Part shown: piece by piece, positions 1-64,000 of the stretch
Numbering within the stretch: the stretch's first letter is position 1
Layout of the letters: each line of letters begins with the position of its first letter
Source: Archangium primigenium
GTDB taxonomy: Bacteria; Myxococcota; Myxococcia; Myxococcales; Myxococcaceae
Length of the DNA stretch: 64,000 nucleotides
Reading direction: 5' to 3'
Assembly: GCF_016904885.1 (NCBI RefSeq)
Contig: NZ_JADWYI010000001.1
Location: 62,001-126,000, forward strand
Notes under the pieces: model-generated
Seen by the model: the letters and a program-made list of their open reading frames with translations, nothing else
Databases searched by the model: none
Told to the model about the DNA's origin: nothing
Position numbers and translations under genes: made by a program

Positions 1-1
1 C

Positions 2-2716
2 GCCCTCGGACGGCCCTCGCGCGAGGTCTTCCAGGAGTTCTGGGACCTGGTCGGCCCCATGCTCGCCCGCGTGCGCGAGACGATGCACGCATGCTCGGTG
101 GAGAACCAGCGCGTGCTGCTCGACCGGCGCGGCTTCCTGGAGGAGTGCTTCTACACCTGGTCCTATGTTCCCACGCGGGACGAGCGGGGGGACTTCGCGG
201 GCATCGTCGTCACCGGAGGGGAGACGACGCGCCAGGTGCTCGGCGAGCGGCGCTTCACCGCCATCCGCGAGCTGTCCATCCACACCGCGCGCGACACCAC
301 CCCGGACGCCGTCTTCCAGTCGGTGGAGCGGGCGCTCGCCCCCCACGGCCCCACGGACCTGCCCTTCGTGCTGCTCTACCGCGTGGAGCAGGAGCGGGCG
401 GCGCTGCGCGTGTGCACGGGGCTCGGGCGGGGAGACGCCCAGGCCCCCGCGCACGTCGCCCTCGCGGACCCGGCGCCGGTCTGGCCCCTGGCGGAAGTAC
501 TCGCCTCGGGCCAGGAGCGGCTCGTGGAGGCGCCGCCGGGACGGGCGGCGGGGCCGGAGGGCGCCACCCGCGCCCTGCTCCTGCCGCTGAGCCTGGGCGG
601 CGAGGCGGGGCGCGAGACCGGGGTGCTCTTCACCGCGGTGCTCGTGGTGGGCCTCAGCCCCCGGCTGCCCCTGGACGCGTCCTACCGGGACTTCCTGAGC
701 CTGCTCGCCCGGCAGGTGGCGGCGGACGTGGCGCGCGCCCGGGCCTCGCAGGAGGAGCGGCTGCGGCTGGAGCGGCTCGCGGAGCTGGATCGCGCCAAGA
801 CGGCCTTCTTCAGCAACATCAGCCACGAGTTCCGCACCCCGCTCACGCTGATGCTGGGCCCCGTGGAGGACGCGCTCGCCGATCCCGACACGCCGCTGCC
901 ACTCGTGCACCGCGAGCGCCTGGCGCTCGTGCACCGCAACGGCCTGCGGCTCTTCAAGCTCGTCAACAGCCTGCTCGGCTTCGCGCGGATGGAGGCGGGC
1001 CGGGCCACGCTCCACCCCCAGGCCACGGACCTCGCCGCCTTCACCGCGGAGCTGGTGAGCCACTTCGAGTCGGCCTTCCAGCGCGCGGGGCTCACCCTGG
1101 GCACGCACCTGCCGCCGCTCACCGGGCCCGTCTGGGTGGATCCCGCGGCCTGGGAGACGATCGTCTTCAACCTGCTGTCCAACGCGCTCAAGTACACCCT
1201 CGAGGGCGGCGTCACGGTGCGCCTCGTCCAGGAGGGCGCCGAGGCCGTGCTCACCGTGCGCGACACCGGCGCGGGCATCCCCCCGAGCGCCCTGTCCCGC
1301 GTCTTCGAGCGCTTCCAGCGGGTGGAGGGCACGCGCGCGCGCAGCGACGAGGGCAGCGGCATTGGCCTGTTCCTCGTGCACGAGCTGACGCGGCTGCAGG
1401 GCGGGAGCGTCACCGCGAGCAGCGGCGAGGGCCTGGGCACCACCTTCACCGTGCGCCTGCCGTTCGGCACCGCCCCCCAGACACAGGAGCAGCGGGAGGC
1501 GGGCCGGGACGCCGCCCCGGTGGCCCCGGCCGTCACGCCCTACCTGGAGGAGATCCAGGGCTGGCTCGCCCCGACGCCCCCGCTCCCGCCGCCCGCCGGG
1601 TCCACGCCCCGGGCCCGGGTACTGGTGGTGGACGACAACGCGGACATGCGCGCCTACCTCGCTGGCATCCTCCGGGCCTCCTTCGAGGTGAGCCTCGCGG
1701 AGGACGGCGCGCGGGCGCTGGAGGTGGCGCGCCAAGAGCCCCCCGCGCTCATCCTCTCGGACGTGATGATGCCGCGGCTGGGCGGCTTCGGCCTCTTGCG
1801 CGCGGTGCGCGCCACGCCCGAGCTGCAGGCCGTGCCCTTCCTCCTCTTGTCCGCGCGCGCGGGCGAGGAGGCCTCGGTGGAGGGCCTGGAGGCCGGGGCG
1901 GACGACTACATGGTCAAGCCCTTCGGCGCGCGCGAGCTGCTGGCGCGGGTGCGCGCCCACCTGGACCTGGCGCGGCTGCGGCGCGAGGTGAGCCTGGCCG
2001 AGGGCCGCGAGGCCACCCTGCGCGAGGCCGTGCACGCCCGGGACGACTTCCTGTCCGTGGCGAGCCACGAGCTCAAGACGCCCCTGGCCGCGCTGCGCCT
2101 GCAGCTCGAGACGCTCGAGCGCATGCTGCCCGCGGAGGTGCGCGTCCACGCGGGCGAGCGCATCTTCTCGGTGCGCCGGCAGATCCAACGGCTCGCGAGC
2201 CTCATCGAGACGATGCTGGACGTGTCGCTGGTGGCCTCGGGGCGGCTGCGCATCAAACGCCAGCCGGTGGACCTGGCGGTGCTCGTGGCGGACAGCGTGG
2301 CGCAGGTGCGCGAGGAGATGGCGCGGCACGACTGCGCGCTCACCTTCGAGTCGGAGGCGAGCCTGCCCGGGGAGCTGGACGCGCTGCGCGTGGGCCAGCT
2401 CGTGCAGAACCTCCTGTCCAACGCGGCCCGCTACGGCACGGGTCGGCCCGTGCTGGTGCGCCTGGGCCGCATGGACGGCCGGGCCCGCCTGGAGGTGGTG
2501 GACCACGGCATCGGCGTGAAGCCCGAGGATCGCGAGCGCATCTTCCACCGCTTCGAGCGCGCGGTGTCCGTGCGCCACTACGGAGGGCTCGGGCTCGGGC
2601 TGTGGGTGTCACGGCAGGTGGTGGAGGCCCACGGCGGCAGCATCACCGTGTCCGACACGCCCGGCGGCGGCGCCACCCTCACCGTGGAGCTGCCCCTGCA
2701 CACCGCGGAGGCGTGA
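2..2716 (+). CDS. Hybrid sensor kinase HK-REC-HK, 5' truncated
   Basis: This sensor kinase continues beyond the left edge: its frame is open from base 2, and the residues before the first ATG (59) align with the PAS-like N-terminus of the paralogue at 13047-16112. Counting from that ATG, a GAF-like region spans about 70-230, followed by a first HisKA (H256 in SHEFRTP) and HATPase domain to about 475. A receiver domain lies at about 515-630 (D568 in SDVMMP), followed by a second HisKA (H670 in SHELKTP) and HATPase to the end. Both kinase cores keep their glycine boxes. No transmembrane helix is visible, so it is probably cytoplasmic. The signal sensed and the output partner are unknown. It ends 22 bp before the convergent upp gene. 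Confidence 0.9.
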   Translation, partial: ALGRPSREVFQEFWDLVGPMLARVRETMHACSVENQRVLLDRRGFLEECFYTWSYVPTRDERGDFAGIVVTGGETTRQVLGERRFTAIRELSIHTARDTTPDAVFQSVERALAPHGPTDLPFVLLYRVEQERAALRVCTGLGRGDAQAPAHVALADPAPVWPLAEVLASGQERLVEAPPGRAAGPEGATRALLLPLSLGGEAGRETGVLFTAVLVVGLSPRLPLDASYRDFLSLLARQVAADVARARASQEERLRLERLAELDRAKTAFFSNISHEFRTPLTLMLGPVEDALADPDTPLPLVHRERLALVHRNGLRLFKLVNSLLGFARMEAGRATLHPQATDLAAFTAELVSHFESAFQRAGLTLGTHLPPLTGPVWVDPAAWETIVFNLLSNALKYTLEGGVTVRLVQEGAEAVLTVRDTGAGIPPSALSRVFERFQRVEGTRARSDEGSGIGLFLVHELTRLQGGSVTASSGEGLGTTFTVRLPFGTAPQTQEQREAGRDAAPVAPAVTPYLEEIQGWLAPTPPLPPPAGSTPRARVLVVDDNADMRAYLAGILRASFEVSLAEDGARALEVARQEPPALILSDVMMPRLGGFGLLRAVRATPELQAVPFLLLSARAGEEASVEGLEAGADDYMVKPFGARELLARVRAHLDLARLRREVSLAEGREATLREAVHARDDFLSVASHELKTPLAALRLQLETLERMLPAEVRVHAGERIFSVRRQIQRLASLIETMLDVSLVASGRLRIKRQPVDLAVLVADSVAQVREEMARHDCALTFESEASLPGELDALRVGQLVQNLLSNAARYGTGRPVLVRLGRMDGRARLEVVDHGIGVKPEDRERIFHRFERAVSVRHYGGLGLGLWVSRQVVEAHGGSITVSDTPGGGATLTVELPLHTAEA

Positions 2717-2738
2717 GGGGCGGCGTCCCCGTCGCGGC

Positions 2739-3377
<639 letters not shown>

Positions 3378-3424
3378 GTCACCCTCCCAGTCCTGTCGTG
3401 GTTGAAAAACGTCGGGGTTGAAAC

Positions 3425-4627
3425 TCAGAACACCGTGCCGTCGCTGTCGATCCGGATGGGCGGGGGGCCCCCGGAACGCTTCTGCGCGGCGATCTTCCGC
3501 CCCGCGCTCCAGGTGCCGCCTTGCAGCACCTTGGCCAGGGGCAATTGCGCGGACGTCATGCCCAGACGCTCGCGCACGCGCTTGCCCAGCTCGTCCAGGA
3601 GCGCCACCGTGAGCGCGCGCCACTCGACGATGGGCTCCTCGCCCGGCGTGAACACGTCCTGGAGCAGCCGCGCCTCGCGGGGCACGAGCAGCCCGGTGTC
3701 CACGAGCAGCCCGCCGTTGCGGTACTCGGGCAGCCCGGTGAGCGCGTCCAGCGCCGTCACCGTGATGCCACCTTCCTCCAGGGGCTCGAGCAGCGAGTAC
3801 GTGAGCCACTGCGACAACTTGTGGAAGGGCACGAGCGAGTCCGGATGGTCCGTGGCGCCCAGCGCCGAGTGCGGCCACACGTCTCCCAGGTTCACCCCGT
3901 CCAGGGTGATGCGCCCCGGCCAGATGGGCCCCAGCGACTCGAGCACCTGGCCGAGCACCTCCGTGGCCGTCACCTGGCGGCCCGCGCCGCCCAGCAGGTC
4001 ATAGAGCGCGCCCGGGCGCGGCAGCACGCGCCCGAGGCCGTGCAGCAGCTCCAGTCGGCCCTCCAGGCCCGCGAGCGGGTTCGTCGCCGTGACCTGGAAG
4101 CCCTCGGCGAGCGCGTCGCGGCTCAGGCGCCGCAGGCCCTCGGCGTCCGCCTGGAGCGGCCGCGCGGGGTCCGAGGAGAACGCGCCCGCGAGGAACATGT
4201 GGAAGCTGGCCACGGCCAGGCCCTCGGAGCGCGCGAAGGTGCCGCCGCTGCCCGGCTCCACGTACTTCCAGGAGGGGCCGCTGCCCGCGTCCAGGAGCAC
4301 GCTGGTGATGACCAGGTCCAGCTTGGCGCGGGCGCGCTCGGCGGGGGTGAGCCCCGCGAGCCGCGAGTCCAGGAGGGCGTTGCGCTGGACACCGCCCACG
4401 TCGAAGTGGCCCCAGCGGCTGTGCACCGGGATGTCGAGCGTGGGGTAGGCCTCGCGCGTGACGTCCAGCACGAAGTCCGCCACGCCCGGCAGCCGGGCCA
4501 TGTCCACGCGGAAGTGGGCCAGCCGGTCGGCGAGCCCCAGCTCCAGGAGCGCATGGCAGCGCTCGCGGATGGCGCGCGGGCTGCGCAGATGGGTGACCGT
4601 GGGCGAGGTGGGAACGGTGTCAGGCAT
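3425..4627 (-). CDS. URC4/Urg3 family protein (DUF1688)
   Basis: A 400-residue protein recognised as DUF1688, the family of yeast URC4 and Aspergillus urg3, which is genetically required for uracil use as a nitrogen source through the URC pathway. Recognisable segments include [13 protein letters not shown] near the N-terminus, the central WKYVEPGSG and the C-terminal [15 protein letters not shown]. Its exact reaction is, to my knowledge, not settled. The ATG at 4627 overlaps the stop region of the URC1-like gene by 8 bases, indicating translational coupling, and upp follows directly. The context supports a role in pyrimidine degradation rather than in riboflavin or folate synthesis. Confidence 0.85.
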
Positions 4628-5873
4628 CCAGCGCCCTGCCCTTCACGTCCTGCAATTCCGTCTCGGAGGCCACCTTGCCGGTGGTGAAGTAGCCGGCGGC
4701 CTTCTTGGCCTCCATCTCCACCTTGGCGTCCGCGGGGACGAGCTCCTCCGGGATGGGCACGCGCTCGAGGATCTCGATGCCCGACTTCACGATGGCGTCG
4801 TGCTTCATGTCGCTCATGGACACGAAGCGGTGGATGCGGGTGATGCCCATCCAGTGCAGCGCGTCCGGCATCAGCTCCTGGAAGCGCATGTCCTGCACGC
4901 CCGCCACGCACTCGGTGCGGTGGAAGTAGGTGGCCGCCGAGTCGCCGCCCTCCTGGCGCTTTCTCGCGTTGTACACGAGGAACTTGGTCACCTCGCCGAG
5001 CGCCCGGCCCTCCTTGCGCGAGTAGACGATGACGCCCGCGCCGCCCTCCTGCGCCGTCTGGATGCACACCTCGATGCCGTGGGTGAGGTAGGGCCGACAG
5101 GTGCAGATGTCGCTGCCGAACACGTCCGAGCCGTTGCACTCGTCATGCACGCGCACGGCCAGCGGGATGTCCGGGTTGGAGATGGTGTCCATGTCCCCGA
5201 AGAAATAGACCGTCTGGCCACCGATGGGCGGCAGGAAGACGTCCAGGTCCGAGCGGGTGATGAGCTCGGGGAACATGCCGCCCGTCTGCTCGAAGAGGCC
5301 GCGGCGCAGCGCCGCCTCGGTGAGGCCGAAGCGCCGGGCGATGCCGGGCAGGTACCACACGGGCTCGAGCGCCGCCTTCACCACCGTCACGTCCCCGTTG
5401 GCGCAGAGGATCTTCCCGTCCGGCTTGAGCCGGCCCGCGGTGATGGCGTCGCGCAGCTCGGGCATGTTGATGTGCGCCCGGGTGATGGCGATGGAGGGCC
5501 GGATGTCCAGGCCCTGCTTGAGGTAGGTGCCGAACACCTGCGGGGCCACCGCGCCCCACGGATCCAGGGACACGATGCGGTCCGGGTTCCCCCAGGCCTT
5601 GTGGGGGCCGATCTGCACGGCGGGCGCGGTGTTGGTGAGGTCCGCGCGATGGTCCTGGGTGAGCTGGCCCGCGGCCACGGCCACGGCGCGGTAGATGGCG
5701 TAGGAGCCCGAGTGCGTGCCCACCACGTTGCGGTGCGCGGGCTCGGTGAGCGTGGCCACCACGGGGCCGCGCAGCATGGGGTCGGACTCGCCCCAACGGA
5801 TGGGGAGCACCTGGGCGTCGCTGTCCGGGTGCGAGGTGAGACGAATGGCGTTGGTGTTCTTCTTGTCGGGCAT
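4620..5873 (-). CDS. URC1-like GTP cyclohydrolase II homologue
   Basis: A 417-residue protein homologous to GTP cyclohydrolase II (RibA), but of the longer URC1 type found with DUF1688. The cyclohydrolase zinc site appears conserved: one cysteine in HDECNGSD and two in SDICTCRP. The N-terminal ~180 residues, starting MPDKKNTNAIRL, are not part of bacterial RibA. In the URC pathway URC1 is thought to open the pyrimidine ring of a uracil nucleotide. The ATG at 5873 has a strong AAGGAGGG ribosome-binding site. The gene follows mmsA after 72 bp and overlaps URC4 by 8 bp. It should not be annotated as a riboflavin gene; no other rib genes are nearby. Confidence 0.85.
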   Translation of the reverse strand: MPDKKNTNAIRLTSHPDSDAQVLPIRWGESDPMLRGPVVATLTEPAHRNVVGTHSGSYAIYRAVAVAAGQLTQDHRADLTNTAPAVQIGPHKAWGNPDRIVSLDPWGAVAPQVFGTYLKQGLDIRPSIAITRAHINMPELRDAITAGRLKPDGKILCANGDVTVVKAALEPVWYLPGIARRFGLTEAALRRGLFEQTGGMFPELITRSDLDVFLPPIGGQTVYFFGDMDTISNPDIPLAVRVHDECNGSDVFGSDICTCRPYLTHGIEVCIQTAQEGGAGVIVYSRKEGRALGEVTKFLVYNARKRQEGGDSAATYFHRTECVAGVQDMRFQELMPDALHWMGITRIHRFVSMSDMKHDAIVKSGIEILERVPIPEELVPADAKVEMEAKKAAGYFTTGKVASETELQDVKGRALDA

Positions 5874-5945
5874 GACGCCCTCCTTGCGAATGCTCGGGAA
5901 GTCTTGGGGGGAAGGGGAGAAGCGGGGGGAAGCGGCGCGGCGGGG

Positions 5946-7430
5946 TCAGCTCATCCAGCTGCCGTCGGTGCGGCCGCCCCACTTGCGGGTGACCTTCTTG
6001 AGGTCCGTCCAGAAGCCCAGGCTCGCCACGCCGGTGATGTCCCCGTGGCCGAACTTGGACTCCCCCACCCCACCGAAGGAGAAGGGCTCGCGGGGCACGG
6101 GCACGCCCACGTTGACGCCCACCATGCCCACGCGCGCGCCCTCCACCACCGCCTGCGCCACGGCGCCGTTGGTGGTGAAGATGGAGGCGGCGTTGCCGTA
6201 GGGCGAGGCGTTCTCCACCTCCAGCGCGGCCGACAGCGTGGGCACGCGCACGATGGCCAGCACCGGGCCGAACAGCTCGCGCTGCGCGGCCTCCATGTCC
6301 GGCCGCACGCCGTCGATCACCGTGGGCCCGAGCCAGTGGCCATTCGCCCAGCGCTCGCCCGCGGGCGTCTTGCCCCGGCCATCCAGCACCACCCGCGCCC
6401 CGGCCCGCTCCGCCGCGGCGATGGCCGTCTCCAGGCGCGTGAGGCTCGCCCGATCGATGAGCGCGCCCATGCCGGGGCCGCACTCCAGGCGGCCCGCGCG
6501 CTCGAGCACCTGGTCGAGGATGGGCTGCACGTCCCCCACCGCGAGCAGCACGCTGGCGGCCATGCAGCGCTGGCCCGCGCACCCGGTGAAGGAGTCCACC
6601 ACGGACTGGGCGGTGAGGCCCGGCTCGGCGTCCGGCACGACGATGAGGTGGTTCTTCGCGCCCCCGAGCGCCAGCACGCGCTTGCCCCGCGCGCTGCCCT
6701 CGGCGTACACGCGCCGCGCCACCGCGGACGAGCCCACGAAGCCCACCGCGCGCACCTCCGGGTGGGCGAGAATCGCCTCCACCGCCTCGCGCCCGCCGTG
6801 CACCACGGAGAAGACGCCGGGCGGCACCCCCGCCTCCTGGAGCAGCTCCCCCAGGGCACACGCCGTGAGCGGCACCTTCTCCGAGGGCTTGAGGATGAAG
6901 GCGTTGCCCACCGTGAGCGCGGTGGGGATCATCCACAGGGGCACCATGGCGGGGAAGTTGAACGGGGTGATGCCGGCCACCACGCCCAGGGGCTCGCGGC
7001 GGAACTCGCAGCTCACGCCCCGGCTCACCTCCAGCGCGCCGCCGGTGTCCAGGTTCTGCAGGGACAGGGCGAAGTCACACACCTCCATGCCCTTGAGCAG
7101 ACCCGCGCGCGCCTCTGCCACCGTCTTGCCGGCCTCGCTCGCGGCCAGGTTCGCCAGCCGATCCAGGTGCTGCTCGAGCAGCGCCCGGAAGCGCGCCATG
7201 ATGGCGGTGCGCTCGCGCAGGGACACCGCGCGCCAGCCCACGCTCGCCACGCGCGCGGCCTCCACCGCCTGGGCCACACCGGCCTCGGAGGTCATCGGCA
7301 CCCGGCCGATGACGCCGCCGGTGTAGGGGCTGCGCACCTCGAGCAGCGGCGCGCCGGGCGGCAAGAGCCACTCGCCTCCCACGAGGTTGCGGCAGGTGAT
7401 GGGGCTCTCGGGCAATTGAACGAAGGACAC
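5946..7430 (-). CDS. mmsA: CoA-acylating (methyl)malonate-semialdehyde dehydrogenase
   Basis: A 494-residue aldehyde dehydrogenase of the MmsA/IolA type, which converts methylmalonate or malonate semialdehyde to propionyl-CoA or acetyl-CoA with NAD. Evidence is the catalytic cysteine in GQRCMAAS, the cofactor region ITPFNFPAMVPLWM and the C-terminal motif GHGDITGVAS. Length is typical. It starts with GTG at 7430, preceded by GGGGGAAG. It is the first gene of the uracil cluster. The yeast URC pathway releases a three-carbon unit found as 3-hydroxypropionate, so this enzyme could instead oxidise malonate semialdehyde to acetyl-CoA. That substrate assignment is inferred from context; valine or inositol catabolism is the alternative. 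Confidence 0.9.
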   Translation of the reverse strand: MSFVQLPESPITCRNLVGGEWLLPPGAPLLEVRSPYTGGVIGRVPMTSEAGVAQAVEAARVASVGWRAVSLRERTAIMARFRALLEQHLDRLANLAASEAGKTVAEARAGLLKGMEVCDFALSLQNLDTGGALEVSRGVSCEFRREPLGVVAGITPFNFPAMVPLWMIPTALTVGNAFILKPSEKVPLTACALGELLQEAGVPPGVFSVVHGGREAVEAILAHPEVRAVGFVGSSAVARRVYAEGSARGKRVLALGGAKNHLIVVPDAEPGLTAQSVVDSFTGCAGQRCMAASVLLAVGDVQPILDQVLERAGRLECGPGMGALIDRASLTRLETAIAAAERAGARVVLDGRGKTPAGERWANGHWLGPTVIDGVRPDMEAAQRELFGPVLAIVRVPTLSAALEVENASPYGNAASIFTTNGAVAQAVVEGARVGMVGVNVGVPVPREPFSFGGVGESKFGHGDITGVASLGFWTDLKKVTRKWGGRTDGSWMS

Positions 7431-7637
7431 GCACTTCCCCCACGGAGAATGGACGGCGACGTCGGTGAAAGCCTAGCAGGTGGGCCGGACAAACCCGCAA
7501 TCCGGGGGCACCGCGGGGCAAGAGAAGACGGTATGCTACCCGACACCCTCCTGGCATGGCGGGAGGCGTCAAAGTCGGGTGGGCCGCTCCCTCCCTCAGT
7601 CACCGGGCGCGCGCGCGCGTGGGGGCGCGGGAGCGTG

Positions 7638-8873
7638 TCACCAGCGCACGGGCAGCGACTCGAAGCCCCGCGCGTGCAGGCCCTGGCTCTTGAGCCGCGA
7701 GCAGCGCTCCTCGTCCAGCCGGGCCTGGGGCAGCTCCTCCAGCATCCCCTCGAGCAGCGCCCGGAGCGTGTGCTTCACCAGCCCCGCGTCCAGCCGGTGG
7801 TGCATCCCGAAGCCCAGGCTCAGGTGCTTCTGCAGGAAGGGGTCCCGATCGATGAGGAACTGGTCGGGATCCGGGAACACGCTGGCGTCGCGGTTGGCCG
7901 CGGAGATGCACAGCATCACCCCATCGCCCTCGCGCACGGTGCGCCCGCGCAGGCTGAACGTCTGGCGCGCGGTGCGGTGCAGCACGGGCACCGCGGGGCT
8001 CAGCCGCAGCATCTCCTCCAGCGCGCCCGTCATGAGCGCGGGCTGCGCGCGCAGCGCCGGGGCCCGGTCGGGCTGGGACAGCAATTCGTGCAAGCCATTG
8101 CCGAGCTGATCCGCGAAGGACGCCAGGCCCGAGACGAGCAGCAGCGCGACGGTGGCCACGCGCGGCTCGGGGTTGGGGGTGCCCGGCACGTGGGCGCGCA
8201 GCATGTGGCTGAGCAGGTCCGCCCCGGGGGACTGGCGCCGCGCGGCGAGCAGCGGCCCGAGATAGTCGAGGAACTCGCGGGTGGCGAGCAGGGCGCGGCG
8301 GGCCAGGGCGCCCGCGTCGAGCCCCGTCACGGGCGACTGGACCTCGGCGATGGCGCGCGTCCAGGCCAGGAAGCCCTCCCGGTGGGGGGCGGGCAGGTCC
8401 ATCAACTCGGCGAGCACGAGCCCCGGCAGCACCCCCGTCACCGCCCGCACCGCGTCCATGCGTCCCTGGCCGCGCACCCGCGAGAGCAGCAACCCCACCT
8501 GGCGCCGCAGGGCGGGCCGGAAGGACTCGAGCGCCTCGGGCGAGAAGCCGGGCGCGGCCTGCCGCCGCAGCGCCATCCACTCCCGGCTGCCCTCCGCGCG
8601 CCCCGAGGCGCCCTTGCGGAAGGCCTGGAGCAGCTCCTCGCCCGGCCCCTGCAACGGCGCCTCGTGGAAGTCCACGCGCGCGGCCCCCAGCCGCTCATCC
8701 CGCAGGCCGTCCCGCACGTCCGCGTGGCTCAGGAAGACCCAGGCCCCCAGCGCGTCCGACCAGCGAGGCCCCTCGTCCGCGCCCCCCTCCGCCTGGGCAC
8801 CCGTCGTCTCCGCGGAGAGACCCATCGGGAAGCCGGGAACGGCGAGGGAGAGCTTGCGGGCGGCGCTCGACAT
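7638..8873 (-). CDS. Cytochrome P450 homologue without heme cysteine
   Basis: A 411-residue protein with the cytochrome P450 fold: ExxR at E287-R290, the PERF-like region FPDPDQF and the usual bacterial length. However, the heme-binding loop reads LSLGFGMHHRLDAG, where the invariant cysteine is R360 (codon CGG at 7794-7796) and the following glycine is aspartate. The I-helix also lacks the acid-threonine pair (VSGLASFAD at about 247-255). It is therefore unlikely to be a normal heme-thiolate monooxygenase. Cysteine-less P450 homologues such as EryCII act as partner proteins of glycosyltransferases, but none is adjacent here. The ATG at 8873 is preceded by AAGAGGA. An AT-rich stretch lies just upstream. 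Confidence 0.85.
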   Translation of the reverse strand: MSSAARKLSLAVPGFPMGLSAETTGAQAEGGADEGPRWSDALGAWVFLSHADVRDGLRDERLGAARVDFHEAPLQGPGEELLQAFRKGASGRAEGSREWMALRRQAAPGFSPEALESFRPALRRQVGLLLSRVRGQGRMDAVRAVTGVLPGLVLAELMDLPAPHREGFLAWTRAIAEVQSPVTGLDAGALARRALLATREFLDYLGPLLAARRQSPGADLLSHMLRAHVPGTPNPEPRVATVALLLVSGLASFADQLGNGLHELLSQPDRAPALRAQPALMTGALEEMLRLSPAVPVLHRTARQTFSLRGRTVREGDGVMLCISAANRDASVFPDPDQFLIDRDPFLQKHLSLGFGMHHRLDAGLVKHTLRALLEGMLEELPQARLDEERCSRLKSQGLHARGFESLPVRW

Positions 8874-9416
8874 GGCGGTCCTCTTTTCTCGGGCTGCGAA
8901 AATTTAGAAAGATTGCTTGCTATTCCGGATGTTCTCGGATTCTGCGTTCCACCTTTGCAGACCTCGGGCCAGCGGCGCGGCGGCGTCGGACACGCACCCC
9001 CGCTGCAAAAGACGGCGTGGGGCTGGAAAGCAGCCCCCCAAAAGTGCCGGGTGATGGACCTTTGTCGCCGCCATCCTGAACCGCGGGCGGAGTACGCCAC
9101 GACCCAGGGGGTCCCCTTGAACCACCTCGGTCCCCCTCGGACGAAGGACATGTCGGGTAGCGCGCAGCACCGTGGGTGTCCTGTCCGGCTTGCGGTGAGG
9201 CGGCCGGGTGCGCAGGGCGGGTGTCATGGGGCCCCGGAGTGCCAGAACCAGGGGGTGGGCGCGGGAGGTCCCGCGCGACCCGGCCCCCGGAGGACCCCTG
9301 ACAGTGCGCGGGGGGACAGGACGTGGGGGGTGGGAGCCTGGGGGGAAGGGTGTCAGGGGGGGCGGGCATCATGGACGCCGCCGCTGGCTCCCCTGGGCTG
9401 GCCGTCCCGTGCGCCC
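8874..9416. other. Intergenic region with hairpins, no gene
   Basis: No supportable coding sequence lies between the P450-like gene and the methyltransferase gene; this is the only gene-free stretch over 300 bases. The part next to the P450-like gene (8885-8945) is clearly AT-richer and probably holds its promoter. TTTGCAG at 8954-8960 is mirrored by CTGCAAA at 9003-9009. A perfect 7-bp hairpin lies at 9019-9037 (GGGGCTG, loop GAAAG, CAGCCCC). A perfect 8+2+8 palindrome lies at 9259-9276. The remaining sequence is G-rich on the plus strand with no other pattern I can interpret. Confidence 0.6.
9259..9276. repeat. Perfect 18-bp palindrome upstream of methyltransferase
   Basis: The sequence GCGCGGGAGGTCCCGCGC has perfect 8-bp arms around two bases. 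It sits 140 bp upstream of the methyltransferase start. It could be a dimeric regulator's operator or an RNA hairpin. No function is established. Confidence 0.45.
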
Positions 9417-10148
9417 ATGCCCCACTACCGCCTGACCGATGACGATGCCGTCGACTGGCTCCGCTCCCTGCCCGCGGGCTCGGCGGATCTGGTCATCACG
9501 GATCCCGCCTACGAATCGCTTGAGAAGCACCGGGCGGTGGGCACCACCACGCGGCTCAAGCAGGGCAAGGGCTCGAGCAACCCCTGGTTCCCCATCTTCC
9601 CCAACACGCGCTTCCCGGCGCTCTTCCAGGCGCTGTGGCGGGTGCTCAAGCGCGACGCGCACCTCTATCTGTTCTGTGACGCGGAGACGATGTTCGTGGC
9701 CCGGCCGGTGGCGGAGGCCGCGGGCTTCCGCTTCTGGAAGCCGCTCATCTGGGACAAGCAGCACATCGGCATGGGCTACCACTACCGGGCGCGCTACGAG
9801 TGCATCCTCTTCTTCGAGAAGGGCCGGCGGCGGCTGAGCGACCTGGGGGTGGCGGACGTGCTGAGCGTGCCGCGGGTGCACCGGGGCTACCCCACGGAGA
9901 AGCCCGTGGCGCTCAGCGAGGTACTCATCCGCCAGAGCAGCGCGCCGGGGGACACGGTGGTGGACCCCTTCATGGGCTCGGGCTCGGTGGGGGTGGCGGC
10001 GGCGCGGCTGGGCCGGGACTTCCTCGGCACGGACATCCACCCGCGGGCGCGCGCGCTCACCGAGGAGCGCCTGCGGCTGGCGGGCGCCCTGCCCCAGCTG
10101 CCCCAGACCCGGAGCGATGACGACCTGCTCCGGGCCCTGGGCGGCTAG
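9417..10148 (+). CDS. Orphan DNA methyltransferase, DPAY type
   Basis: A 243-residue site-specific DNA methyltransferase of the N6-adenine/N4-cytosine class. The catalytic motif IV, DPAY (near residues 30-33), comes before the AdoMet-binding motif I, DPFMGSGSVG (near 182-191), which is the beta-class order. The protein is short and has no large target-recognition insert. The ATG at 9417 gives the natural MPHYRLTDDDAVDWL start, although the frame is open far upstream and no strong ribosome-binding site is seen. No restriction endonuclease gene is adjacent, so it looks like a solitary regulatory or housekeeping methyltransferase. Its stop TAG shares the bases CTAG (10145-10148) with the stop of the convergent kinase gene. 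Confidence 0.88.
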   Translation: MPHYRLTDDDAVDWLRSLPAGSADLVITDPAYESLEKHRAVGTTTRLKQGKGSSNPWFPIFPNTRFPALFQALWRVLKRDAHLYLFCDAETMFVARPVAEAAGFRFWKPLIWDKQHIGMGYHYRARYECILFFEKGRRRLSDLGVADVLSVPRVHRGYPTEKPVALSEVLIRQSSAPGDTVVDPFMGSGSVGVAAARLGRDFLGTDIHPRARALTEERLRLAGALPQLPQTRSDDDLLRALGG

Positions 10149-12595
10149 CGGGGCACGCCGGGGCGGCGCCCGACGAGCGACAGCAGCACGGCGAAGAGCT
10201 CCGCGGGCTCCACGGGCTTGGGCACGTGGCTGTTGAAGCCGGCCAGCAGCACGCGCGTGCGATCCTCCGCCCGGGCGAAGGCGGTGAGGGCCACGGCGGG
10301 CAGCCGGCCCCCGGCGCTCGCGGGCAGCGCGCGCACGCCCTGGATGAGCGCGTAGCCGTCCTCGCCGGGCATACCGATGTCGGACACGAGCAGGTCCGGC
10401 GTCACGCGCCGCAGCAGTTCCAGACCCTCGCGCGCGGAGGCCGCCACGTGGACGCTCGCCCCGCGGGAGGTGAGCAGCGTGCGCAAGAGCTCGCGCGTGT
10501 CCTCCTCGTCCTCCACCACGAGGATGCGCAGGCCCTCGAGCGAGGGCGCGCCGGTGTCCGGCGGCGGGGGCACGGGCGCGGGGGTGACGGCGCCCTGGGA
10601 CGGGCCGCTCCGCCGGGACAGGGTGGCCAGGGGCAGCCGCACCCAGAAGCACGCGCCCTGGCCCAGGCCCGCGCTCTCCACGCCCACCGTGCCCCCGTGC
10701 ATCTCCACCAGGTGGCGCACGATGGACAGGCCCAGGCCGAGCCCGCCAAAGCGCCGCGTGCTGCCGCCCTCCGCCTGGCGGAAGCGCTCGAAGACGTGGG
10801 GGAGGAAGTCCGGGGAGATGCCCTGGCCGGTGTCCTGGACGAAGAGCGTGAGGGTGGTGTCGTCACGCTCCAGCCACACCTCCACGGCGCCCTCGGGCGG
10901 GGTGAACTTCACGGCGTTGGACAAGAGGTTCCACACCACCTGCTGCAGCCGGTGCGGATCGCCCATCACCCGTCCGCTGGCGTCCAGCGCGCAGCGGATT
11001 CGCAGGGCGCGCGCCTGGGCCGCCGGCCGCACCGTCTCGAGCGCCTGCTCCACCACGACCGACAGGTCCACGCGCTCCTGATCCAGCTTGAGGTTGCCCG
11101 CCATGATGCGGCTCACGTCGAGCAGGTCCTCGATGAGCTGGGCCTGGGCCCGGGCGTTGCGCTCCACCGTCTCCAGGGCGCGCGCGCTCTTGTCCGCGGG
11201 CAGGCCGCCCGCGCGCAAGAGGCCCACCCAGCCGAGCATGGCCGTGAGCGGCGTGCGCAGCTCGTGGCTCACCGTGGCGAGGAACTCGTCCTTGAGGCGG
11301 TTGGCCTCCTCGGCGGTGGTGCGCGCGGCCTTCTCGCGCTCGAACAGGCGCGCCGTCTCCTCCTGGGCGCGCAGGCGCTCCACGCCCAGGGCGATGCTGT
11401 CCGCGGCGTGCCGCAGCACCTCGGCGGTGCCCGCGAGCGGCTCGCCCCGGGACACCACCGCCACCACGCCCACGCACCGGTCGCCCGCCAGCAGCGGATG
11501 GCCCAGGAAGCGCTCCGCCCCGGACAGCGACGCCACGAGCGGCTCGCGCGAGCGCGCCACCCGCTCCACCCACTCCACGTCCAGCGCCCCCTCGCTCCGC
11601 GGCCCCGCGCTGGCCCCGGGCACGGGCACCTGGGCGCCCTCCTCCAGGAGCCACACCCGGGCGAGCGGCACCTCGAGGAAGCGCACCAGGGCCTCGGCGC
11701 ACCGCGCGAGCATGTCCGCCCGGTCCCGTCCGCGCGTGAGGGCCAGGCCCACGCTGGCCATCAGGCCGCTGAAGCGCGCCTGGCGCGCGAGCACCTCCTG
11801 AGCCTCCTGGTGCGCGGAGATGTCCTGCATGGCGCCCACCATGCGCACCGGCCGGCCCGCGGCGTCGAGCGCCACCTGGCCCCGGTCCACCACGGGCGTG
11901 TAGCTCCCGTCCCGGCACCGGAAGCGGTAGCGCGCGCCCCAGCGCGGCCCGCCGTCGGCGACCACGGCCCGGAGCTCGCGCACCACGCGCTCGCGATCCT
12001 CGGGGTGGATGCGCTCGAACCACCAGGCGGTGTCCGCCCCGACGTCCTCCACCCCGTAGCCGTAGGTGGCGCGCAAGGCGTCGTTCCAGGTGACGCGCTG
12101 GGTGAGCAAGTCCCAGTCCCAGATGGCGTCCGAGGTGGCGAGCGTGGCCAGGCGGTAGCGCTCCTCGGACTGGCGCAGGGCGCGCTCGGCCCGGGCGCGC
12201 TCGGCGGCGCCGTGGGCCTCGCGCAGGGCGCGCTCGATGCAGGGCACCAGGCGCTCGAGCCGGTCCTTGAGCACGTAGTCGGTGGCGCCGCGCTTGAGCA
12301 GCTCGATGGCGGTGTCCTCGCCCAGCGCGCCGGAGACGAAGAGAAAGGGCGTCTCCGGGTGGGACGCGCGCGCGGTGGCGAGCGCCTCGCCGCCGCCGAA
12401 GCCCGGCACGTGGTAGTCGCAGAGGATGACGTCGAAGGGCCGCCCCGCGAGCGCCGAGGTGAAGTCCTCCCGGGTGTCCACCCGCTCGAGCGCCACGCGC
12501 AGGCCCCCGTCCTCCAGGCATGCCTGGAGCAGCTCGGCGTCCAGGGCACTGTCTTCCAAGAGCAGCGCGGAGAGCACCCGCTCCGTCCCGCTCAT
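10145..12595 (-). CDS. Hybrid sensor kinase REC-PAS-GAF-HK-REC
   Basis: An 816-residue cytoplasmic hybrid kinase. In order: an N-terminal receiver (about 8-125, phospho-Asp in ILCDYHVPG), a PAS domain with a PAC tail (about 145-260), a GAF-like domain (about 270-400), HisKA (His in ATVSHELRTPL), HATPase (FRQAEGGSTRRFGGLGLGLS) and a C-terminal receiver (Asp in LLVSDIGMPG). It is the last gene of a three-gene operon: its ATG overlaps the stop of the response regulator gene by four bases (12592-12595). The N-terminal receiver suggests it takes phosphate or a docking signal from the upstream kinase or regulator; this is inference. Confidence 0.92.
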   Translation of the reverse strand: MSGTERVLSALLLEDSALDAELLQACLEDGGLRVALERVDTREDFTSALAGRPFDVILCDYHVPGFGGGEALATARASHPETPFLFVSGALGEDTAIELLKRGATDYVLKDRLERLVPCIERALREAHGAAERARAERALRQSEERYRLATLATSDAIWDWDLLTQRVTWNDALRATYGYGVEDVGADTAWWFERIHPEDRERVVRELRAVVADGGPRWGARYRFRCRDGSYTPVVDRGQVALDAAGRPVRMVGAMQDISAHQEAQEVLARQARFSGLMASVGLALTRGRDRADMLARCAEALVRFLEVPLARVWLLEEGAQVPVPGASAGPRSEGALDVEWVERVARSREPLVASLSGAERFLGHPLLAGDRCVGVVAVVSRGEPLAGTAEVLRHAADSIALGVERLRAQEETARLFEREKAARTTAEEANRLKDEFLATVSHELRTPLTAMLGWVGLLRAGGLPADKSARALETVERNARAQAQLIEDLLDVSRIMAGNLKLDQERVDLSVVVEQALETVRPAAQARALRIRCALDASGRVMGDPHRLQQVVWNLLSNAVKFTPPEGAVEVWLERDDTTLTLFVQDTGQGISPDFLPHVFERFRQAEGGSTRRFGGLGLGLSIVRHLVEMHGGTVGVESAGLGQGACFWVRLPLATLSRRSGPSQGAVTPAPVPPPPDTGAPSLEGLRILVVEDEEDTRELLRTLLTSRGASVHVAASAREGLELLRRVTPDLLVSDIGMPGEDGYALIQGVRALPASAGGRLPAVALTAFARAEDRTRVLLAGFNSHVPKPVEPAELFAVLLSLVGRRPGVPR

Positions 12596-13050
12596 CCGCC
12601 GCCCTTGCGCACCGTGCCCGGAGGCGGCTGGTTGAGGATGGCCCAGAACAGGCCCAGCTCCCGCAGCGCCGAGGAGAAGGCGTCGAAGCCCACGGGCTTG
12701 ACCACGTACGCGTTGACGCCCAGGGAGTAGGCGCGCGCGAGGTCCGGCTCCTCGCGCGAGGACGTGAGCATCACCACGGGAATCTGCCGCAGGTCCGGGT
12801 CGCCCTTGAGCTGGGCGAGCACCTCGAGCCCGTTGAGCTTGGGCAGCTTCAGGTCCAGGAGCACCACCGCGGGGTGGCCCGGGACGCGCTCGCCATGCGT
12901 GCCCCGGCGGTAGAGGTAGTCGAGGGCCTGCTGCCCATCGGTCACCACGTCCACCTCGTTGGCGAGGTGGGTCTCCTCGAGCGCGGCCAGGGTGAGCTGC
13001 ACGTCGTTGTCACTGTCCTCGACGAGGAGGATTCGCTTGAGTTCACTCAT
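12592..13050 (-). CDS. Single-domain response regulator, Rcp1-like
   Basis: A 152-residue protein consisting of one receiver domain and a short proline-rich tail. It shows the acidic pair in LVEDSDND, the phospho-Asp in LLDLKLPKLNG, the Thr in VVMLTSS and the Lys in VVKPVGF. The insertion after beta-strand 3 and the wording resemble Rcp1-type regulators that pair with phytochrome-like kinases. It has no DNA-binding or enzyme domain, so it is likely a phosphate shuttle. It is coupled by ATGA overlaps to the kinase genes on both sides, which suggests transfer from the 1021-residue kinase through this regulator to the 816-residue kinase. Confidence 0.92.
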   Translation of the reverse strand: MSELKRILLVEDSDNDVQLTLAALEETHLANEVDVVTDGQQALDYLYRRGTHGERVPGHPAVVLLDLKLPKLNGLEVLAQLKGDPDLRQIPVVMLTSSREEPDLARAYSLGVNAYVVKPVGFDAFSSALRELGLFWAILNQPPPGTVRKGGG

Positions 13051-16000
13051 GGCTGGGAGCCCTCTGGCGCGAGCGCCCGGGGAAGGGTGAAGTGGAAGCT
13101 GGCGCCCTGGTCCACCGCGCCCTCGGCCCAGACGCGGCCGCCATGGCGGGTGATGATGCGCCGCACGTTGGCCAGGCCGATGCCCGTGCCCTCGAACTGC
13201 TCGGTGGTGTGCAGCCGCTGGAAGACGCCGAAGAGCTTGTCCACGTACTGCATCTCGAAGCCCACGCCGTTGTCGCGCACGTGCACCCGCACCTCGTCGG
13301 CGCCCTGCTCGGCGGAGATGTCGATGTGGGCCTCGGCGCGCGGCCGGGTGTACTTCACCGCGTTGGCCAGGAGGTTGCGCAGCGCCATGCGCAGGAGCGC
13401 CGCGTCCGCGTACACGGCGGGCAGGGACGCCACGCGCCAGTGGATGCGCCGCCCCTCGGCGTCCGGCCCCAGGTCCGAGCGCACCTCGTCCACCAGCCGG
13501 CCCAGGTCCACCCGGCCGCGCTTGAGCTCCGCGCGGCCCAGGCGGCTGAAGGCGAGCAGGTCATCCACGAGCTGGCCGCCGCGCTGCGCCGCCTCCGCGA
13601 TGGTGCGCAGGTGGCGCTGGGACTTGTCGTCCAGGGAGCCCCGGCTGCTCTTGGCCAACAGCTCCGCGAAGCCGAGGATGTGCCGCAGGGGCGCGCGCAG
13701 GTCGTGGCTCACCGAGTAGCTGAAGCTCTCCAGCTCGCGGTTGGACTCCAGGAGCTGGGCGGTGCGCTCGACGACCTTGCGCTCCAGCTCGGCGTCCAGC
13801 TCCGCGCGCAGCCGATGGATTTCCAGGCGCGCCCCCACCCGCGCCAGCAGCTCGCGCGCGGAGAAGGGCTTGACGAGGTAGTCGTCCGCGCCCGCGTTCA
13901 TGCCCTCCACGTGGGACTCCTCGCCCGCGCGCGCCGACAACAGGATGACGGGGATGAGCCGCGTGCCCGGGTCCTCCTTGAGCGCGCGCAAGAGCCCGAA
14001 GCCATCCAGCCGGGGCATCATCACGTCCGAGAGCACGAGCTCCGGAGGCTCGCGGTGCACGGCCTCCAGCGCCGCCTGGCCATCGGCCACCGCCTCCACG
14101 CGCCACGTGGCGCCGAGCAGTCGGGTGACGTACTCGCGCATGTCCGCGTTGTCGTCCGCGAGCACGATGCGCGCGCCCGCGGTGGGGTGCACGCGGGACG
14201 GGGTGGCCGCCGCGGCGGCGGACGGGGCCGACGCCGGGGTGGACGCCGGAGCCGCCCTTGGCGTGTCCCCTGGAGCGTCCACCCAGCGCATCGCCTCCTC
14301 CACGTAGGCCCGGGAGCCCGAGGCGCCGCGCGGACGGGGCGCGCCCAGCCGCTCGGCGGGCAGGTGCGCGTGGCCCCGCGGCAGCGTCAGGAAGAAGGTG
14401 GTGCCCTCGCCCGGCTGGCTCTCGGCGCGCACCGTGCCGCCGTGCAGCGCCACCAACTCGCGCACCAGGGCCAGCCCGATGCCGCTGCCCTCGTGGGTGC
14501 GCGAGCGCGAGCCGTGCACGCGGTGGAAGCGGTCGAAGATGCGCGGCAGCTCGTCCGGGGGGATGCCCGTGCCGGTGTCGCGCACGCCCAGCTCCACGTG
14601 GGTGGCGTCCACCGCGCGCAGCGTGACGGCGATCTCCCCCACGAAGGTGAACTTGAGCGCGTTGGACAGCAGGTTGAGGACGATCTTCTCCCACATGTCC
14701 GCGTCCACGTAGACGGGCTCGGGCAGGGGCTCGCACTCCACGCGCAGCCGCAGCCCCGCGCGCTCCACCGCGGAGCGGAACGTGCTGGCCAGCTCGCGCG
14801 TGAGCACGGCCAGGTCCGTGGGCACGAAGGCCGCCTCGACCCGCCCCGCCTCCAGGCGGCTGAAGTCCAGCAGCGCGTTGACGAGCTTGAGCAGGCGCAG
14901 GGCGTTGCGGTGCACGGTCTCCAGCGACTCCCCGGTGAGCGCGGGCTCGGGGGCCGCGAGCGCGTCCTCGGTGGGGCCGAGCATGAGCGTGAGGGGCGTG
15001 CGGAACTCGTGGCTCACGTTGGAGAAGAAGGCCGTCTTGGAGCGGTCCAGCTCGGCGAGCGCCTCGGCGCGCCGACGCTCCACCTCGAAGGACTCGGCGA
15101 TGGACAGCACCCGGGCCACCTGGGCCGCGGCCCGCTCGGCGAACTGCACGTAGCCCTCGTCCACCGCCCGGCGTGGACTGAGCCCCAGGCACAGGAAGCC
15201 CGAGGCCCGCTCCCCCGAGCCCACCAGGATGGGCACCACCAGCGCCGCGTGGGCGGGCTCCGGCCACGGGCCCCCCGGGGGCTCGAAGCCCCAGCGCTCG
15301 CGCAGGGCCGACACCCGCACCACCCCGCCCGTCGCGCGGGCCTCCGCGAGCGGCCAGGGCGCCTGGGCCCCCGGCTCCAGCGACACGCGGGCGGCCAGGG
15401 CGGGGCTCTCCGGGGGCAGCCCCGCCGAGGCGGTGAGCCGCGCCTCCCGCCCCGCCTCGTCCACGAGGTAGAAGGCGCAGAAGGGCACGTCCAGCGTCGC
15501 CGAGCCCAGGGTGTGGGCCGCCAGCAGACACACCTCCTGGGGCGTGCGCGCCGGGGCCGTGCGCTCCGCCAGCTCGCGCAGCACCTGGGTGCGCCGCTCG
15601 TTGAGGACGCGGTAGGTGGTCTCCATCACCGCGTTGAAGATGCCCTCCACCCGGCCCCCCGCCCCGCGGATGGGGCTCAGGGTGTAGTTGAAGTAGCACT
15701 CCTCCGTGTACCCATGGCGGCGCATGAGCAGGAGGAAGTCCTCCTTGTAGGTGACCTCGCCCACCTCCAGCACCCGGGCGAACTGCTGGCCCACGCTGTC
15801 CCAGATCTCCGGCCACACCTCCGCGCCGGCACGCCCCAGGGCCCACGGGTGCTTGCCTCCGGCGATGGGGGCATAGCCCTCGTTGTAGATCATCACCAGG
15901 TCCGGCCCCCAGTAGAGGGCGATGGGAAAGCCGGACCCCAGACAGATGCTGACGGCGGCGCGCAGACTCGCGGACCAGGTGCTCACGGGCCCCAGGCGCG

Positions 16001-16112
16001 ACTGGGACCAATCGACGGAGCGCAGCAGCGCACCCACCGCGCCGCCCCCCATCAGCACCCCTTCCACGTCCTCGGAAGGAGCGGGAGGAGCGGCGCTCGT
16101 CGGCTTCGTCAT
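13047..16112 (-). CDS. Hybrid sensor kinase PAS-GAF-HK-REC-HK
   Basis: A 1021-residue kinase with the same plan as the truncated gene at the left edge. An N-terminal PAS-like sensor (about 25-150) contains the segment YNEGYAPIAGGKHP. GAF spans about 155-330. The first kinase core has its His in SNVSHEFRTPL, then HATPase to about 585. A receiver (Asp in LSDVMMPRLDG) spans about 635-750, and a second kinase core of the phytochrome type (His in SVSHDLRAPLR) is followed by HATPase to about 1010. It is the first gene of the three-gene operon and overlaps the response regulator gene by ATGA (13047-13050). Two complete kinase cores around one receiver is unusual. Confidence 0.92.
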   Translation of the reverse strand: MTKPTSAAPPAPSEDVEGVLMGGGAVGALLRSVDWSQSRLGPVSTWSASLRAAVSICLGSGFPIALYWGPDLVMIYNEGYAPIAGGKHPWALGRAGAEVWPEIWDSVGQQFARVLEVGEVTYKEDFLLLMRRHGYTEECYFNYTLSPIRGAGGRVEGIFNAVMETTYRVLNERRTQVLRELAERTAPARTPQEVCLLAAHTLGSATLDVPFCAFYLVDEAGREARLTASAGLPPESPALAARVSLEPGAQAPWPLAEARATGGVVRVSALRERWGFEPPGGPWPEPAHAALVVPILVGSGERASGFLCLGLSPRRAVDEGYVQFAERAAAQVARVLSIAESFEVERRRAEALAELDRSKTAFFSNVSHEFRTPLTLMLGPTEDALAAPEPALTGESLETVHRNALRLLKLVNALLDFSRLEAGRVEAAFVPTDLAVLTRELASTFRSAVERAGLRLRVECEPLPEPVYVDADMWEKIVLNLLSNALKFTFVGEIAVTLRAVDATHVELGVRDTGTGIPPDELPRIFDRFHRVHGSRSRTHEGSGIGLALVRELVALHGGTVRAESQPGEGTTFFLTLPRGHAHLPAERLGAPRPRGASGSRAYVEEAMRWVDAPGDTPRAAPASTPASAPSAAAAATPSRVHPTAGARIVLADDNADMREYVTRLLGATWRVEAVADGQAALEAVHREPPELVLSDVMMPRLDGFGLLRALKEDPGTRLIPVILLSARAGEESHVEGMNAGADDYLVKPFSARELLARVGARLEIHRLRAELDAELERKVVERTAQLLESNRELESFSYSVSHDLRAPLRHILGFAELLAKSSRGSLDDKSQRHLRTIAEAAQRGGQLVDDLLAFSRLGRAELKRGRVDLGRLVDEVRSDLGPDAEGRRIHWRVASLPAVYADAALLRMALRNLLANAVKYTRPRAEAHIDISAEQGADEVRVHVRDNGVGFEMQYVDKLFGVFQRLHTTEQFEGTGIGLANVRRIITRHGGRVWAEGAVDQGASFHFTLPRALAPEGSQP

Positions 16113-16158
16113 GAAGGATTCCTCACGGAGGGACCCTAACGTGGAACGGGCGGAATCC

Positions 16159-16182
16159 GGTGGAGGGATCTCGCCCTCCGCC
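16159..16182 (-). terminator. Hairpin between DUF2062 and kinase operon
   Basis: A 9-bp stem with one G-U pair (GGTGGAGGG, loop ATCTCG, CCCTCCGCC). On the minus strand it lies after the DUF2062 gene and 47 bp before the kinase start. There is no T-tract, so it may be a weak terminator or a leader hairpin. Confidence 0.3.
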
Positions 16183-16281
16183 CCCCGCCGGGCCGGTTCC
16201 CTTCATGTCCCGTGAAAAGTTTCCACCCCCCGACCCCTCACTGCCCGTCGCTGGACGCGCCCGCGAGGAGGACCGGAGGCC

Positions 16282-16827
16282 TCAGGTGCTCGCGACGAGC
16301 GTCGCGGGACGCACCCGGCGTGCGCGGCGCTCCTGCCGGCGGGCGTGCTGCCGCGACACCATGCCGTAGGTGATGCGGTAGCCCAGCCACGCGACGGGCA
16401 CGCCCAGCAGCACGGCGCCCACGATGAGGCTCGTCACCACCGAGAGCGCCTCGGGACCGGACAGCGCGGCCAGATCCAACCCCCCCGCGTCACGCGCCGT
16501 GGCGGAGGGGGACGCGGGCAGCAGCCAGCGCGCGAACGGACGGCCCACGACGTAGCACAGGCCGTAGAGCGGCGCGGCGGTGAGCGGATTGGTGAGCCAC
16601 ACGCCCGCGGCGGCGGCGACCCGAGACAGGTGCAGGTGGGCGAGCCGCCGCAGCACCTCGGCGAGCAGCAGCGCCAGCGGCAATTGCAGACCCAGCACGG
16701 GCAGCAGCGCGACGAACAACCCGAGCGCCATGCCCCCGGCGATCTCCGACGGGGCGCCCGCGCCCCGCATCAGCCGCACCCGAACCCGGCGCAGCTTCCT
16801 CTTCACGTGCTTCCACCACGACAACAC
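16282..16827 (-). CDS. DUF2062 membrane protein
   Basis: A 181-residue membrane protein of the DUF2062 family. A basic N-terminus (WWKHVKRKLRRVRVRLMRG) precedes the family signature region GAPSEIAGGMALGLFVALLP. About three hydrophobic segments are visible (near 30-50, 70-90 and 130-150), followed by a very basic C-terminal tail. Family members often accompany glycosyltransferases or polysaccharide genes, but none is adjacent here, and the molecular function is unknown. It precedes the kinase operon on the same strand with a 169-base gap containing a hairpin, so it is probably transcribed separately. Confidence 0.8.
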   Translation of the reverse strand: MLSWWKHVKRKLRRVRVRLMRGAGAPSEIAGGMALGLFVALLPVLGLQLPLALLLAEVLRRLAHLHLSRVAAAAGVWLTNPLTAAPLYGLCYVVGRPFARWLLPASPSATARDAGGLDLAALSGPEALSVVTSLIVGAVLLGVPVAWLGYRITYGMVSRQHARRQERRARRVRPATLVAST

Positions 16828-16949
16828 GGTCCACCACTTTTCTTCGCGTCGGGCGGCGCCGACGCTGGCGTCACATTAACGCGGCGCCCGGGATTTCGCA
16901 GGCCCCCTTCACGGGCGCCTGGCAGTGGCGCTTCCAGCGACGAGGGCTC

Positions 16950-18110
16950 CTAGTTCTTGGAGGACGAAGCACCCGGCGACGCACGGACGAGCGTCAACTC
17001 GGCGATCTCCGGCGAGGGCCCCAGGCGCAGCGGCGGGCCCCAGTAGCCGGTGCCCCGGTGGGTGTAGACGCGCACCCCGGCCACGGTGGCCAGTCCCTGG
17101 ATGACGGGCTGCTGCAGCTTCACGAAGGCCATGAAGGGAAAGAGCTGGCCGCCATGGGTGTGACCGGACAGCTGCAGATCCACGCCCAGGCCGCCCGCGC
17201 GCAGGGCCACGCGGGGCTGGTGCGCGAGCAGCAGCCGGGGAACCCCCTCGGGTGCCCCCGCGAGCGCCACGTCCGGCCGGCAGGCGTGCTCCGCGTCCAT
17301 GCGCCCGCCCTCCAGGTCCGGCACGCCCGCCACCGTGAGCCGCGCCCCGCCACGCTCCACCACCCGGTGGCTGTTGTGCAGCACGGTGAGCCCCAGCCGG
17401 GCCACCTCGGCGCTCCAGGCCGCGCCCCCGTGGTAGTACTCGTGGTTGCCGGTGACGTAGTAGACGCCCAGCGGGGCCTCGAGGTCCGCGAGCGGCGCCA
17501 CCTCGTCGCGCAGCCGCGCGACACTCCCGTCCACCAGGTCCCCCGTCACCGCCACCAGGTCCGGCTGCAGCGCGTTGACCTGCGCCACCACCCGCCGCAT
17601 GAAGCGCCGGTCCAGGGTGGGGCCAATGTGGATGTCGGACAACTGCACCACCCGCAGGCCGCTCAGCCCCTCGCCCAGGCCCACCACGGGCACCGTCACC
17701 CGCTCCACCCGGGCCGGGGCGCGCGCCGTGCGAAAGGCGATGGCGAGCGCCGGCACCACCACGCCCACCACCGCCAGCGCCTCGAGCCGGGCCCAGGCCA
17801 CCCCCTCGGGCGCCGTGCCGGTCAGGTGCCACACCCACCCCACGACGTCCCCCGCGGCCGTGGCCACGAGCAGCAGGCCGAACGCGCCCATCCAGAGCAT
17901 GCCGCCCCAGTGCAGCACCTGCTCGACCCAGGAGGAGCGCATGCGCGTGGACGCCATGGCCGCCGGCAGGGAGAAGAAGCCCAGGGCCAGGGCCGTCCAG
18001 CCGAGGGCCCCCCAGGGCGCGGGCAGCGCGGGGGCCGCGATGAGCCGCAGTCCGAGGTACACGTGCAACCCCGCCACGAGGCCCAGCATGACCAGCAGCA
18101 TCAGCAGCAT
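16950..18110 (-). CDS. Membrane-anchored metallophosphoesterase
   Basis: A 386-residue protein with about four hydrophobic N-terminal segments (1-130) and a calcineurin-like metallophosphoesterase domain (about 145-375). All metal-binding motifs are visible: DIH in LSDIHIGP, GDLVDG, GNHEYYHGG, the His in LLAHQP and SGHTHGG. This resembles YaeI/YpbG-type phosphodiesterases acting on lipid or nucleotide substrates at the membrane; the substrate is unknown. I chose the ATG at 18110, where the first membrane helix begins (MLLMLLVMLG); the frame is open upstream to 18272 but codes for a low-complexity arginine/proline stretch. No clear ribosome-binding site supports either choice. Confidence 0.85.
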   Translation of the reverse strand: MLLMLLVMLGLVAGLHVYLGLRLIAAPALPAPWGALGWTALALGFFSLPAAMASTRMRSSWVEQVLHWGGMLWMGAFGLLLVATAAGDVVGWVWHLTGTAPEGVAWARLEALAVVGVVVPALAIAFRTARAPARVERVTVPVVGLGEGLSGLRVVQLSDIHIGPTLDRRFMRRVVAQVNALQPDLVAVTGDLVDGSVARLRDEVAPLADLEAPLGVYYVTGNHEYYHGGAAWSAEVARLGLTVLHNSHRVVERGGARLTVAGVPDLEGGRMDAEHACRPDVALAGAPEGVPRLLLAHQPRVALRAGGLGVDLQLSGHTHGGQLFPFMAFVKLQQPVIQGLATVAGVRVYTHRGTGYWGPPLRLGPSPEIAELTLVRASPGASSSKN

Positions 18111-18317
18111 CGTCCCGGGGACCGGGGGGGCCTGGGTGCGCGCGGCGGGAGAGGGGGATGAGGCCTGCACGGCGGGGCTCCTCGCGCGGCGGGGCGCGGC
18201 GATGGCGGGGTGGACGCGGGGACATAACAGCCCCCGCGAGTGCTCGCCCGCTCTCCGGAGTCTCCGCCGCACGCCAGGCGTCCGGCCGAATGCGCGGACA
18301 CCGCCACCCCCTCGCCT

Positions 18318-18323
18318 TATCTT
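18318..18323 (+). promoter_or_regulatory. Candidate -10 element, leaderless start
   Basis: TATCTT lies seven bases before the ATG at 18331, and no Shine-Dalgarno sequence is present between them. This arrangement fits a leaderless transcript starting at or next to the ATG. No clear -35 box is seen. Confidence 0.35.
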
Positions 18324-18330
18324 TCCTCAC

Positions 18331-18888
18331 ATGACGCCATCCAATGTGAAGCGAACCGTCCGTCGGGCCCTCACGCTGGCGGCCGTGCTCGCGCTGGGGA
18401 CGGCCACCGCGAAGGACGAGGAGCGGCCCTACCTCTTCCTGCGCACGCCGCAGAACGCCTTCACCGTGCAGGTGACGGGCAAGGACATCACCAGCGCCGA
18501 CTTCCAGCTGTCCCATGACGGCAAGAGCCTGCGCGGCCGGGCGTTCGACCAGGTGGTCTTCCTGTCGCTCGGCGAGGACACGGTGGGCGGGACCGTGGGC
18601 AGTCAGCTCGCCCGGCTCCGTCTCCAGGACAAGGACGGCACCACGCAGGTGAAGGGCAACTTCATGGGCAGCCTCGTGGACTTCAGCGTGGGTCCCCAGG
18701 GGCTCACCGGGGTGCTCGGCCGGTGCGGCTACGAGTTGAAGGCCCACGCGAACGGGCTCTACGAGGGCTCGCGCAGCTGCGGCGGCATCCCCCAGCGGCC
18801 CGTCCTCCTCAGCATCCCGGAGAACCTCACCCAGCAGGGCACGCCCCTGACGGTGGCGACGCTGGCGATGCTCTTGGGCAACGTCTAG
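18331..18888 (+). CDS. Secreted protein, paralogous family A
   Basis: A 185-residue protein with a signal peptide (RRALTLAAVLALGTATA, cleavage likely after about residue 27). The function is unknown. The region from about 80 to 155 resembles the lipoprotein encoded at 49556-50176: both have GxVGxxxARLxL, a G-x-F-x-G step, VD followed by a beta-like stretch, GRCxY and a closing SCGG. The two conserved cysteines could form a disulfide. It is probably exported across the inner membrane. There is no Shine-Dalgarno, and a TATCTT box lies close to the ATG. Its stop shares CTAG (18885-18888) with the convergent TetR gene. Confidence 0.75.
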   Translation: MTPSNVKRTVRRALTLAAVLALGTATAKDEERPYLFLRTPQNAFTVQVTGKDITSADFQLSHDGKSLRGRAFDQVVFLSLGEDTVGGTVGSQLARLRLQDKDGTTQVKGNFMGSLVDFSVGPQGLTGVLGRCGYELKAHANGLYEGSRSCGGIPQRPVLLSIPENLTQQGTPLTVATLAMLLGNV

Positions 18889-19520
18889 CCCGGCGGAGTG
18901 GCCGCGTGTGCCCGGAGGAAGGTGTCCAGGTGATCCTCCAGGAAGCGCTCCACGTCCAGGGGCCGGCTGCTCGCCCCGGACAGTTGCACCTGGTGCAGGA
19001 GCCCCAGGACCACGGGGCTCACCAGCTCCAGCGCGGCGTGGCGCACGTCACAGCGGCGCAGCTCGCCCTCCGCGATATGGCGTGACAGCCGTGCCTCGGC
19101 GGCCTGGAGCGTGGGCTCCAACAACTCCTGGAGGTACACCGGCCCCAGCGTGGCGTGGCCCACCCCCGCGGTGAGCCCGAAGGCGTGCACCTCCCCCACG
19201 GCGCCCTCGCGCCAGCCCTTGGCGAAGGCGCGCAGGAACCACTGGAGGGACTCGCGCACCGGCCCGCGCGCCCCGGTGGCCACGGACAGCAGGTGGGGCA
19301 GCCCCCGGCGGTGCATGTCCGCCATCATCTCGGCCATGAGCGCCTCGCGCGAGCCGAAGTAGTGGCGCAGCGTGGCCACGCTCACCCCCGCCACCTCGGC
19401 GAGCTCCCGGAAGCTCGCCTGCGCCCCATCCCGCGCGAGCAGCCGCTGCCGCACGGCCGTCAGGAGCCGTTCGCGCTCCTGGGCGTAGTCCGCGTTGCGA
19501 CTTCCCTTCACCCGGGCCAT
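18885..19520 (-). CDS. TetR/AcrR family repressor
   Basis: A 211-residue transcription regulator. The N-terminal helix-turn-helix (about 25-60) contains the typical segment GVSVATLRHYFGSREALMA. The C-terminal ligand-binding part is variable. I start at the ATG at 19520 (MARVKGSRN), which places the HTH at the normal distance from the N-terminus; an upstream in-frame start at 19589 would run into the divergent promoter region. It is divergent from the Rieske oxygenase gene, and the shared 139-base spacer holds inverted repeats that could be its operators. It most likely represses that oxygenase gene and itself, by inference from context. Confidence 0.88.
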   Translation of the reverse strand: MARVKGSRNADYAQERERLLTAVRQRLLARDGAQASFRELAEVAGVSVATLRHYFGSREALMAEMMADMHRRGLPHLLSVATGARGPVRESLQWFLRAFAKGWREGAVGEVHAFGLTAGVGHATLGPVYLQELLEPTLQAAEARLSRHIAEGELRRCDVRHAALELVSPVVLGLLHQVQLSGASSRPLDVERFLEDHLDTFLRAHAATPPG

Positions 19521-19550
19521 GCCCGCTGGATAGCCCGGATGAATGAGGAA

Positions 19551-19644
19551 ATCCAACGATCGGACCAGGCCCCCTCCCCGCCCGGACACGGTTGACTTGA
19601 AATTGAATAGACCACGTTGGATATTCTATGGGGACTTGGTCCCC
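19551..19644. promoter_or_regulatory. Divergent promoter/operator region, tetR-Rieske
   Basis: ATCCAACG at 19551-19558 is repeated inverted as CGTTGGAT at 19615-19622, 64 bp apart, close to six helical turns. A plus-strand promoter candidate lies between and over them: TTGAAA at 19597-19602 and GATATT at 19620-19625 with a 17-bp spacer. A second inverted repeat, GGGGAC-TTG-GTCCCC, lies at 19630-19644 just before the ribosome-binding site of the oxygenase gene. A TetR protein bound here would block transcription. Confidence 0.45.
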
Positions 19645-19659
19645 GGCGGGAGGAACACG

Positions 19660-20664
19660 ATGCGCGACGGCTTCACCCAGGAGGGTTTCGCGGAGGTCTG
19701 GACACCCGTGGCCATGTCGCGGGAGGTGGGGCGGGCGCCGTATGGGCTGACGCTGGCGGGCGAGCGCCTGGTGCTGTTCCGCGATGCGAAGGGCACGCTC
19801 GCGGCGCTGAGGGACCAGTGCCCGCACCGGGGCGTGAAGCTGTCACTCGGCAAGGTGGGCGCGGACGGGTGCCTGGAGTGTCCCTTCCACGGGTGGCGCT
19901 TCGCCGCGGACGGCCAGTGCGCGCACATCCCGCTCAACCCCATGCCCGAGGAGAAGCGGCAGCGCTTCGCGGCCACGGCGTTCCCGGTGCGCGAGCGCGG
20001 AGGCCTCGTGTGGCTGTACACGCGTCCGGGCGCCGAGGCCCCCGACGAGCCCCATGTCCCCGAGGCCCTGGAGAAACCCGGGGTGCACGTGTGGCTGTAC
20101 GCGGAGACGTGGAACGCGCACTGGACGCGGGCCATGGAGAACATGCTCGACTCGCCGCACCTGCCCTTCGTGCACCGGCGCACCATCGGTGGCGCCCTGC
20201 GCCGGCGGATGAAGCCGGACTCGCGCATGGACGTGGAGGTGGAGCCCACGCCCACGGGCTTCCGCACGTACGCGAGCCTGGATGGGGAGAAGCCCCAGGG
20301 CTTCCTCGACTGGCTGCGGCCCAACGGCATGCGGCTGAACATCCCCATTCCCGGGCGGCTCATGCAGTTGCACATGTGGTGCGTGCCGGTGGACGCGACG
20401 CACGTGCGGATGATGCTCGCGAGCGCGCGGGACTTCGTGCGCACGCAGCCCCTGGCGGCGCTGGTGGACCGCTACAACACCCGCATCCTGCGCGAGGACA
20501 AGGCGGTGGTGGAGTCGAGCCAGCCCCTGGAGGCGCCCCCCGTGTCCGAGGAGCGCAGCGTGGCAACGGATCGGGCCACCCTCGCCTTCCGCCGCTGGTA
20601 CCTGGAGAGGAAGAAGCACGGCGGCGACGTGGCGGCCGAGGCGGCGCCCTCGCTCGCCAGCTAG
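19660..20664 (+). CDS. Rieske-type non-heme iron oxygenase, alpha subunit
   Basis: A 334-residue Rieske oxygenase. The [2Fe-2S] ligands are C54 and H56 in CPHRG and C74 and H77 in CPFHGW. The catalytic iron site lies in ENMLDSPHLPFVHR (about 148-161). The form resembles phenylpropionate/vanillate or choline/cobalamin-associated single-component-alpha enzymes; the substrate cannot be assigned. The ATG at 19660 has a GGGAGGA ribosome-binding site; an open frame upstream to 19543 runs through the operator region and is rejected. No reductase or ferredoxin gene is adjacent. The divergent TetR gene probably controls it. The stop shares CTAG with the next gene on the opposite strand. Confidence 0.9.
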   Translation: MRDGFTQEGFAEVWTPVAMSREVGRAPYGLTLAGERLVLFRDAKGTLAALRDQCPHRGVKLSLGKVGADGCLECPFHGWRFAADGQCAHIPLNPMPEEKRQRFAATAFPVRERGGLVWLYTRPGAEAPDEPHVPEALEKPGVHVWLYAETWNAHWTRAMENMLDSPHLPFVHRRTIGGALRRRMKPDSRMDVEVEPTPTGFRTYASLDGEKPQGFLDWLRPNGMRLNIPIPGRLMQLHMWCVPVDATHVRMMLASARDFVRTQPLAALVDRYNTRILREDKAVVESSQPLEAPPVSEERSVATDRATLAFRRWYLERKKHGGDVAAEAAPSLAS

Positions 20665-21167
20665 CGGGCCTTGGACGACGTCAGCGAGGCGAGGGCGGCG
20701 CGGTTCCAGGGTTGGAAGAAGGGCTCGCGCAGGAGCCTGGCGAGCGAGGCCTTGTCCACGCACAGCAGTTGCAGGGCGTCGTTCCACTCGCCGAGCACGG
20801 CGATGGCGCGCACGTCGGCGGCGGCGCGGTAGAGGTCATTGAGGTTGTGCACGAAGGCGGCGAGGTCCTCCACCTCCCAGCGCTCGGACACGTCGCCAGC
20901 GAGGATGTGCAATTCCAGGACGGGGCGCTCGCGCACGTCGAGCAGCTTGAAGCGCCGGGCGGCGCCGCCCATGGCGAGGGTGAGCGGGCCCACGAGTTCG
21001 TCGGCGCGCACGCCGAAGGACGCGGTGAGGCCGCCCACGAGCAGGCCCGCGTCGGCGAGCCGGAGCAGCGCGAGGTGGGGGAGGTCCTCGGGGCGCAAGC
21101 GCTCGCGCGCGTCCTCGGAGTCCTTGAGGAGGCGCAGCCGGGCGAGCGAGTCCAGGAGGGAAGCCAT
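20661..21167 (-). CDS. Uncharacterised 168-residue protein
   Basis: I do not recognise this family. The protein starts MASLLDSLARLRLLKDSEDARERL and has an alpha/beta-like pattern with no signal peptide or membrane helix. A segment near 95-130 (VSERWEVEDLAAFVHNLNDLYR) suggests a regulatory or binding role, but no catalytic motif is seen. It resembles small cytoplasmic proteins common in myxobacterial genomes. The start ATG at 21167 lacks a strong ribosome-binding site. It is convergent with the Rieske gene (shared CTAG) and lies downstream of the lower-GC pair at 21203-22182. Confidence 0.6.
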   Translation of the reverse strand: MASLLDSLARLRLLKDSEDARERLRPEDLPHLALLRLADAGLLVGGLTASFGVRADELVGPLTLAMGGAARRFKLLDVRERPVLELHILAGDVSERWEVEDLAAFVHNLNDLYRAAADVRAIAVLGEWNDALQLLCVDKASLARLLREPFFQPWNRAALASLTSSKAR

Positions 21168-21202
21168 GACACGCGCGAGTCTATCTCGCGCCCGCGCGCC
21201 CG

Positions 21203-21631
21203 CTACGTGGGCCCGTTCTGACCATTCCGAGCTCCGCGCGATGGGGCCGCGCGATTCAACGCCACGTACTCAGACACGAAATCGAGGAACTTGCGCGCGG
21301 CCTGTTCATGATCGCCCTGGCAGTCCCGCAGGTATTTGACGTGCCAGCCCTCCTCGGGAAGCTCATGTTTGATGTCCCGGAGCCAGTCCAGGAAGTCCAT
21401 CCAATCCTCGTCCTGACCGGCGTTGAAGCGGGCGTTGAATTGACTGTTGGCGGCCCAGCCATTGGTGAACACGAAGAGCGACTCGACCGTCTCCGCGCCC
21501 GTCGTGAACCAGAGCCCACGGCCCAGGCTCAATTGATGCCGCACGTAACAAAGCGCATCGAGGAGTCCGACCCTGCGCCCTTCCCACTCCGCGGGAAGGG
21601 GTTCCTGCCTGACGACGATCTTCTCGTTCAT
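21203..21631 (-). CDS. Candidate immunity protein of a toxin pair
   Basis: A 142-residue acidic, cytoplasmic-looking protein without signal peptide. No family is recognised with confidence. It is rich in aromatic residues (GLWFTTGAETVESLFVFTNG, DWMDFLDWLRDIKHELPEEGW), a look common in small immunity proteins. Its ATG overlaps the stop of the upstream secreted papain-like gene (21628-21631, ATGA), so the two are translated together. Both genes have visibly lower GC and a less biased third codon position than their neighbours, which suggests acquisition by transfer. The immunity role is inferred from the pairing only. Confidence 0.5.
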   Translation of the reverse strand: MNEKIVVRQEPLPAEWEGRRVGLLDALCYVRHQLSLGRGLWFTTGAETVESLFVFTNGWAANSQFNARFNAGQDEDWMDFLDWLRDIKHELPEEGWHVKYLRDCQGDHEQAARKFLDFVSEYVALNRAAPSRGARNGQNGPT

Positions 21632-22182
21632 GGCTCGCTCACCGCCTCATAGGCGATCCGGCTCGTCGGGTGCACGACCAGTCGGTTCATGTATTCCTGG
21701 AGGGGTAGACCCACCAGACCCGTATAGGCATCGACGATCCGCCCCTCCCATTGCACGGCGACATGCCGACCCGTCACCGCGAGTTGGTGGGTGCGAATCC
21801 GCTCACCATTCGCCAGCTCATCGAAGCCGAGCAGCTTGTAACGACCTTCGACTGTCAACCGGAGGTAGGTCGGCTTCTCGCCCAATTGGCGCAAACCCTC
21901 ATGAATGAGTCTGGCGGTGCTGACGCACTCGCCCGCGCGTCGGCTCGCCGCAGTGAAGGCATTCTGGAAGGACACCAACCATGCCGGCACCCGTCCGATG
22001 TCTCGAAGCAGCAGGTACTGGTCGACGACGCACGACATGTCGCCCAGACGAAGACAGGCTTTCAGCCGTGCCCGGATGGAGTCGTCGCCCAGAGACGGAG
22101 GCGACGAGAGAACGAGGGAGGACACACCCGGAAGGGGTGAAGCGCTCACCCACAACGCCAGCAGCAGTGACGAAAAGCGCAT
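21628..22182 (-). CDS. Secreted papain-like protein, candidate toxin
   Basis: A 184-residue protein with a signal peptide (MRFSSLLLALWVSASPLPG) and no lipobox. The mature part has the layout of papain-like polymorphic toxin domains: C86 in AGECVSTARLIHEGL, then H140 in TGRHVAVQWEG, then D151 in RIVDAYTG. That order and spacing fit a Cys-His-Asp triad, but the assignment is by eye. Three further cysteines are near residues 43 and 51 and at C86. It is coupled to a small downstream gene as expected for an effector-immunity pair. Alternatives are a secreted transglutaminase-like or protease enzyme. Base composition is lower in GC than the surroundings. Confidence 0.55.
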   Translation of the reverse strand: MRFSSLLLALWVSASPLPGVSSLVLSSPPSLGDDSIRARLKACLRLGDMSCVVDQYLLLRDIGRVPAWLVSFQNAFTAASRRAGECVSTARLIHEGLRQLGEKPTYLRLTVEGRYKLLGFDELANGERIRTHQLAVTGRHVAVQWEGRIVDAYTGLVGLPLQEYMNRLVVHPTSRIAYEAVSEP

Positions 22183-22200
22183 GCATGACTCCGAAACGAC

Positions 22201-22244
22201 CGAGGGTGCCGGGAGCCGTCAGACCGGCCCACCTGGCACCCTCG
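22201..22244 (-). terminator. Hairpin terminator candidate after ychF
   Basis: A perfect 10-bp inverted repeat, CGAGGGTGCC at 22201-22210 and GGCACCCTCG at 22235-22244, extended inward by a G-T and two further pairs. It lies 29 bases after the ychF stop on the minus strand and before the papain-like gene. Only a short T-run (GTCGTTTC) follows, so it may act with Rho. Confidence 0.5.
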
Positions 22245-22273
22245 AGTCCTGCTGCCCCGACAAGGGCGAGGCG

Positions 22274-23383
22274 CTACACGTTGAAGCGGAAGTGCATGCA
22301 GTCGCCGTCCTGCACCACGTACTCCTTGCCTTCCACGCGCAAGAGGCCCTTCTCCTTCACCGCCGACTCGCTGCCCAGCTTGATGAGGTCTTCCCAGCGC
22401 ATGACCTCGGCCTTGATGAAGCCGCGCTCGAAGTCCGAGTGGATGACGCCCGCCGCCTGCGGGGCCTTGTCACCCTTGTGGATGGTCCACGCCCGGCACT
22501 CCTGCTCGCCCACGGTGAAGTACGTCTGCAGGCCCAGGAGCTTGTAGCCCTCGCGCACCACCTTGCTCAGGCCCGGCTCGGTGAGCCCCGCGCTCTCCAG
22601 GAAGCCCGGACGCTCCTCCTCGGGTAGCTGCTGGATCTCCGACTCCATGGCCGCGGCGAGCACCACCACGCCCGCGCCTTCCTTGGCGGCCATGTCGCGC
22701 ACCTGCTGCACGAACGGGTCCCCGTCCTCCTTGCCGATCTGCTTCTCGCCGATGTTGGCCACGTACAGCACGGGCTTGTCGGTGAGCAGGAACAGGTCGC
22801 GGATGACGGCGCGCTCGTCGTCGGTGAGCTTCTGCGCGCGCACCGTGGTGCCCGCGTCCAGGGCCGCCTTGATGCGGTCGAGCAGGGCCACCTCGGCCTT
22901 CGCGTCCTCGGCGGCCTTGCCGCCCACCTTGGTGTTCTTCGAGGTGCGGTCGCGGCGCTTCTCCACGGTCTCCATGTCCTTGAGACACAGCTCCGTGTCC
23001 ACCACGTCCCGGTCGCGCACCGGGTTCACGCCGCCCTCCACGTGGGTGACGTTGTCGTCCTCGAAGCAGCGCAGCACGTGCAGCACCGCGTCCACCTGGC
23101 GGATGTTGGCGAGGAACTGGTTGCCCAGGCCCTCGCCCTTGGAGGCGCCGCGCACGAGGCCGGCGATGTCCACGAACTCCAGGGACGTGGGGATCTTCTT
23201 GAGGGGCTTCACCAGGGCGGTCAGCTTGTCGAGCCGCTCGTCCGGCACCGGCACCACGCCCACGTTCGGCTCAATGGTGCAGAAGGGGTAGTTGGCCGCC
23301 TGGGCCCCCGCCGCAGAGACCGCGTTGAACAGGGTGGACTTGCCCACGTTGGGCAGACCGACGATGCCGATGGAAAGCGCCAT
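22274..23383 (-). CDS. ychF: Ribosome-binding ATPase YchF
   Basis: A 369-residue OBG-family P-loop protein that hydrolyses ATP and associates with ribosomes. The Walker A motif GLPNVGKST, the switch region VDIAGLVRGAS and the altered G4 motif NIGE (instead of NKxD, which explains the ATP preference) are visible, as is the C-terminal TGS domain (about 285-368), which includes AWTIHKGDKAPQAAGVIH and ends DGDCMHFRFNV. Length is standard. It starts 23 bases after atpF and is probably co-transcribed with the Fo genes, so its expression may follow energy-metabolism demand. AGAGGAACC precedes the ATG. Confidence 0.96.
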   Translation of the reverse strand: MALSIGIVGLPNVGKSTLFNAVSAAGAQAANYPFCTIEPNVGVVPVPDERLDKLTALVKPLKKIPTSLEFVDIAGLVRGASKGEGLGNQFLANIRQVDAVLHVLRCFEDDNVTHVEGGVNPVRDRDVVDTELCLKDMETVEKRRDRTSKNTKVGGKAAEDAKAEVALLDRIKAALDAGTTVRAQKLTDDERAVIRDLFLLTDKPVLYVANIGEKQIGKEDGDPFVQQVRDMAAKEGAGVVVLAAAMESEIQQLPEEERPGFLESAGLTEPGLSKVVREGYKLLGLQTYFTVGEQECRAWTIHKGDKAPQAAGVIHSDFERGFIKAEVMRWEDLIKLGSESAVKEKGLLRVEGKEYVVQDGDCMHFRFNV

Positions 23384-23406
23384 GGTGCGGTTCCTCTAAT
23401 CTCGAA

Positions 23407-23943
23407 TTACGAGCGGCGCTCGGCGCCGGCCTTGACGGGCAGGTCACGCACGAACTGCTCGGCCAGGGCGCGGTGCTTGGTGTCGTCCAGACGCTCGCTG
23501 AGCAGCTTGCCGGCCACTTCCACGGCCAGGTCCACGGTCATGGCCTTCACCTGGGCGATGGCCTTGGCCTTCTGCTCCTCGATCTCGCGCTGGGCGGACG
23601 CCTTGAACTCGTCGGCCTCCTTGCGGCTCTTGGCCATGAGCTCCTCGCGGAACTTCTCCACTTCCTGCTGGTTGCGGCGCAAGAGCTCCTGGGCCTCGCG
23701 GCGGGCCTCGGCGATGGCCGTCTTCTGCTCGGCGAGCAGCTTCTCGGCCTCGACGCGCTCACGCTTGGCGGCCTCGATGGAGCTGGTGATCTGCTTCTCG
23801 CGCTCCTCGACCACGGCGAGGATGGGGCCCCACGCCTTCCAGCGCAGGACGAAGGCCACGAGGAGGAAGGTGACGAGGGTCCAGAAGATGAGGCCCGGGC
23901 GGACCTCCACGATGCTGGCGGCGAGAACGTTGGGCAGGAGCAT
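23407..23943 (-). CDS. atpF: ATP synthase Fo subunit b
   Basis: A 178-residue peripheral-stalk subunit. One N-terminal membrane helix (about 15-35, GLIFWTLVTFLLVAFVLRW) is followed by a long, charged coiled-coil (about 45-140) and a C-terminal region that contacts the F1 delta subunit. It links the membrane a/c motor to F1. It follows atpE after a 114-base spacer with strong secondary structure. The delta, alpha, gamma, beta and epsilon genes are not downstream; ychF is, so the F1 genes must lie elsewhere in the genome. Confidence 0.95.
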   Translation of the reverse strand: MLLPNVLAASIVEVRPGLIFWTLVTFLLVAFVLRWKAWGPILAVVEEREKQITSSIEAAKRERVEAEKLLAEQKTAIAEARREAQELLRRNQQEVEKFREELMAKSRKEADEFKASAQREIEEQKAKAIAQVKAMTVDLAVEVAGKLLSERLDDTKHRALAEQFVRDLPVKAGAERRS

Positions 23944-23996
23944 GGCGGCCTTGGGGTGCGACGGCGTCAGGTGACAGCGGGTTCCACGGGGACTGC

Positions 23997-24034
23997 GGGG
24001 CGGGCGCCCCCCGCCACGGAAGCGGGCGGGCGCC
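23997..24034 (-). repeat. GC-rich hairpin and direct repeats, atpE-atpF spacer
   Basis: The 11-mer GGGCGGGCGCC occurs at 23998-24008 and again at 24024-24034. GGGGCG-GG-CGCCCC at 23997-24010 can also fold on itself. The structure sits just after atpE in the transcript and could stabilise the upstream message, favouring the high c-subunit output that the enzyme needs. Confidence 0.4.
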
Positions 24035-24057
24035 GACCGGACTGCGTGAAGCCAGCC

Positions 24058-24291
24058 TCAGGCCTTGGTGGCCAGGAGGATGCAGACCACGAGCGCGAAC
24101 AGCGTGGCGCCTTCGATGAGGGCCGCGGCGATGATCATCGTGGTGCGGATGTCGCCGGCGGCGGCGGGCTGACGGCCCGTGGCGTCCATGGCGGCGGCGG
24201 CCAGCTTGCCGATGCCGAGACCGGCACCGATGATGGAGAGGCCAGCGCCGATACCGGCGGCGAGGAAGGCGAGCGCGAGGTTGCTGAGCAT
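24058..24291 (-). CDS. atpE: ATP synthase Fo subunit c
   Basis: A 77-residue hairpin membrane protein forming the rotor ring. Helix 1 contains the GxGxG stretch AAGIGAGLSIIGAGLGIG, the polar loop is GRQPAAAGD, and helix 2 carries the ion-binding carboxylate in AALIEGATLFALVV. The position equivalent to the Na-binding glutamine of Ilyobacter is leucine, and no serine follows the glutamate, so the ring is most likely proton-coupled. It lies between atpB and atpF. Its leader contains two hairpins and a purine-rich stretch (GAAGAAAGAAGACGGA) before the start, which may raise translation. Confidence 0.96.
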   Translation of the reverse strand: MLSNLALAFLAAGIGAGLSIIGAGLGIGKLAAAAMDATGRQPAAAGDIRTTMIIAAALIEGATLFALVVCILLATKA

Positions 24292-24321
24292 GGGAGTTCC
24301 GTCTTCTTTCTTCGGGGGGAG

Positions 24322-24389
24322 GACCCACTTGTGGGGGGGTCGCGTGTTGGCCCTTTGGGACGACCTCCGGCGGCCTTTCGAACCGCCGG
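24322..24389 (-). promoter_or_regulatory. Structured leader between atpB and atpE
   Basis: A perfect 7-bp hairpin (CCGGCGG at 24367-24373, CCGCCGG at 24383-24389) is followed on the minus strand by a smaller one around 24322-24341 (GACCC against GGGTC). Both lie between the atpB stop and the atpE start and may influence c-subunit translation or transcript processing. Confidence 0.4.
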
Positions 24390-24410
24390 GTACCTACACA
24401 AATCGCTGAC

Positions 24411-25454
24411 TCAGTGGTGCGCGCGGCCGTGGTCGTGGCTGTGCGCCGGGTCGGCGTGGTGGTCATCGTGGTGGTGGGCCATGGCCACCCCCATGCCGAT
24501 GAACAGCGCCGAGAGCATGGTGAAGACGTACGCCTGCACAAAGGCCACGAACAGCTCCAGCAGGTAGATGCCCATGGCGAAGGGCACGCTGACGAGCGCC
24601 ACGGCGGGGTTGCGCAGCATGAAGATGAGGCCGAGCAGGAAGAAGATGACGATGTGGCCCGCCAGCATGTTGGCGAACAGACGCATCGTGAGGGCGAAGG
24701 GCTTGGTGAACAGGCCCAGGATTTCCACCGGAACCATGATGGGCCAGAGCCAGGGGGCCACGCCGCCGGTCAGGTGCCCCAGGTAGCCGCCCAGGCCCGC
24801 GGCGCGGATGCCGGCCACCTGGGTGAGGATGAACGTGCAGAGCGCCAGCGACAGCGTGACGGCGATGTTCGCGGTGGCCGTGGCCATCCAGGGAAACAGG
24901 CCCAGCAGGTTCATGAAGAGGATGAAGAAGAACGCGGTGAGCAGGTAGGGCGTGTAGCGCGGGCCCTCCTCCTTGCCAATGTTCTTGATGGCCAGCTCGT
25001 CGCGCACGAACAGCACGAGCATCTCGAAGAGGTTGGCCGCCGTGCCCCGGGGCACGAGCTTGGACTTGTCGCGGTTGCTGAACATGAGCAGCGAGCCCAC
25101 GAGCAGGAGCGCCGCCAGCCACATCATCACCGTGTGCTTGGAGATGGACAGGTCCAGGCACCCCTCGCCCCAGCCGGGCACCACCTTGCCGTGGCCACCG
25201 GCCACCTCGCGCGGCTCGCACGAGGCGCCCGCGCGGATGGGGATGCCGAACTGGGGCAGGTGCACGACCGCGTGGTCGTTGCTGCCGGGAATCTCGATCT
25301 CGTACTCGGGCGAGTCCGTGACGTGGTGGAGGATGTAGCCCGCCACGTCCTGCTCCTGCTGCTCCAGGGCGGTGGCGCCATCGCCGTGCCCATCGTCGGC
25401 GAACGCCACGCTCGCCATCAGCCCGACGAGAAGACCCATTGCCTTGCGCATCAC
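24411..25454 (-). CDS. atpB: ATP synthase Fo subunit a, extended
   Basis: A 347-residue subunit a, longer than the usual 230-290. It begins with a signal-peptide-like segment ([19 protein letters not shown]) and a hydrophilic extension of about 85 residues before the first membrane helix. The essential arginine of the proton path lies in [15 protein letters not shown]. The last 21 residues are extremely rich in His and Asp (ten His). The N-terminal extension is expected on the periplasmic side. The ATG at 25454 overlaps the stop of the atpI-like gene by four bases. The histidine tail is unusual and may bind metal or simply be surface sequence. Confidence 0.94.
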
Positions 25455-25849
25455 TCGCCTCCGCGCGCCGCATGCCGCGACGCGGCCATCACATAGCCCA
25501 GTTCAACCGACTGAAGAACGAGGTAGGTGCCGAAGAACCCCGCGACGAACGCCAGCGCGTCCAGGTCCCGCCGCACCACCCACATCAAACCCAGCGCCAC
25601 GCCCACCGCCCGCATCCCGAACACCAGCGCCACGACCTTGAGCGCGCCATTCAGGTCCCGCCGCACCGCCCGTCGTTTGAGCCCCAACCCCACCGCCCCC
25701 GTCACCACCGCCAGCGCCACCGCGCTCAGCGCCACCGCGCGCGACGCCTCGGTGTCCGGCAGCCACGCCGCCAGGCCCAGCGCCACCCCCGACCCCACCG
25801 CCGCCAGCCCCGCGTACGTGCGGAACGTGCCCTCGCCGCCCGCGCTCAC
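25451..25849 (-). CDS. ATP synthase subunit I (AtpI family)
   Basis: A 132-residue protein with about four hydrophobic helices, matching the AtpI-like assembly subunit usually encoded at the head of atp operons, where it helps c-ring assembly. I start it at GTG 25849 because this GTG overlaps the TGA of the previous gene in a GTGA tetranucleotide (25846-25849) and gives a natural length. A longer open frame to 26017 consists of glycine- and arginine-rich shadow sequence. It overlaps atpB by ATGA (25451-25454). Confidence 0.8.
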
Positions 25850-26112
25850 CGCCGCCCCTTCCGCCCCAACCGGCTCATCTCCCGGAGAAACCCGTAGAAC
25901 CCCGCGGAGATCCCCGCCACGCTCAACCCCACCAGCAACCAGGGCGTCGTCCCCAACCGCTTGTCGAGGAAGTAGCCGCCCAGCGCGCCCACCACCGCCC
26001 CACCCACCAGCTTCCACACCGCCGAGATGTACGGCTCGGCCGCGCGCATCTGCTGGGCCGTCTCCGACAACTCACGGCCCTTGTCGTCTTCCCCGGGCTC
26101 CTTGTCCGCCAT
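25846..26112 (-). CDS. AtpZ/AtpI-family Fo-associated protein
   Basis: An 88-residue protein with a charged N-terminus and two membrane helices (about 33-52 and 58-78), with the family glycine pattern VGGAVVGALGGYFLDKRLGT. Such AtpZ proteins are encoded first in atp operons and may form a cation transporter with AtpI. The ATG at 26112 (MADKEPGEDDKGREL) is preferred over an upstream in-frame ATG at 26160. It is the first gene of the Fo operon atpZ-atpI-atpB-atpE-atpF-ychF, so the operon promoter should lie just upstream. Confidence 0.82.
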   Translation of the reverse strand: MADKEPGEDDKGRELSETAQQMRAAEPYISAVWKLVGGAVVGALGGYFLDKRLGTTPWLLVGLSVAGISAGFYGFLREMSRLGRKGRR

Positions 26113-26321
26113 CGCCTCGACCAGCCTCGGGAAACCACGGGTTCGCCCCGCCCACCCCACCCCACCGTCCTGACACGCGGGCGCCGCTTAGCACTGAACG
26201 CGCGCACCGCGCAACACGCACGCTCGAGCCCCCCCCGCGCCAGTAGGACGGCAAATGTCTCGCCCAAGCGCAAGGCCCGAGACTTCCCTCCGCTCCCTGG
26301 GAGTGGCATCGTCTGTGGGTG

Positions 26322-28385
26322 ATGACGCGCGAGACGGCCCGGGGGGGCCCGTACCAGCATCTCGACGGCCTGCCCTTCGCCCTGGCCGTGATCCGCGACA
26401 GCCGCATCGTCCATGCCAACCCGGCCCTGCTCACGCTGTTGGGCGTGGAGCCCGCGGAGGTGCTGGGCACGCCCCTCGTCCACCTCCTGGAGGGACGCGA
26501 GCCCCAGGCCCTCCCCCAGGAGACGGTGTGGCGGACCCCTCGGGGCGCGCTGCCCGTGGAATTGACCCTCTCGGAGTCCGGGGGGGACCTCTATGTCCTG
26601 GTGCGCGATGCGTCCGGGCGCGTGTGCCAGCGCCAGTTGCTCCAGCGGCTGGCGGCCCTGGGCGCCTCGCTCATCCGCCTGCACTCCGAGGACGCGGTGC
26701 TCCGCCACGCCTTCCAGGGGCTCGCCGAGCTGCGGATTCCCCACGGCTATCTGGTGCCCGAGGGGGAGCGGGTGCGGCTGGCGCACGTGGACGTGGGGGG
26801 CGGGGCCGCGCCCCTCGTCGCGCCCTCCGGCGACTGGTGCGACCTGCTGCGCGACGCCTGGCGCGAGGGGCTCGCCTATCAGGAATTGCCGTCGGGCGAT
26901 GGGGGGGTGCTCGGACCGGACTGGGCCGCCCTGGCGGGCCCCCCGACCCGGGGCGGGGGCGTGCCACGCGCCCTGTGCCTGCGCATCGAGACGGACGGTG
27001 CGCCCCGGGCCCTGCTCGCGCTCCGCTCGGAGCGGGTGGGCGAGGATGACCTGGCCCCGTGGCGCATGTTCGCCGCCCAGGTGTCCGCCGCGCTCGACGC
27101 CGCGCGCACCATTGGCACCCTGTGGCGGCGCAACACCGCCCTCAGCTCGCTCAACCGCCTGGCCGCGGCGGCCGCCACCGCGCTCAAGCCCCAGGACCTC
27201 TTCGAGCCCGGAGGGCGGGAGGTGGCCTCGCTCATGGGCAGCCGCACGGTCATCCTGCTCTTGCGCGCCGAGGGCGCCGACGCCCTGGAGCTCGCCTGGC
27301 ACCAGGGCGTGAGCCCCGGGGCGGAGCACCGCTTCCAGCGCATCGCCCACGCGGGCAGCATGTCCGCGCGGGTGATGGAGGAGGGCGTGCCCCGGGTGGT
27401 GGACGTGGCGGAGTTCGCCGATCCGGTCCGCTCGTTCCTGCGCGCGTCGGGCCAGGTCTGCGTGGTGCTCGTGCCCCTGCAGGTGCGCTCCCACATGGTG
27501 GGCACCATCGCCCTGGCCTTCGACGCGCCGCGGGTGCTGACCGACCTGGAGCGCGAGACGCTGCAGGCCATGGGGGCGCACTTCGCCGCCACCATCGAAA
27601 CCCACCGGCTGCTGCGCGAGCTGCGCGAGCGCGCCGAGGAGCTCACGCGCCTGCACTCGGAGCTCGCGGACACCCAGCGGCAGCTCGTGGAGCGCGAGCG
27701 CCTGGCGGCCCTCGGCGAGCTGTCCGCGGTGGTGGCCCACGAGGTGCGCAACCCCCTGGGCGCCATCTTCAACGCCCTGGCCACCCTGCGCCGCTTCCAG
27801 GAGCCCGCCAGCCCCGCGCTCACCCTGGTGGGCATCCTCTCGGAGGAGGCGCACCGGCTCAACCGGCTGGTGGATGATCTGCTCGACTTCGCCCGGCCCT
27901 CCAGCCCCCAGCCCCAGCCCGTGCCCCTGCCGCCCCTGCTGGAGGAGGCCGTGAACACGGCCACGGTGGGACAACCCGGCCTCCGGGTGGAGTGGGCGCT
28001 CGAGCCCGACGTGCCCCCCCTGCCCGTGGACGCGCGGATGATGCGGCAGGTCTTCCTCAACCTCGCGCTCAACGCCGTGCAGGCCATGCCCCAGGGCGGC
28101 ACGCTGCGCATCCACGCCCGGCGCTGCCAGGGTCAGCCCGGCGCCACGGTGGAATTCACCGACACCGGCCCCGGTGTCCCCCCGGGCCTGCACGAGCGGC
28201 TCTTCGAGCCCTTCTTCACCACCAAGGCCACGGGCACCGGCCTGGGGCTCGCCATCGTCCGGCGCACCCTGCGCGCCCACGGGGGCAACATCTCCATCGA
28301 GTCACCCCCCGCCGGCGGCGCCACCTTCCGCGTGCAGTTGCCGCTCGAGCTCCCCTCCATGCCCTCCCGCCCGCCCCCCAGGTAG
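26322..28385 (+). CDS. PAS-GAF sensor histidine kinase
   Basis: A 687-residue kinase. A PAS domain (about 10-110, RIVHANPALLTLLGV), a divergent GAF-like region (about 115-260), a clearer GAF domain (about 280-430), a short coiled coil (about 430-460), HisKA of the AHEVRNPL type (about 465-530) and HATPase (about 560-680, with DTGPGVPPG and TGTGLGLAI) are visible. No membrane segment is seen. Translation may start at ATG 26322 or at the adjacent in-frame GTG 26319. No response regulator is adjacent, so the partner is unknown. A short hairpin (GGACTCC with GGGAGTC, about 28397-28417) follows the stop. Confidence 0.9.
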   Translation: MTRETARGGPYQHLDGLPFALAVIRDSRIVHANPALLTLLGVEPAEVLGTPLVHLLEGREPQALPQETVWRTPRGALPVELTLSESGGDLYVLVRDASGRVCQRQLLQRLAALGASLIRLHSEDAVLRHAFQGLAELRIPHGYLVPEGERVRLAHVDVGGGAAPLVAPSGDWCDLLRDAWREGLAYQELPSGDGGVLGPDWAALAGPPTRGGGVPRALCLRIETDGAPRALLALRSERVGEDDLAPWRMFAAQVSAALDAARTIGTLWRRNTALSSLNRLAAAAATALKPQDLFEPGGREVASLMGSRTVILLLRAEGADALELAWHQGVSPGAEHRFQRIAHAGSMSARVMEEGVPRVVDVAEFADPVRSFLRASGQVCVVLVPLQVRSHMVGTIALAFDAPRVLTDLERETLQAMGAHFAATIETHRLLRELRERAEELTRLHSELADTQRQLVERERLAALGELSAVVAHEVRNPLGAIFNALATLRRFQEPASPALTLVGILSEEAHRLNRLVDDLLDFARPSSPQPQPVPLPPLLEEAVNTATVGQPGLRVEWALEPDVPPLPVDARMMRQVFLNLALNAVQAMPQGGTLRIHARRCQGQPGATVEFTDTGPGVPPGLHERLFEPFFTTKATGTGLGLAIVRRTLRAHGGNISIESPPAGGATFRVQLPLELPSMPSRPPPR

Positions 28386-28426
28386 ACGCGTCCGCCGGAC
28401 TCCGTTGGCCGGGAGTCAATTGCCGC

Positions 28427-28499
28427 GTCTTGTCAAGACATTCCAGGGACGGTCGCTGGTTTTCGGCGGGAGGGCCGGGTAGAAGAAAGAAGCCCTCCC
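28427..28499. promoter_or_regulatory. Palindrome and hairpin upstream of exoprotein gene
   Basis: A perfect palindrome GTCTTG-T-CAAGAC at 28427-28439 could be the operator of a dimeric regulator. Downstream, GGGAGGGC at 28468-28475 pairs perfectly with GCCCTCCC at 28492-28499 (16-base loop). Both lie in the 231-base gap before the secreted protein gene at 28617. No T-tract follows, so a 5' leader structure is as likely as a terminator. Confidence 0.4.
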
Positions 28500-28616
28500 A
28501 GGTCTTCCGGACTGTCCGGTGTGAACGGCGCGCGTCCGCGCCGCCCGGGAAAGAAGGAGCGCACCACCCCGGGCGCGGGGCGATCGAGTCCCACGCCCAC
28601 CCTGAAAGGTGTCGGG

Positions 28617-29639
28617 ATGCGTCATCTGCTCGCAGGGACTGTCGCTGTGTCCGCGCTGGTATGGGCGGGAAACGCCGCCGCCGCCGAGGGGTGTGGGTCG
28701 ACCTCCGCGGGCTGGAATGCCCCCAATGGCGCGGTGGTGTTCAACCGGGGGCTCGGCCCCATCCGCCCGGTGATGGATGCGATTGGCGAGTACCGCACCC
28801 ACTCCATGCTCTCGCACGGGCCCGGCGGCAGCATGACCCACGCCACCCTGGCCACGCCCACCCAGACGGACTGGCCGGGCGTGTGCACCAAGCCCATCAA
28901 TGGCAATCACTTGCAGTACGGCTACCCGGGCCTGCAGCAGGTCAACCAGGGCGGCGCCTACAGCTCCCTCTATTCGGAGGGCGGCGTCGAGTGGACGGGC
29001 TGGCAGCAGGGCAACCCCACCCAGGCGGCGCTGATCGGCGACTCCATCTGGTACAACCACCCCTTCGTCACGGATCGCTCGCGCGCCGACTACGGGCAGA
29101 CCCTGGATCGGCCCCTGTGGCACAGCATGCGGGTCAACTACTCGCTCTTCCAGTACCGTGACCTGGAGAGCGTGCACCACATGCCCGGGGACGCGGCGAA
29201 CAACGGCATGGTGTGCTCCACCTTCCTCGCCTACGCGCACAACTACGCGGGCCGGGGCTACGTGTCGCCCTACACCTACTCGCACGCGCAGATCGCCAAC
29301 GCCTCCAACGCGCTCTACGCGGGCGTCTACAACCAGTGCAAGGCCTCGCTCGGCTGGTTCATCAACGCGGCGCTCACCGTGGCCTGCCCCTTCTACAACG
29401 TGTGCGGCAACGCCGGAAACCAGGTGGCCAACTGCATGTCCACCAACTCGTGCAACAACTCCAGTGACTCGCCCTGGAAGAGCGTGCGCGACAACCCCTC
29501 CACCACCGCCACCTCCATCAGCCCGGACCGCATCGGCGGCTGGGGCGTGCACTCCATGCACAACACCGTCTGGGGGCCGGACTTCTCGCACCAGCTCCAA
29601 TGGAACTCGGGTGGCAACGTCTACGGCTGCTGGCAGTGA
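28617..29639 (+). CDS. Secreted protein, permuted papain-like fold
   Basis: A 340-residue exported protein. The signal peptide (MRHLLAGTVAVSALVWAGNAA) is cleaved near AAA-EGCG. The mature part looks like a circularly permuted NlpC/P60 (YiiX-type) hydrolase: a histidine comes first in the segment YRTHSMLSHGPGG (H62, with H67 and H75 nearby) and the candidate nucleophile C200 comes later in NNGMVCSTFLAYA. Many tyrosines, asparagines and paired cysteines fit a stable secreted enzyme. The family was recognised by pattern only. The ATG at 28617 is preceded by AAAGGTG. The next gene starts 14 bases after the stop, so both probably form an operon. Confidence 0.65.
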   Translation: MRHLLAGTVAVSALVWAGNAAAAEGCGSTSAGWNAPNGAVVFNRGLGPIRPVMDAIGEYRTHSMLSHGPGGSMTHATLATPTQTDWPGVCTKPINGNHLQYGYPGLQQVNQGGAYSSLYSEGGVEWTGWQQGNPTQAALIGDSIWYNHPFVTDRSRADYGQTLDRPLWHSMRVNYSLFQYRDLESVHHMPGDAANNGMVCSTFLAYAHNYAGRGYVSPYTYSHAQIANASNALYAGVYNQCKASLGWFINAALTVACPFYNVCGNAGNQVANCMSTNSCNNSSDSPWKSVRDNPSTTATSISPDRIGGWGVHSMHNTVWGPDFSHQLQWNSGGNVYGCWQ

Positions 29640-29653
29640 TCCAGGGACCGCCC

Positions 29654-31063
29654 GTGACGACGCCCGCCTCGACGACGCCTCCCGCTGACTCCCGCCGCCG
29701 TCGCCGGGCCTGGCTGCTGCCGCCGCTGCTCGGCGCGGTCGCGGCCTGGCTCTTCTTCCGCTCCGACGCCCCCGCCGAGGGCCCCGCGCCCCAGGCGCTC
29801 GCCCAGGCCGCGCCGCCCCGCGAGGGCGCGCCCGCGACCCTCTCGGCCCCGCCCCCGCCGGGCACCGCGAGCGAGGCCCCGCCCGACACGCCCCGGGCCG
29901 CCGAGCCCATCGTGGACGAGGTGCGCGTGGAGAAGCCGGAGGTGTGCTCGGGCGAGGACAACCTCATCACCGTGCGCGCCCACACGCCGGACGGCAACGA
30001 CGCGTACCTGCACTACACGGTGGGCGACGGCACCGGCCAGCGCATCCCCGTGCGCGTGTGGCGCAACGACGCGGATGGCTCCTACGAGCTGCCGCGCGTC
30101 ACCGTGTTCACCCGCGACAACGTGTCCGTCACCGTGCCCGTGCCCGCCTACCGGGTGAAGGACTGCGAGCCCGAGCGGCTCGTGCACGTGATGTCGCGGC
30201 GGCAGTCCAACACCGACGCGGACTTCGAGTTCCTCGCCCAGGTGGTGGACAAGCCCGTGGCGCCCGGCCAGCCCCGGCCCCCGCCCTTCGTGCCCGTGCG
30301 CTACGTGTGGACGTTCGACGACGCGGCGACCCAGACGACCTCCGGGCCCCTGGTGTCGCACACGCTCGCGAGCGGCGCGGGCACCACGAGCCTGTACGAC
30401 CAGCACCTGGTGCGCGTGGACGTGTACGACGCCGCGGGCCGCAAGGAGACGGGCCGCAGCTCGCTGCAACTGCTCAACACGTCCTTCGAGAACTTCGCCC
30501 AGAAGGGCATCGTCACCCTGCTGGCGCAGGGCACGCCGCGCTTCCCCGTGCTCGACGCGGACGGCGTGGTGCGGCAGACCTTCCGCCTCACCCACCACTT
30601 CCAGGGCCCGGTGCGCCTCACCCGCGTGAGCGCCATCCGCGCCTTCCAGGGCACCGAGCACGGTCCGCCTCCGCCCGAGCAAGTGGACCCGGCGAGCCTG
30701 CCCGTGGGCGAGGTGCCCCCCGGCCAGGGCGTCGAGGTGAAGATCGCCTTCGACACCCGCGCCGAGCCGGACGTGTTCGCCATCACCTACGCGCTGGAGG
30801 GCCAGAGCGCCGACGGCCACCCCGCCCGGGGCACCTTCTCCGTCATGCGGCCACCGCCCCGCCCCACCCGGGACAACAGCACCGCGGTGCTCGAGCCCGT
30901 GCTGCTCGCGAAGATCAAGCGCGCGCGCGAGCTGTTGCACCAGGAGTTCGTCACCGACGAGGACATCTTCCGGCTGGAGCGCGAGGGCCGCCTCCAGGAC
31001 CTGAAGGTCGAGCCGGCCCCGCCCGCGCCCACCGGCGCCCCGCCGCGCAACCCCGCCCGCTGA
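29654..31063 (+). CDS. Membrane-anchored extracytoplasmic protein, PKD-like region
   Basis: A 469-residue protein with one N-terminal membrane anchor (RRRRRAWLLPPLLGAVAAWL) and a long proline/alanine linker (about 35-90). The rest is extracytoplasmic beta-rich sequence; the segment VRYVWTFDDAATQTTSGPLVSH resembles a PKD or Ig-like domain. The C-terminus is charged and probably helical. No catalytic motif is visible. It starts with GTG 14 bases after the stop of the papain-like exoprotein gene and is probably co-expressed, so it may tether, chaperone or inhibit that protein; this is inference. Confidence 0.65.
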   Translation: MTTPASTTPPADSRRRRRAWLLPPLLGAVAAWLFFRSDAPAEGPAPQALAQAAPPREGAPATLSAPPPPGTASEAPPDTPRAAEPIVDEVRVEKPEVCSGEDNLITVRAHTPDGNDAYLHYTVGDGTGQRIPVRVWRNDADGSYELPRVTVFTRDNVSVTVPVPAYRVKDCEPERLVHVMSRRQSNTDADFEFLAQVVDKPVAPGQPRPPPFVPVRYVWTFDDAATQTTSGPLVSHTLASGAGTTSLYDQHLVRVDVYDAAGRKETGRSSLQLLNTSFENFAQKGIVTLLAQGTPRFPVLDADGVVRQTFRLTHHFQGPVRLTRVSAIRAFQGTEHGPPPPEQVDPASLPVGEVPPGQGVEVKIAFDTRAEPDVFAITYALEGQSADGHPARGTFSVMRPPPRPTRDNSTAVLEPVLLAKIKRARELLHQEFVTDEDIFRLEREGRLQDLKVEPAPPAPTGAPPRNPAR

Positions 31064-31127
31064 CCGCCCGCTCCCCCATGGCGCGCGCTCCGGGAACGCG
31101 CCATGCTCCGCGACCAGGAGGCGGTTG

Positions 31128-31595
31128 ATGACCTTGTTCGATGCCGTTCGCGCCGGAGACCTCGAACGCCTGGAGGCGCTGCTCGCGGGCGGCGCCGATC
31201 CCAATCCCTTCGACGCCGAGGGCCGCACCCCGCTGGCCCTCGCCGCCGAGCAGGGAGAGGAAGCGCTCGTGAATGCCCTGCTCGCCCGGGGCGCGGACCC
31301 TGGTCTGCCCGACCGCCTGGGCGAGGTGCCCCTGCTCAAGGCGGCGGCGCATGGCCACGGCCGGGTCGCCGCCCTGCTCTACCCTCGCGCCTCGCGGGAC
31401 GAGCAGGAGATGGCGCGCGCCCTGCTCCAGGTGGGAACGGATTTCTTCACCCAGTCCCGCGCCGCGCCCACCGCGGCCCCCGGCCTGGGCCACCGCCTCG
31501 CCACGGCGGGCGCCTACGTGGCGGGAAAGCTGGGCGGCAGCACCGAGCGGCTCGAGCGGATGCAGCGCGCGGAGAAGAACAACAAGAAGTCCTGA
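31128..31595 (+). CDS. Ankyrin repeat protein
   Basis: A 155-residue cytoplasmic protein with two to three ankyrin repeats in its first ~90 residues. Visible repeat signatures are DAVRAGDLERLEALLAGGADPN, EGRTPLALAAEQGEEALVNALLARGADP and LGEVPLLKAAAHGHGRVAALL (the last is degenerate). The C-terminal 60 residues are basic and probably helical. Ankyrin repeats mediate protein binding; the partner is unknown. The ATG at 31128 follows CAGGAGGCGG; the preceding in-frame TTG at 31125 is not needed. Confidence 0.82.
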   Translation: MTLFDAVRAGDLERLEALLAGGADPNPFDAEGRTPLALAAEQGEEALVNALLARGADPGLPDRLGEVPLLKAAAHGHGRVAALLYPRASRDEQEMARALLQVGTDFFTQSRAAPTAAPGLGHRLATAGAYVAGKLGGSTERLERMQRAEKNNKKS

Positions 31596-31890
31596 CCCCA
31601 GGCGTCCAGCCGCGTCCCCGGAGGCCCTCCCCGCCTCCGGGTCGATGCGCGACGCCCGCGTGTGGGACGGGAGCGAGGAAGGAAGCGCTCCAGAACGGTC
31701 CAACGGTCCGCCACTCCACACATCTCCACCCCGGTGGCGCCCTCCTTGCACCACCACCCCTGCCCAAAAAGGCGGGAAGTCGCAATTTGCGGCACTTCGC
31801 CTGCCTTGGCGCTTGAAGGCCAAAGACACACATTTGGGGAGCCTCACCCCACCCATGGGGACAGGGGAGAAGAAAGGAAGGAGAGCGACC

Positions 31891-33567
31891 ATGCAAGGGA
31901 GCCCAACGAGTCTGTGGACGCCAGGGGACGCGCTCGCTTCCGAGAAGGAGACGTCCGAGGCGACTTCTTTTCCCTCCCTGGCGCATTTCATTCAGCGCCT
32001 GCGGCAGGCGCATGCGGTGGGCGGCGTGGCGGCACTGGCCCAGGTGATGCGGCGGGGGCGGCTGGAGGCGCGCCACGTGGAGCCCTACGCGCTCAAGCCC
32101 ACGGGCCGCTACACGCGCACGCTCGTCTACCGGGACGAGGATCTGGAGATCATCGTCATGGGCTGGGGCCGGGGCTCGTGCTCGCCCATCCACGGCCATG
32201 ACGGTCAGGACTGCGTGCTGAGTGTCATCGCCGGCGAGCTGGAGGTCAGCGACTACCGGCTCGTGGCGGGCGGGCGGGCGCCCGGTCCCGCCGTCATCGA
32301 GCACGAGGGGGCGCCCTACCGCCTGCCCCCGGGCACGGTGGCCCACAACACCGTGGACCAGGAACTCCACGCGGTGCGCCCCGCCGGGCGCGGCACCGCC
32401 ATCTCGCTGCATGTCTATTCACGGCCCATCGACACGTGTCTCTCCTATGACCTTCAGAACTCGCGCTGTGAAACCCGCGTCCTCCGCTACGACCGCGTCA
32501 TGACGCCCACGCCTCCCGCCGCCGAGCCGACGCGTCCCTCCACGGCCTCCCGTCCGGCGCCCCGGCGCTTCGGGCGCTTCTGGCGCACGCTCTTCCGGAG
32601 CATGCGGCGGGTGAAGGAGACGGTGAAGGAGACGCTCGTGCCCGCGCGCGTGGACGAGCAGTCGGCGAAGATCGCCGTCAAGCGCATGGAGCACCGCTAC
32701 GCCAACAAGGTCGTGGCGCTCCAGGACGTCAACCTCAACATCCGCTCGGGGGAGTTCGTCTGTCTCTTGGGCCCGTCCGGGTGTGGCAAGTCCACGCTGC
32801 TCTACGCGCTGGCCGGCCACATCCACCCCACCGGCGGCCACGTGCGCCTGGACGGGCGGGAGATCCAAGGACCCGGTCCGGACCGGCTGCTCATGTTCCA
32901 GGAGGCGGCGCTCTACCCCTGGCTCTCCGTGCGGCAGAACCTGGAGTTCGTGCTCGCCGCGCGGGGGCTGTCGCGCAAGGAGCGCGCCGAGCGGACCCGC
33001 CGCTTCCTGCACTACGTGCACCTGGACGGCTTCGAGGACGTCATGCCCCACGAGCTGTCGGGCGGCATGAAGATGCGCACGGCGCTCGCCCGGGCCCTGG
33101 CGGTGGACTCGCAGGTGCTGCTCATGGACGAGCCCTTCGGCTCCTTGGATGCCCAGACGCGCCAGCACATGCACGAGCTCCTGCAGCGCATCTGGCTGGA
33201 GACCCACAAGACCATCGTGTTCGTCACCCACGACGTCACCGAGGCCCTGGTGCTGGCCAACCGCGTGGTGGTGATGGCGCCCCGGCCCGGCCGCATCCTG
33301 CGCGACTTCGAGGTCCGGCTGCCCATGCCGCGCGGGCCGGATGACATGGAACTGGTGGGCCTGGCGCGGCAGATCCGCACCATGCTCCACGAGAGTGAGT
33401 CCCTCGAGGGGTCCGGCACACCGGGCGAGGACGGAGCACATGACGAAGGCATGGCACCTGGGTCAGAAGCTGTTGGTGCTCGTGGGCCTGCTGGGCGCCT
33501 GGGCACTGTTCGCGCGATTCGGCCCCTGGCCCCATCACCTGTTTCCGGGACCGAGGGTGGTCGCTGA
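31891..33567 (+). CDS. Cysteine dioxygenase-ABC transporter ATPase fusion
   Basis: One open frame of 558 residues. The N-terminal ~200 residues are a thiol dioxygenase of the cysteine dioxygenase type: iron ligands H101, H103 and H160, plus C108 and Y176 at the positions of the Cys-Tyr cofactor of animal enzymes. After a basic linker (about 204-260) comes a nitrate/sulfonate/taurine-type ABC ATPase with Walker A GPSGCGKST (about 294-302), signature LSGGMKMR and Walker B VLLMDEPF. No stop separates the two parts, but ATG 32500 (residue 204) could also start the ATPase alone. The start at 31891 has a strong AAGGAAGGAG site. The last ~43 codons overlap the permease gene in another frame. Confidence 0.8.
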   Translation: MQGSPTSLWTPGDALASEKETSEATSFPSLAHFIQRLRQAHAVGGVAALAQVMRRGRLEARHVEPYALKPTGRYTRTLVYRDEDLEIIVMGWGRGSCSPIHGHDGQDCVLSVIAGELEVSDYRLVAGGRAPGPAVIEHEGAPYRLPPGTVAHNTVDQELHAVRPAGRGTAISLHVYSRPIDTCLSYDLQNSRCETRVLRYDRVMTPTPPAAEPTRPSTASRPAPRRFGRFWRTLFRSMRRVKETVKETLVPARVDEQSAKIAVKRMEHRYANKVVALQDVNLNIRSGEFVCLLGPSGCGKSTLLYALAGHIHPTGGHVRLDGREIQGPGPDRLLMFQEAALYPWLSVRQNLEFVLAARGLSRKERAERTRRFLHYVHLDGFEDVMPHELSGGMKMRTALARALAVDSQVLLMDEPFGSLDAQTRQHMHELLQRIWLETHKTIVFVTHDVTEALVLANRVVVMAPRPGRILRDFEVRLPMPRGPDDMELVGLARQIRTMLHESESLEGSGTPGEDGAHDEGMAPGSEAVGARGPAGRLGTVRAIRPLAPSPVSGTEGGR

Positions 33568-34207
33568 GAGCCTCTGGGGGATGATGCGCGACGGGCGGCT
33601 GGGGGAGGCGCTCCTCCTGTCGCTGCGCCGGCTGGCCCAGGGCTATGGCCTGTCGGTGTTCATCGGCGTGCCCCTGGGGCTCGCCATGGGCCGCGCGGCG
33701 GTGCTGCGCCGCGCGCTGCGCCCCATCGTGGTGGGACTGCAGGCCCTGCCCTCCATCTGCTGGCTGCCCCTGGCGCTCCTGTGGTTCGGCCTCACCGAGA
33801 CGTCCATCATCTTCGTGGTGGTGATGGGCTCGGTGCTCGCCATCGCCATCGCGGTGGAGGACGGGGTGATGGGGGTGGACCCGCTGCTCTTGCGCATGTC
33901 GGCCACCTACGGCGTGCGCGGCCCCCGGCTGTTCTACGGGGTGCTCTTGCCCGCGGCCCTGCCCGGCATCGTCACCGGCCTCAAGCTCGGGTGGAGCTTC
34001 GCCTGGCGCGCGCTCATGGCGGGCGAGCTGCTGTACGTGTCCGGCGGCCTCGGCCAGCTGCTCACCATGGGCCGGGAGCTCATGGAGATTCCCCAGGTGA
34101 TGGCGGTGATGGTGTGCATCATCGCCGTGGGCACCTTCATCGATCGCGTCCTGTTTCAGACGGTGGAGCTGCGGATCCGCCGACGCTGGGGCCTGGCGAC
34201 GGGCTGA
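33440..34207 (+). CDS. ABC transporter permease, SsuC/TauC family
   Basis: A 255-residue inner-membrane permease with about six hydrophobic segments. The EAA-loop region is visible around ATYGVRGPRLFYGVLLPAALPG, matching the nitrate/sulfonate/taurine permease family. I start at ATG 33440 (MTKAWHLGQKLL), preceded by ACGGAG; this lies inside the ATPase reading frame, giving a 128-base overlap. It should form the channel with the ATPase encoded just upstream and the lipoprotein just downstream. The substrate is probably an organosulfur compound, given the dioxygenase fused to the ATPase. Confidence 0.88.
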   Translation: MTKAWHLGQKLLVLVGLLGAWALFARFGPWPHHLFPGPRVVAESLWGMMRDGRLGEALLLSLRRLAQGYGLSVFIGVPLGLAMGRAAVLRRALRPIVVGLQALPSICWLPLALLWFGLTETSIIFVVVMGSVLAIAIAVEDGVMGVDPLLLRMSATYGVRGPRLFYGVLLPAALPGIVTGLKLGWSFAWRALMAGELLYVSGGLGQLLTMGRELMEIPQVMAVMVCIIAVGTFIDRVLFQTVELRIRRRWGLATG

Positions 34208-34243
34208 GCGTGCTCTGGTGGCGGGGGAGTGGAGGGACGGGTC

Positions 34244-35230
34244 ATGCGCGCTGGATTGTTGGGAGTGGGCCTCGCGGTGCTGTGTGGGTTGGTGGTCGGC
34301 TGCAAGAAGGAGCCGGCCGGGGGCGAGGCGGGGGCGCTGCGGCTGGGCTTCTTCCCCAACATCACCCATGCCCAGGCGCTGGTGGGCCACGACTCGGGGG
34401 ACTTCACGCGGGCCGTGCCCGGCCTCACGACGAAGATGTTCAACGCGGGCCCCGCCGCCATGGAGGCGCTCACCGCGGGCTCGCTCGACGCGACGTACGT
34501 GGGCACGGGCCCCGCCATCAACACCTTCCTCAAGGCGGGCAAGCAGCTGCGCATCATCGCCGCCGCGGTGGACTCGGGCGCGGTGCTGGTGACCAAGACG
34601 GCGCGCTCGCCCGCGGAGCTCAAGGGCAAGACGCTCGCCACGCCCCAGCTCGGCAACACCCAGGACATCGCCCTGCGCCACTGGCTCGGACAGCAGGGCC
34701 TCAAGCCCGGCCAGGACGTCACCGTCACGCCCTTGAGCAACCCGGACATCCTCGGCCTGTTCCTCAACGGCAAGCTCGAGGGCGCGTGGGTGCCCGAGCC
34801 CTGGGGCGCGCGCATGGTGGCCGAGGGGGGCGGCCACATCCTCGTGGACGAGCGGGACCTCTGGCCCCAGCGCCGCTTCCACACCACCGTGCTCGTCACC
34901 ACGCGCGAGGCCCTGGAGAAGCAGCGCGAGCCCCTCAAGAAGCTCCTGCGCGTGCACGTGGCCCTCACCCGCGAGTGGCAGCAGCACCCCGACACCTTCG
35001 TGCCCCGCGTCAACGCCGCCTTCGCCAAGACGGCCGGCCGCCCCATCGCCAACGCCGTGCTCCACGATGCCTTCTCGCGCCTGGAGCCCGCCCTCCAGGT
35101 GATGCCCGAGCAGCTCAAGCAGGCCGCGGACCACGCACGCCAGCTCGGCTTCATCTCCAGCTCCGACCTGTCGGGCCTCGTGGACACCAGCCTGCTCAAC
35201 GAGGTGCTGCGCGAAGACCCCGCGCCCTGA
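34244..35230 (+). CDS. ABC transporter substrate-binding lipoprotein
   Basis: A 328-residue periplasmic binding protein of the SsuA/TauA/NrtA-like class. A lipoprotein signal is clear (LAVLCGLVVGCKKE, lipidated Cys near residue 19). The conserved parts are LRLGFFPNITHAQAL near the start, NAGPAAMEALTAGSLDATYVG and the later WVPEPWGARM. The ligand cannot be read from sequence; the neighbours suggest taurine, another sulfonate or cysteine sulfinate. The ATG at 34244 follows GGAGGGACGG, 36 bases after the permease stop, so the gene belongs to the same operon. Confidence 0.9.
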   Translation: MRAGLLGVGLAVLCGLVVGCKKEPAGGEAGALRLGFFPNITHAQALVGHDSGDFTRAVPGLTTKMFNAGPAAMEALTAGSLDATYVGTGPAINTFLKAGKQLRIIAAAVDSGAVLVTKTARSPAELKGKTLATPQLGNTQDIALRHWLGQQGLKPGQDVTVTPLSNPDILGLFLNGKLEGAWVPEPWGARMVAEGGGHILVDERDLWPQRRFHTTVLVTTREALEKQREPLKKLLRVHVALTREWQQHPDTFVPRVNAAFAKTAGRPIANAVLHDAFSRLEPALQVMPEQLKQAADHARQLGFISSSDLSGLVDTSLLNEVLREDPAP

Positions 35231-35332
35231 ATCCATACATGTGGGTCCAGGTCCTCCCAGGAAAATGAGGAAGTCCCGAGCGAAGGCCCCACCGGCTCGG
35301 TTAGAATGGCGGGCGGTTCAGCCCCTGCCCTC

Positions 35333-35797
35333 ATGATTCCTTCGCGCACCGTCACCTTCGACGACAGCCTGCACCCCCTGCTCCTCATCCGCTACGACGG
35401 GCGGGCCTCGAATGCCCACCTGTCCGAAGCGCTCGCGCAGCGCAGCCGCTACCTCGCGCGCGGCGAGCGGCACGTGCTCGTGCACGACATGCGCCGGGCG
35501 AGCGTCACGTGTTCCTCCGAGCAGCGGCGCATGCAGACGGACTGGCTCCGGGCCCATGACGCCCAGTTGCGCGCGTGCATGATGGGCGTCGTCTTCGTCA
35601 CCGACTCGGCGGCGCTGCGGCTGCTGTTGAGCATCATGCACCACGTGCAGCCCATGCCCATGCCCCACGTGCTGCTGCCCACCCTGGCCGACGCGGTGGA
35701 CTGGAGCACGGACCAGCTGCGGCACTTCGGCTTCACGATCGACGCCGAGGCGGCGCTCGCCCACTTCGATGAGCCCCCCGCGCGACGCATCGCGTGA
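35333..35797 (+). CDS. Uncharacterised STAS-like small protein
   Basis: A 154-residue cytoplasmic protein. The alternation of hydrophobic beta-like and helical segments, with VLVHDMRRAS in the middle, resembles the STAS/SpoIIAA-like proteins frequent in myxobacteria, but I cannot place it in a named family. A TAGAAT box at 35302-35307 overlaps an upstream in-frame ATG (35306); if it is the -10 element, translation must start at ATG 35333. Neither start has a clear ribosome-binding site. The gene ends 12 bases before the next one and could be co-transcribed with it. Confidence 0.6.
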   Translation: MIPSRTVTFDDSLHPLLLIRYDGRASNAHLSEALAQRSRYLARGERHVLVHDMRRASVTCSSEQRRMQTDWLRAHDAQLRACMMGVVFVTDSAALRLLLSIMHHVQPMPMPHVLLPTLADAVDWSTDQLRHFGFTIDAEAALAHFDEPPARRIA

Positions 35798-35809
35798 CAT
35801 GCTGGGCGC

Positions 35810-36799
35810 ATGACGACTGAACAACCGCGCGTCCTCCTGGTGGGCGCGGGGGCCGTGGGACAGGTCTTCGGCCATTACCTGCAGGCGGCCGGCTGCGCCG
35901 TGACCTTCTTCGTGAAGCCGAAGTACGCCGCCGAGGCCCAGAAGGGCTTCGCGCTGTACGAATTGACGATCCGCGAGCGCGCGCCCGCCCCCCGCCCCCT
36001 GAGCGGCGTGGGCGTGCTCACCTCCGAGCGCGAGGTCCAGAAGACGCGCTGGGACCAGGTCTGGCTGTGCATGTCCTCCACCGCCCTGCGCGCGGGGGAC
36101 TGGGTGAAGAAGCTCGCGGCGAGCACCGGCGACGCCACCTGGGTGATGCTCCAGCCCGCCCTCGACGATCGCGAGTGGCTGTCGCAGTGGGTGCCGCCCG
36201 AGCGACTGCTCACCGGGATGATTCCCTTCCTCGCCTTCCAGGCGCCCCTGACGCCCGGGGACGCGCTGGCCGGGCCGGGCACGGCGTTCTGGATGCCGCC
36301 CCTCACCAAGGGCCTCCTGAGCGGCACCCGTGAGCGGCTCTGGCCCGTGCTCTCCGCGCTGCGCGCCGGGGGCTACCCGGCCCAGGAGGACCCCGACGTG
36401 ACGCGCGCCGTGTCCGTGCCCAGCGCGGTGCTCTGCGCCCTGATGCTCGGACTGGAGACCCAGGGGTGGAGCTTCGAGCGCCTGCTCCAGCCCGAGCCCC
36501 TGGCGCGCACCCTGGGCGCCGCGCGGGAGGCGGCGCGGATCGCCGAGTGGGCTACCGGGGCGTCCTCCGCCTCCGTCCAGGCCCTGCTCAAGCCCTTCGT
36601 GCTCAAGTCCGCGCTGGCCGTGGCCACCCGCCTGGCCCCGGTGGACCTGGAGGCCTTCTTCCGGGCCCACTTCACCAAGGTGAACGATCAGACCCGCTTG
36701 ATGGCGCGCACCTACATCGACATGGGCCGCGGCGCGAACCTGGACACGCGCCAGCTCCAGGCCTTGCTCCCCCAGGACGCCCCCCGCGCCCCACGGTGA
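35810..36799 (+). CDS. Ketopantoate reductase-like (ApbA/PanE) protein
   Basis: A 329-residue NAD(P)-binding protein. The Rossmann motif VGAGAVGQVFG begins at residue 11. The fold and length match the ApbA/PanE family, which includes ketopantoate reductase, but the typical catalytic segments (NGL, the KxxxN region) are not obvious. It may therefore act on another 2-keto acid. No pantothenate gene is nearby. The ATG at 35810 is the only sensible start, 12 bases after the previous gene. Confidence 0.72.
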   Translation: MTTEQPRVLLVGAGAVGQVFGHYLQAAGCAVTFFVKPKYAAEAQKGFALYELTIRERAPAPRPLSGVGVLTSEREVQKTRWDQVWLCMSSTALRAGDWVKKLAASTGDATWVMLQPALDDREWLSQWVPPERLLTGMIPFLAFQAPLTPGDALAGPGTAFWMPPLTKGLLSGTRERLWPVLSALRAGGYPAQEDPDVTRAVSVPSAVLCALMLGLETQGWSFERLLQPEPLARTLGAAREAARIAEWATGASSASVQALLKPFVLKSALAVATRLAPVDLEAFFRAHFTKVNDQTRLMARTYIDMGRGANLDTRQLQALLPQDAPRAPR

Positions 36800-36808
36800 G
36801 CCCGGCCG

Positions 36809-37258
36809 TCAGTGCCGGTCATACAGGAAGTCACGCGCCGGGGCCTCGCGCCGGGAGAACAACGCGTAGAACGAGGGCAGGCCGTGCTCCTCGCCCTCGA
36901 CGATGCGCTTGAACACCTTGCCCACCGGGTTGCAGTAGCGCTCGGGGCCCAGTCGGATCAGCAGGGGGAAGCCCGTCACCCCCTCCATGGACGTGCCCTC
37001 GGTCCGACACCACCCGGCCCCGGCGTGCCGCACGAACACCTCGCCCACGTAGCACCCGATGGCGAAGAGCACCTCGGCCACCTGCTCGGCCGGCACCCCC
37101 TCGTGCCGCAGCCGCCCGAGCAGCGCGTCCAGGGGCAGCAGGCTCTCCACGGAGTAGTCCAGCTCCAGGTCGTGCAGGAGCAGGGCCGCGCAGACGCACA
37201 GGGCGGCGTGTTTGGGCGCGGCTTCGGGCGTGGGGGGGTATTTGAGCCTCAATTGCAT
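36809..37258 (-). CDS. Uncharacterised 149-residue protein
   Basis: I do not recognise this family with confidence. The protein has no signal peptide. Its N-terminal half contains hydrophobic helices with two close cysteines (AALCVCAALLLHDLEL). Its C-terminal half contains AIGCYVGEVFVRHAGAGW and YCNPVGKVFKRIVEGEE, a GEV...W...NP..KV..R pattern seen in small uncharacterised bacterial proteins. Four or five cysteines could bind metal. The ATG at 37258 (MQLRLKYPP) has an AGGAG site; an upstream in-frame ATG at 37300 lacks one. It is convergent with the preceding gene and divergent from glnS. Confidence 0.6.
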   Translation of the reverse strand: MQLRLKYPPTPEAAPKHAALCVCAALLLHDLELDYSVESLLPLDALLGRLRHEGVPAEQVAEVLFAIGCYVGEVFVRHAGAGWCRTEGTSMEGVTGFPLLIRLGPERYCNPVGKVFKRIVEGEEHGLPSFYALFSRREAPARDFLYDRH

Positions 37259-37491
37259 GGGCCGGAACTCCTGCGTGGGGGGAGGACGGAACGATGACAC
37301 GCCCCCGCCACCGTCGCGACCGCCCCCCGGTACGAGACCCGGGGGTCCTCCGGGGTGGGCTCCCCCGAGGACACCACCCGGCCGCCCGCCCTCCCGCCCG
37401 CCCGGAATCTCCCCCCGGGCCCGGATGATTCTCTTTCGTTCCCCCCGTCTTTTGGGCGAGTGTGGGCCCTCTAGAGGAGACCCGTTTCCAT

Positions 37492-39204
37492 ATGGCCGAG
37501 ACCGAGACCAAGCCCGTCCACTTCATCCGTCAGATCATCGCGGAGGACAACCAGTCCGGAAAGTTCGGCGGAAGTGTGCGCACCCGCTTTCCTCCCGAGC
37601 CCAACGGCTACCTGCACATCGGACATGCCAAGAGCATCCACCTCAATTACGGCATGGCGGTGGAGCACGGCGGCCAGTTCCACATGCGCTTCGACGACAC
37701 CAACCCGTCGAAGGAAGAGCAGGAGTACGTCGACTCCATCCTCCGGGACGTGAAGTGGGTGGGCGCGGACTGGGGCGATCGGCTCTTCTTCGCCTCGGAC
37801 TACTTCGAGCAGATGTACGCCTACGCCGAGCAGCTCATCCAGAAGGGCAAGGCGTTCGTGTGCGACCTGAACGCCGAGCAGATGCGCGAGCACCGCGGCA
37901 CGCTCACCGAGCCCGGCCGCGACAGCCCCTTCCGCGAGCGGAGCGTGGAGGAGAACCTGGACCTGTTCCGGCGCATGCGCGCGGGCGAGTTTCCCGACGG
38001 CGCGCGCACCCTGCGGGCGAAGATCGACATGGCGTCGCCCAACTTCAACCTGCGCGACCCGGTGCTCTACCGCATCATCCACGCCCACCACCACCGCCAG
38101 GGCGACAAATGGTGCATCTATCCCATGTATGACTGGGCGCACGGCATCGAGGACTCGATCGAGCGCATCACCCACTCGCTGTGCACGCTCGAGTTCGAGA
38201 ACCACCGGCCGCTCTATGACTGGTTCCTCGATCAGCTGGGCGTCTACCACCCGCAGCAGATCGAGTTCTCGCGGCTCAACCTCACCTACACGGTGATGAG
38301 CAAGCGCAAGCTGTTGGAGCTGGTCCAGGGCAAGCACGTGCGCGGCTGGGACGACCCGCGCATGCCCACGCTGTCCGGCCTGCGCCGGCGCGGCTGCACC
38401 CCCGAGGCCCTGCGCGCCTTCTGCGAGGACGTGGGCGTCACCAAGTTCGACGCCAGCATCGACGTGGGCCGGCTGGAGAACGCGATGCGCGACGACCTCA
38501 ACCGCCGCTCGCCGCGCCGGCTCGCCGTGCTGCGCCCGCTCAAGCTCATCATCGAGAACTTCCCCGAGGGCCAGGTGGAGATGCTCGACGCGGTGAACAA
38601 CCCGGAGGACCCGTCCGCGGGCTCGCGCCAGATGCCCTTCTCGCGCGAGCTGTACATCGAGCAGGACGACTTCATGGAGAACCCGCCCAAGAAGTTCTTC
38701 CGGCTCGCACCCGGGCAGGAGGTGCGGCTGCGCTTCGCCTTCTTCGTCAAGTGCACGGGGGTGGAGAAGGACGCCGCGGGCAACATCACCGCGGTGCGCG
38801 CCACGTATGACCCCGCCACGCGCGGCGGCGAGTCGCCGGATGGGCGCAAGGTGAAGGCCACCATCCACTGGGTGTCCGCCGCGCACGCCGTGGACGCGGA
38901 GGTGCGGCTGTTCGATCGGCTCTTCAACGTGGCCGAGCCGGACCGCACGCCCAAGGATCCCAAGCTGGCCGCGACCTTCAACTACAAGCAGAACCTCAAC
39001 CCGAACTCGTTGGAAGTCCTCCGCGCCAAGATGGAGCCGGCCCTGGGCGCGGCGCAGGCGGACGAGCGCTTCCAGTTCGAGCGCCTGGGCTACTTCTGCG
39101 TGGACGCGGACACGAAGCCGGGCGCGCCCGTGTTCAACCGCACGGTGACGCTCAAGGACACCTGGGCCAAGGAGCAGGCCAAGGACAGCAAGGGCGCCAG
39201 CTAG
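37492..39204 (+). CDS. glnS: Glutamine-tRNA ligase
   Basis: A 570-residue class I aminoacyl-tRNA synthetase charging tRNA-Gln. The ATP-binding HIGH motif is in [12 protein letters not shown], the KMSKS-like loop is [11 protein letters not shown], and the C-terminal beta-barrel anticodon-binding domains cover about 345-565. Length matches bacterial GlnRS. Its presence implies direct charging of tRNA-Gln rather than only the GatCAB route. The ATG at 37492 has GAGGAGA upstream; the open frame begins earlier, at 37462. The 233-base upstream region may hold the promoter and leader; no T-box pattern was seen. Confidence 0.97.
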
Positions 39205-39326
39205 ACCTGGCGCGGTGATGTACCCCGGGGCGCGGTGCGCGCGCCGCCGGGGTCCCGCCGGGGCGCTGCGTGCCCGCGTGGGATGGCTCGTGATTCACCC
39301 TTCCCGTCGTCCGAGTGCCCGCCCTC

Positions 39327-39584
39327 ATGTCCCAGGATCCCCCGCCGTACCGCACCGAGTTCAGCAACCTGGCGCGGATGCAGGTCGTCGCCCTGCCCAG
39401 CCTGCCGCACATGTACCTGGTGCACACCCTGGAAGGACTGGCCCAACGCGCCGCGAAGGAGCCCGAACTCACGCCCACGAAGGGACACCTCACGTTCCAC
39501 GAGGCGCGCTATGGCTTCACCTACGAAGTGGACCACGCCCAGCGCAGCATCCTCGTGACAGGCGTGAGCAGTCTCCCGGCGTGA
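39327..39584 (+). CDS. Small protein, weak RelE/ParE-like pattern
   Basis: An 85-residue protein without signal peptide. The order of segments (YRTEFSNLARMQVVALPS at the start, GFTYEVDHAQRSILVTGV at the end) weakly resembles RelE/ParE-family toxins, which end in a similar beta hairpin. No antitoxin gene is visible on either side, so a toxin-antitoxin role is not supported. It could start at ATG 39327 or at GTG 39315. Base composition is somewhat less GC-rich from here to about 40254. Confidence 0.45.
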   Translation: MSQDPPPYRTEFSNLARMQVVALPSLPHMYLVHTLEGLAQRAAKEPELTPTKGHLTFHEARYGFTYEVDHAQRSILVTGVSSLPA

Positions 39585-39720
39585 CTTCGCGTGAACTACT
39601 GCAGTGGGACAACCCATCTGCAGGGTGGAGGAAGAAGCGCATTGGCGTCGTGAACTGGGCGCTCGATGGCACGTTCTCCATCGTCCGGACGCCCACCCCT
39701 GCCCGGCCGAGGGACCTTCC

Positions 39721-40254
39721 GTGAACGTCAAAGACATCGCTCTCGCCTCGCTTCTCGCGCTCACCGGATGCGGCCTGTTCGTGCGACAGGGTCCACCGCT
39801 GATTCCGCTCGAGGATGATCCCTCCGTCGTCTTCCCGCCCTTCTTCGACCGTGTTCCCACCGAAGTCGGCGCCTCGGGCGGCATCACCCTCGTGGATGGC
39901 GAGGCCCTGCGCGCCCTCCAGATCGCCGCCAACGACTTCCTTCCGCCCGACTCCGCGGACGTGCCATGTGCCCTGAAGAAAGAGGCCCAGAGCTACCGCA
40001 TCCTCCGACAGGGCGACGTCTTCTTCATCTCCATCTCCGAGAACCCGGCCCACTGCGGTCGTGAGTCCCCCGCCCTCGACTCGGGCGCGCGATATGCCAT
40101 CCGCCGAGACGGCCGCATTCTTCGCCGCCGCCTGGATGGGCAACCCGAGTTCCCGCGTGAGCCCTCGACCGACTCCGACGGCACCTGGACTCCCGCCGAG
40201 CCGGGCGTGTCCGCACCCCTCGAGGAACACCCGCCAGCACCCGACGCGGGCTGA
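39721..40254 (+). CDS. Uncharacterised lipoprotein
   Basis: A 177-residue lipoprotein that starts with GTG (ribosome-binding site GAGGGA). The signal is short and clear: [15 protein letters not shown], with the lipidated cysteine near residue 16. The mature part ([16 protein letters not shown] and beyond) has two more cysteines and an acidic, proline-rich tail. I do not recognise a family. It stands alone between the small protein gene and the SDR gene. GC content is lower than in the neighbours, which may reflect acquisition by transfer. Confidence 0.65.
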
Positions 40255-40379
40255 CGTCCTCCCGTGCACAATCTCGCGTCGTCGGGTTCCCGCTCGCCGA
40301 CACTGGGCCCGCGACACCATGGCGTGAGTCACTGGCGGGAGCATCCTGGGCGTCTTTCCCCCACCCAGGAACCCGCACC

Positions 40380-41399
40380 ATGACGAAGAAAGACTCGGAC
40401 ATCCTCTCGCGACGCCAGGCCGTGGGTGGTCTGCTCACCGGCGTCGCGGTCGCCACCGTCGCCTCCCCCGCCGCCGCCCAGCCCGCGCCGGACGCGGGGG
40501 TCCCCGCCGCCGCCCAGGCCACTCCGCCGCCCGCCGTTCCGGACCATCCCCGCCCGCCCTTCCCCGCTCAACAACAGCCCTGGCCGGGTCTCGCCAGCAA
40601 GATGGACCCGCGCCCGGATCACGGTGAGAAGAGCTACGTCGGTTCGGGCCGCCTGCGCGGACGCAAGGCGCTCATCACCGGCGGGGACTCCGGCATCGGT
40701 CGCGCCGCCGCCATCGCCTACGCGCGCGAGGGCGCCGACGTCGCCATCAGCTACCTGCCCGCCGAGGAGCCGGATGCCAAGGAGGTCGTCGCCCTCATCC
40801 GCGCCGAGGGCCGCAAGGCCGTCGCCCTCCCGGGGGACATCCGCACCGAGGCCTTCTGCAAGAAGCTGGTGGCCTCGGCCGTGGCCCAGCTCGGCGGCCT
40901 GGACATCCTGGTCAACAACGCCGCCCGCCAGAAGCCCCACGCCTCCATCCTCGACCTGAGCGCCGAGGACTTCGACTGGACCATCAAGACCAACCTCTAC
41001 GCGATGTTCTGGATCACCAAGGCGGCTGTGCCCCACCTGCCCGCCGGCGCGGCCATCATCAACACCGCCTCGGTGCAGGGCTATGCCCCCTCGCCCCAGT
41101 TGCTCGACTACGCCACCACCAAGGGCGCCATCGTGACGTTCTCCAAGGCCCTGGCCAAACAGCTCGCGGACAAGAACATCCGCGTGAACGCCGTGGCCCC
41201 CGGGCCCTTCTGGACGCCGTTGCAACCCAGCGGGGGACAGTTCCCGGACAAGCTGCCCGGGTTCGGCCAGGACACGCCGCTGGGCCGCCCGGGCCAGCCC
41301 GTGGAGCTCGCCTCCGTCTACGTGCTGCTCGCCTCCCACGAGGCGAGCTACATCACCGGGCAGGTGTACGGCGCGAGCGGCGGGGCCGGCAACCCCTGA
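40380..41399 (+). CDS. SDR oxidoreductase with Tat-like signal
   Basis: A 339-residue short-chain dehydrogenase of the YghA/glucose-dehydrogenase-like group. The cofactor motif [10 protein letters not shown] lies near residue 100 and the NNAA motif near 181. The catalytic Ser (TASVQG) and the Tyr-x-x-x-Lys pair (LDYATTKGA) are both present. Before the enzyme domain is a ~95-residue extension that starts with a twin-arginine-like signal (SRRQAVGG, hydrophobic stretch, ending PAAAQ) and a proline-rich linker. The protein may thus be exported folded with its NAD(P), which is uncommon for this family. AGGAA precedes the ATG. Confidence 0.88.
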
Positions 41400-41425
41400 C
41401 CCGCGCCGAAAGGGCGCCCCGGGGC

Positions 41426-41677
41426 TCACGGCGACGGCGCGTGCTCCGCGTTGTCCACGACGCCCCGGGCGCCCTCGGCCTTGGCGCAGTGGGCGCAGCA
41501 GAAGAAGCGGCCCCCGGCCTCCACGCCGTGGCCCAACACCTTGCAGTCGCAGTGCTCGCAGATCGGCGCCAGCTTGTGTGCCGCGCACTCGAAGCAGTCG
41601 AAGGTGTGCGTCACCCCGGCGGTGATGACCTGGAACGCCATGCTGTACTCGTTGCCACAAACCTCGCAGGTGCCCAT
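41426..41677 (-). CDS. Zinc-ribbon/metallothionein-like protein
   Basis: An 83-residue protein with 12 cysteines. An N-terminal CxxC (CEVCG) with a second pair (CFEC) forms a zinc-ribbon-like half. The C-terminal half (CEHCDCKVLGHGVEAGGRFF, then CCAHCAKAEG) resembles bacterial SmtA-type metallothioneins. It probably binds zinc or another soft metal in the cytoplasm. The ATG at 41677 has a strong GGGAGGTC site. It is followed, in the opposite direction, by the SDR gene and preceded by the aldo/keto reductase gene on the same strand. Confidence 0.8.
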   Translation of the reverse strand: MGTCEVCGNEYSMAFQVITAGVTHTFDCFECAAHKLAPICEHCDCKVLGHGVEAGGRFFCCAHCAKAEGARGVVDNAEHAPSP

Positions 41678-41772
41678 GACGACCTCCCGCGAGGAAGGTG
41701 GCACCGGGAGAAGCACCCGGCGAGCCCCCCTGTCCGGGCGACCAGCGAGCCGCCTGGCCGCCCGCCCTCGCG

Positions 41773-42792
41773 CTACTTCGACTCGGGGGCCCGGTTCTGG
41801 CTCTGCCGGGTCACCATCCAACCCGGGTACTCCGGCGACAGCTCGGAGGCCTTGTCCAGCGCGGCGAGCTGCTCGGCGGTGAGCTTCAGGGAGGGCGCCT
41901 GGAGGTTGTCCTCGAGCTGCTCGGCCGTCCGCGCGCCGATGATGATCGTCGTCACGTGCGCTTGGTGCAGCAGCCACGCCAGCGCCACCCGCGCCACCGA
42001 GGTGGCGTGGGCCCGGGCGATGCCATCCATCACGTCGATGATGGGCCAGGCCCGCTCGCGGTCCACCGGCGGGAAGTCGAACGACGTGCGGCGCGCGCCT
42101 TCCGGCCCCTGCGTGTCCCGGCGGAACTTGCCGCTCAGGAAGCCGCCGGCGAGCGGACTCCACACCATCAGGCCCACCTGCTGGTCCTTCATCAGGGGCA
42201 CCAGTTCCCGCTCCAGGTCCCGGCCCGCGATGCTGTAGTAGGCCTGCAGCGACTCGAAGCGCGAGAGGCCCCGGTGCTCGCTGATGCCGAGCGCCTTCAT
42301 CAACTGCCAGGCGGCGAGGTTGGACGCGCCCAGGTAGCGCACCTTGCCCTGGCGGACGAGGTCATCGAGCGCGCGCAGCGTCTCGTCCAGGGGCGTGACG
42401 GGATCGAAGCCGTGGATTTGATACAGGTCGATGTAGTCGGTGCCCAGCCGCTTCAAGCTCGCGTGCACCGAGTCCAGGATGTGTCCCCGCGACAGGCCCA
42501 CCTCATTGACCCCCGGTCCCATGCGCCCGCGCACCTTGGTCGCCAGGACGATGTCCTTGCGCCGCTCGCCCAGCGCCTTGCCGAGCATCTGCTCGGACTG
42601 GCCATTGGAGTACACGTTCGCGGTGTCGAAGAAGTTGATGCCCGCGTCCAGGCAGCGGCCCACCAGGGCATCGGCCTCGGCCTGCCCCTGGTTGCCCACC
42701 ACCTTGAACATTCCCTCCCCGCCAAACGTCATCGCGCCAAAACACAGCTCCGAGACATACAGGCCCGTGCGGCCCAGCATCCGGTAGTTCAT
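41773..42792 (-). CDS. Aldo/keto reductase
   Basis: A 339-residue NADPH-dependent oxidoreductase of the AKR superfamily (YajO/PhdF-like). The catalytic tetrad is visible: Asp in FFDTANVYSNG with the Tyr, Lys in LATKVRG and His in LYQIHGFD. The C-terminal cofactor region IIIGARTAEQLEDNL is conserved. It is cytoplasmic and the physiological substrate is unknown. GGGAGGGAGG precedes the ATG at 42792. It is divergent from the zinc alcohol dehydrogenase gene across 137 bases, so the two may share control. Confidence 0.93.
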   Translation of the reverse strand: MNYRMLGRTGLYVSELCFGAMTFGGEGMFKVVGNQGQAEADALVGRCLDAGINFFDTANVYSNGQSEQMLGKALGERRKDIVLATKVRGRMGPGVNEVGLSRGHILDSVHASLKRLGTDYIDLYQIHGFDPVTPLDETLRALDDLVRQGKVRYLGASNLAAWQLMKALGISEHRGLSRFESLQAYYSIAGRDLERELVPLMKDQQVGLMVWSPLAGGFLSGKFRRDTQGPEGARRTSFDFPPVDRERAWPIIDVMDGIARAHATSVARVALAWLLHQAHVTTIIIGARTAEQLEDNLQAPSLKLTAEQLAALDKASELSPEYPGWMVTRQSQNRAPESK

Positions 42793-42929
42793 GTGCGGTC
42801 CTCCCTCCCAACAACACGAAGGACAGACATAACAGGTCCACGATTGGCCGAGGAGCGAGCGGGCCCTCCCGATTCCCGGCGGTTGTCCGGGAGCGGAGGC
42901 CTCCCCAGCATTCTGGACAGGGAGGCCAC

Positions 42930-44099
42930 ATGCGCGCGCTGTGCTGGAATGGTGTCAACGATCTCCGGGTCGAGACCGTGCCGGACCCCGTCATCCTCCA
43001 CCCCCAGGACGTCATCCTCCGGGTGACGATGTCCTCGGTGTGCGGCTCGGATCTGCACGTCATCGACGGGTACGTGCCGACGATGAAGCAGGGGGACATC
43101 CTCGGCCACGAGTTCATGGGGGAGGTCGTCGAGACCGGCGCCGAGGTGCACCGGGTGAAGAAGGGCGACCGGGTGGTGGTGCCGTCCTTCATCGGCTGCG
43201 GCGGGTGCTGGTACTGCGAGCACGACCTCTGGTCCCTGTGCGACCACACCAACCCGAAGCCCGAGGTGCAGCGCGAGGCGTTCGGATACGCCTCGGCGGG
43301 CATCTACGGCTACACCCATGCCTTCGGGGGCTACCCGGGCGCCCATGCGCAGTACGTGCGCGTGCCCTACGCCAACCACGGCTGCTTCCGCGTCCCCGAG
43401 GGGCTGCGCGACGAGCAGGTGCTCTTCCTGTCCGACGCCGCGCCCACGGCCTACATGGGCGCCGAGTTCTGCAACCTCCACGCGGGTGACGTGGTCGCGG
43501 TCTGGGGCGCGGGCGCCGTGGGGCTCCTGGCCATGCAGAGCGCGCGGCTGATGGGCGCCGAGCGCATCATCGCCATCGACCGCTTTCCCGAGCGACTGCG
43601 GCTGGCCCGGGAGAAGGCGGGCGCGGAGACCCTGGACTACACCCAGACCGACGACGTCCTGGAAGCCCTGCGCGAGCTGACGCGCGGACGCGGCCCCGAC
43701 TCGTGCATCGACGCGGTGGGAATGGAGGCGCACGGCACCGGGCTCGAGGGGCTGTATGACCGGGCGAAGCAGGCGCTGCACCTGCACTCCGACCGCGGCC
43801 AGGCCCTGCGCCAGGCCATCCGCGCGTGCCGCAAGGGCGGCACCCTGTCCATCCTCGGCGTCTACGGGGTGATGGACGCGTTCCCCATCGGCGCCATCGT
43901 GACCAAGGGCCTCACGGTGCGCAGCGCCCTGCAGCATGGGCAGGCCTATGTGCCACGCCTGCTCGAGCACGTGCGGCGCGGGGAGCTGGATGCCTCCTAC
44001 CTCGCCACGCACCGGATGTCGCTCGAGGAGGCCCCCCGCGGCTACGAGCTCTTCAAGAAGAAGGAGGAGGGCTGCATCCGCGCGGTGTTCACGCCCTGA
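42930..44099 (+). CDS. Zinc-dependent alcohol/formaldehyde dehydrogenase
   Basis: A 389-residue medium-chain dehydrogenase. Catalytic zinc ligands lie in SVCGSDLHVIDG and GHEFMGEVV. The structural zinc site is CGGCWYCEHDLWSLC, with three close cysteines and a fourth slightly later. The cofactor motif is AVWGAGAVGLLAM. The internal length and sequence resemble glutathione-independent formaldehyde dehydrogenase-like enzymes. The divergent aldo/keto reductase suggests a shared role in aldehyde detoxification; that is inference. Confidence 0.92.
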   Translation: MRALCWNGVNDLRVETVPDPVILHPQDVILRVTMSSVCGSDLHVIDGYVPTMKQGDILGHEFMGEVVETGAEVHRVKKGDRVVVPSFIGCGGCWYCEHDLWSLCDHTNPKPEVQREAFGYASAGIYGYTHAFGGYPGAHAQYVRVPYANHGCFRVPEGLRDEQVLFLSDAAPTAYMGAEFCNLHAGDVVAVWGAGAVGLLAMQSARLMGAERIIAIDRFPERLRLAREKAGAETLDYTQTDDVLEALRELTRGRGPDSCIDAVGMEAHGTGLEGLYDRAKQALHLHSDRGQALRQAIRACRKGGTLSILGVYGVMDAFPIGAIVTKGLTVRSALQHGQAYVPRLLEHVRRGELDASYLATHRMSLEEAPRGYELFKKKEEGCIRAVFTP

Positions 44100-44102
44100 G
44101 CG

Positions 44103-45935
44103 TCACGCACCCGTCCGGGGAAACACCTGGGCGCGCAGCCGCTCCGTGGCGCGGCGGCGGTGCGCGTCGCCGTCGTCCAGCAGCGTCGCCAGCGAGTGGT
44201 GGCGCAGCGCGGACAGCGGCTCGTTGCCTCGCGCCAAGGCCTCGGCCCGCGCCTGGGCCTCGTCCGCGAGCCGCCTCCGCGTGCGCCTGTCCGGCAGCCG
44301 GTCCTTGGGCAGGTACGCGGTGGCGCAGCGCCACAGCCCCAGGCCTTCCTCGGCCTGCCCCTCGCGGATGAGCGCCGCGAAGCGCTCGGTGAGCGCCTTC
44401 ACGTCCAGCGCCAGTACCGCCGCCTTGCCTCCGGGACAGCGCGGGTCCTCCGTCGCGCTCAGGCCCTTGAGGCGCCACACCGGCCCCTGGTGACGCTCGT
44501 AGCGGGCCATCAGCCGCTCGTAGCGGCCCAGGTGGATGCTCGGCCCGTGCACGTCCATGAGGATTCCAGGCCCCTCGGACAGCAGGTAGTCCTCCATGGC
44601 CGCGGGGTTGTTCGCGTGGTGCGCCAGCGCGTAGTCCGCCAGGCCCGCCACGTCGATGATCTCCGCCTCGCGCAGCATCATGGCCTGTCCGCCCAGGTCC
44701 GGGAACGCCAGCAGCGGCCGCACCTGCCCCCAGGCCCGCGTCTGCTCGCGCACCGGCTTGAACAGCCCCGCGATGAACGAATAGGGCAGCTCCGGGTCCT
44801 TCTTGATGGCCGGCGCCCGCGCCACCGCCGCGCCCAGCGCCGGCAGGAGCACGCCCACGAGCCCCGCGCCGACGACCAGGTGCACGCCCCGCGCGGGCCA
44901 CGTCCCGGCGCGCGCGGCCAGCCGCTCGGCCAGGGCCCGCGCGCCCGACACACCCACCGCCAGGGCCGCGCCCCACAGCGGCAGCACCGGCGCGAGGAAA
45001 CGCCACTCGCGCATCCAGTCGCCCTTGGAGTTCCACGCGAAGAACACGCCGCACCCGGCGAAGAGCGCCACCAGCGCGCTCCGGCGCGGCCCGGCCCCGC
45101 CCCCCAGCGCCCCGAGCACGAGCCCCCCGAGCGCGAGGCCACTCAAGCGCCGGTACGTGGTGAAGAAGCCCGTGAGGTACTCGCGCGCGTGGAAGTCCCA
45201 GAAGCGCTTGGCGTAGTACGTGTTGGGCACGACGTCCGCGAAGTACCACCAGCGCAGCACGGCCCACCCGCCCACCAGCAGGAGCAACCACCCCGCGATT
45301 CGCGCCTCCTGACGGCCCGGCCACTGGCGCCACGCCGAGCGCCGCGCCATCCACACGACCCCCGCGGCCACGGTGAACAGCGCGCCCTCGGGCCGCGTGA
45401 GGCACAGGAGCCCCAGCGCCCAGCCCACGTGCGCGGAGCGGCCCGTGCGCAGCTCCCACAAGAGGAAGAGTCCGCTGAGCCCGAGCAGGAACGCCTCCAG
45501 GCCCGTCTCCATGCCGCTGGAGATCCAATACGCGTAGGTGGGGTTGAGCGCGACGACCCAGGGCCCGAGCGCGTCCTCCCAGCGCGGCGCCCGGTCCTCG
45601 CACGCCGGCCCCCACAGGGCGAAAACGGGCAGGGCCAGCACCCCGAAGAGGACACCCAGCCCATGGCCATACACCTCGTGCGACAGGCGCAGCGGGCCGC
45701 TGAGCCCGAGCAGCAGCGTCCACAGGAGGTTGGAGAAGCCCTCCACGGGCTGCGAGGCGGGGGTGACCCGGAAGCCCTCGCCCGCGAAGAAGGTGAGCCC
45801 GTAGGCGAGCGAGATGGCCGCGTCGTCCACCATGGGCACGGCGAGGTAGCCGCACAGGTGCACCAGCACGAGCATCGCGGCCACCACGAGCCCGCCCGTC
45901 ACCCACGTCTCGGTCCGGTAGGAGGGAGCGTCCAT
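44103..45935 (-). CDS. GT-C type membrane glycosyltransferase
   Basis: A 610-residue integral membrane protein with about ten hydrophobic segments in the first ~400 residues. An acidic pair after the first helix (PMVDDAAISLAYG) and the segment PVEGFSNLLWTLLL are typical of GT-C glycosyltransferases using polyprenyl-phosphate sugars (similar to AftB/PMT-like proteins). A soluble, extracytoplasmic C-terminal part (about 400-610) may recognise the acceptor. The acceptor is unknown: cell-envelope glycan or protein. It stands alone, ending 3 bases after the convergent alcohol dehydrogenase gene. Confidence 0.8.
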   Translation of the reverse strand: MDAPSYRTETWVTGGLVVAAMLVLVHLCGYLAVPMVDDAAISLAYGLTFFAGEGFRVTPASQPVEGFSNLLWTLLLGLSGPLRLSHEVYGHGLGVLFGVLALPVFALWGPACEDRAPRWEDALGPWVVALNPTYAYWISSGMETGLEAFLLGLSGLFLLWELRTGRSAHVGWALGLLCLTRPEGALFTVAAGVVWMARRSAWRQWPGRQEARIAGWLLLLVGGWAVLRWWYFADVVPNTYYAKRFWDFHAREYLTGFFTTYRRLSGLALGGLVLGALGGGAGPRRSALVALFAGCGVFFAWNSKGDWMREWRFLAPVLPLWGAALAVGVSGARALAERLAARAGTWPARGVHLVVGAGLVGVLLPALGAAVARAPAIKKDPELPYSFIAGLFKPVREQTRAWGQVRPLLAFPDLGGQAMMLREAEIIDVAGLADYALAHHANNPAAMEDYLLSEGPGILMDVHGPSIHLGRYERLMARYERHQGPVWRLKGLSATEDPRCPGGKAAVLALDVKALTERFAALIREGQAEEGLGLWRCATAYLPKDRLPDRRTRRRLADEAQARAEALARGNEPLSALRHHSLATLLDDGDAHRRRATERLRAQVFPRTGA

Positions 45936-45997
45936 GCCCCGTCGCGTCTATGTCAGCGGCCCCCGGGGTGTCCAGGGCGCTCCCCGTCCCGCCCCGC

Positions 45998-47158
45998 TCA
46001 GTCGCGCAGGTAGTGGCAGGTGTAGCCGTCCGGGTTCCGCACCAGGTAGTCCTGGTGGTAGCCCTCGGCCGGGGTGAACGGGCCCGCGGGGGTGATGGTC
46101 GTGACGACGGGACGCTTCCACTTGCCCGACGCGTCCACCCGGGCCTTCACCGCCTCGGCCGCCCGGCGCTGCGCGTCCGACAGGTAGAAGATGGCCGAGC
46201 GGTACTGCGTGCCCACGTCATTGCCCTGGCGGTTGAGCGTCGTGGGGTCGTGCATGCGGAAGAACCACTTCTCCAGCAGCGACTCGTACGTCAGCACCTT
46301 GGGATTGAAGACGACCCGCACCGCCTCCGCGTGTCCCGTCTTCCCCGTGTGCACGTCCTCGTAGGTGGGGTGCGCGAAGGCCTGGGTGCCGCCCGTGTAG
46401 CCCACCTCCGTCTCCACCACGCCGGGAATCTTGCGCAGCAGGTCCTCCATGCCCCAGAAGCACCCGCCGGCCAGGTACGCCGTCTCCGTCAGGGCGTCCT
46501 TGATGTTGGCGGCGGGAGGGGCCTTGGCCTCGGGCGCCGGGGCCGCGCGGCCGAACGCGGGCAGGAGGGCGCCGTAGCCCTGCGCGGCCAGCGCGTCCAC
46601 GGGCACGAAGCGCAGGGACGCCGAGTTGATGCAATAGCGCAGCCCCGTGGGCTCGGGCCCGTCCTCGAAGACATGGCCCAGGTGCGAGTCGCCGTCCTTC
46701 GAGCGGACCTCCACGCGCGCCATGCCCAGGCTCACGTCCCGCTTCTCCACCACCCGGCGGGCGTCCACCGGCTTGGTGAAGCTCGGCCAGCCCGTGCCGG
46801 AGTCGAACTTGTCCCGCGAGGAGAAGAGCGGCTCGCCGCTGACCACGTCCACGTAGAGGCCCTCCTCGTGGTGGTTCCAGAAGGCGTTGCGGAAGGCGGG
46901 CTCGGTGCCTTCGTGCTGCGTCACCTGGTAGGCCTGGGGCGACAGGGCGCGGCGCAGCGCCTCGTCCGAGGGCTTCGTGTACCGCTCGCCCTCGACCGCC
47001 CGGGGCAGGGCGGCGGCCGCCTCGGCCCGCGCGGCGGGCGGAGCGCCCCGCGCATCGCTGCAGGCGCTCGACACCACGAGCAGGGCCAGGGCCAGGGGCC
47101 ACAGCCAGGACACGCCCCCGGCGGGGGCGCGGAGAACAGCGGGGAGGGAGGACGGCAT
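45998..47158 (-). CDS. msrBA: Lipoprotein MsrB-MsrA methionine sulfoxide reductase
   Basis: A 386-residue fusion in B-A order with a lipoprotein signal ([13 protein letters not shown]). The MsrB part (about 50-180) has its catalytic Cys in RYCINSASL, but the structural-zinc CxxC positions read YVDVVSGE and the resolving position reads SGTGWPSF instead of SGCGWPSF. The MsrA part (about 215-380) has GGCFWG and C-terminal GYTCHYLRD. It repairs oxidised methionine on envelope proteins, probably at the outer or inner membrane on the periplasmic side. Electron supply (a DsbD-like or thioredoxin-like protein) is not encoded next to it. Confidence 0.93.
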
Positions 47159-47227
47159 GGGGTCTCGGGCTCCAGACGCCCGGCGCGGGCGTACCCCTCC
47201 GACTACGCGGGACCCCGGCGGACGGTT

Positions 47228-48526
47228 TCAGCCTTTCGCCACAGTGGGCTCCTCGGCGGGCGGACAGGCGGGGGCCGGGTCGTCCTGGGAGACCTCGCCC
47301 CGGGAAGCCACCCGCTGCCGCAGGGGCAGGAGCAGGGTGAAGCGGGTGCCCTCGCCCGGCTCCGACTCGACCGAGATGGAGCCCTGGTGGTTCTCCACCA
47401 CCTTGCGGCAGATGGCCAGGCCCACGCCCAGGCCCGGCGAGTCCGCGTCCAGCTTGCGCAGGACCTCGAACACGTAGCCGAGATACTGGCGGTCGATGCC
47501 CAGGCCCTGGTCCGTGACGGTGATCCGCGCGAAGTCCGTGTAGTGGTAGCGATCCTTGATGGAGCGGAAGCTGTTCTGCTGGAGGAGCTGGCAACGGATG
47601 TCGATGCGCGGCGCCTCGCCGGGCTTGTGGAACTTCACCGCGTTGTCGAGCAGGTGGTAGAAGAGCATCATCAACTGGCGGCGACGGCCCTGGACGATGG
47701 GGAGCGCCTCACACCGCAGCGCCGTCACGCGGCCCGCGCCCATCTCGGCCACCCACTGCCGGGCGTCTCCCACGGTCTCGAGCAGCTCCACCTCCTCCAG
47801 GGGCTCCTCCAACGAGTCCAGGGCCATGAACTGGTGCAGTCCCACGACCAGCTGCTCCAGCCGGGCGCTGACGGTCTTGATGCGCTCGAGCGAGCGCTGA
47901 CCCGTGAGGGACAGGCCCAGCCGATCCTCGCGGGTGAAGAGGCAGGCGAACGTGGACAGCTGCCGGACCGGATCGCGCAGGTCCTGGGACAGCACGGTGC
48001 TCACGCGCGTGAGCTCCTGGTTGCGCAGCTCCAGCAGGCTGAGCTTCTGGTCCAGCTCCCGCGCGTGGGCCTCCAGCTCCCGCCGGGCCTGGGTGAGCGC
48101 CTCGTTGCTCCGCAGCGCCTCTTGCGCCTCGTGCCGGGCCTTGAGCAGCTCGTCCTCGTACCTTCCGCGCTCGCGCACCGACATGACGGCGCAGTGGTGC
48201 ACGATGTCCGCGCCCGCCTCCCGCCGCACGGCGTTGAGCAGCACGGGCACGGACTCGCCGCTCCGGGCGCGCAGCGACAGCGAGAGTTCCTCCACCCGGC
48301 CGTGCATCTGGAGCAGCGGGAAGACGTGGGTCTCGTAGAACATGCGGCTGGCGAGCGTCAGCAGCGTGCTCACCGGCTGGCCGAGCACGTCCTCCCGGGC
48401 CTGGTCCAGCATCTCCAGCAGCGTGTCGTTGACGGCGACCAGGGTGCCCTCCGCGCTGAACGCGAAGAGGCCACACGGTGCCCGTCGCAGCAGGTCCTCG
48501 TGGGGATGGGTGGCCAGGGCGCTCAT
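47228..48526 (-). CDS. PAS histidine kinase-like protein, degenerate H-box
   Basis: A 432-residue protein: PAS domain (about 10-125), coiled coil (about 130-170), a dimerisation region and HATPase (about 290-405 with DQGLGID and GLGVGLAI). The H-box reads VLSQDLRDPVRQL: the phosphoacceptor His is Q181 (codon CAG, complement of 47984-47986). The rest of the segment matches phytochrome-type kinases (SHDLxxPLR). The ATP-binding lobe looks intact, so it may bind or transfer phosphate elsewhere, or act by conformation. The ATG at 48526 overlaps the stop of the RsbQ-like hydrolase gene (ATGA), implying a functional pair. Confidence 0.88.
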   Translation of the reverse strand: MSALATHPHEDLLRRAPCGLFAFSAEGTLVAVNDTLLEMLDQAREDVLGQPVSTLLTLASRMFYETHVFPLLQMHGRVEELSLSLRARSGESVPVLLNAVRREAGADIVHHCAVMSVRERGRYEDELLKARHEAQEALRSNEALTQARRELEAHARELDQKLSLLELRNQELTRVSTVLSQDLRDPVRQLSTFACLFTREDRLGLSLTGQRSLERIKTVSARLEQLVVGLHQFMALDSLEEPLEEVELLETVGDARQWVAEMGAGRVTALRCEALPIVQGRRRQLMMLFYHLLDNAVKFHKPGEAPRIDIRCQLLQQNSFRSIKDRYHYTDFARITVTDQGLGIDRQYLGYVFEVLRKLDADSPGLGVGLAICRKVVENHQGSISVESEPGEGTRFTLLLPLRQRVASRGEVSQDDPAPACPPAEEPTVAKG

Positions 48527-49329
48527 GTGGCACACAGGTAGCGCTGGATGAGCGCGCGTGTCTCCTCGGGCTCGCTCATGTGCGGACAGTGGCCCTTGGC
48601 GCGCATCACCTCCAACGTGCTGCCCCGCAGGTGGCGATGGGTGTACTCGCCCACCGCCACGGGCGCGAGCAGATCCTCCGAGCACTGCAGGATGAGCGAG
48701 GGCACCGTCACGCTGGCCAGATCCCGGCGGTTGTCCGAGAAGAACGTCACCTCCGCGAAGCGCCGGGCGATGACGGGATCCGTGGAGCAGAAGCTCTCGG
48801 AGAGCTCCTGGGTGAGCTCCGGCCGCTCGGGGTTGCGCATGACGAGGGGCGCGAGCACGTTCGCCCAGCCGATGTAGTTGCGGTCCATCGTCGCCAGGAG
48901 TTCCTCGAGATCCCTCCGGTCGAAGCCGCCCGGGTACTGGGGCCCGTCGTTGAGGTAGCGGGGCGAGGGGCTCACCAGGATGAGGCGGTGGAAGAGAGAG
49001 GGCGCCTGGATGGCGGCCAGCAGCCCGATCATCGCGCTGACCGAGTGCCCCACGAGCACGACGTCCCGGAGCGAGAGCGCGCCGCAGATGTCGAGGATGT
49101 CCTGGGCATAGCCCTGGAGGCTGGCGTAGCGCTCCGGGTTGTAGGCGCGCAGGTCCGAGCGGCCCGAGCCGACATAGTCGAACAGGACGACCCGGTAGTC
49201 CGCCTCGAAGGCGGGGGTCAGCAAGCGCCACATGTTCTGGTCACACCCGAAGCCATGCGCGAACAGCATGGGTCGGGTTCCGCGACCGCGCAGCGTGACG
49301 TTGTTCCTGACGAGGATGGTCGAGTCCAT
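48523..49329 (-). CDS. RsbQ/KAI2-like alpha/beta hydrolase
   Basis: A 268-residue alpha/beta hydrolase of the RsbQ group. The opening RNNVTLRGRG and FAHGFGCDQNMW are diagnostic; the nucleophile is in VGHSVSAM, the Asp in CSEDLLAP and the His in AKGHCPHMS. In Bacillus subtilis RsbQ works with the PAS-containing RsbP to report energy stress; plant KAI2/D14 hormone receptors are homologues. Here the partner is a PAS kinase-like protein encoded immediately downstream with a 4-base overlap. Translation may start at ATG 49329 or at 49386 (GGGAGG upstream, adding 19 residues); I prefer 49329 because it gives the family's usual N-terminus. Confidence 0.88.
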   Translation of the reverse strand: MDSTILVRNNVTLRGRGTRPMLFAHGFGCDQNMWRLLTPAFEADYRVVLFDYVGSGRSDLRAYNPERYASLQGYAQDILDICGALSLRDVVLVGHSVSAMIGLLAAIQAPSLFHRLILVSPSPRYLNDGPQYPGGFDRRDLEELLATMDRNYIGWANVLAPLVMRNPERPELTQELSESFCSTDPVIARRFAEVTFFSDNRRDLASVTVPSLILQCSEDLLAPVAVGEYTHRHLRGSTLEVMRAKGHCPHMSEPEETRALIQRYLCAT

Positions 49330-49413
49330 GGAGTCCGAGATCCTGGGAGATGGACGTCTGTCGCGAGGAAGCCGGGAGTCATTCATGCGACCTCCCATCG
49401 AAAACGGGAACCC

Positions 49414-49425
49414 CTTGAATTCAAG
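49414..49425. promoter_or_regulatory. Perfect 12-bp palindrome in divergent region
   Basis: CTTGAATTCAAG is a perfect palindrome in the gap between the divergent RsbQ-like and lipoprotein genes. GTCC-TGT-GGAC follows directly (49425-49435). It is an AT-rich island in GC-rich sequence and a candidate operator. Confidence 0.35.
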
Positions 49426-49555
49426 TCCTGTGGACTAACAAGCACTGCACCCCCCGTCCGTTGTACCGGGGAACAACAAACCTCCGCGCCGATATGGCCG
49501 CCGGTCCCTGGCGTTGTTCCGGATGTCTCGGCACCCCGTCTCGGAGGTCGTTCCC

Positions 49556-50176
49556 ATGTCCAGGTTTCCGCTGTGGTCGTGTCTCGTCGTGCTCGCCAGC
49601 GGATGCGCGGGGGCCCAGGGCCTCACCCGGAGCGATGCGCCCGGCTATCCGCTGGGACAGCCCGCCGGAGAGGCCCTGCGGGTCGACGGCGAGAGCATCA
49701 CCGGTCCGAGTTCGGCCCTGTTCCTCTCGCACGACACGCTGCGCGGCCAGTTCCAGGGCGCGCCCATCGACGTGTCGCTGACGGCCACCGAGGTGGCGGG
49801 CTCGGTGGGCAATCGCCAGGCGCGGCTCACGCTGGAGCAGGGCGAGGACTTCCATGTCTGGGGCTACTTCGGCGCGGTGCGCGTGGACTACACGCTCAAG
49901 CCGGATCGGCTGGAGGGACAGGTGGGCCGCTGCCGCTACAAGCTGATGCGCGGCGCGCTGGGCTTCCTGGGCGAGCGCAGCTGCGGCGGGCCCCTGGAGG
50001 CCGCCTTCCGGGTGAACTTCCCCGCCCCGCTCTTCAAGCGCAGCCCCGGCGAGAGCGCCAGCCTGCTCATCCTGGCGCTCGTGAACTCCACGCCCACCTA
50101 CTCCACCATCATCTCGCCCGAGCGACGCATCGCCCCGCCCGACCGCGTTCAGCCGTTCGGCCCCCGGAATCGCTGA
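49556..50176 (+). CDS. Lipoprotein, paralogous family A
   Basis: A 206-residue lipoprotein (PLWSCLVVLASGC, lipidated Cys near 17). The function is unknown. From about residue 75 to 145 it matches the secreted protein encoded at 18331-18888: GSVGNRQARLTLEQG, a glycine-aromatic step, VDYTLKPDRLEGQVGRCRY and a closing SCGG. The shared cysteines suggest a disulfide-closed beta domain. The C-terminus is a proline-rich tail. GGAGG precedes the ATG at 49556. Confidence 0.75.
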   Translation: MSRFPLWSCLVVLASGCAGAQGLTRSDAPGYPLGQPAGEALRVDGESITGPSSALFLSHDTLRGQFQGAPIDVSLTATEVAGSVGNRQARLTLEQGEDFHVWGYFGAVRVDYTLKPDRLEGQVGRCRYKLMRGALGFLGERSCGGPLEAAFRVNFPAPLFKRSPGESASLLILALVNSTPTYSTIISPERRIAPPDRVQPFGPRNR

Positions 50177-50192
50177 GCCCGCGCCGCTCGGC

Positions 50193-50198
50193 TAGCCT
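50193..50198 (+). promoter_or_regulatory. Candidate -10 element, leaderless start
   Basis: TAGCCT ends eight bases before the ATG at 50207 and no Shine-Dalgarno lies between. This spacing fits a transcript that begins at the start codon. A -35 box is not evident. Confidence 0.35.
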
Positions 50199-50206
50199 CG
50201 GGCGCC

Positions 50207-50803
50207 ATGCACACCAAGGCCGCCCCCTCCCGCGCGCTCCTCCAGGGCCGCGGCGTCTCGCCCCTGATCGAGGCCTACCTCGAGCTGCACCACCTCAAGC
50301 ACCTCTTCCGCCAGGGCTGGCTGCGCGTGGGCATCCCGCGCGAGACCTGCGAGAGCGTGGCCGAGCACTCCTACTTCGTGGCGATGCTGTGCCTGTTCCT
50401 CGCCGACGGGCATTTCCCCGAGGCGGACGCCACCAAGCTCGTGCGCATGGCGCTCCTGCACGACGTGGGCGAGGCGCGCGCCGGGGACATCACGCCGCAT
50501 GACGGCGTGAGCCGCGAGGACAAGCTGCGGCGCGAGCGCGAGGCGGTGGAGCACCTCTTCGCCCCGCTGCCGCGCGGGGCCGACTACCTGGCGCTGTGGG
50601 AGGAGTACGAGCGGGGCACCTCGCTGGAGGCGCGGCTCGTGCGGCAGGTGGACAGGCTGGAGATGGGCCTGCAGGCCACCGTCTACGAGCACCAGGGCGC
50701 GGGGGACCTCTCCCAGTTCTTCGCCTCGGTGCGCCGGGCCCTGGAGGCGCCCGAGCTCCAGGCCTTGCTCGCCGAGTTGGAGACGCTGCGCCCCCGGGAT
50801 TGA
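50207..50803 (+). CDS. HD-domain 5'-nucleotidase-like phosphohydrolase
   Basis: A 198-residue protein of the YfbR/HDDC2-like HD family, which dephosphorylates (deoxy)ribonucleoside 5'-monophosphates. The metal site is visible: His in ESVAEHSYFVAML, the HD pair in MALLHDVGEARAGD and the late Asp in RQVDRLEMGLQ. Length is typical. It is cytoplasmic. No ribosome-binding site precedes the ATG, and a TAGCCT box lies close upstream. The OPT transporter gene starts 14 bases after its stop but has its own TAGGGT box. Confidence 0.85.
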   Translation: MHTKAAPSRALLQGRGVSPLIEAYLELHHLKHLFRQGWLRVGIPRETCESVAEHSYFVAMLCLFLADGHFPEADATKLVRMALLHDVGEARAGDITPHDGVSREDKLRREREAVEHLFAPLPRGADYLALWEEYERGTSLEARLVRQVDRLEMGLQATVYEHQGAGDLSQFFASVRRALEAPELQALLAELETLRPRD

Positions 50804-50804
50804 G

Positions 50805-50810
50805 TAGGGT
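50805..50810 (+). promoter_or_regulatory. Candidate -10 element, leaderless start
   Basis: TAGGGT lies directly after the HD-gene stop and seven bases before the ATG at 50818, without a Shine-Dalgarno sequence. The layout is the same as before the HD gene. Confidence 0.3.
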
Positions 50811-50817
50811 TTGAGCC

Positions 50818-52545
50818 ATGTCCACCCCCTCGGCCCTCACCCCCCGCGCATTGGGACTGGGCGGCGTGCTCGGCGCGCTCATGTGTCTGTCCAACCTGTA
50901 CGTGGGGTTGAAGACGGGCCTGGGCTTTCCCGCCGCCCTCATCGCCTGTGTCGTGGGCGTGGGCACGTGGCGGGCGCTCCTGCGGCTGGCGCCCTCGGTC
51001 TTCGGGCCCACGCTCAGCCTGTCCGAGACGAGCATCATGCAGTCCGTGGCCTCTTCCGCCGGCTACTCCACGGGCGGGACGATCATCAACGCGAGCGTGG
51101 GCTACCTGCTGCTCGCCGGCCACCACCCGCCCTTCTGGGCCCTGCTGCTCTGGACGCTCTTCAGCTCGGCGCTCGGCGTCTTCATCGCCCTGCCCCTCCA
51201 GCGTCCCTTCCTCCATCAGGAGCCCCTGCCCTTTCCCTCGGGCCTCGCCGCGGCGTCGCTCGCGCGCTCCTTCCACGCGGGGGACGCCGCGGGCCAGCGG
51301 AGCGCCCGGGCCCTGGGCTGGGGCGCCACGGGCGCGGGGCTGCTCGCGCTCCTGCGCGATGGCCTCGCCTGGCTGCCGGCCACCCTCGCCCTGCCCGGCG
51401 CCGTGCTCGGCGTGCCGCTCGCCTCGCTCACCTTCGCCCTGGACCTGACCCTGCTGCCCCTGGGCACCGGCGCCATCGTGGGACTCCGCATCGCGACCTC
51501 CCTGCTGCTCGGCGCGGGCCTGTGCTTCGGCGTGCTCGCCCCCGTGCTCCACACCCAGGGCCTGCTGCCCACGCTGGGCTACACCGGCATCCTCGAGTGG
51601 AGCCTGTGGCCCGGCGCCGCCCTGGCCACGAGCGCCTCCCTCACCCAGCTCGCGCTCCAGCCGGGCCTCGTGCGCCGCGCCCTCGCCGCCCTGCGCCCGG
51701 CGCCCGAGGCCCGTGAGCCCACCGAGCCCCACGACGTCCCGCGCGGGGTGTTCCTCGCCGGGGTGGGGCTGCTCGCGGTCGCCGTCGCGGCGGTGGGCCG
51801 GGCCGCCTTCGACGTCCCCTTCGCGCTGGGCCTGTTGGGCGTGGCGCTGTCCTTCGCGCTGGCGGCGGTGGCGTGCCGGGCCACGGGCGAGACGGACGTG
51901 ACGCCCTACGGCACCCTCGGCCACGTGGCGCAGCTCGTCTTTGGCGGACTGCTTCCCGGACAGGCGCTCCCCAACACCATGGCCGCGAGCCTCACGGGCA
52001 ACATCGCCTCCGCCAGCGCGGACCTGCTCACCGACGTGAAGGCGGGCACGCTGCTCGGCGTGCGTCCCCGCCACACCTTCCTCGCCCAGCTCGGCGGCAG
52101 CGTGCTCGGCTCGCTCCTCATCGTCCCCGTCTTCTACCTGCTCGTGCCCGACGGCTCCGCCCTGAGCGAGGAGCGCTTTCCCGCCCCCAGCGGCTACTTC
52201 GTGGCCGCCATGGCGCGCGCCCTCGCCTCGGGCCTGGGCCACCTGGACGCGGCGGCGCGCGGCGGCGTGCTGGGCGGCGTCGTGCTCGGCGTGGGGCTCG
52301 TGCTGCTCGAGCGCTGGAGCCCCGCCCGCCTCCAGCGCTGGCTGCCCTCTCCTATCGGCCTCGGCCTCGCCTTCGTGCTGCCCGCGTCCTTCTCCGTGTC
52401 GCTGTTCCTCGGCGCGCTGGCCGCGGCGCTCCTGGCCCGCGCGAGGCCCGCGACCGCCGAGAGCCTCACCGTGCCCCTGGCCTCGGGGCTCATCGCCGGG
52501 GAGAGCCTGGTGGGGCTCGCCGCCGTGCTCCTCACCAGCGCGTGA
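50818..52545 (+). CDS. OPT-family oligopeptide transporter
   Basis: A 575-residue inner-membrane protein with roughly 14-16 hydrophobic segments. The N-terminal NLYVGLKTGLGFPAALIA and the region SETSIMQSVASSAGYSTGG are typical of the OPT superfamily, whose members import oligopeptides or metal-chelate complexes by proton symport. The segment HVAQLVFGGLLPGQALPNTM and the later ADLLTDVKAGTLLGVRPR are also family-like. Substrate unknown. Its 3' end overlaps the convergent endonuclease V gene by 14 bases. Confidence 0.88.
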   Translation: MSTPSALTPRALGLGGVLGALMCLSNLYVGLKTGLGFPAALIACVVGVGTWRALLRLAPSVFGPTLSLSETSIMQSVASSAGYSTGGTIINASVGYLLLAGHHPPFWALLLWTLFSSALGVFIALPLQRPFLHQEPLPFPSGLAAASLARSFHAGDAAGQRSARALGWGATGAGLLALLRDGLAWLPATLALPGAVLGVPLASLTFALDLTLLPLGTGAIVGLRIATSLLLGAGLCFGVLAPVLHTQGLLPTLGYTGILEWSLWPGAALATSASLTQLALQPGLVRRALAALRPAPEAREPTEPHDVPRGVFLAGVGLLAVAVAAVGRAAFDVPFALGLLGVALSFALAAVACRATGETDVTPYGTLGHVAQLVFGGLLPGQALPNTMAASLTGNIASASADLLTDVKAGTLLGVRPRHTFLAQLGGSVLGSLLIVPVFYLLVPDGSALSEERFPAPSGYFVAAMARALASGLGHLDAAARGGVLGGVVLGVGLVLLERWSPARLQRWLPSPIGLGLAFVLPASFSVSLFLGALAAALLARARPATAESLTVPLASGLIAGESLVGLAAVLLTSA

Positions 52546-53236
52546 GCGCCGGGTCCGCCAGCGCCGCCCGACGCACCTCGTTCACCCAGCGGTGCGCGTG
52601 CCGCGTCGTCTCCGGCTCCCGGTAGCGCGACGTCATGCGCAGCACCCAGTCCACCGCCGTGTCCAGGTCCATCAGGTGCCCCGGCGACACGTACACCGGG
52701 GCCACCCGGGCCCGCGTGCGCACCGCCCGCCCCACCACCTCACCCTGGTGGAGGATGTCCGCCACCGCGCCCCGCTCCTCGCCCAGCGCGCCGTGCCGGC
52801 CCACCAGCAGGGACTTGGCGCAGCCGATGGACGGCACCCCGAAGAGCAGCCCACCATGGCTCGCGATGCCCAGGCGCCGGGGGTGCGCCGTGCCTTGCCC
52901 ATCGAAGATGATGAGGTCCGGCCGCGTCCCGAGCCGGTCCCAGGCCGCCTCCAGCACCGGCAGCTCCCGGAAGGACAAGAGCCCCGGCACGTAGGGAAAG
53001 CCCAGCCGCGTCACCGCGCTGGAGCGGGCCACGGGCTCGCGCGTGTGCGCGTCCAGCACCACGAAGCCCCCCGAGGCCCAGGGCGCGCCCTGGCTCATGG
53101 AAATGTCCGCCCCCGCCACCCGCTCCACCCGCCAGCCCTCGGGCACGCGCAGCACCACGCGCTCGCGCAATTCCCGTTGCAGCGCCACCGCGCGCTCGGG
53201 GGTCACGTCCCAGCCATGCAGCGGCGTGCGCTCCAT
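52532..53236 (-). CDS. nfi: Endonuclease V
   Basis: A 234-residue deaminated-base repair nuclease that cuts near inosine. Active-site elements are visible: the Asp in VAGADISMS, the Glu in SFRELPVLEAAW, the Asp in IIFDGQGTAHPRRLG and the lysine-containing GCAKSLLVG. Length is typical. The ATG at 53236 has a strong GGGAGGTG site; the frame remains open upstream to 53392 but codes for an arginine-rich shadow. It is encoded convergently with the OPT transporter. Confidence 0.92.
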   Translation of the reverse strand: MERTPLHGWDVTPERAVALQRELRERVVLRVPEGWRVERVAGADISMSQGAPWASGGFVVLDAHTREPVARSSAVTRLGFPYVPGLLSFRELPVLEAAWDRLGTRPDLIIFDGQGTAHPRRLGIASHGGLLFGVPSIGCAKSLLVGRHGALGEERGAVADILHQGEVVGRAVRTRARVAPVYVSPGHLMDLDTAVDWVLRMTSRYREPETTRHAHRWVNEVRRAALADPALTRW

Positions 53237-53334
53237 CCCACCTCCCGGACCCGGCGCGTCCCGCCTGGAAAGGTGGGACGCGCGGCATGACCTCCGAGAT
53301 AAGGACCGCCGGGGCCGCTGTCCAGTCCTTCCGC

Positions 53335-54252
53335 CTACAGCCGCGACAACAGGAAGCTCAGCGAGGCCACGTCCGCGGACACCATGGCGCACTCGTCCGG
53401 CGTCGTGCAGGAGGGATTCCAGGCCTGCGACTCGCCGTCGAAGCCGTGGCCGGCGTCCGCGTAGGAGACGAACACCAGCTCGTGCCCGCTGCCCGCCGTG
53501 GAGCCATAGGTGGTGAGGGCCGTGGTGGCGCGCGCCGCGCAGTCGCCGTGGAAGCCGTCGGCGTCGCCGATGTTGAAGCGCAGGTCATGGTGGGGCCGCC
53601 AGGTGCTCGCGCCCGGCGTGCCGAAGCCCAGGGCCGCGCCACAGCCGGGGTAGAACAGCACCGTCGTGCGGAAGGGCGTGTTGGACACCTGCTCCGCCGT
53701 CTCCACCAGGGCGGCCTGGGCGCCCTGGGACCAGCCCAGGATGCCGATGCGCGTGGCGTCGATGTGGCTGTCGGCCGCGAGCCACGCGTGGGCCCGCTCC
53801 GCGTCGCGCACCCGGGTGGTGTAGGGGTCGACCCGGCCGGCGTAGGTCTTGCCCGCGCACTGGTCCTGCCACGAGGCCGAGGGCGCCGTGGAGGGCTTGC
53901 GCCGGGTGTAGCTGTCGACCGCCAGCGCGACGATGCCCTGCGAGGCGAGCGTCAGGCCCCACTTCTCCACCTGGTTCTGCAGGTTGGGCGTGCCGTTGGC
54001 GTTGGTGGCGCCCACGGTGCGGTTGGACCAGTAGCCCGAGCAGCCGTGCAGGAGCACCACGGCCCGGAGCGACGTGGAGGTGGCGTAGTGGGCCGGCTTG
54101 TAGAGCACCCCCGAGAGCTGGCCGCCCTCCAGGGTGCTGTCGGACGGGTCACCGGGGAAGGTGACGAGGGTGGCGGACTGGGCGCCCGCCGCCGAGGCGA
54201 ACAGGGACGCGGCGGCGAGCATCATCCGGGAAACACGTGTCAGGGTCTTCAT
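53335..54252 (-). CDS. Secreted dienelactone-hydrolase-like esterase
   Basis: A 305-residue exported alpha/beta hydrolase. Signal peptide: KTLTRVSRMMLAAASLFASAAGA. The oxyanion region is VVLLHGCSGYWSNR, the nucleophile lies in LGWSQGAQAA, and the late segment ADAGHGFDGE holds the histidine. It resembles dienelactone hydrolase-family proteins; the natural substrate is unknown. Several paired cysteines fit a secreted enzyme. GAGGAG precedes the ATG. A lipoprotein gene is 31 bases upstream of it in the window but lies on the other side of its start, so the order on the strand is lipoprotein downstream-to-upstream separated. Confidence 0.82.
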   Translation of the reverse strand: MKTLTRVSRMMLAAASLFASAAGAQSATLVTFPGDPSDSTLEGGQLSGVLYKPAHYATSTSLRAVVLLHGCSGYWSNRTVGATNANGTPNLQNQVEKWGLTLASQGIVALAVDSYTRRKPSTAPSASWQDQCAGKTYAGRVDPYTTRVRDAERAHAWLAADSHIDATRIGILGWSQGAQAALVETAEQVSNTPFRTTVLFYPGCGAALGFGTPGASTWRPHHDLRFNIGDADGFHGDCAARATTALTTYGSTAGSGHELVFVSYADAGHGFDGESQAWNPSCTTPDECAMVSADVASLSFLLSRL

Positions 54253-54283
54253 GGTGGAACTCCTCGGGCAGCGGAGAGGGGAT

Positions 54284-54931
54284 TTAGAACGACGGGGCCT
54301 CGTCGCCCGGCGCGAGCTCGGGCGGCGGCGGCGGGGGCAGGGGGATGGCGATGCGGGCCTTGACCCGGTGGTACTCGGTGCCCGTGCTCTTGGTGATGTA
54401 GGCGCGCGCCGTGACCCGCAGCCGCGCGTGGGGCGAGGACGACAGGGTCAGCACCACCTTGTCCTGCGGCCACATGAACGAGCACCCGAAGGTGTCGTCC
54501 CAGGAGCCCTGGACCGTGAGCGAGCCGAGCTGCGTCCAGGAGGCGCCCGTGGCGGAGCCGTACGCGGTGGCGCGCAGCCACGCGGCCCGGCAGAGCGCGG
54601 CGCTGCTCTGCACCGAGGAGTCCCCCCACGCCGCGCTGATGATCACGTGCTTGCCCGAGGTGGACAGGGCCTCCACCACGTACTGGCGGGGGCACTCCGG
54701 GCTGCCATAGGCATCGCCATTGGACTCGCCGCTCACGGCGCTGCCCGGCTGCGTGCCGAGCGTGGCCGAGACGTCGGCGATGTCCGGATCCGTGCACAGC
54801 GCCGAGGCCCGGGTGGTGAAGTCCTCCTCCGGCTCCAGCCCCATGGCGTCGGGGCCCCCACAGGCGCCCAGGAGGGGGCCGAGGCCCAGCAGGAGGAAGG
54901 CACGGCGAGCGAGGGGAGCGAGCGAGGTCAT
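54284..54931 (-). CDS. Uncharacterised lipoprotein
   Basis: A 215-residue lipoprotein (RRAFLLLGLGPLLGACGG, lipidated Cys near 24). The mature part has six or more cysteines and a beta-rich pattern (VVEALSTSGKHVIISAAWG, HARLRVTARAYITKSTG), and a proline-rich C-terminus. I do not recognise a family. The ATG at 54931 follows AAAGGAAC. Its stop lies 31 bases before the start of the secreted esterase gene on the same strand, so the two are probably one transcript. Confidence 0.7.
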   Translation of the reverse strand: MTSLAPLARRAFLLLGLGPLLGACGGPDAMGLEPEEDFTTRASALCTDPDIADVSATLGTQPGSAVSGESNGDAYGSPECPRQYVVEALSTSGKHVIISAAWGDSSVQSSAALCRAAWLRATAYGSATGASWTQLGSLTVQGSWDDTFGCSFMWPQDKVVLTLSSSPHARLRVTARAYITKSTGTEYHRVKARIAIPLPPPPPPELAPGDEAPSF

Positions 54932-55048
54932 GAGGGGTTCCTTTGAAGGCGGGATGGCGAGGAAGGCGTGCGACGCGAGGACGTCAGAGCAAGGGCGATG
55001 CCAGGGGTGGCCTCCGAGGGACGGCCCCGCCTGGCGCACGCGGAGCCC

Positions 55049-55104
55049 GGCAAGGCTTGCGCGGGGGACGGCAAGGCTTGCGTGCCCCCCCGGCAGCCCT
55101 TGCC
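55049..55104. promoter_or_regulatory. Three palindromic sites upstream of sigma-54 activator
   Basis: GGCAAGGCTTGCG at 55049-55061, the same 13-mer at 55070-55082, and GGCAGCCCTTGCC at 55092-55104. Each is a version of GGCAA-N3-TTGCC. Starts are 21 and 22 bp apart, about two helical turns, so bound dimers would lie on one DNA face. They precede the activator gene at 55161 by 57-112 bp. Related copies occur at 60800-60844. Confidence 0.6.
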
Positions 55105-55160
55105 GGAAGGCACGGGGACGGATTGCGCCCCGCGCGGGGGGTATGGGATTTTTCCGCGCC

Positions 55161-56980
<1,820 letters not shown>

Positions 56981-56984
<4 letters not shown>

Positions 56985-59900
56985 CGCGGGCCGGGGACGA
57001 GCCCCCGCGCGAGTTCGAGGAGTACCGGCTCTTGCGCCCCCTGGGCCAGGGCGCCATGGGGCAGGTGTTCCTCGCCCAGGACACGCTGCTCGAGCGGCTG
57101 GTGGCGGTGAAGTTCATCGCGCCCGGCCAGGTGAGCCAGGAGGCGGCCCGCGCGCGCTTCTTCCAGGAGGCGCGCGCCATCGCCCGGCTCCAGCACCCCA
57201 ACGTCGTGGCCATCCACCGCGTGGGCGAGGCGCGGCGCTGGCCCTACCTGGTGTCGGAGTTCGTCCGGGGCCAGTCCCTGGAGGCGCTGCCCCGGCCGGT
57301 GGAGGGCCCCCACGTGCTGCGCATCGCCGTGGGCCTGGCGCGCGGACTGGCCGCCGCCCACCGCCGCGGCATCCTCCACCGCGACCTCAAGCCCGCCAAC
57401 GCCATGCTCTCCGAGGAGGGCGAGGTGAAGCTGCTCGACTTCGGCCTCGCCGAGTTCGCCGAGCGCGCGCCGCCCGCGCCCGCCGTCCCCCTCGCGGCCC
57501 CCCCCGCGGCCCCCCCGCGCGAGACGCGGCCCCTGGCCCCCGCGCGCGAGACGCGGCCCCTGGCCCCCCCGCCGTCCGCCCCCGTGCCCGGCACGCCCGT
57601 CCCGGGGCCCGGCGCGGACGTCCCCGCCGCCGGCACGCCGCTCTACCTCGCGCCGGAGCTGTGGCGCGGCGAGCCCGCCAGCCGCGCGAGCGACATCTAC
57701 GCCCTGGGCGTCCTGCTCTACGAGCTGTGCGCGGGCCAGGCGCCGCACGAGCACGTCCCCCTGGAGGGGCTCGCGCGCGCCGTGTGCGAGGACGCGCCGC
57801 CGCCCCTCGCGCACGTGGCCCCCGCCCTGCCCCCGGGGCTCGCCGCGGTGGTGGAGCGCTGCCTCGCGCGCGAGCCCACGGCGCGCTTCGACTCGGGAGA
57901 CGCGCTGCGCGAGGCCCTGGAGGCGCTGGCCGCGCCCCCGCGCCCGGGCCCGCCCCCGCCGGGCAACCCCTACCGGGGCCTGCTCGCCTTCGACGCCGAC
58001 CACCGCGGCGTCTTCTTCGGCCGCGAGGCCCAGGTGCGCGAGGTGGTGGACCGGCTGCGCGCGGACCCCTTCGTGCTCGTCGCGGGCGACTCGGGCGTGG
58101 GCAAGAGTTCGCTGTGCCGCGCGGGCGTGCTGCCCGCCGTGGAGGAGTCGGGCCTGGGCGAGGACGCGCGGCGCTGGCGCGTGGCGCGGCTGGTGCCCGG
58201 GCGCCGCCCGCTCATGGCGCTCGCCGAGGCGCTCGCGCCCGAGGCCGGGTGGCCCGCCGCCACGCTGGAGGCCCGGCTCGCCGAGGAGCCCGGCGCCCTG
58301 GCCCAGGTGCTCAGGCGGCGCCCCCCCGGAGCCCCCGCGCCGCTGCTCTTCGTGGACCAGCTGGAGGAGCTCGTCACGCTCGCGCCCGCCGAGGACGCGG
58401 CGCGCTTCGCCGGGGAGCTGGTGCTCGTGGTGCGCCGGGTGCCAGGCGCGCGGGTGCTCGGCACGGCGCGCGGCGACTGCCTCACCCGGCTCATGGCGCT
58501 GCCCGGCCTGGACGAGGAGCTGCCGCGCGCCCTGCACCTGCTGCCCGCCCTGTCCCCGGCGGCCCTGCGCGAGGCCATCACCGGCCCGGCGCGGGCGCTG
58601 GGCGTGCGCTTCGAGTCCGAGGCCGTGGTGGACGCGCTCGTCTCCGCCACCACCCGCGCGGAGGGAGGCCTGCCCCTGCTCCAGTTCGCGCTCGCCGCGC
58701 TGTGGGAGGCCCGCGACGGCGCGCACGGCGTCATCCCCGCCGCGGCGCTGGAGGCCATGGGCGGCGTGGAGGGCGCGCTGGCGCGGCACGCGGACGGGGT
58801 GGTGGCGCGGCTGCGGCCCGAGCAGCGGCCCGGGGCCCGCGCGCTGCTGCTCGCGCTCGTCACCCCCGAGGGCACCCGCGCGCGGCGCACCGCCACCGAG
58901 CTGCGCGCCGGCCCCCGGCAGCCGGGCCACGAGGTGCTCGAGGCGCTCGTGCGCGGACGGCTCGTGCTCGCCGGGGAGACGGACAGCGGCGAGGGCCACT
59001 ACGCGCTCGCCCACGAGAGCCTGCTGCTCGGCTGGCCCACGCTGCGCGGGTGGCTCGGCCAGGGCGAGCAGCGGCGCGCGGTGCGCCACCGCCTGGAGCG
59101 CGCCGCCGCCGAGTGGACACGGCTGGGCCGGCCCGCGGAGCTGCTGTACGGCGACACGCTGCTCGCGGAGGTGGCCGCGGCGGAGCTCGACGAGCTGGGG
59201 CCCCGGGAGGAGGCCCTGCTCGCCGAGTCCCGGCACGCCCGCCGCCGCCGCCGCCTGCGCGCCTGGGCCCTGGCGGCGAGCGTGCCCCTGGCGGTGCTCG
59301 CGGGCGTGGGCGCGGTGCGCTGGCAGGTGCGCGCGGGCCTGGAGGCCACCGTCCGGGCGCGGCTGGACGAGGCCCGGCACCAGTGGGACGAGGCCCGGCG
59401 GCTCGCCACCGAGGGGGGACGTGCCCGGCACGAGGCCCTCCAGCGCTTCGACACGCCCGGCCAGCGCGACGCCGCCGAGGCCCTGTGGGCCCGGGCCCTG
59501 GAGCGGGAGGCGGCGGCGGACGGCGCCTACGTGGCGGCCACCAGCGCGCTGGAGGCCACGACGGGGCTCGCCCCCGGCCACGCCACGGTGCGCGAGCGGC
59601 TGGCCGAGCTGCTCGCCGAGCGCGTGGCCCTGGCCGGACGCGCGGGGCCCACGGCCCGACGCGCGGAGCTGCTCGCGCGGCTCCAGGCGCACGACCCCAC
59701 CGGCGCGTGGGCGCGGCCCTGGACGACGCCCGCGCGGCTCGAGGTGCGCGCCCGGCCCGAGGGCACCCGCCTGTGGCTGAGCGCGTCCGGGCCCCGGGCC
59801 GCCCCCGAGCGACAGTGGGGCGTGGCGCCCGGCACGGCGGCGCTCGCCGAGGGCGCCTACCTGCTGCGGCTGGAGGCGCCCGGACACACCGAGGTGCGCC

Positions 59901-60796
59901 TGCCCCTGTGGCTGCGCCCCGGCGAGCACCTGACGCTGGACGTGGCGCTGCCCCGGCCGGAGCACGTCCCCGCGGGCTTCCTCCCCATCCCCGCCGGCGG
60001 CTTCCTCCAGGGCAGCGACGAGGAGGCCCTGCGCCGCGCCTTCTTCAACGCCGCGCCCCTGCACGAGGCCCACACGCCCGCCTTCCTCATCGCCCGGCAC
60101 GAGGTGACGTTCGCCGATTGGATGGCGTGGCTGGACACCCTGCCCCCCGCCGAGCGGCTGGCGCGGCTGCCGGGCACCCGGGGCGCGCGCGGCGGCGTGG
60201 CGCTGGAGAAGATCGCCGGCCGCTGGCGCCTCACCTTGCGGCCCGCCTCGCGCGCGTACGTGGCCTGGGAGGGCGAGCCGGTGCGCTACGCCCAGCGCGA
60301 GCGGCGCGCGGTGCAGGACTGGCGCCGCTTTCCCGTCTCCGCCATCTCCTTCGAGGACGCGGAGGCCTACGCCGCCTGGCTCGCCCGGACGGGCCGCGTG
60401 CCCGGCGCCCGGCTGTGCTCCGAGCTCGAGTGGGAGCGCGCCGCCCGGGGCGCCGACGGCCGCCGCTACCCCTCGGGCGACACGCTCGCCCCGGACGACG
60501 CCAACATCGACGTGACGTATGGCCGCGAGCCGCTCGGCTTCGGGCCGGACGAGGTGGGCAGCCATCCCCGCTCGCGCAGCCCCTTCGGCGCGGACGACAT
60601 GGCCGGCAACGTGTGGGAGTGGGTGCGCTCGGCGGAAGATCCGCGCCAGCCCATCATCCGGGGCGGCAGCTGGTTCCAGGCCGAGGTGGGCAGCCGCAGC
60701 GCCAACCGCGAGGCCATGGAGCGCACCCTGCGCGAGCCCCTCGTCGGCCTGCGCCTGTGCGCCACGCCCGCGCCGGAGGGTCGGGACGGGGGCTAG
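56981..60796 (+). CDS. Ser/Thr kinase-nSTAND-formylglycine-enzyme-like protein
   Basis: A 1271-residue multidomain protein. The N-terminal Ser/Thr kinase (about 15-310) has LGQGAMGQVF, K44 in VAVKF, HRDLKPANAM and DFG, with a proline/alanine insertion after the DFG. An nSTAND-type NTPase follows (about 325-700): NPYRGLLAFDADHRGVFFGR, then Walker A AGDSGVGKSSL. One membrane helix lies near 760-785. After a coiled-coil and a PEGA-like stretch, the C-terminal ~270 residues match formylglycine-generating-enzyme/sulfatase-modifying domains (IPAGGFLQGSDEE to GNVWEWVRS, then RGGSWFQ). It is coupled to the FHA activator gene by ATGA. The FGE-like part would lie outside the cytoplasm. Confidence 0.9.
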
Positions 60797-60799
60797 GAC

Positions 60800-60844
60800 G
60801 GCAAGGTTTGCCGGAGCTGGCAAGGGTTGCCCGCCAGGGTTGCC
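60800..60844. promoter_or_regulatory. Palindromic activator sites before ADYC gene
   Basis: GGCAAGGTTTGCC at 60800-60812 and GGCAAGGGTTGCC at 60819-60831 have perfect GGCAA/TTGCC arms; a third, weaker copy (CGCCAGGGTTGCC) ends at 60844. They match the sites upstream of the sigma-54 activator gene and lie 43-88 bp before the sigma-54-like promoter at 60887. They are the likely binding sites of the activator encoded at 55161. Confidence 0.6.
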
Positions 60845-60886
60845 GGAGAGGGCGCGCCCAGACCCCCTCCCTCCGAGGACCCGCCC

Positions 60887-60902
60887 TGGCACGGCGGTTG
60901 AA
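60887..60902 (+). promoter_or_regulatory. Sigma-54-type promoter
   Basis: TGGCACGGCGGTTGAA matches the -24/-12 consensus TGGCACG-N4-TTGCW at every defined position except the -12 C, which is A. The spacing is correct. Transcription would begin about 12 bases downstream and run into the ADYC lipoprotein gene (ATG 60939). Confidence 0.6.
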
Positions 60903-60938
60903 ATGAAGCCCCGTCGTCCCTTGGAGAGAGAAGCCCCC

Positions 60939-62498
60939 ATGTCCACCCCGTCGAGCCGTCCCGTGTCGCCGCTGTGTCTCGTCGCCTGTCTGGGCCTGCT
61001 CCTGGCCTGCCAGGGCGAGCTTCCTCCGCCGGAGACGACGGCCTCCCCGGCCAGCCGGTCCTTCGCCCAGGACGGCGATCCCGTTCCCCCCGGCTGGCCC
61101 ACCCAGGGCCGGCTGCTGCACGGCTCCGCGCTGGAGAGCGTCTCCTTTCTGAGCGCCGACTTCTCGGCCACCAAGAAGGCCCTCCATGACCTGCACCTGG
61201 AGCGGGGCGAGCTCGTCGGCGCGGTCGACTACGAGCGGGACACCACCCACCCCGTGCTGGCCGCCTGCGCGCAGCCCACCGTGGGCGCCACCCGCGACTG
61301 CGGCTACGGGTGGCGCGGCGTGGGCGCGTGCACGCCGGGCACCCTCGTGAGCCTGGGCGCGGGCGGCTGTGGCCTGGGCACCTGCTCGGGAGACCCCGTG
61401 CTGCGCGTCTGCCCGGGCCCCCAGTCCTGCACCCAGGCCCAGGCGCTCGTCTCGGGAGACAACGGCTGTGGCGGCAGTCTCTGCCCCCACGTCACCTTCG
61501 TCTGCCCGGCCTCGGGCCGCTACACGGTGCTCGCGGGCCCCAAGCACAGCGGCACCCCCGCGTGGAGCGTGGGCCTCGTGCCCTCCAGCGGCGTGTTTCC
61601 CGCGCGCCGCGAGGTGCGGGGCACGGAGCTCATCGGCGCGCGGCTTCATGCCTACTCCGTGCACAACCCCCAGACGCCCGACATGCTCGTCTCCATCGAG
61701 GACGTCATCAACGCCGACACCGTGGACCCGGACGTGCAACCGACGAGCGGCCCGGCGCGCTGGGACGCGAGCGGCGCCACCTTCCTCTACAAGACGCGGC
61801 TGACGCGCCTGGGCCTGCCGGAGAAGTGCGAGCGCGGCTCGAACCCGGACGGCTCCAATTGGATGGTGCCGCTGTTCGGGACCTATGACGAGGACACGGG
61901 CGTGCGCGACGGCAATCCCCCCGCGCGCTTCACCTTCGGCTGCACCCAGGATGTCATCGCCAAGTGCTACCGCTGGGGCTACCAGCCCTGGAAGGGCTAC
62001 ACCAACGCCAGCAGCCCCGCGGGGGGCACCACCGGCAACCATGGCCAGGCCCACGCCGTCTGCACCCGGATGGCCCGCGCCGACTACTGCGGCAACGGCG
62101 GCACCCAGACCCAGGAGGGCACCCCCATCCTCTTCTGGGACGAGCAGGTGTCACCCGCCAACCTCGCCCGCCCCACCCCGAGCGTCATTCCCGCCGAGGC
62201 CCCCTTCGAGGCCGGGTGGAACACCTTGGGCGCCGTGTGCCTGAGCCACGCCCGCTGGAAGACCCTGCCCCCGCCCCCCACCCAGTGCCAGCTCATCGCC
62301 CCGTCGCTGCTCGCCGACGGAAGCATCGCGGGGGACTGCGCGCCCGGCCAGGTCTGGGTCGGGCCCAGCAGCCCCAACACCCTGTGCCCCACCGTCTGCA
62401 ACACACCGGAAGAGGCCCTGAACTACTCGAACTACAACAACCCCCTCCTGCTGTTCAACCACTCGGCCCTCCACGGGGAGGACGCGGGAACCCCCTGA
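60939..62498 (+). CDS. ADYC-domain lipoprotein
   Basis: A 519-residue surface or periplasmic lipoprotein. The signal is LVACLGLLLACQG (lipidated Cys near 22). The C-terminal half contains the ADYC-domain hallmark RMARADYCGNGG together with KCYRWGYQPWKGY, marking a family frequent in Myxococcota. The N-terminal half is cysteine-rich (CTPGTLVSLGAGGCGLGTC), probably disulfide-bonded. The function is unknown. It follows the kinase gene and has its own sigma-54-like promoter with GGCAA-N3-TTGCC sites, so it is likely the target of the FHA activator. GGAGAGAG precedes the ATG at 60939; an upstream in-frame ATG at 60903 overlaps the promoter. Confidence 0.85.
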   Translation: MSTPSSRPVSPLCLVACLGLLLACQGELPPPETTASPASRSFAQDGDPVPPGWPTQGRLLHGSALESVSFLSADFSATKKALHDLHLERGELVGAVDYERDTTHPVLAACAQPTVGATRDCGYGWRGVGACTPGTLVSLGAGGCGLGTCSGDPVLRVCPGPQSCTQAQALVSGDNGCGGSLCPHVTFVCPASGRYTVLAGPKHSGTPAWSVGLVPSSGVFPARREVRGTELIGARLHAYSVHNPQTPDMLVSIEDVINADTVDPDVQPTSGPARWDASGATFLYKTRLTRLGLPEKCERGSNPDGSNWMVPLFGTYDEDTGVRDGNPPARFTFGCTQDVIAKCYRWGYQPWKGYTNASSPAGGTTGNHGQAHAVCTRMARADYCGNGGTQTQEGTPILFWDEQVSPANLARPTPSVIPAEAPFEAGWNTLGAVCLSHARWKTLPPPPTQCQLIAPSLLADGSIAGDCAPGQVWVGPSSPNTLCPTVCNTPEEALNYSNYNNPLLLFNHSALHGEDAGTP

Positions 62499-62583
62499 GG
62501 CCCGTCCGCAGGGCGGCCGAGCACGCCGACCCGCCGCCCCCGGTCGCCGGGGGTTAGACTCCTCCCGCCCAGGAGGAGCACCC

Positions 62584-64000
<1,417 letters not shown>

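Follow-up and report, generated by a model that had tools for sequence, protein, structure and literature searches.

The P450L locus

P450L (7638..8873, minus strand) encodes a cytochrome P450 homologue of 411 amino acids that has no heme-ligating cysteine, an assignment based on its open reading frame and translation, a Pfam match, orthologues, and an AF2 model. It lies in a window of 64,000 nucleotides, the whole stretch of Archangium primigenium DNA that was analysed. The frame starts with ATG, contains no internal stops, and is preceded by a ribosome-binding-like site, GAGGA (8879..8883, minus strand); a similar purine run stands directly ahead of the start codon in all three P450L orthologues. 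The protein was recognised by the Pfam p450 model at 47.4 bits (cut-off 22.8), with a match that covers residues 280-343 only and ends ahead of the heme loop. This was the lowest score among the 40 P450 genes of the genome (43 Pfam p450 matches, three genes each being split in two). The heme cysteine is kept in all 39 others, 36 of which were assigned by a strict motif, two by a looser motif, and one by eye; these genes overlap with the homologue alignment described below. In the AF2 model (pLDDT 83.6, pTM 0.85) the P450 fold is complete, and the C-, I-, K-, and L-helices are all present; the model contains no heme and is unreliable over residues 1-31 (pLDDT <50). Among the VIA matches listed, the best for this model was CYP109A2, with a Z score of 43.3 over 373 residues.

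An MmsA-like dehydrogenase, a GTP cyclohydrolase II-like protein, a DUF1688 protein, and a uracil phosphoribosyltransferase (UPRT) are encoded in a run at 2739-7430 (minus strand), the UPRT gene being the last of the operon in the window. Divergent from P450L lies a gene for a DNA methylase (N6_N4_Mtase; 9426..10148, plus strand), identified from gene order, Pfam, and the loci of relatives. Each of the four genus genomes has the order histidine kinase, response regulator, kinase, methylase, P450L, MmsA, GTP cyclohydrolase II-like protein, DUF1688 protein, with the methylase always on the strand opposite to P450L. The kinase-receiver-kinase trio occupies 10145-16112 (minus strand) and keeps its order in all four; its member nearest to P450L is 65-68% identical across them. 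To the left of the window, at a distance of approximately 10 kb from P450L, lies the gene for a P450 of a different class that has the Cys (L002, G000:C1:58635-59930), and a 72% identical copy (L106) was found on the matching side in G032. Elsewhere in the window, 45998-47158 (minus strand) encodes a fused methionine sulfoxide reductase with a SelR domain followed by a PMSR domain.

Orthologues and phylogeny

Homologues were searched for in 96 genomes of the family, and the best candidates, at most 19 per genome, were scored. Orthologues of P450L were found as single genes at the same locus in all three other genus genomes examined, with identities of 51% (G032), 49% (G033), and 48% (G034), and all share with P450L the heme loop FGxHHRLDAG. 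One Cys-bearing gene of G006 (44%) scores amid these three, and the genes that follow are Cys-bearing, have 39-45% identity, and belong to the same genus and three others. A total of 79 loci were matched, from which two weak matches (L015 and L061) and seven duplicates were excluded. The resulting alignment has 71 rows, 67 with Cys and four with Arg at the ligand position, the latter being P450L and one gene from each of the three sister genomes.

The four Arg proteins form one clade (support 100/100) within a clade of six that also holds the Cys-bearing L034 and L036 (100/99) and whose internal order the tree does not settle. Branches are long (0.45 for the stem of the Arg clade, 0.74 for the window tip, and 0.59 for the stem of the three others), so the exact placement of the clade is less certain than the clade itself. 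Since the four copies are monophyletic, the sequences are most simply explained by one loss of the cysteine in the ancestor of the genus.

The DNA pattern for HHRLDAG matched 77 sites in 61 of 195 phylum genomes; among the 30 sites read as loci, it lay in a P450L-like frame only in the four known genes. A profile of the four Arg proteins, for which at most the nine best candidates per genome were taken, gave at least 41 matches at E <= 1e-60 in 12 of 193 phylum genomes from four genera, a count that includes the four Arg copies and other matches in part of which the Cys was checked. The single contig search that reached beyond the phylum returned just one weak Burkholderia match to P450L.

Residues altered and retained around the heme site

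The earlier note on this DNA had placed arginine at the position of the invariant cysteine, and translation and alignment confirm this: R360 (codon CGG; 7794..7796, minus strand) takes the place of the ligand in the FxxGxxxCxG loop, in P450L as in its three orthologues. A sequencing error, which the note had considered unlikely, is ruled out by the presence of Arg in three more assemblies and by two different codons overall (CGG, CGG, CGT, and CGT in the four genomes). Two residues further on, D362 (GAC; 7788..7790, minus strand) replaces Gly at Cys+2; Asp is fixed in the four Cys-less proteins and absent from the 32 nearest Cys-bearing relatives, all of which have Gly. The ExxR motif, E287-M-L-R290 (8004..8015, minus strand), is retained in all four proteins and the frame is intact, as had been stated. 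The reported loss of the I-helix acid-threonine pair held for the threonine and not for the acid. Segment 248-255 (SGLASFAD; 8109..8132, minus strand) has lost H250, T252, and T253 and kept D255, so that VSGLASFADQ of P450L aligns with, for example, FAGHTTTTDQ of relatives, and position 251 in the 32 relatives is T (15), L (12), V (4), or I (1), never an acid. Because the acid was already absent in these Cys-bearing proteins, the I-helix change specific to the Cys-less clade is confined to H250, T252, and T253.

In the C-helix (97-110; 8544..8585, minus strand), delimited by alignment and the AF2 model, His99 has become W or A and R103 is kept. By general P450 numbering we take position 99 to be the propionate His and R300 (7974..7976, minus strand; retained in 4/4) to be the propionate Arg. 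The scaffold positions unchanged in the clade are W45, R103, F110, ExxR, R300, and H358. Twenty-six residues are fixed in the four proteins and rare in relatives, whereas there is no cysteine that all four share. The runs LRRQAAPGF and HHRLDAGL belong to their best-conserved stretches.

Positions with the same residue in at least 85% of the 32 Cys-bearing relatives were defined as conserved (131 positions), and 24 of them are altered in all four Cys-less proteins. Alterations affect seven of 14 heme contacts (99, 248, 252, 253, 360, 362, and 366) and 17 of 117 other positions (Fisher p 0.004), a test that is partly post hoc because the contact list was drawn from general P450 knowledge after the residue comparison had been seen. 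As a control, ten groups of Cys-bearing relatives were compared in the same manner, two of which consisted of one gene each; nine had no heme-contact change and one had a single change (L072/L079, position 248).

Loss of heme from P450L is probable, because arginine is not a usual heme ligand and the heme-holding His and Gly are gone. The opposing view, that heme is still bound through H358 or H359, the new H368, or some other group in a non-thiolate sensor, a peroxidase-like protein, or a carrier, is unlikely, although several observations fit it: R103, R300, H358, and ExxR survive in all four proteins, the loop run HHRLDAGL is invariant and, like LRRQAAPGF, conserved as it might be around heme with another ligand, H368 is fixed throughout the clade, and a natural serine-ligated P450 in the PDB (9cjg, by the title of its record) indicates that other ligands are tolerated. 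Against it, His99 and T252 are lost, G362 has become D and A366 V or I, the residue at the Cys position is Arg, not a usual heme ligand, and His359 is not a new ligand because it is common in the Cys-bearing relatives (21/32). The retained basic residues leave room for a differently held heme or another anion.

Rather less probable still is a new non-oxidative enzyme in which the emptied pocket would support acid-base or lyase chemistry through R360, D362, D255, and their neighbours. These three residues are invariant in the four proteins despite identities of 48-51%, but sequence comparison gave no spatial cluster that would look catalytic, and D255 is equally conserved in the Cys-bearing relatives (32/32).

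Selection

Omega was estimated by codon maximum likelihood (GY+F3X4) over a grid of values. The P450L clade gave approximately 0.18 (lnL -3161.5) and neutrality was rejected, an omega of 1 giving lnL -3246.5. One set of Cys-bearing relatives from the same four genomes gave about half that value (approximately 0.08-0.10), and the neighbouring genes gave 0.06-0.08 (MmsA), 0.08-0.10 (URC4), 0.13 (nearest histidine kinase), and 0.08 (methylase). By NG86, dN/dS was 0.73-0.79 when P450L was compared with its orthologues in the sister genomes and 0.38-0.51 when these were compared with each other; Cys-bearing relatives, in three sets, gave 0.16-0.47, and MmsA gave 0.08-0.30. P450L has 79/51/97% GC at the three codon positions, and NG86 counts at a third-position GC of 97% are expected to overstate dN/dS. 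Neutral simulation at the observed distance left 36-39% amino-acid identity, against 48.5-50.1% observed. Neutral runs with the composition of the window had a mean of 4.7 stops and were stop-free in 1% of cases; with a GC-rich composition, for which rough figures were assumed, the mean was 1.7 and 17% were stop-free, so that the open frame of P450L is by itself weak proof. Constraint on P450L is weaker than on an active P450, yet it is clearly there.

These values bear on whether P450L is a decaying pseudogene caught ahead of its first stop. Its evolution is fast and relaxed, with an omega roughly double the value for a Cys-bearing relative and the NG86 values given above, and under one simulated composition its stop-free frame is unsurprising. 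The codon models nevertheless speak against a pseudogene, omega 1 being rejected by 85 log units, and the frames are intact in four genomes with the heme loop itself held fixed; decay is accordingly given a very low probability. The earlier note had proposed a real P450 homologue of non-thiolate type, to be judged by the loop in homologues and by selection, and this part of its interpretation is supported: homologues are not uniformly Cys-bearing, the loop FGxHHRLDAG being present with Arg in the orthologues of the three sister genomes, and selection is purifying.

Comparison with P450-derived glycosyltransferase activators

The earlier note had also pointed to Cys-less P450s that act as partners of glycosyltransferases, had seen no such partner nearby, and had suggested a different kind of protein. 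Both points stand as far as they were scanned and tested. With TIGR04515, the model for P450-derived glycosyltransferase activators, whose cut-off is 343 bits, P450L scored 125.9 bits, lower than the Cys-bearing L034 and L070 (169.2 and 180.5, respectively). No glycosyltransferase family was recognised in the window at E <= 0.001 among all 49 script-called genes plus the methylase and UPRT genes; several of these genes are without any Pfam match, and on one side of P450L the window extends for just 7.6 kb. EryCII lacks the heme Cys and the C-helix and binds its partner through an added N-terminal helix (PMC3391682). P450L has the same length as the Cys-bearing L034 (411 amino acids), its helix 97-110 is predicted, and its residues 1-31 are modelled with pLDDT <50; no EryCII chain was named among the matches listed from the solved-structure and fold searches. 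An EryCII/DesVIII-type activator, rejected here on family score and gene context, is thus a most improbable identity for P450L, even though TIGR04515 is the best-scoring NCBIfam model for P450L and L032 (it is TIGR04538 for the two Cys-bearing relatives scanned) and the Cys is lost as in EryCII. P450L may still resemble EryCII more loosely, by serving as a partner protein.

Gene neighbourhood

The gene mmsA starts approximately 200 bp downstream of P450L on the same strand in all four genus genomes, an arrangement that would suit an accessory of the mmsA-URC1-URC4-UPRT operon. Among the family genomes sampled from other genera, however, the mmsA-URC operon is present in all 20, and no P450L match was found within approximately 9 kb of it in any of them. 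A promoter-like stretch before mmsA is alike by eye in six g3 genomes without P450L there and in the four genus genomes. Because the operon occurs without P450L and shares this stretch, the link is, by comparison of the loci, recent, and a functional tie is probably absent; the accessory role is accordingly very doubtful. The products of urg1-3 in fission yeast are a member of the GTP cyclohydrolase II family, a uracil phosphoribosyltransferase, and a protein with DUF1688 (PMC2174524), and URC4 acts on ribosylurea (PMC7530994). Apart from its additional CoA-acylating semialdehyde dehydrogenase, the run in the window resembles a bacterial counterpart of this uracil-catabolism (URC) set of yeasts.

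The DNA methylase is, judged from the relatives' loci, probably the older neighbour of the P450 locus. At E <= 1e-40, 12 of the 96 family genomes have an orthologue of it, and Cys-bearing P450s of the P450L subfamily lie near it in four of six g3 genomes (G005, G006, G002, and G003), at distances of 1.2, 2.5, 3.0, and 11.9 kb, respectively. There the P450 sits between the methylase and a gene that we take to be trehalose-phosphorylase-like; no P450 was seen beside the methylase in the stretches examined from G004 and G007. In the tree the methylase-side P450 of G006 groups with the Cys-less clade and the other three g3 copies form another clade. Since only the G006 copy groups in this way, position supports descent in place without proving it. 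The methylase-side locus (L211, L212, L215, and L096) holds P450s of two clades and is perhaps a site of P450 turnover. Elsewhere in the subfamily, a Cys-bearing P450 of G080 (L100:3667-5127) adjoins a squalene-hopene-cyclase-like protein, a hint that terpenoids may be substrates of the parent enzymes.

Proposed role of P450L

The account we favour, with fair but far from full confidence, is that P450L is a pseudo-P450 that has lost heme and persists for the sake of binding or partnering. A P450 fold would have given up its heme-thiolate ligand, the simplest course being a single event in the genus ancestor, and then have been retained. In the ligand loop R360 and D362 stand in place of Cys and Gly, His99 and the oxygen-activation Thr have been lost, and the scaffold of ExxR, R103, R300, H358, C-helix, and L-helix is kept. 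The product would not bind heme in the normal way, most likely binds none at all, and would work without oxygen chemistry as a binding protein. For this non-catalytic binding or partner role taken alone the chances are about even. As a partner it could stabilise some other enzyme or switch its state; alternatively, it could hold a ligand in the old pocket, where the basic residues R103, R300, H358, and R360 could take an anion at the propionate site. Somewhat short of even is the more specific proposal of a new role outside glycosyltransferases, either as a heme-free ligand-binding or regulatory pseudo-P450 whose cleft of R103, R300, H358, and R360 binds an anion, or as a controller of active paralogues. 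The fast evolution of P450L and the lack of a candidate partner gene in sight count against the favoured account.

Comparison with known systems

The nearest relatives of P450L by the tree are L034 (G006) and L036 (G005), with 44% and 42% identity, respectively. L034, like P450L, lies near the same DNA methylase; unlike P450L, both keep Cys, Gly+2, His99, and the I-helix Thr. The nearest solved folds among the matches listed belong to the CYP109 family (5ofq, 5l91, and 7y97; Z 42.7-43.3, 20-21% identity), whose members are heme-thiolate enzymes. Serine is able to ligate iron, unlike arginine, which is not a usual heme ligand. Serine-ligated P450-G9 (PDB 9cjg; Z 39.0 over 366 residues), as the title of its record describes it, is a natural P450 fold with a non-Cys ligand and has Ser where P450L has Arg; its paper was not among the matches listed in the open-access literature. 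In the same literature, no Arg-for-Cys P450 clade conserved across genomes outside antibiotic glycosylation appeared among the matches listed.

Within the very large P450 family, Cys-less members have been set aside as 'pseudo-P450s' in at least one large survey; these were six proteins from 203 Streptomyces species with only one of ExxR and CxG, left without further analysis in the part of the survey consulted (PMC7369989), whereas the P450L clade is conserved across genomes and under selection. The well-studied Cys-less group serves glycosyltransferases, and its members (EryCII, DesVIII, and AknT; TIGR04515) are not oxygenases (PMC3391682). Like P450L, they have the P450 fold without the heme cysteine; P450L differs from them in its score below the cut-off, its apparent lack of extra N-terminal length, its predicted C-helix, the absence of a recognised glycosyltransferase nearby, and its Arg/Asp loop. 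Cys-less P450 homologues are a known kind, and the P450L group is a new clade of them with a new residue. As a second Cys-less clade with known Cys-bearing sisters, it provides a clean case for testing the way in which an oxygenase fold parts with its cofactor and takes on a different task.
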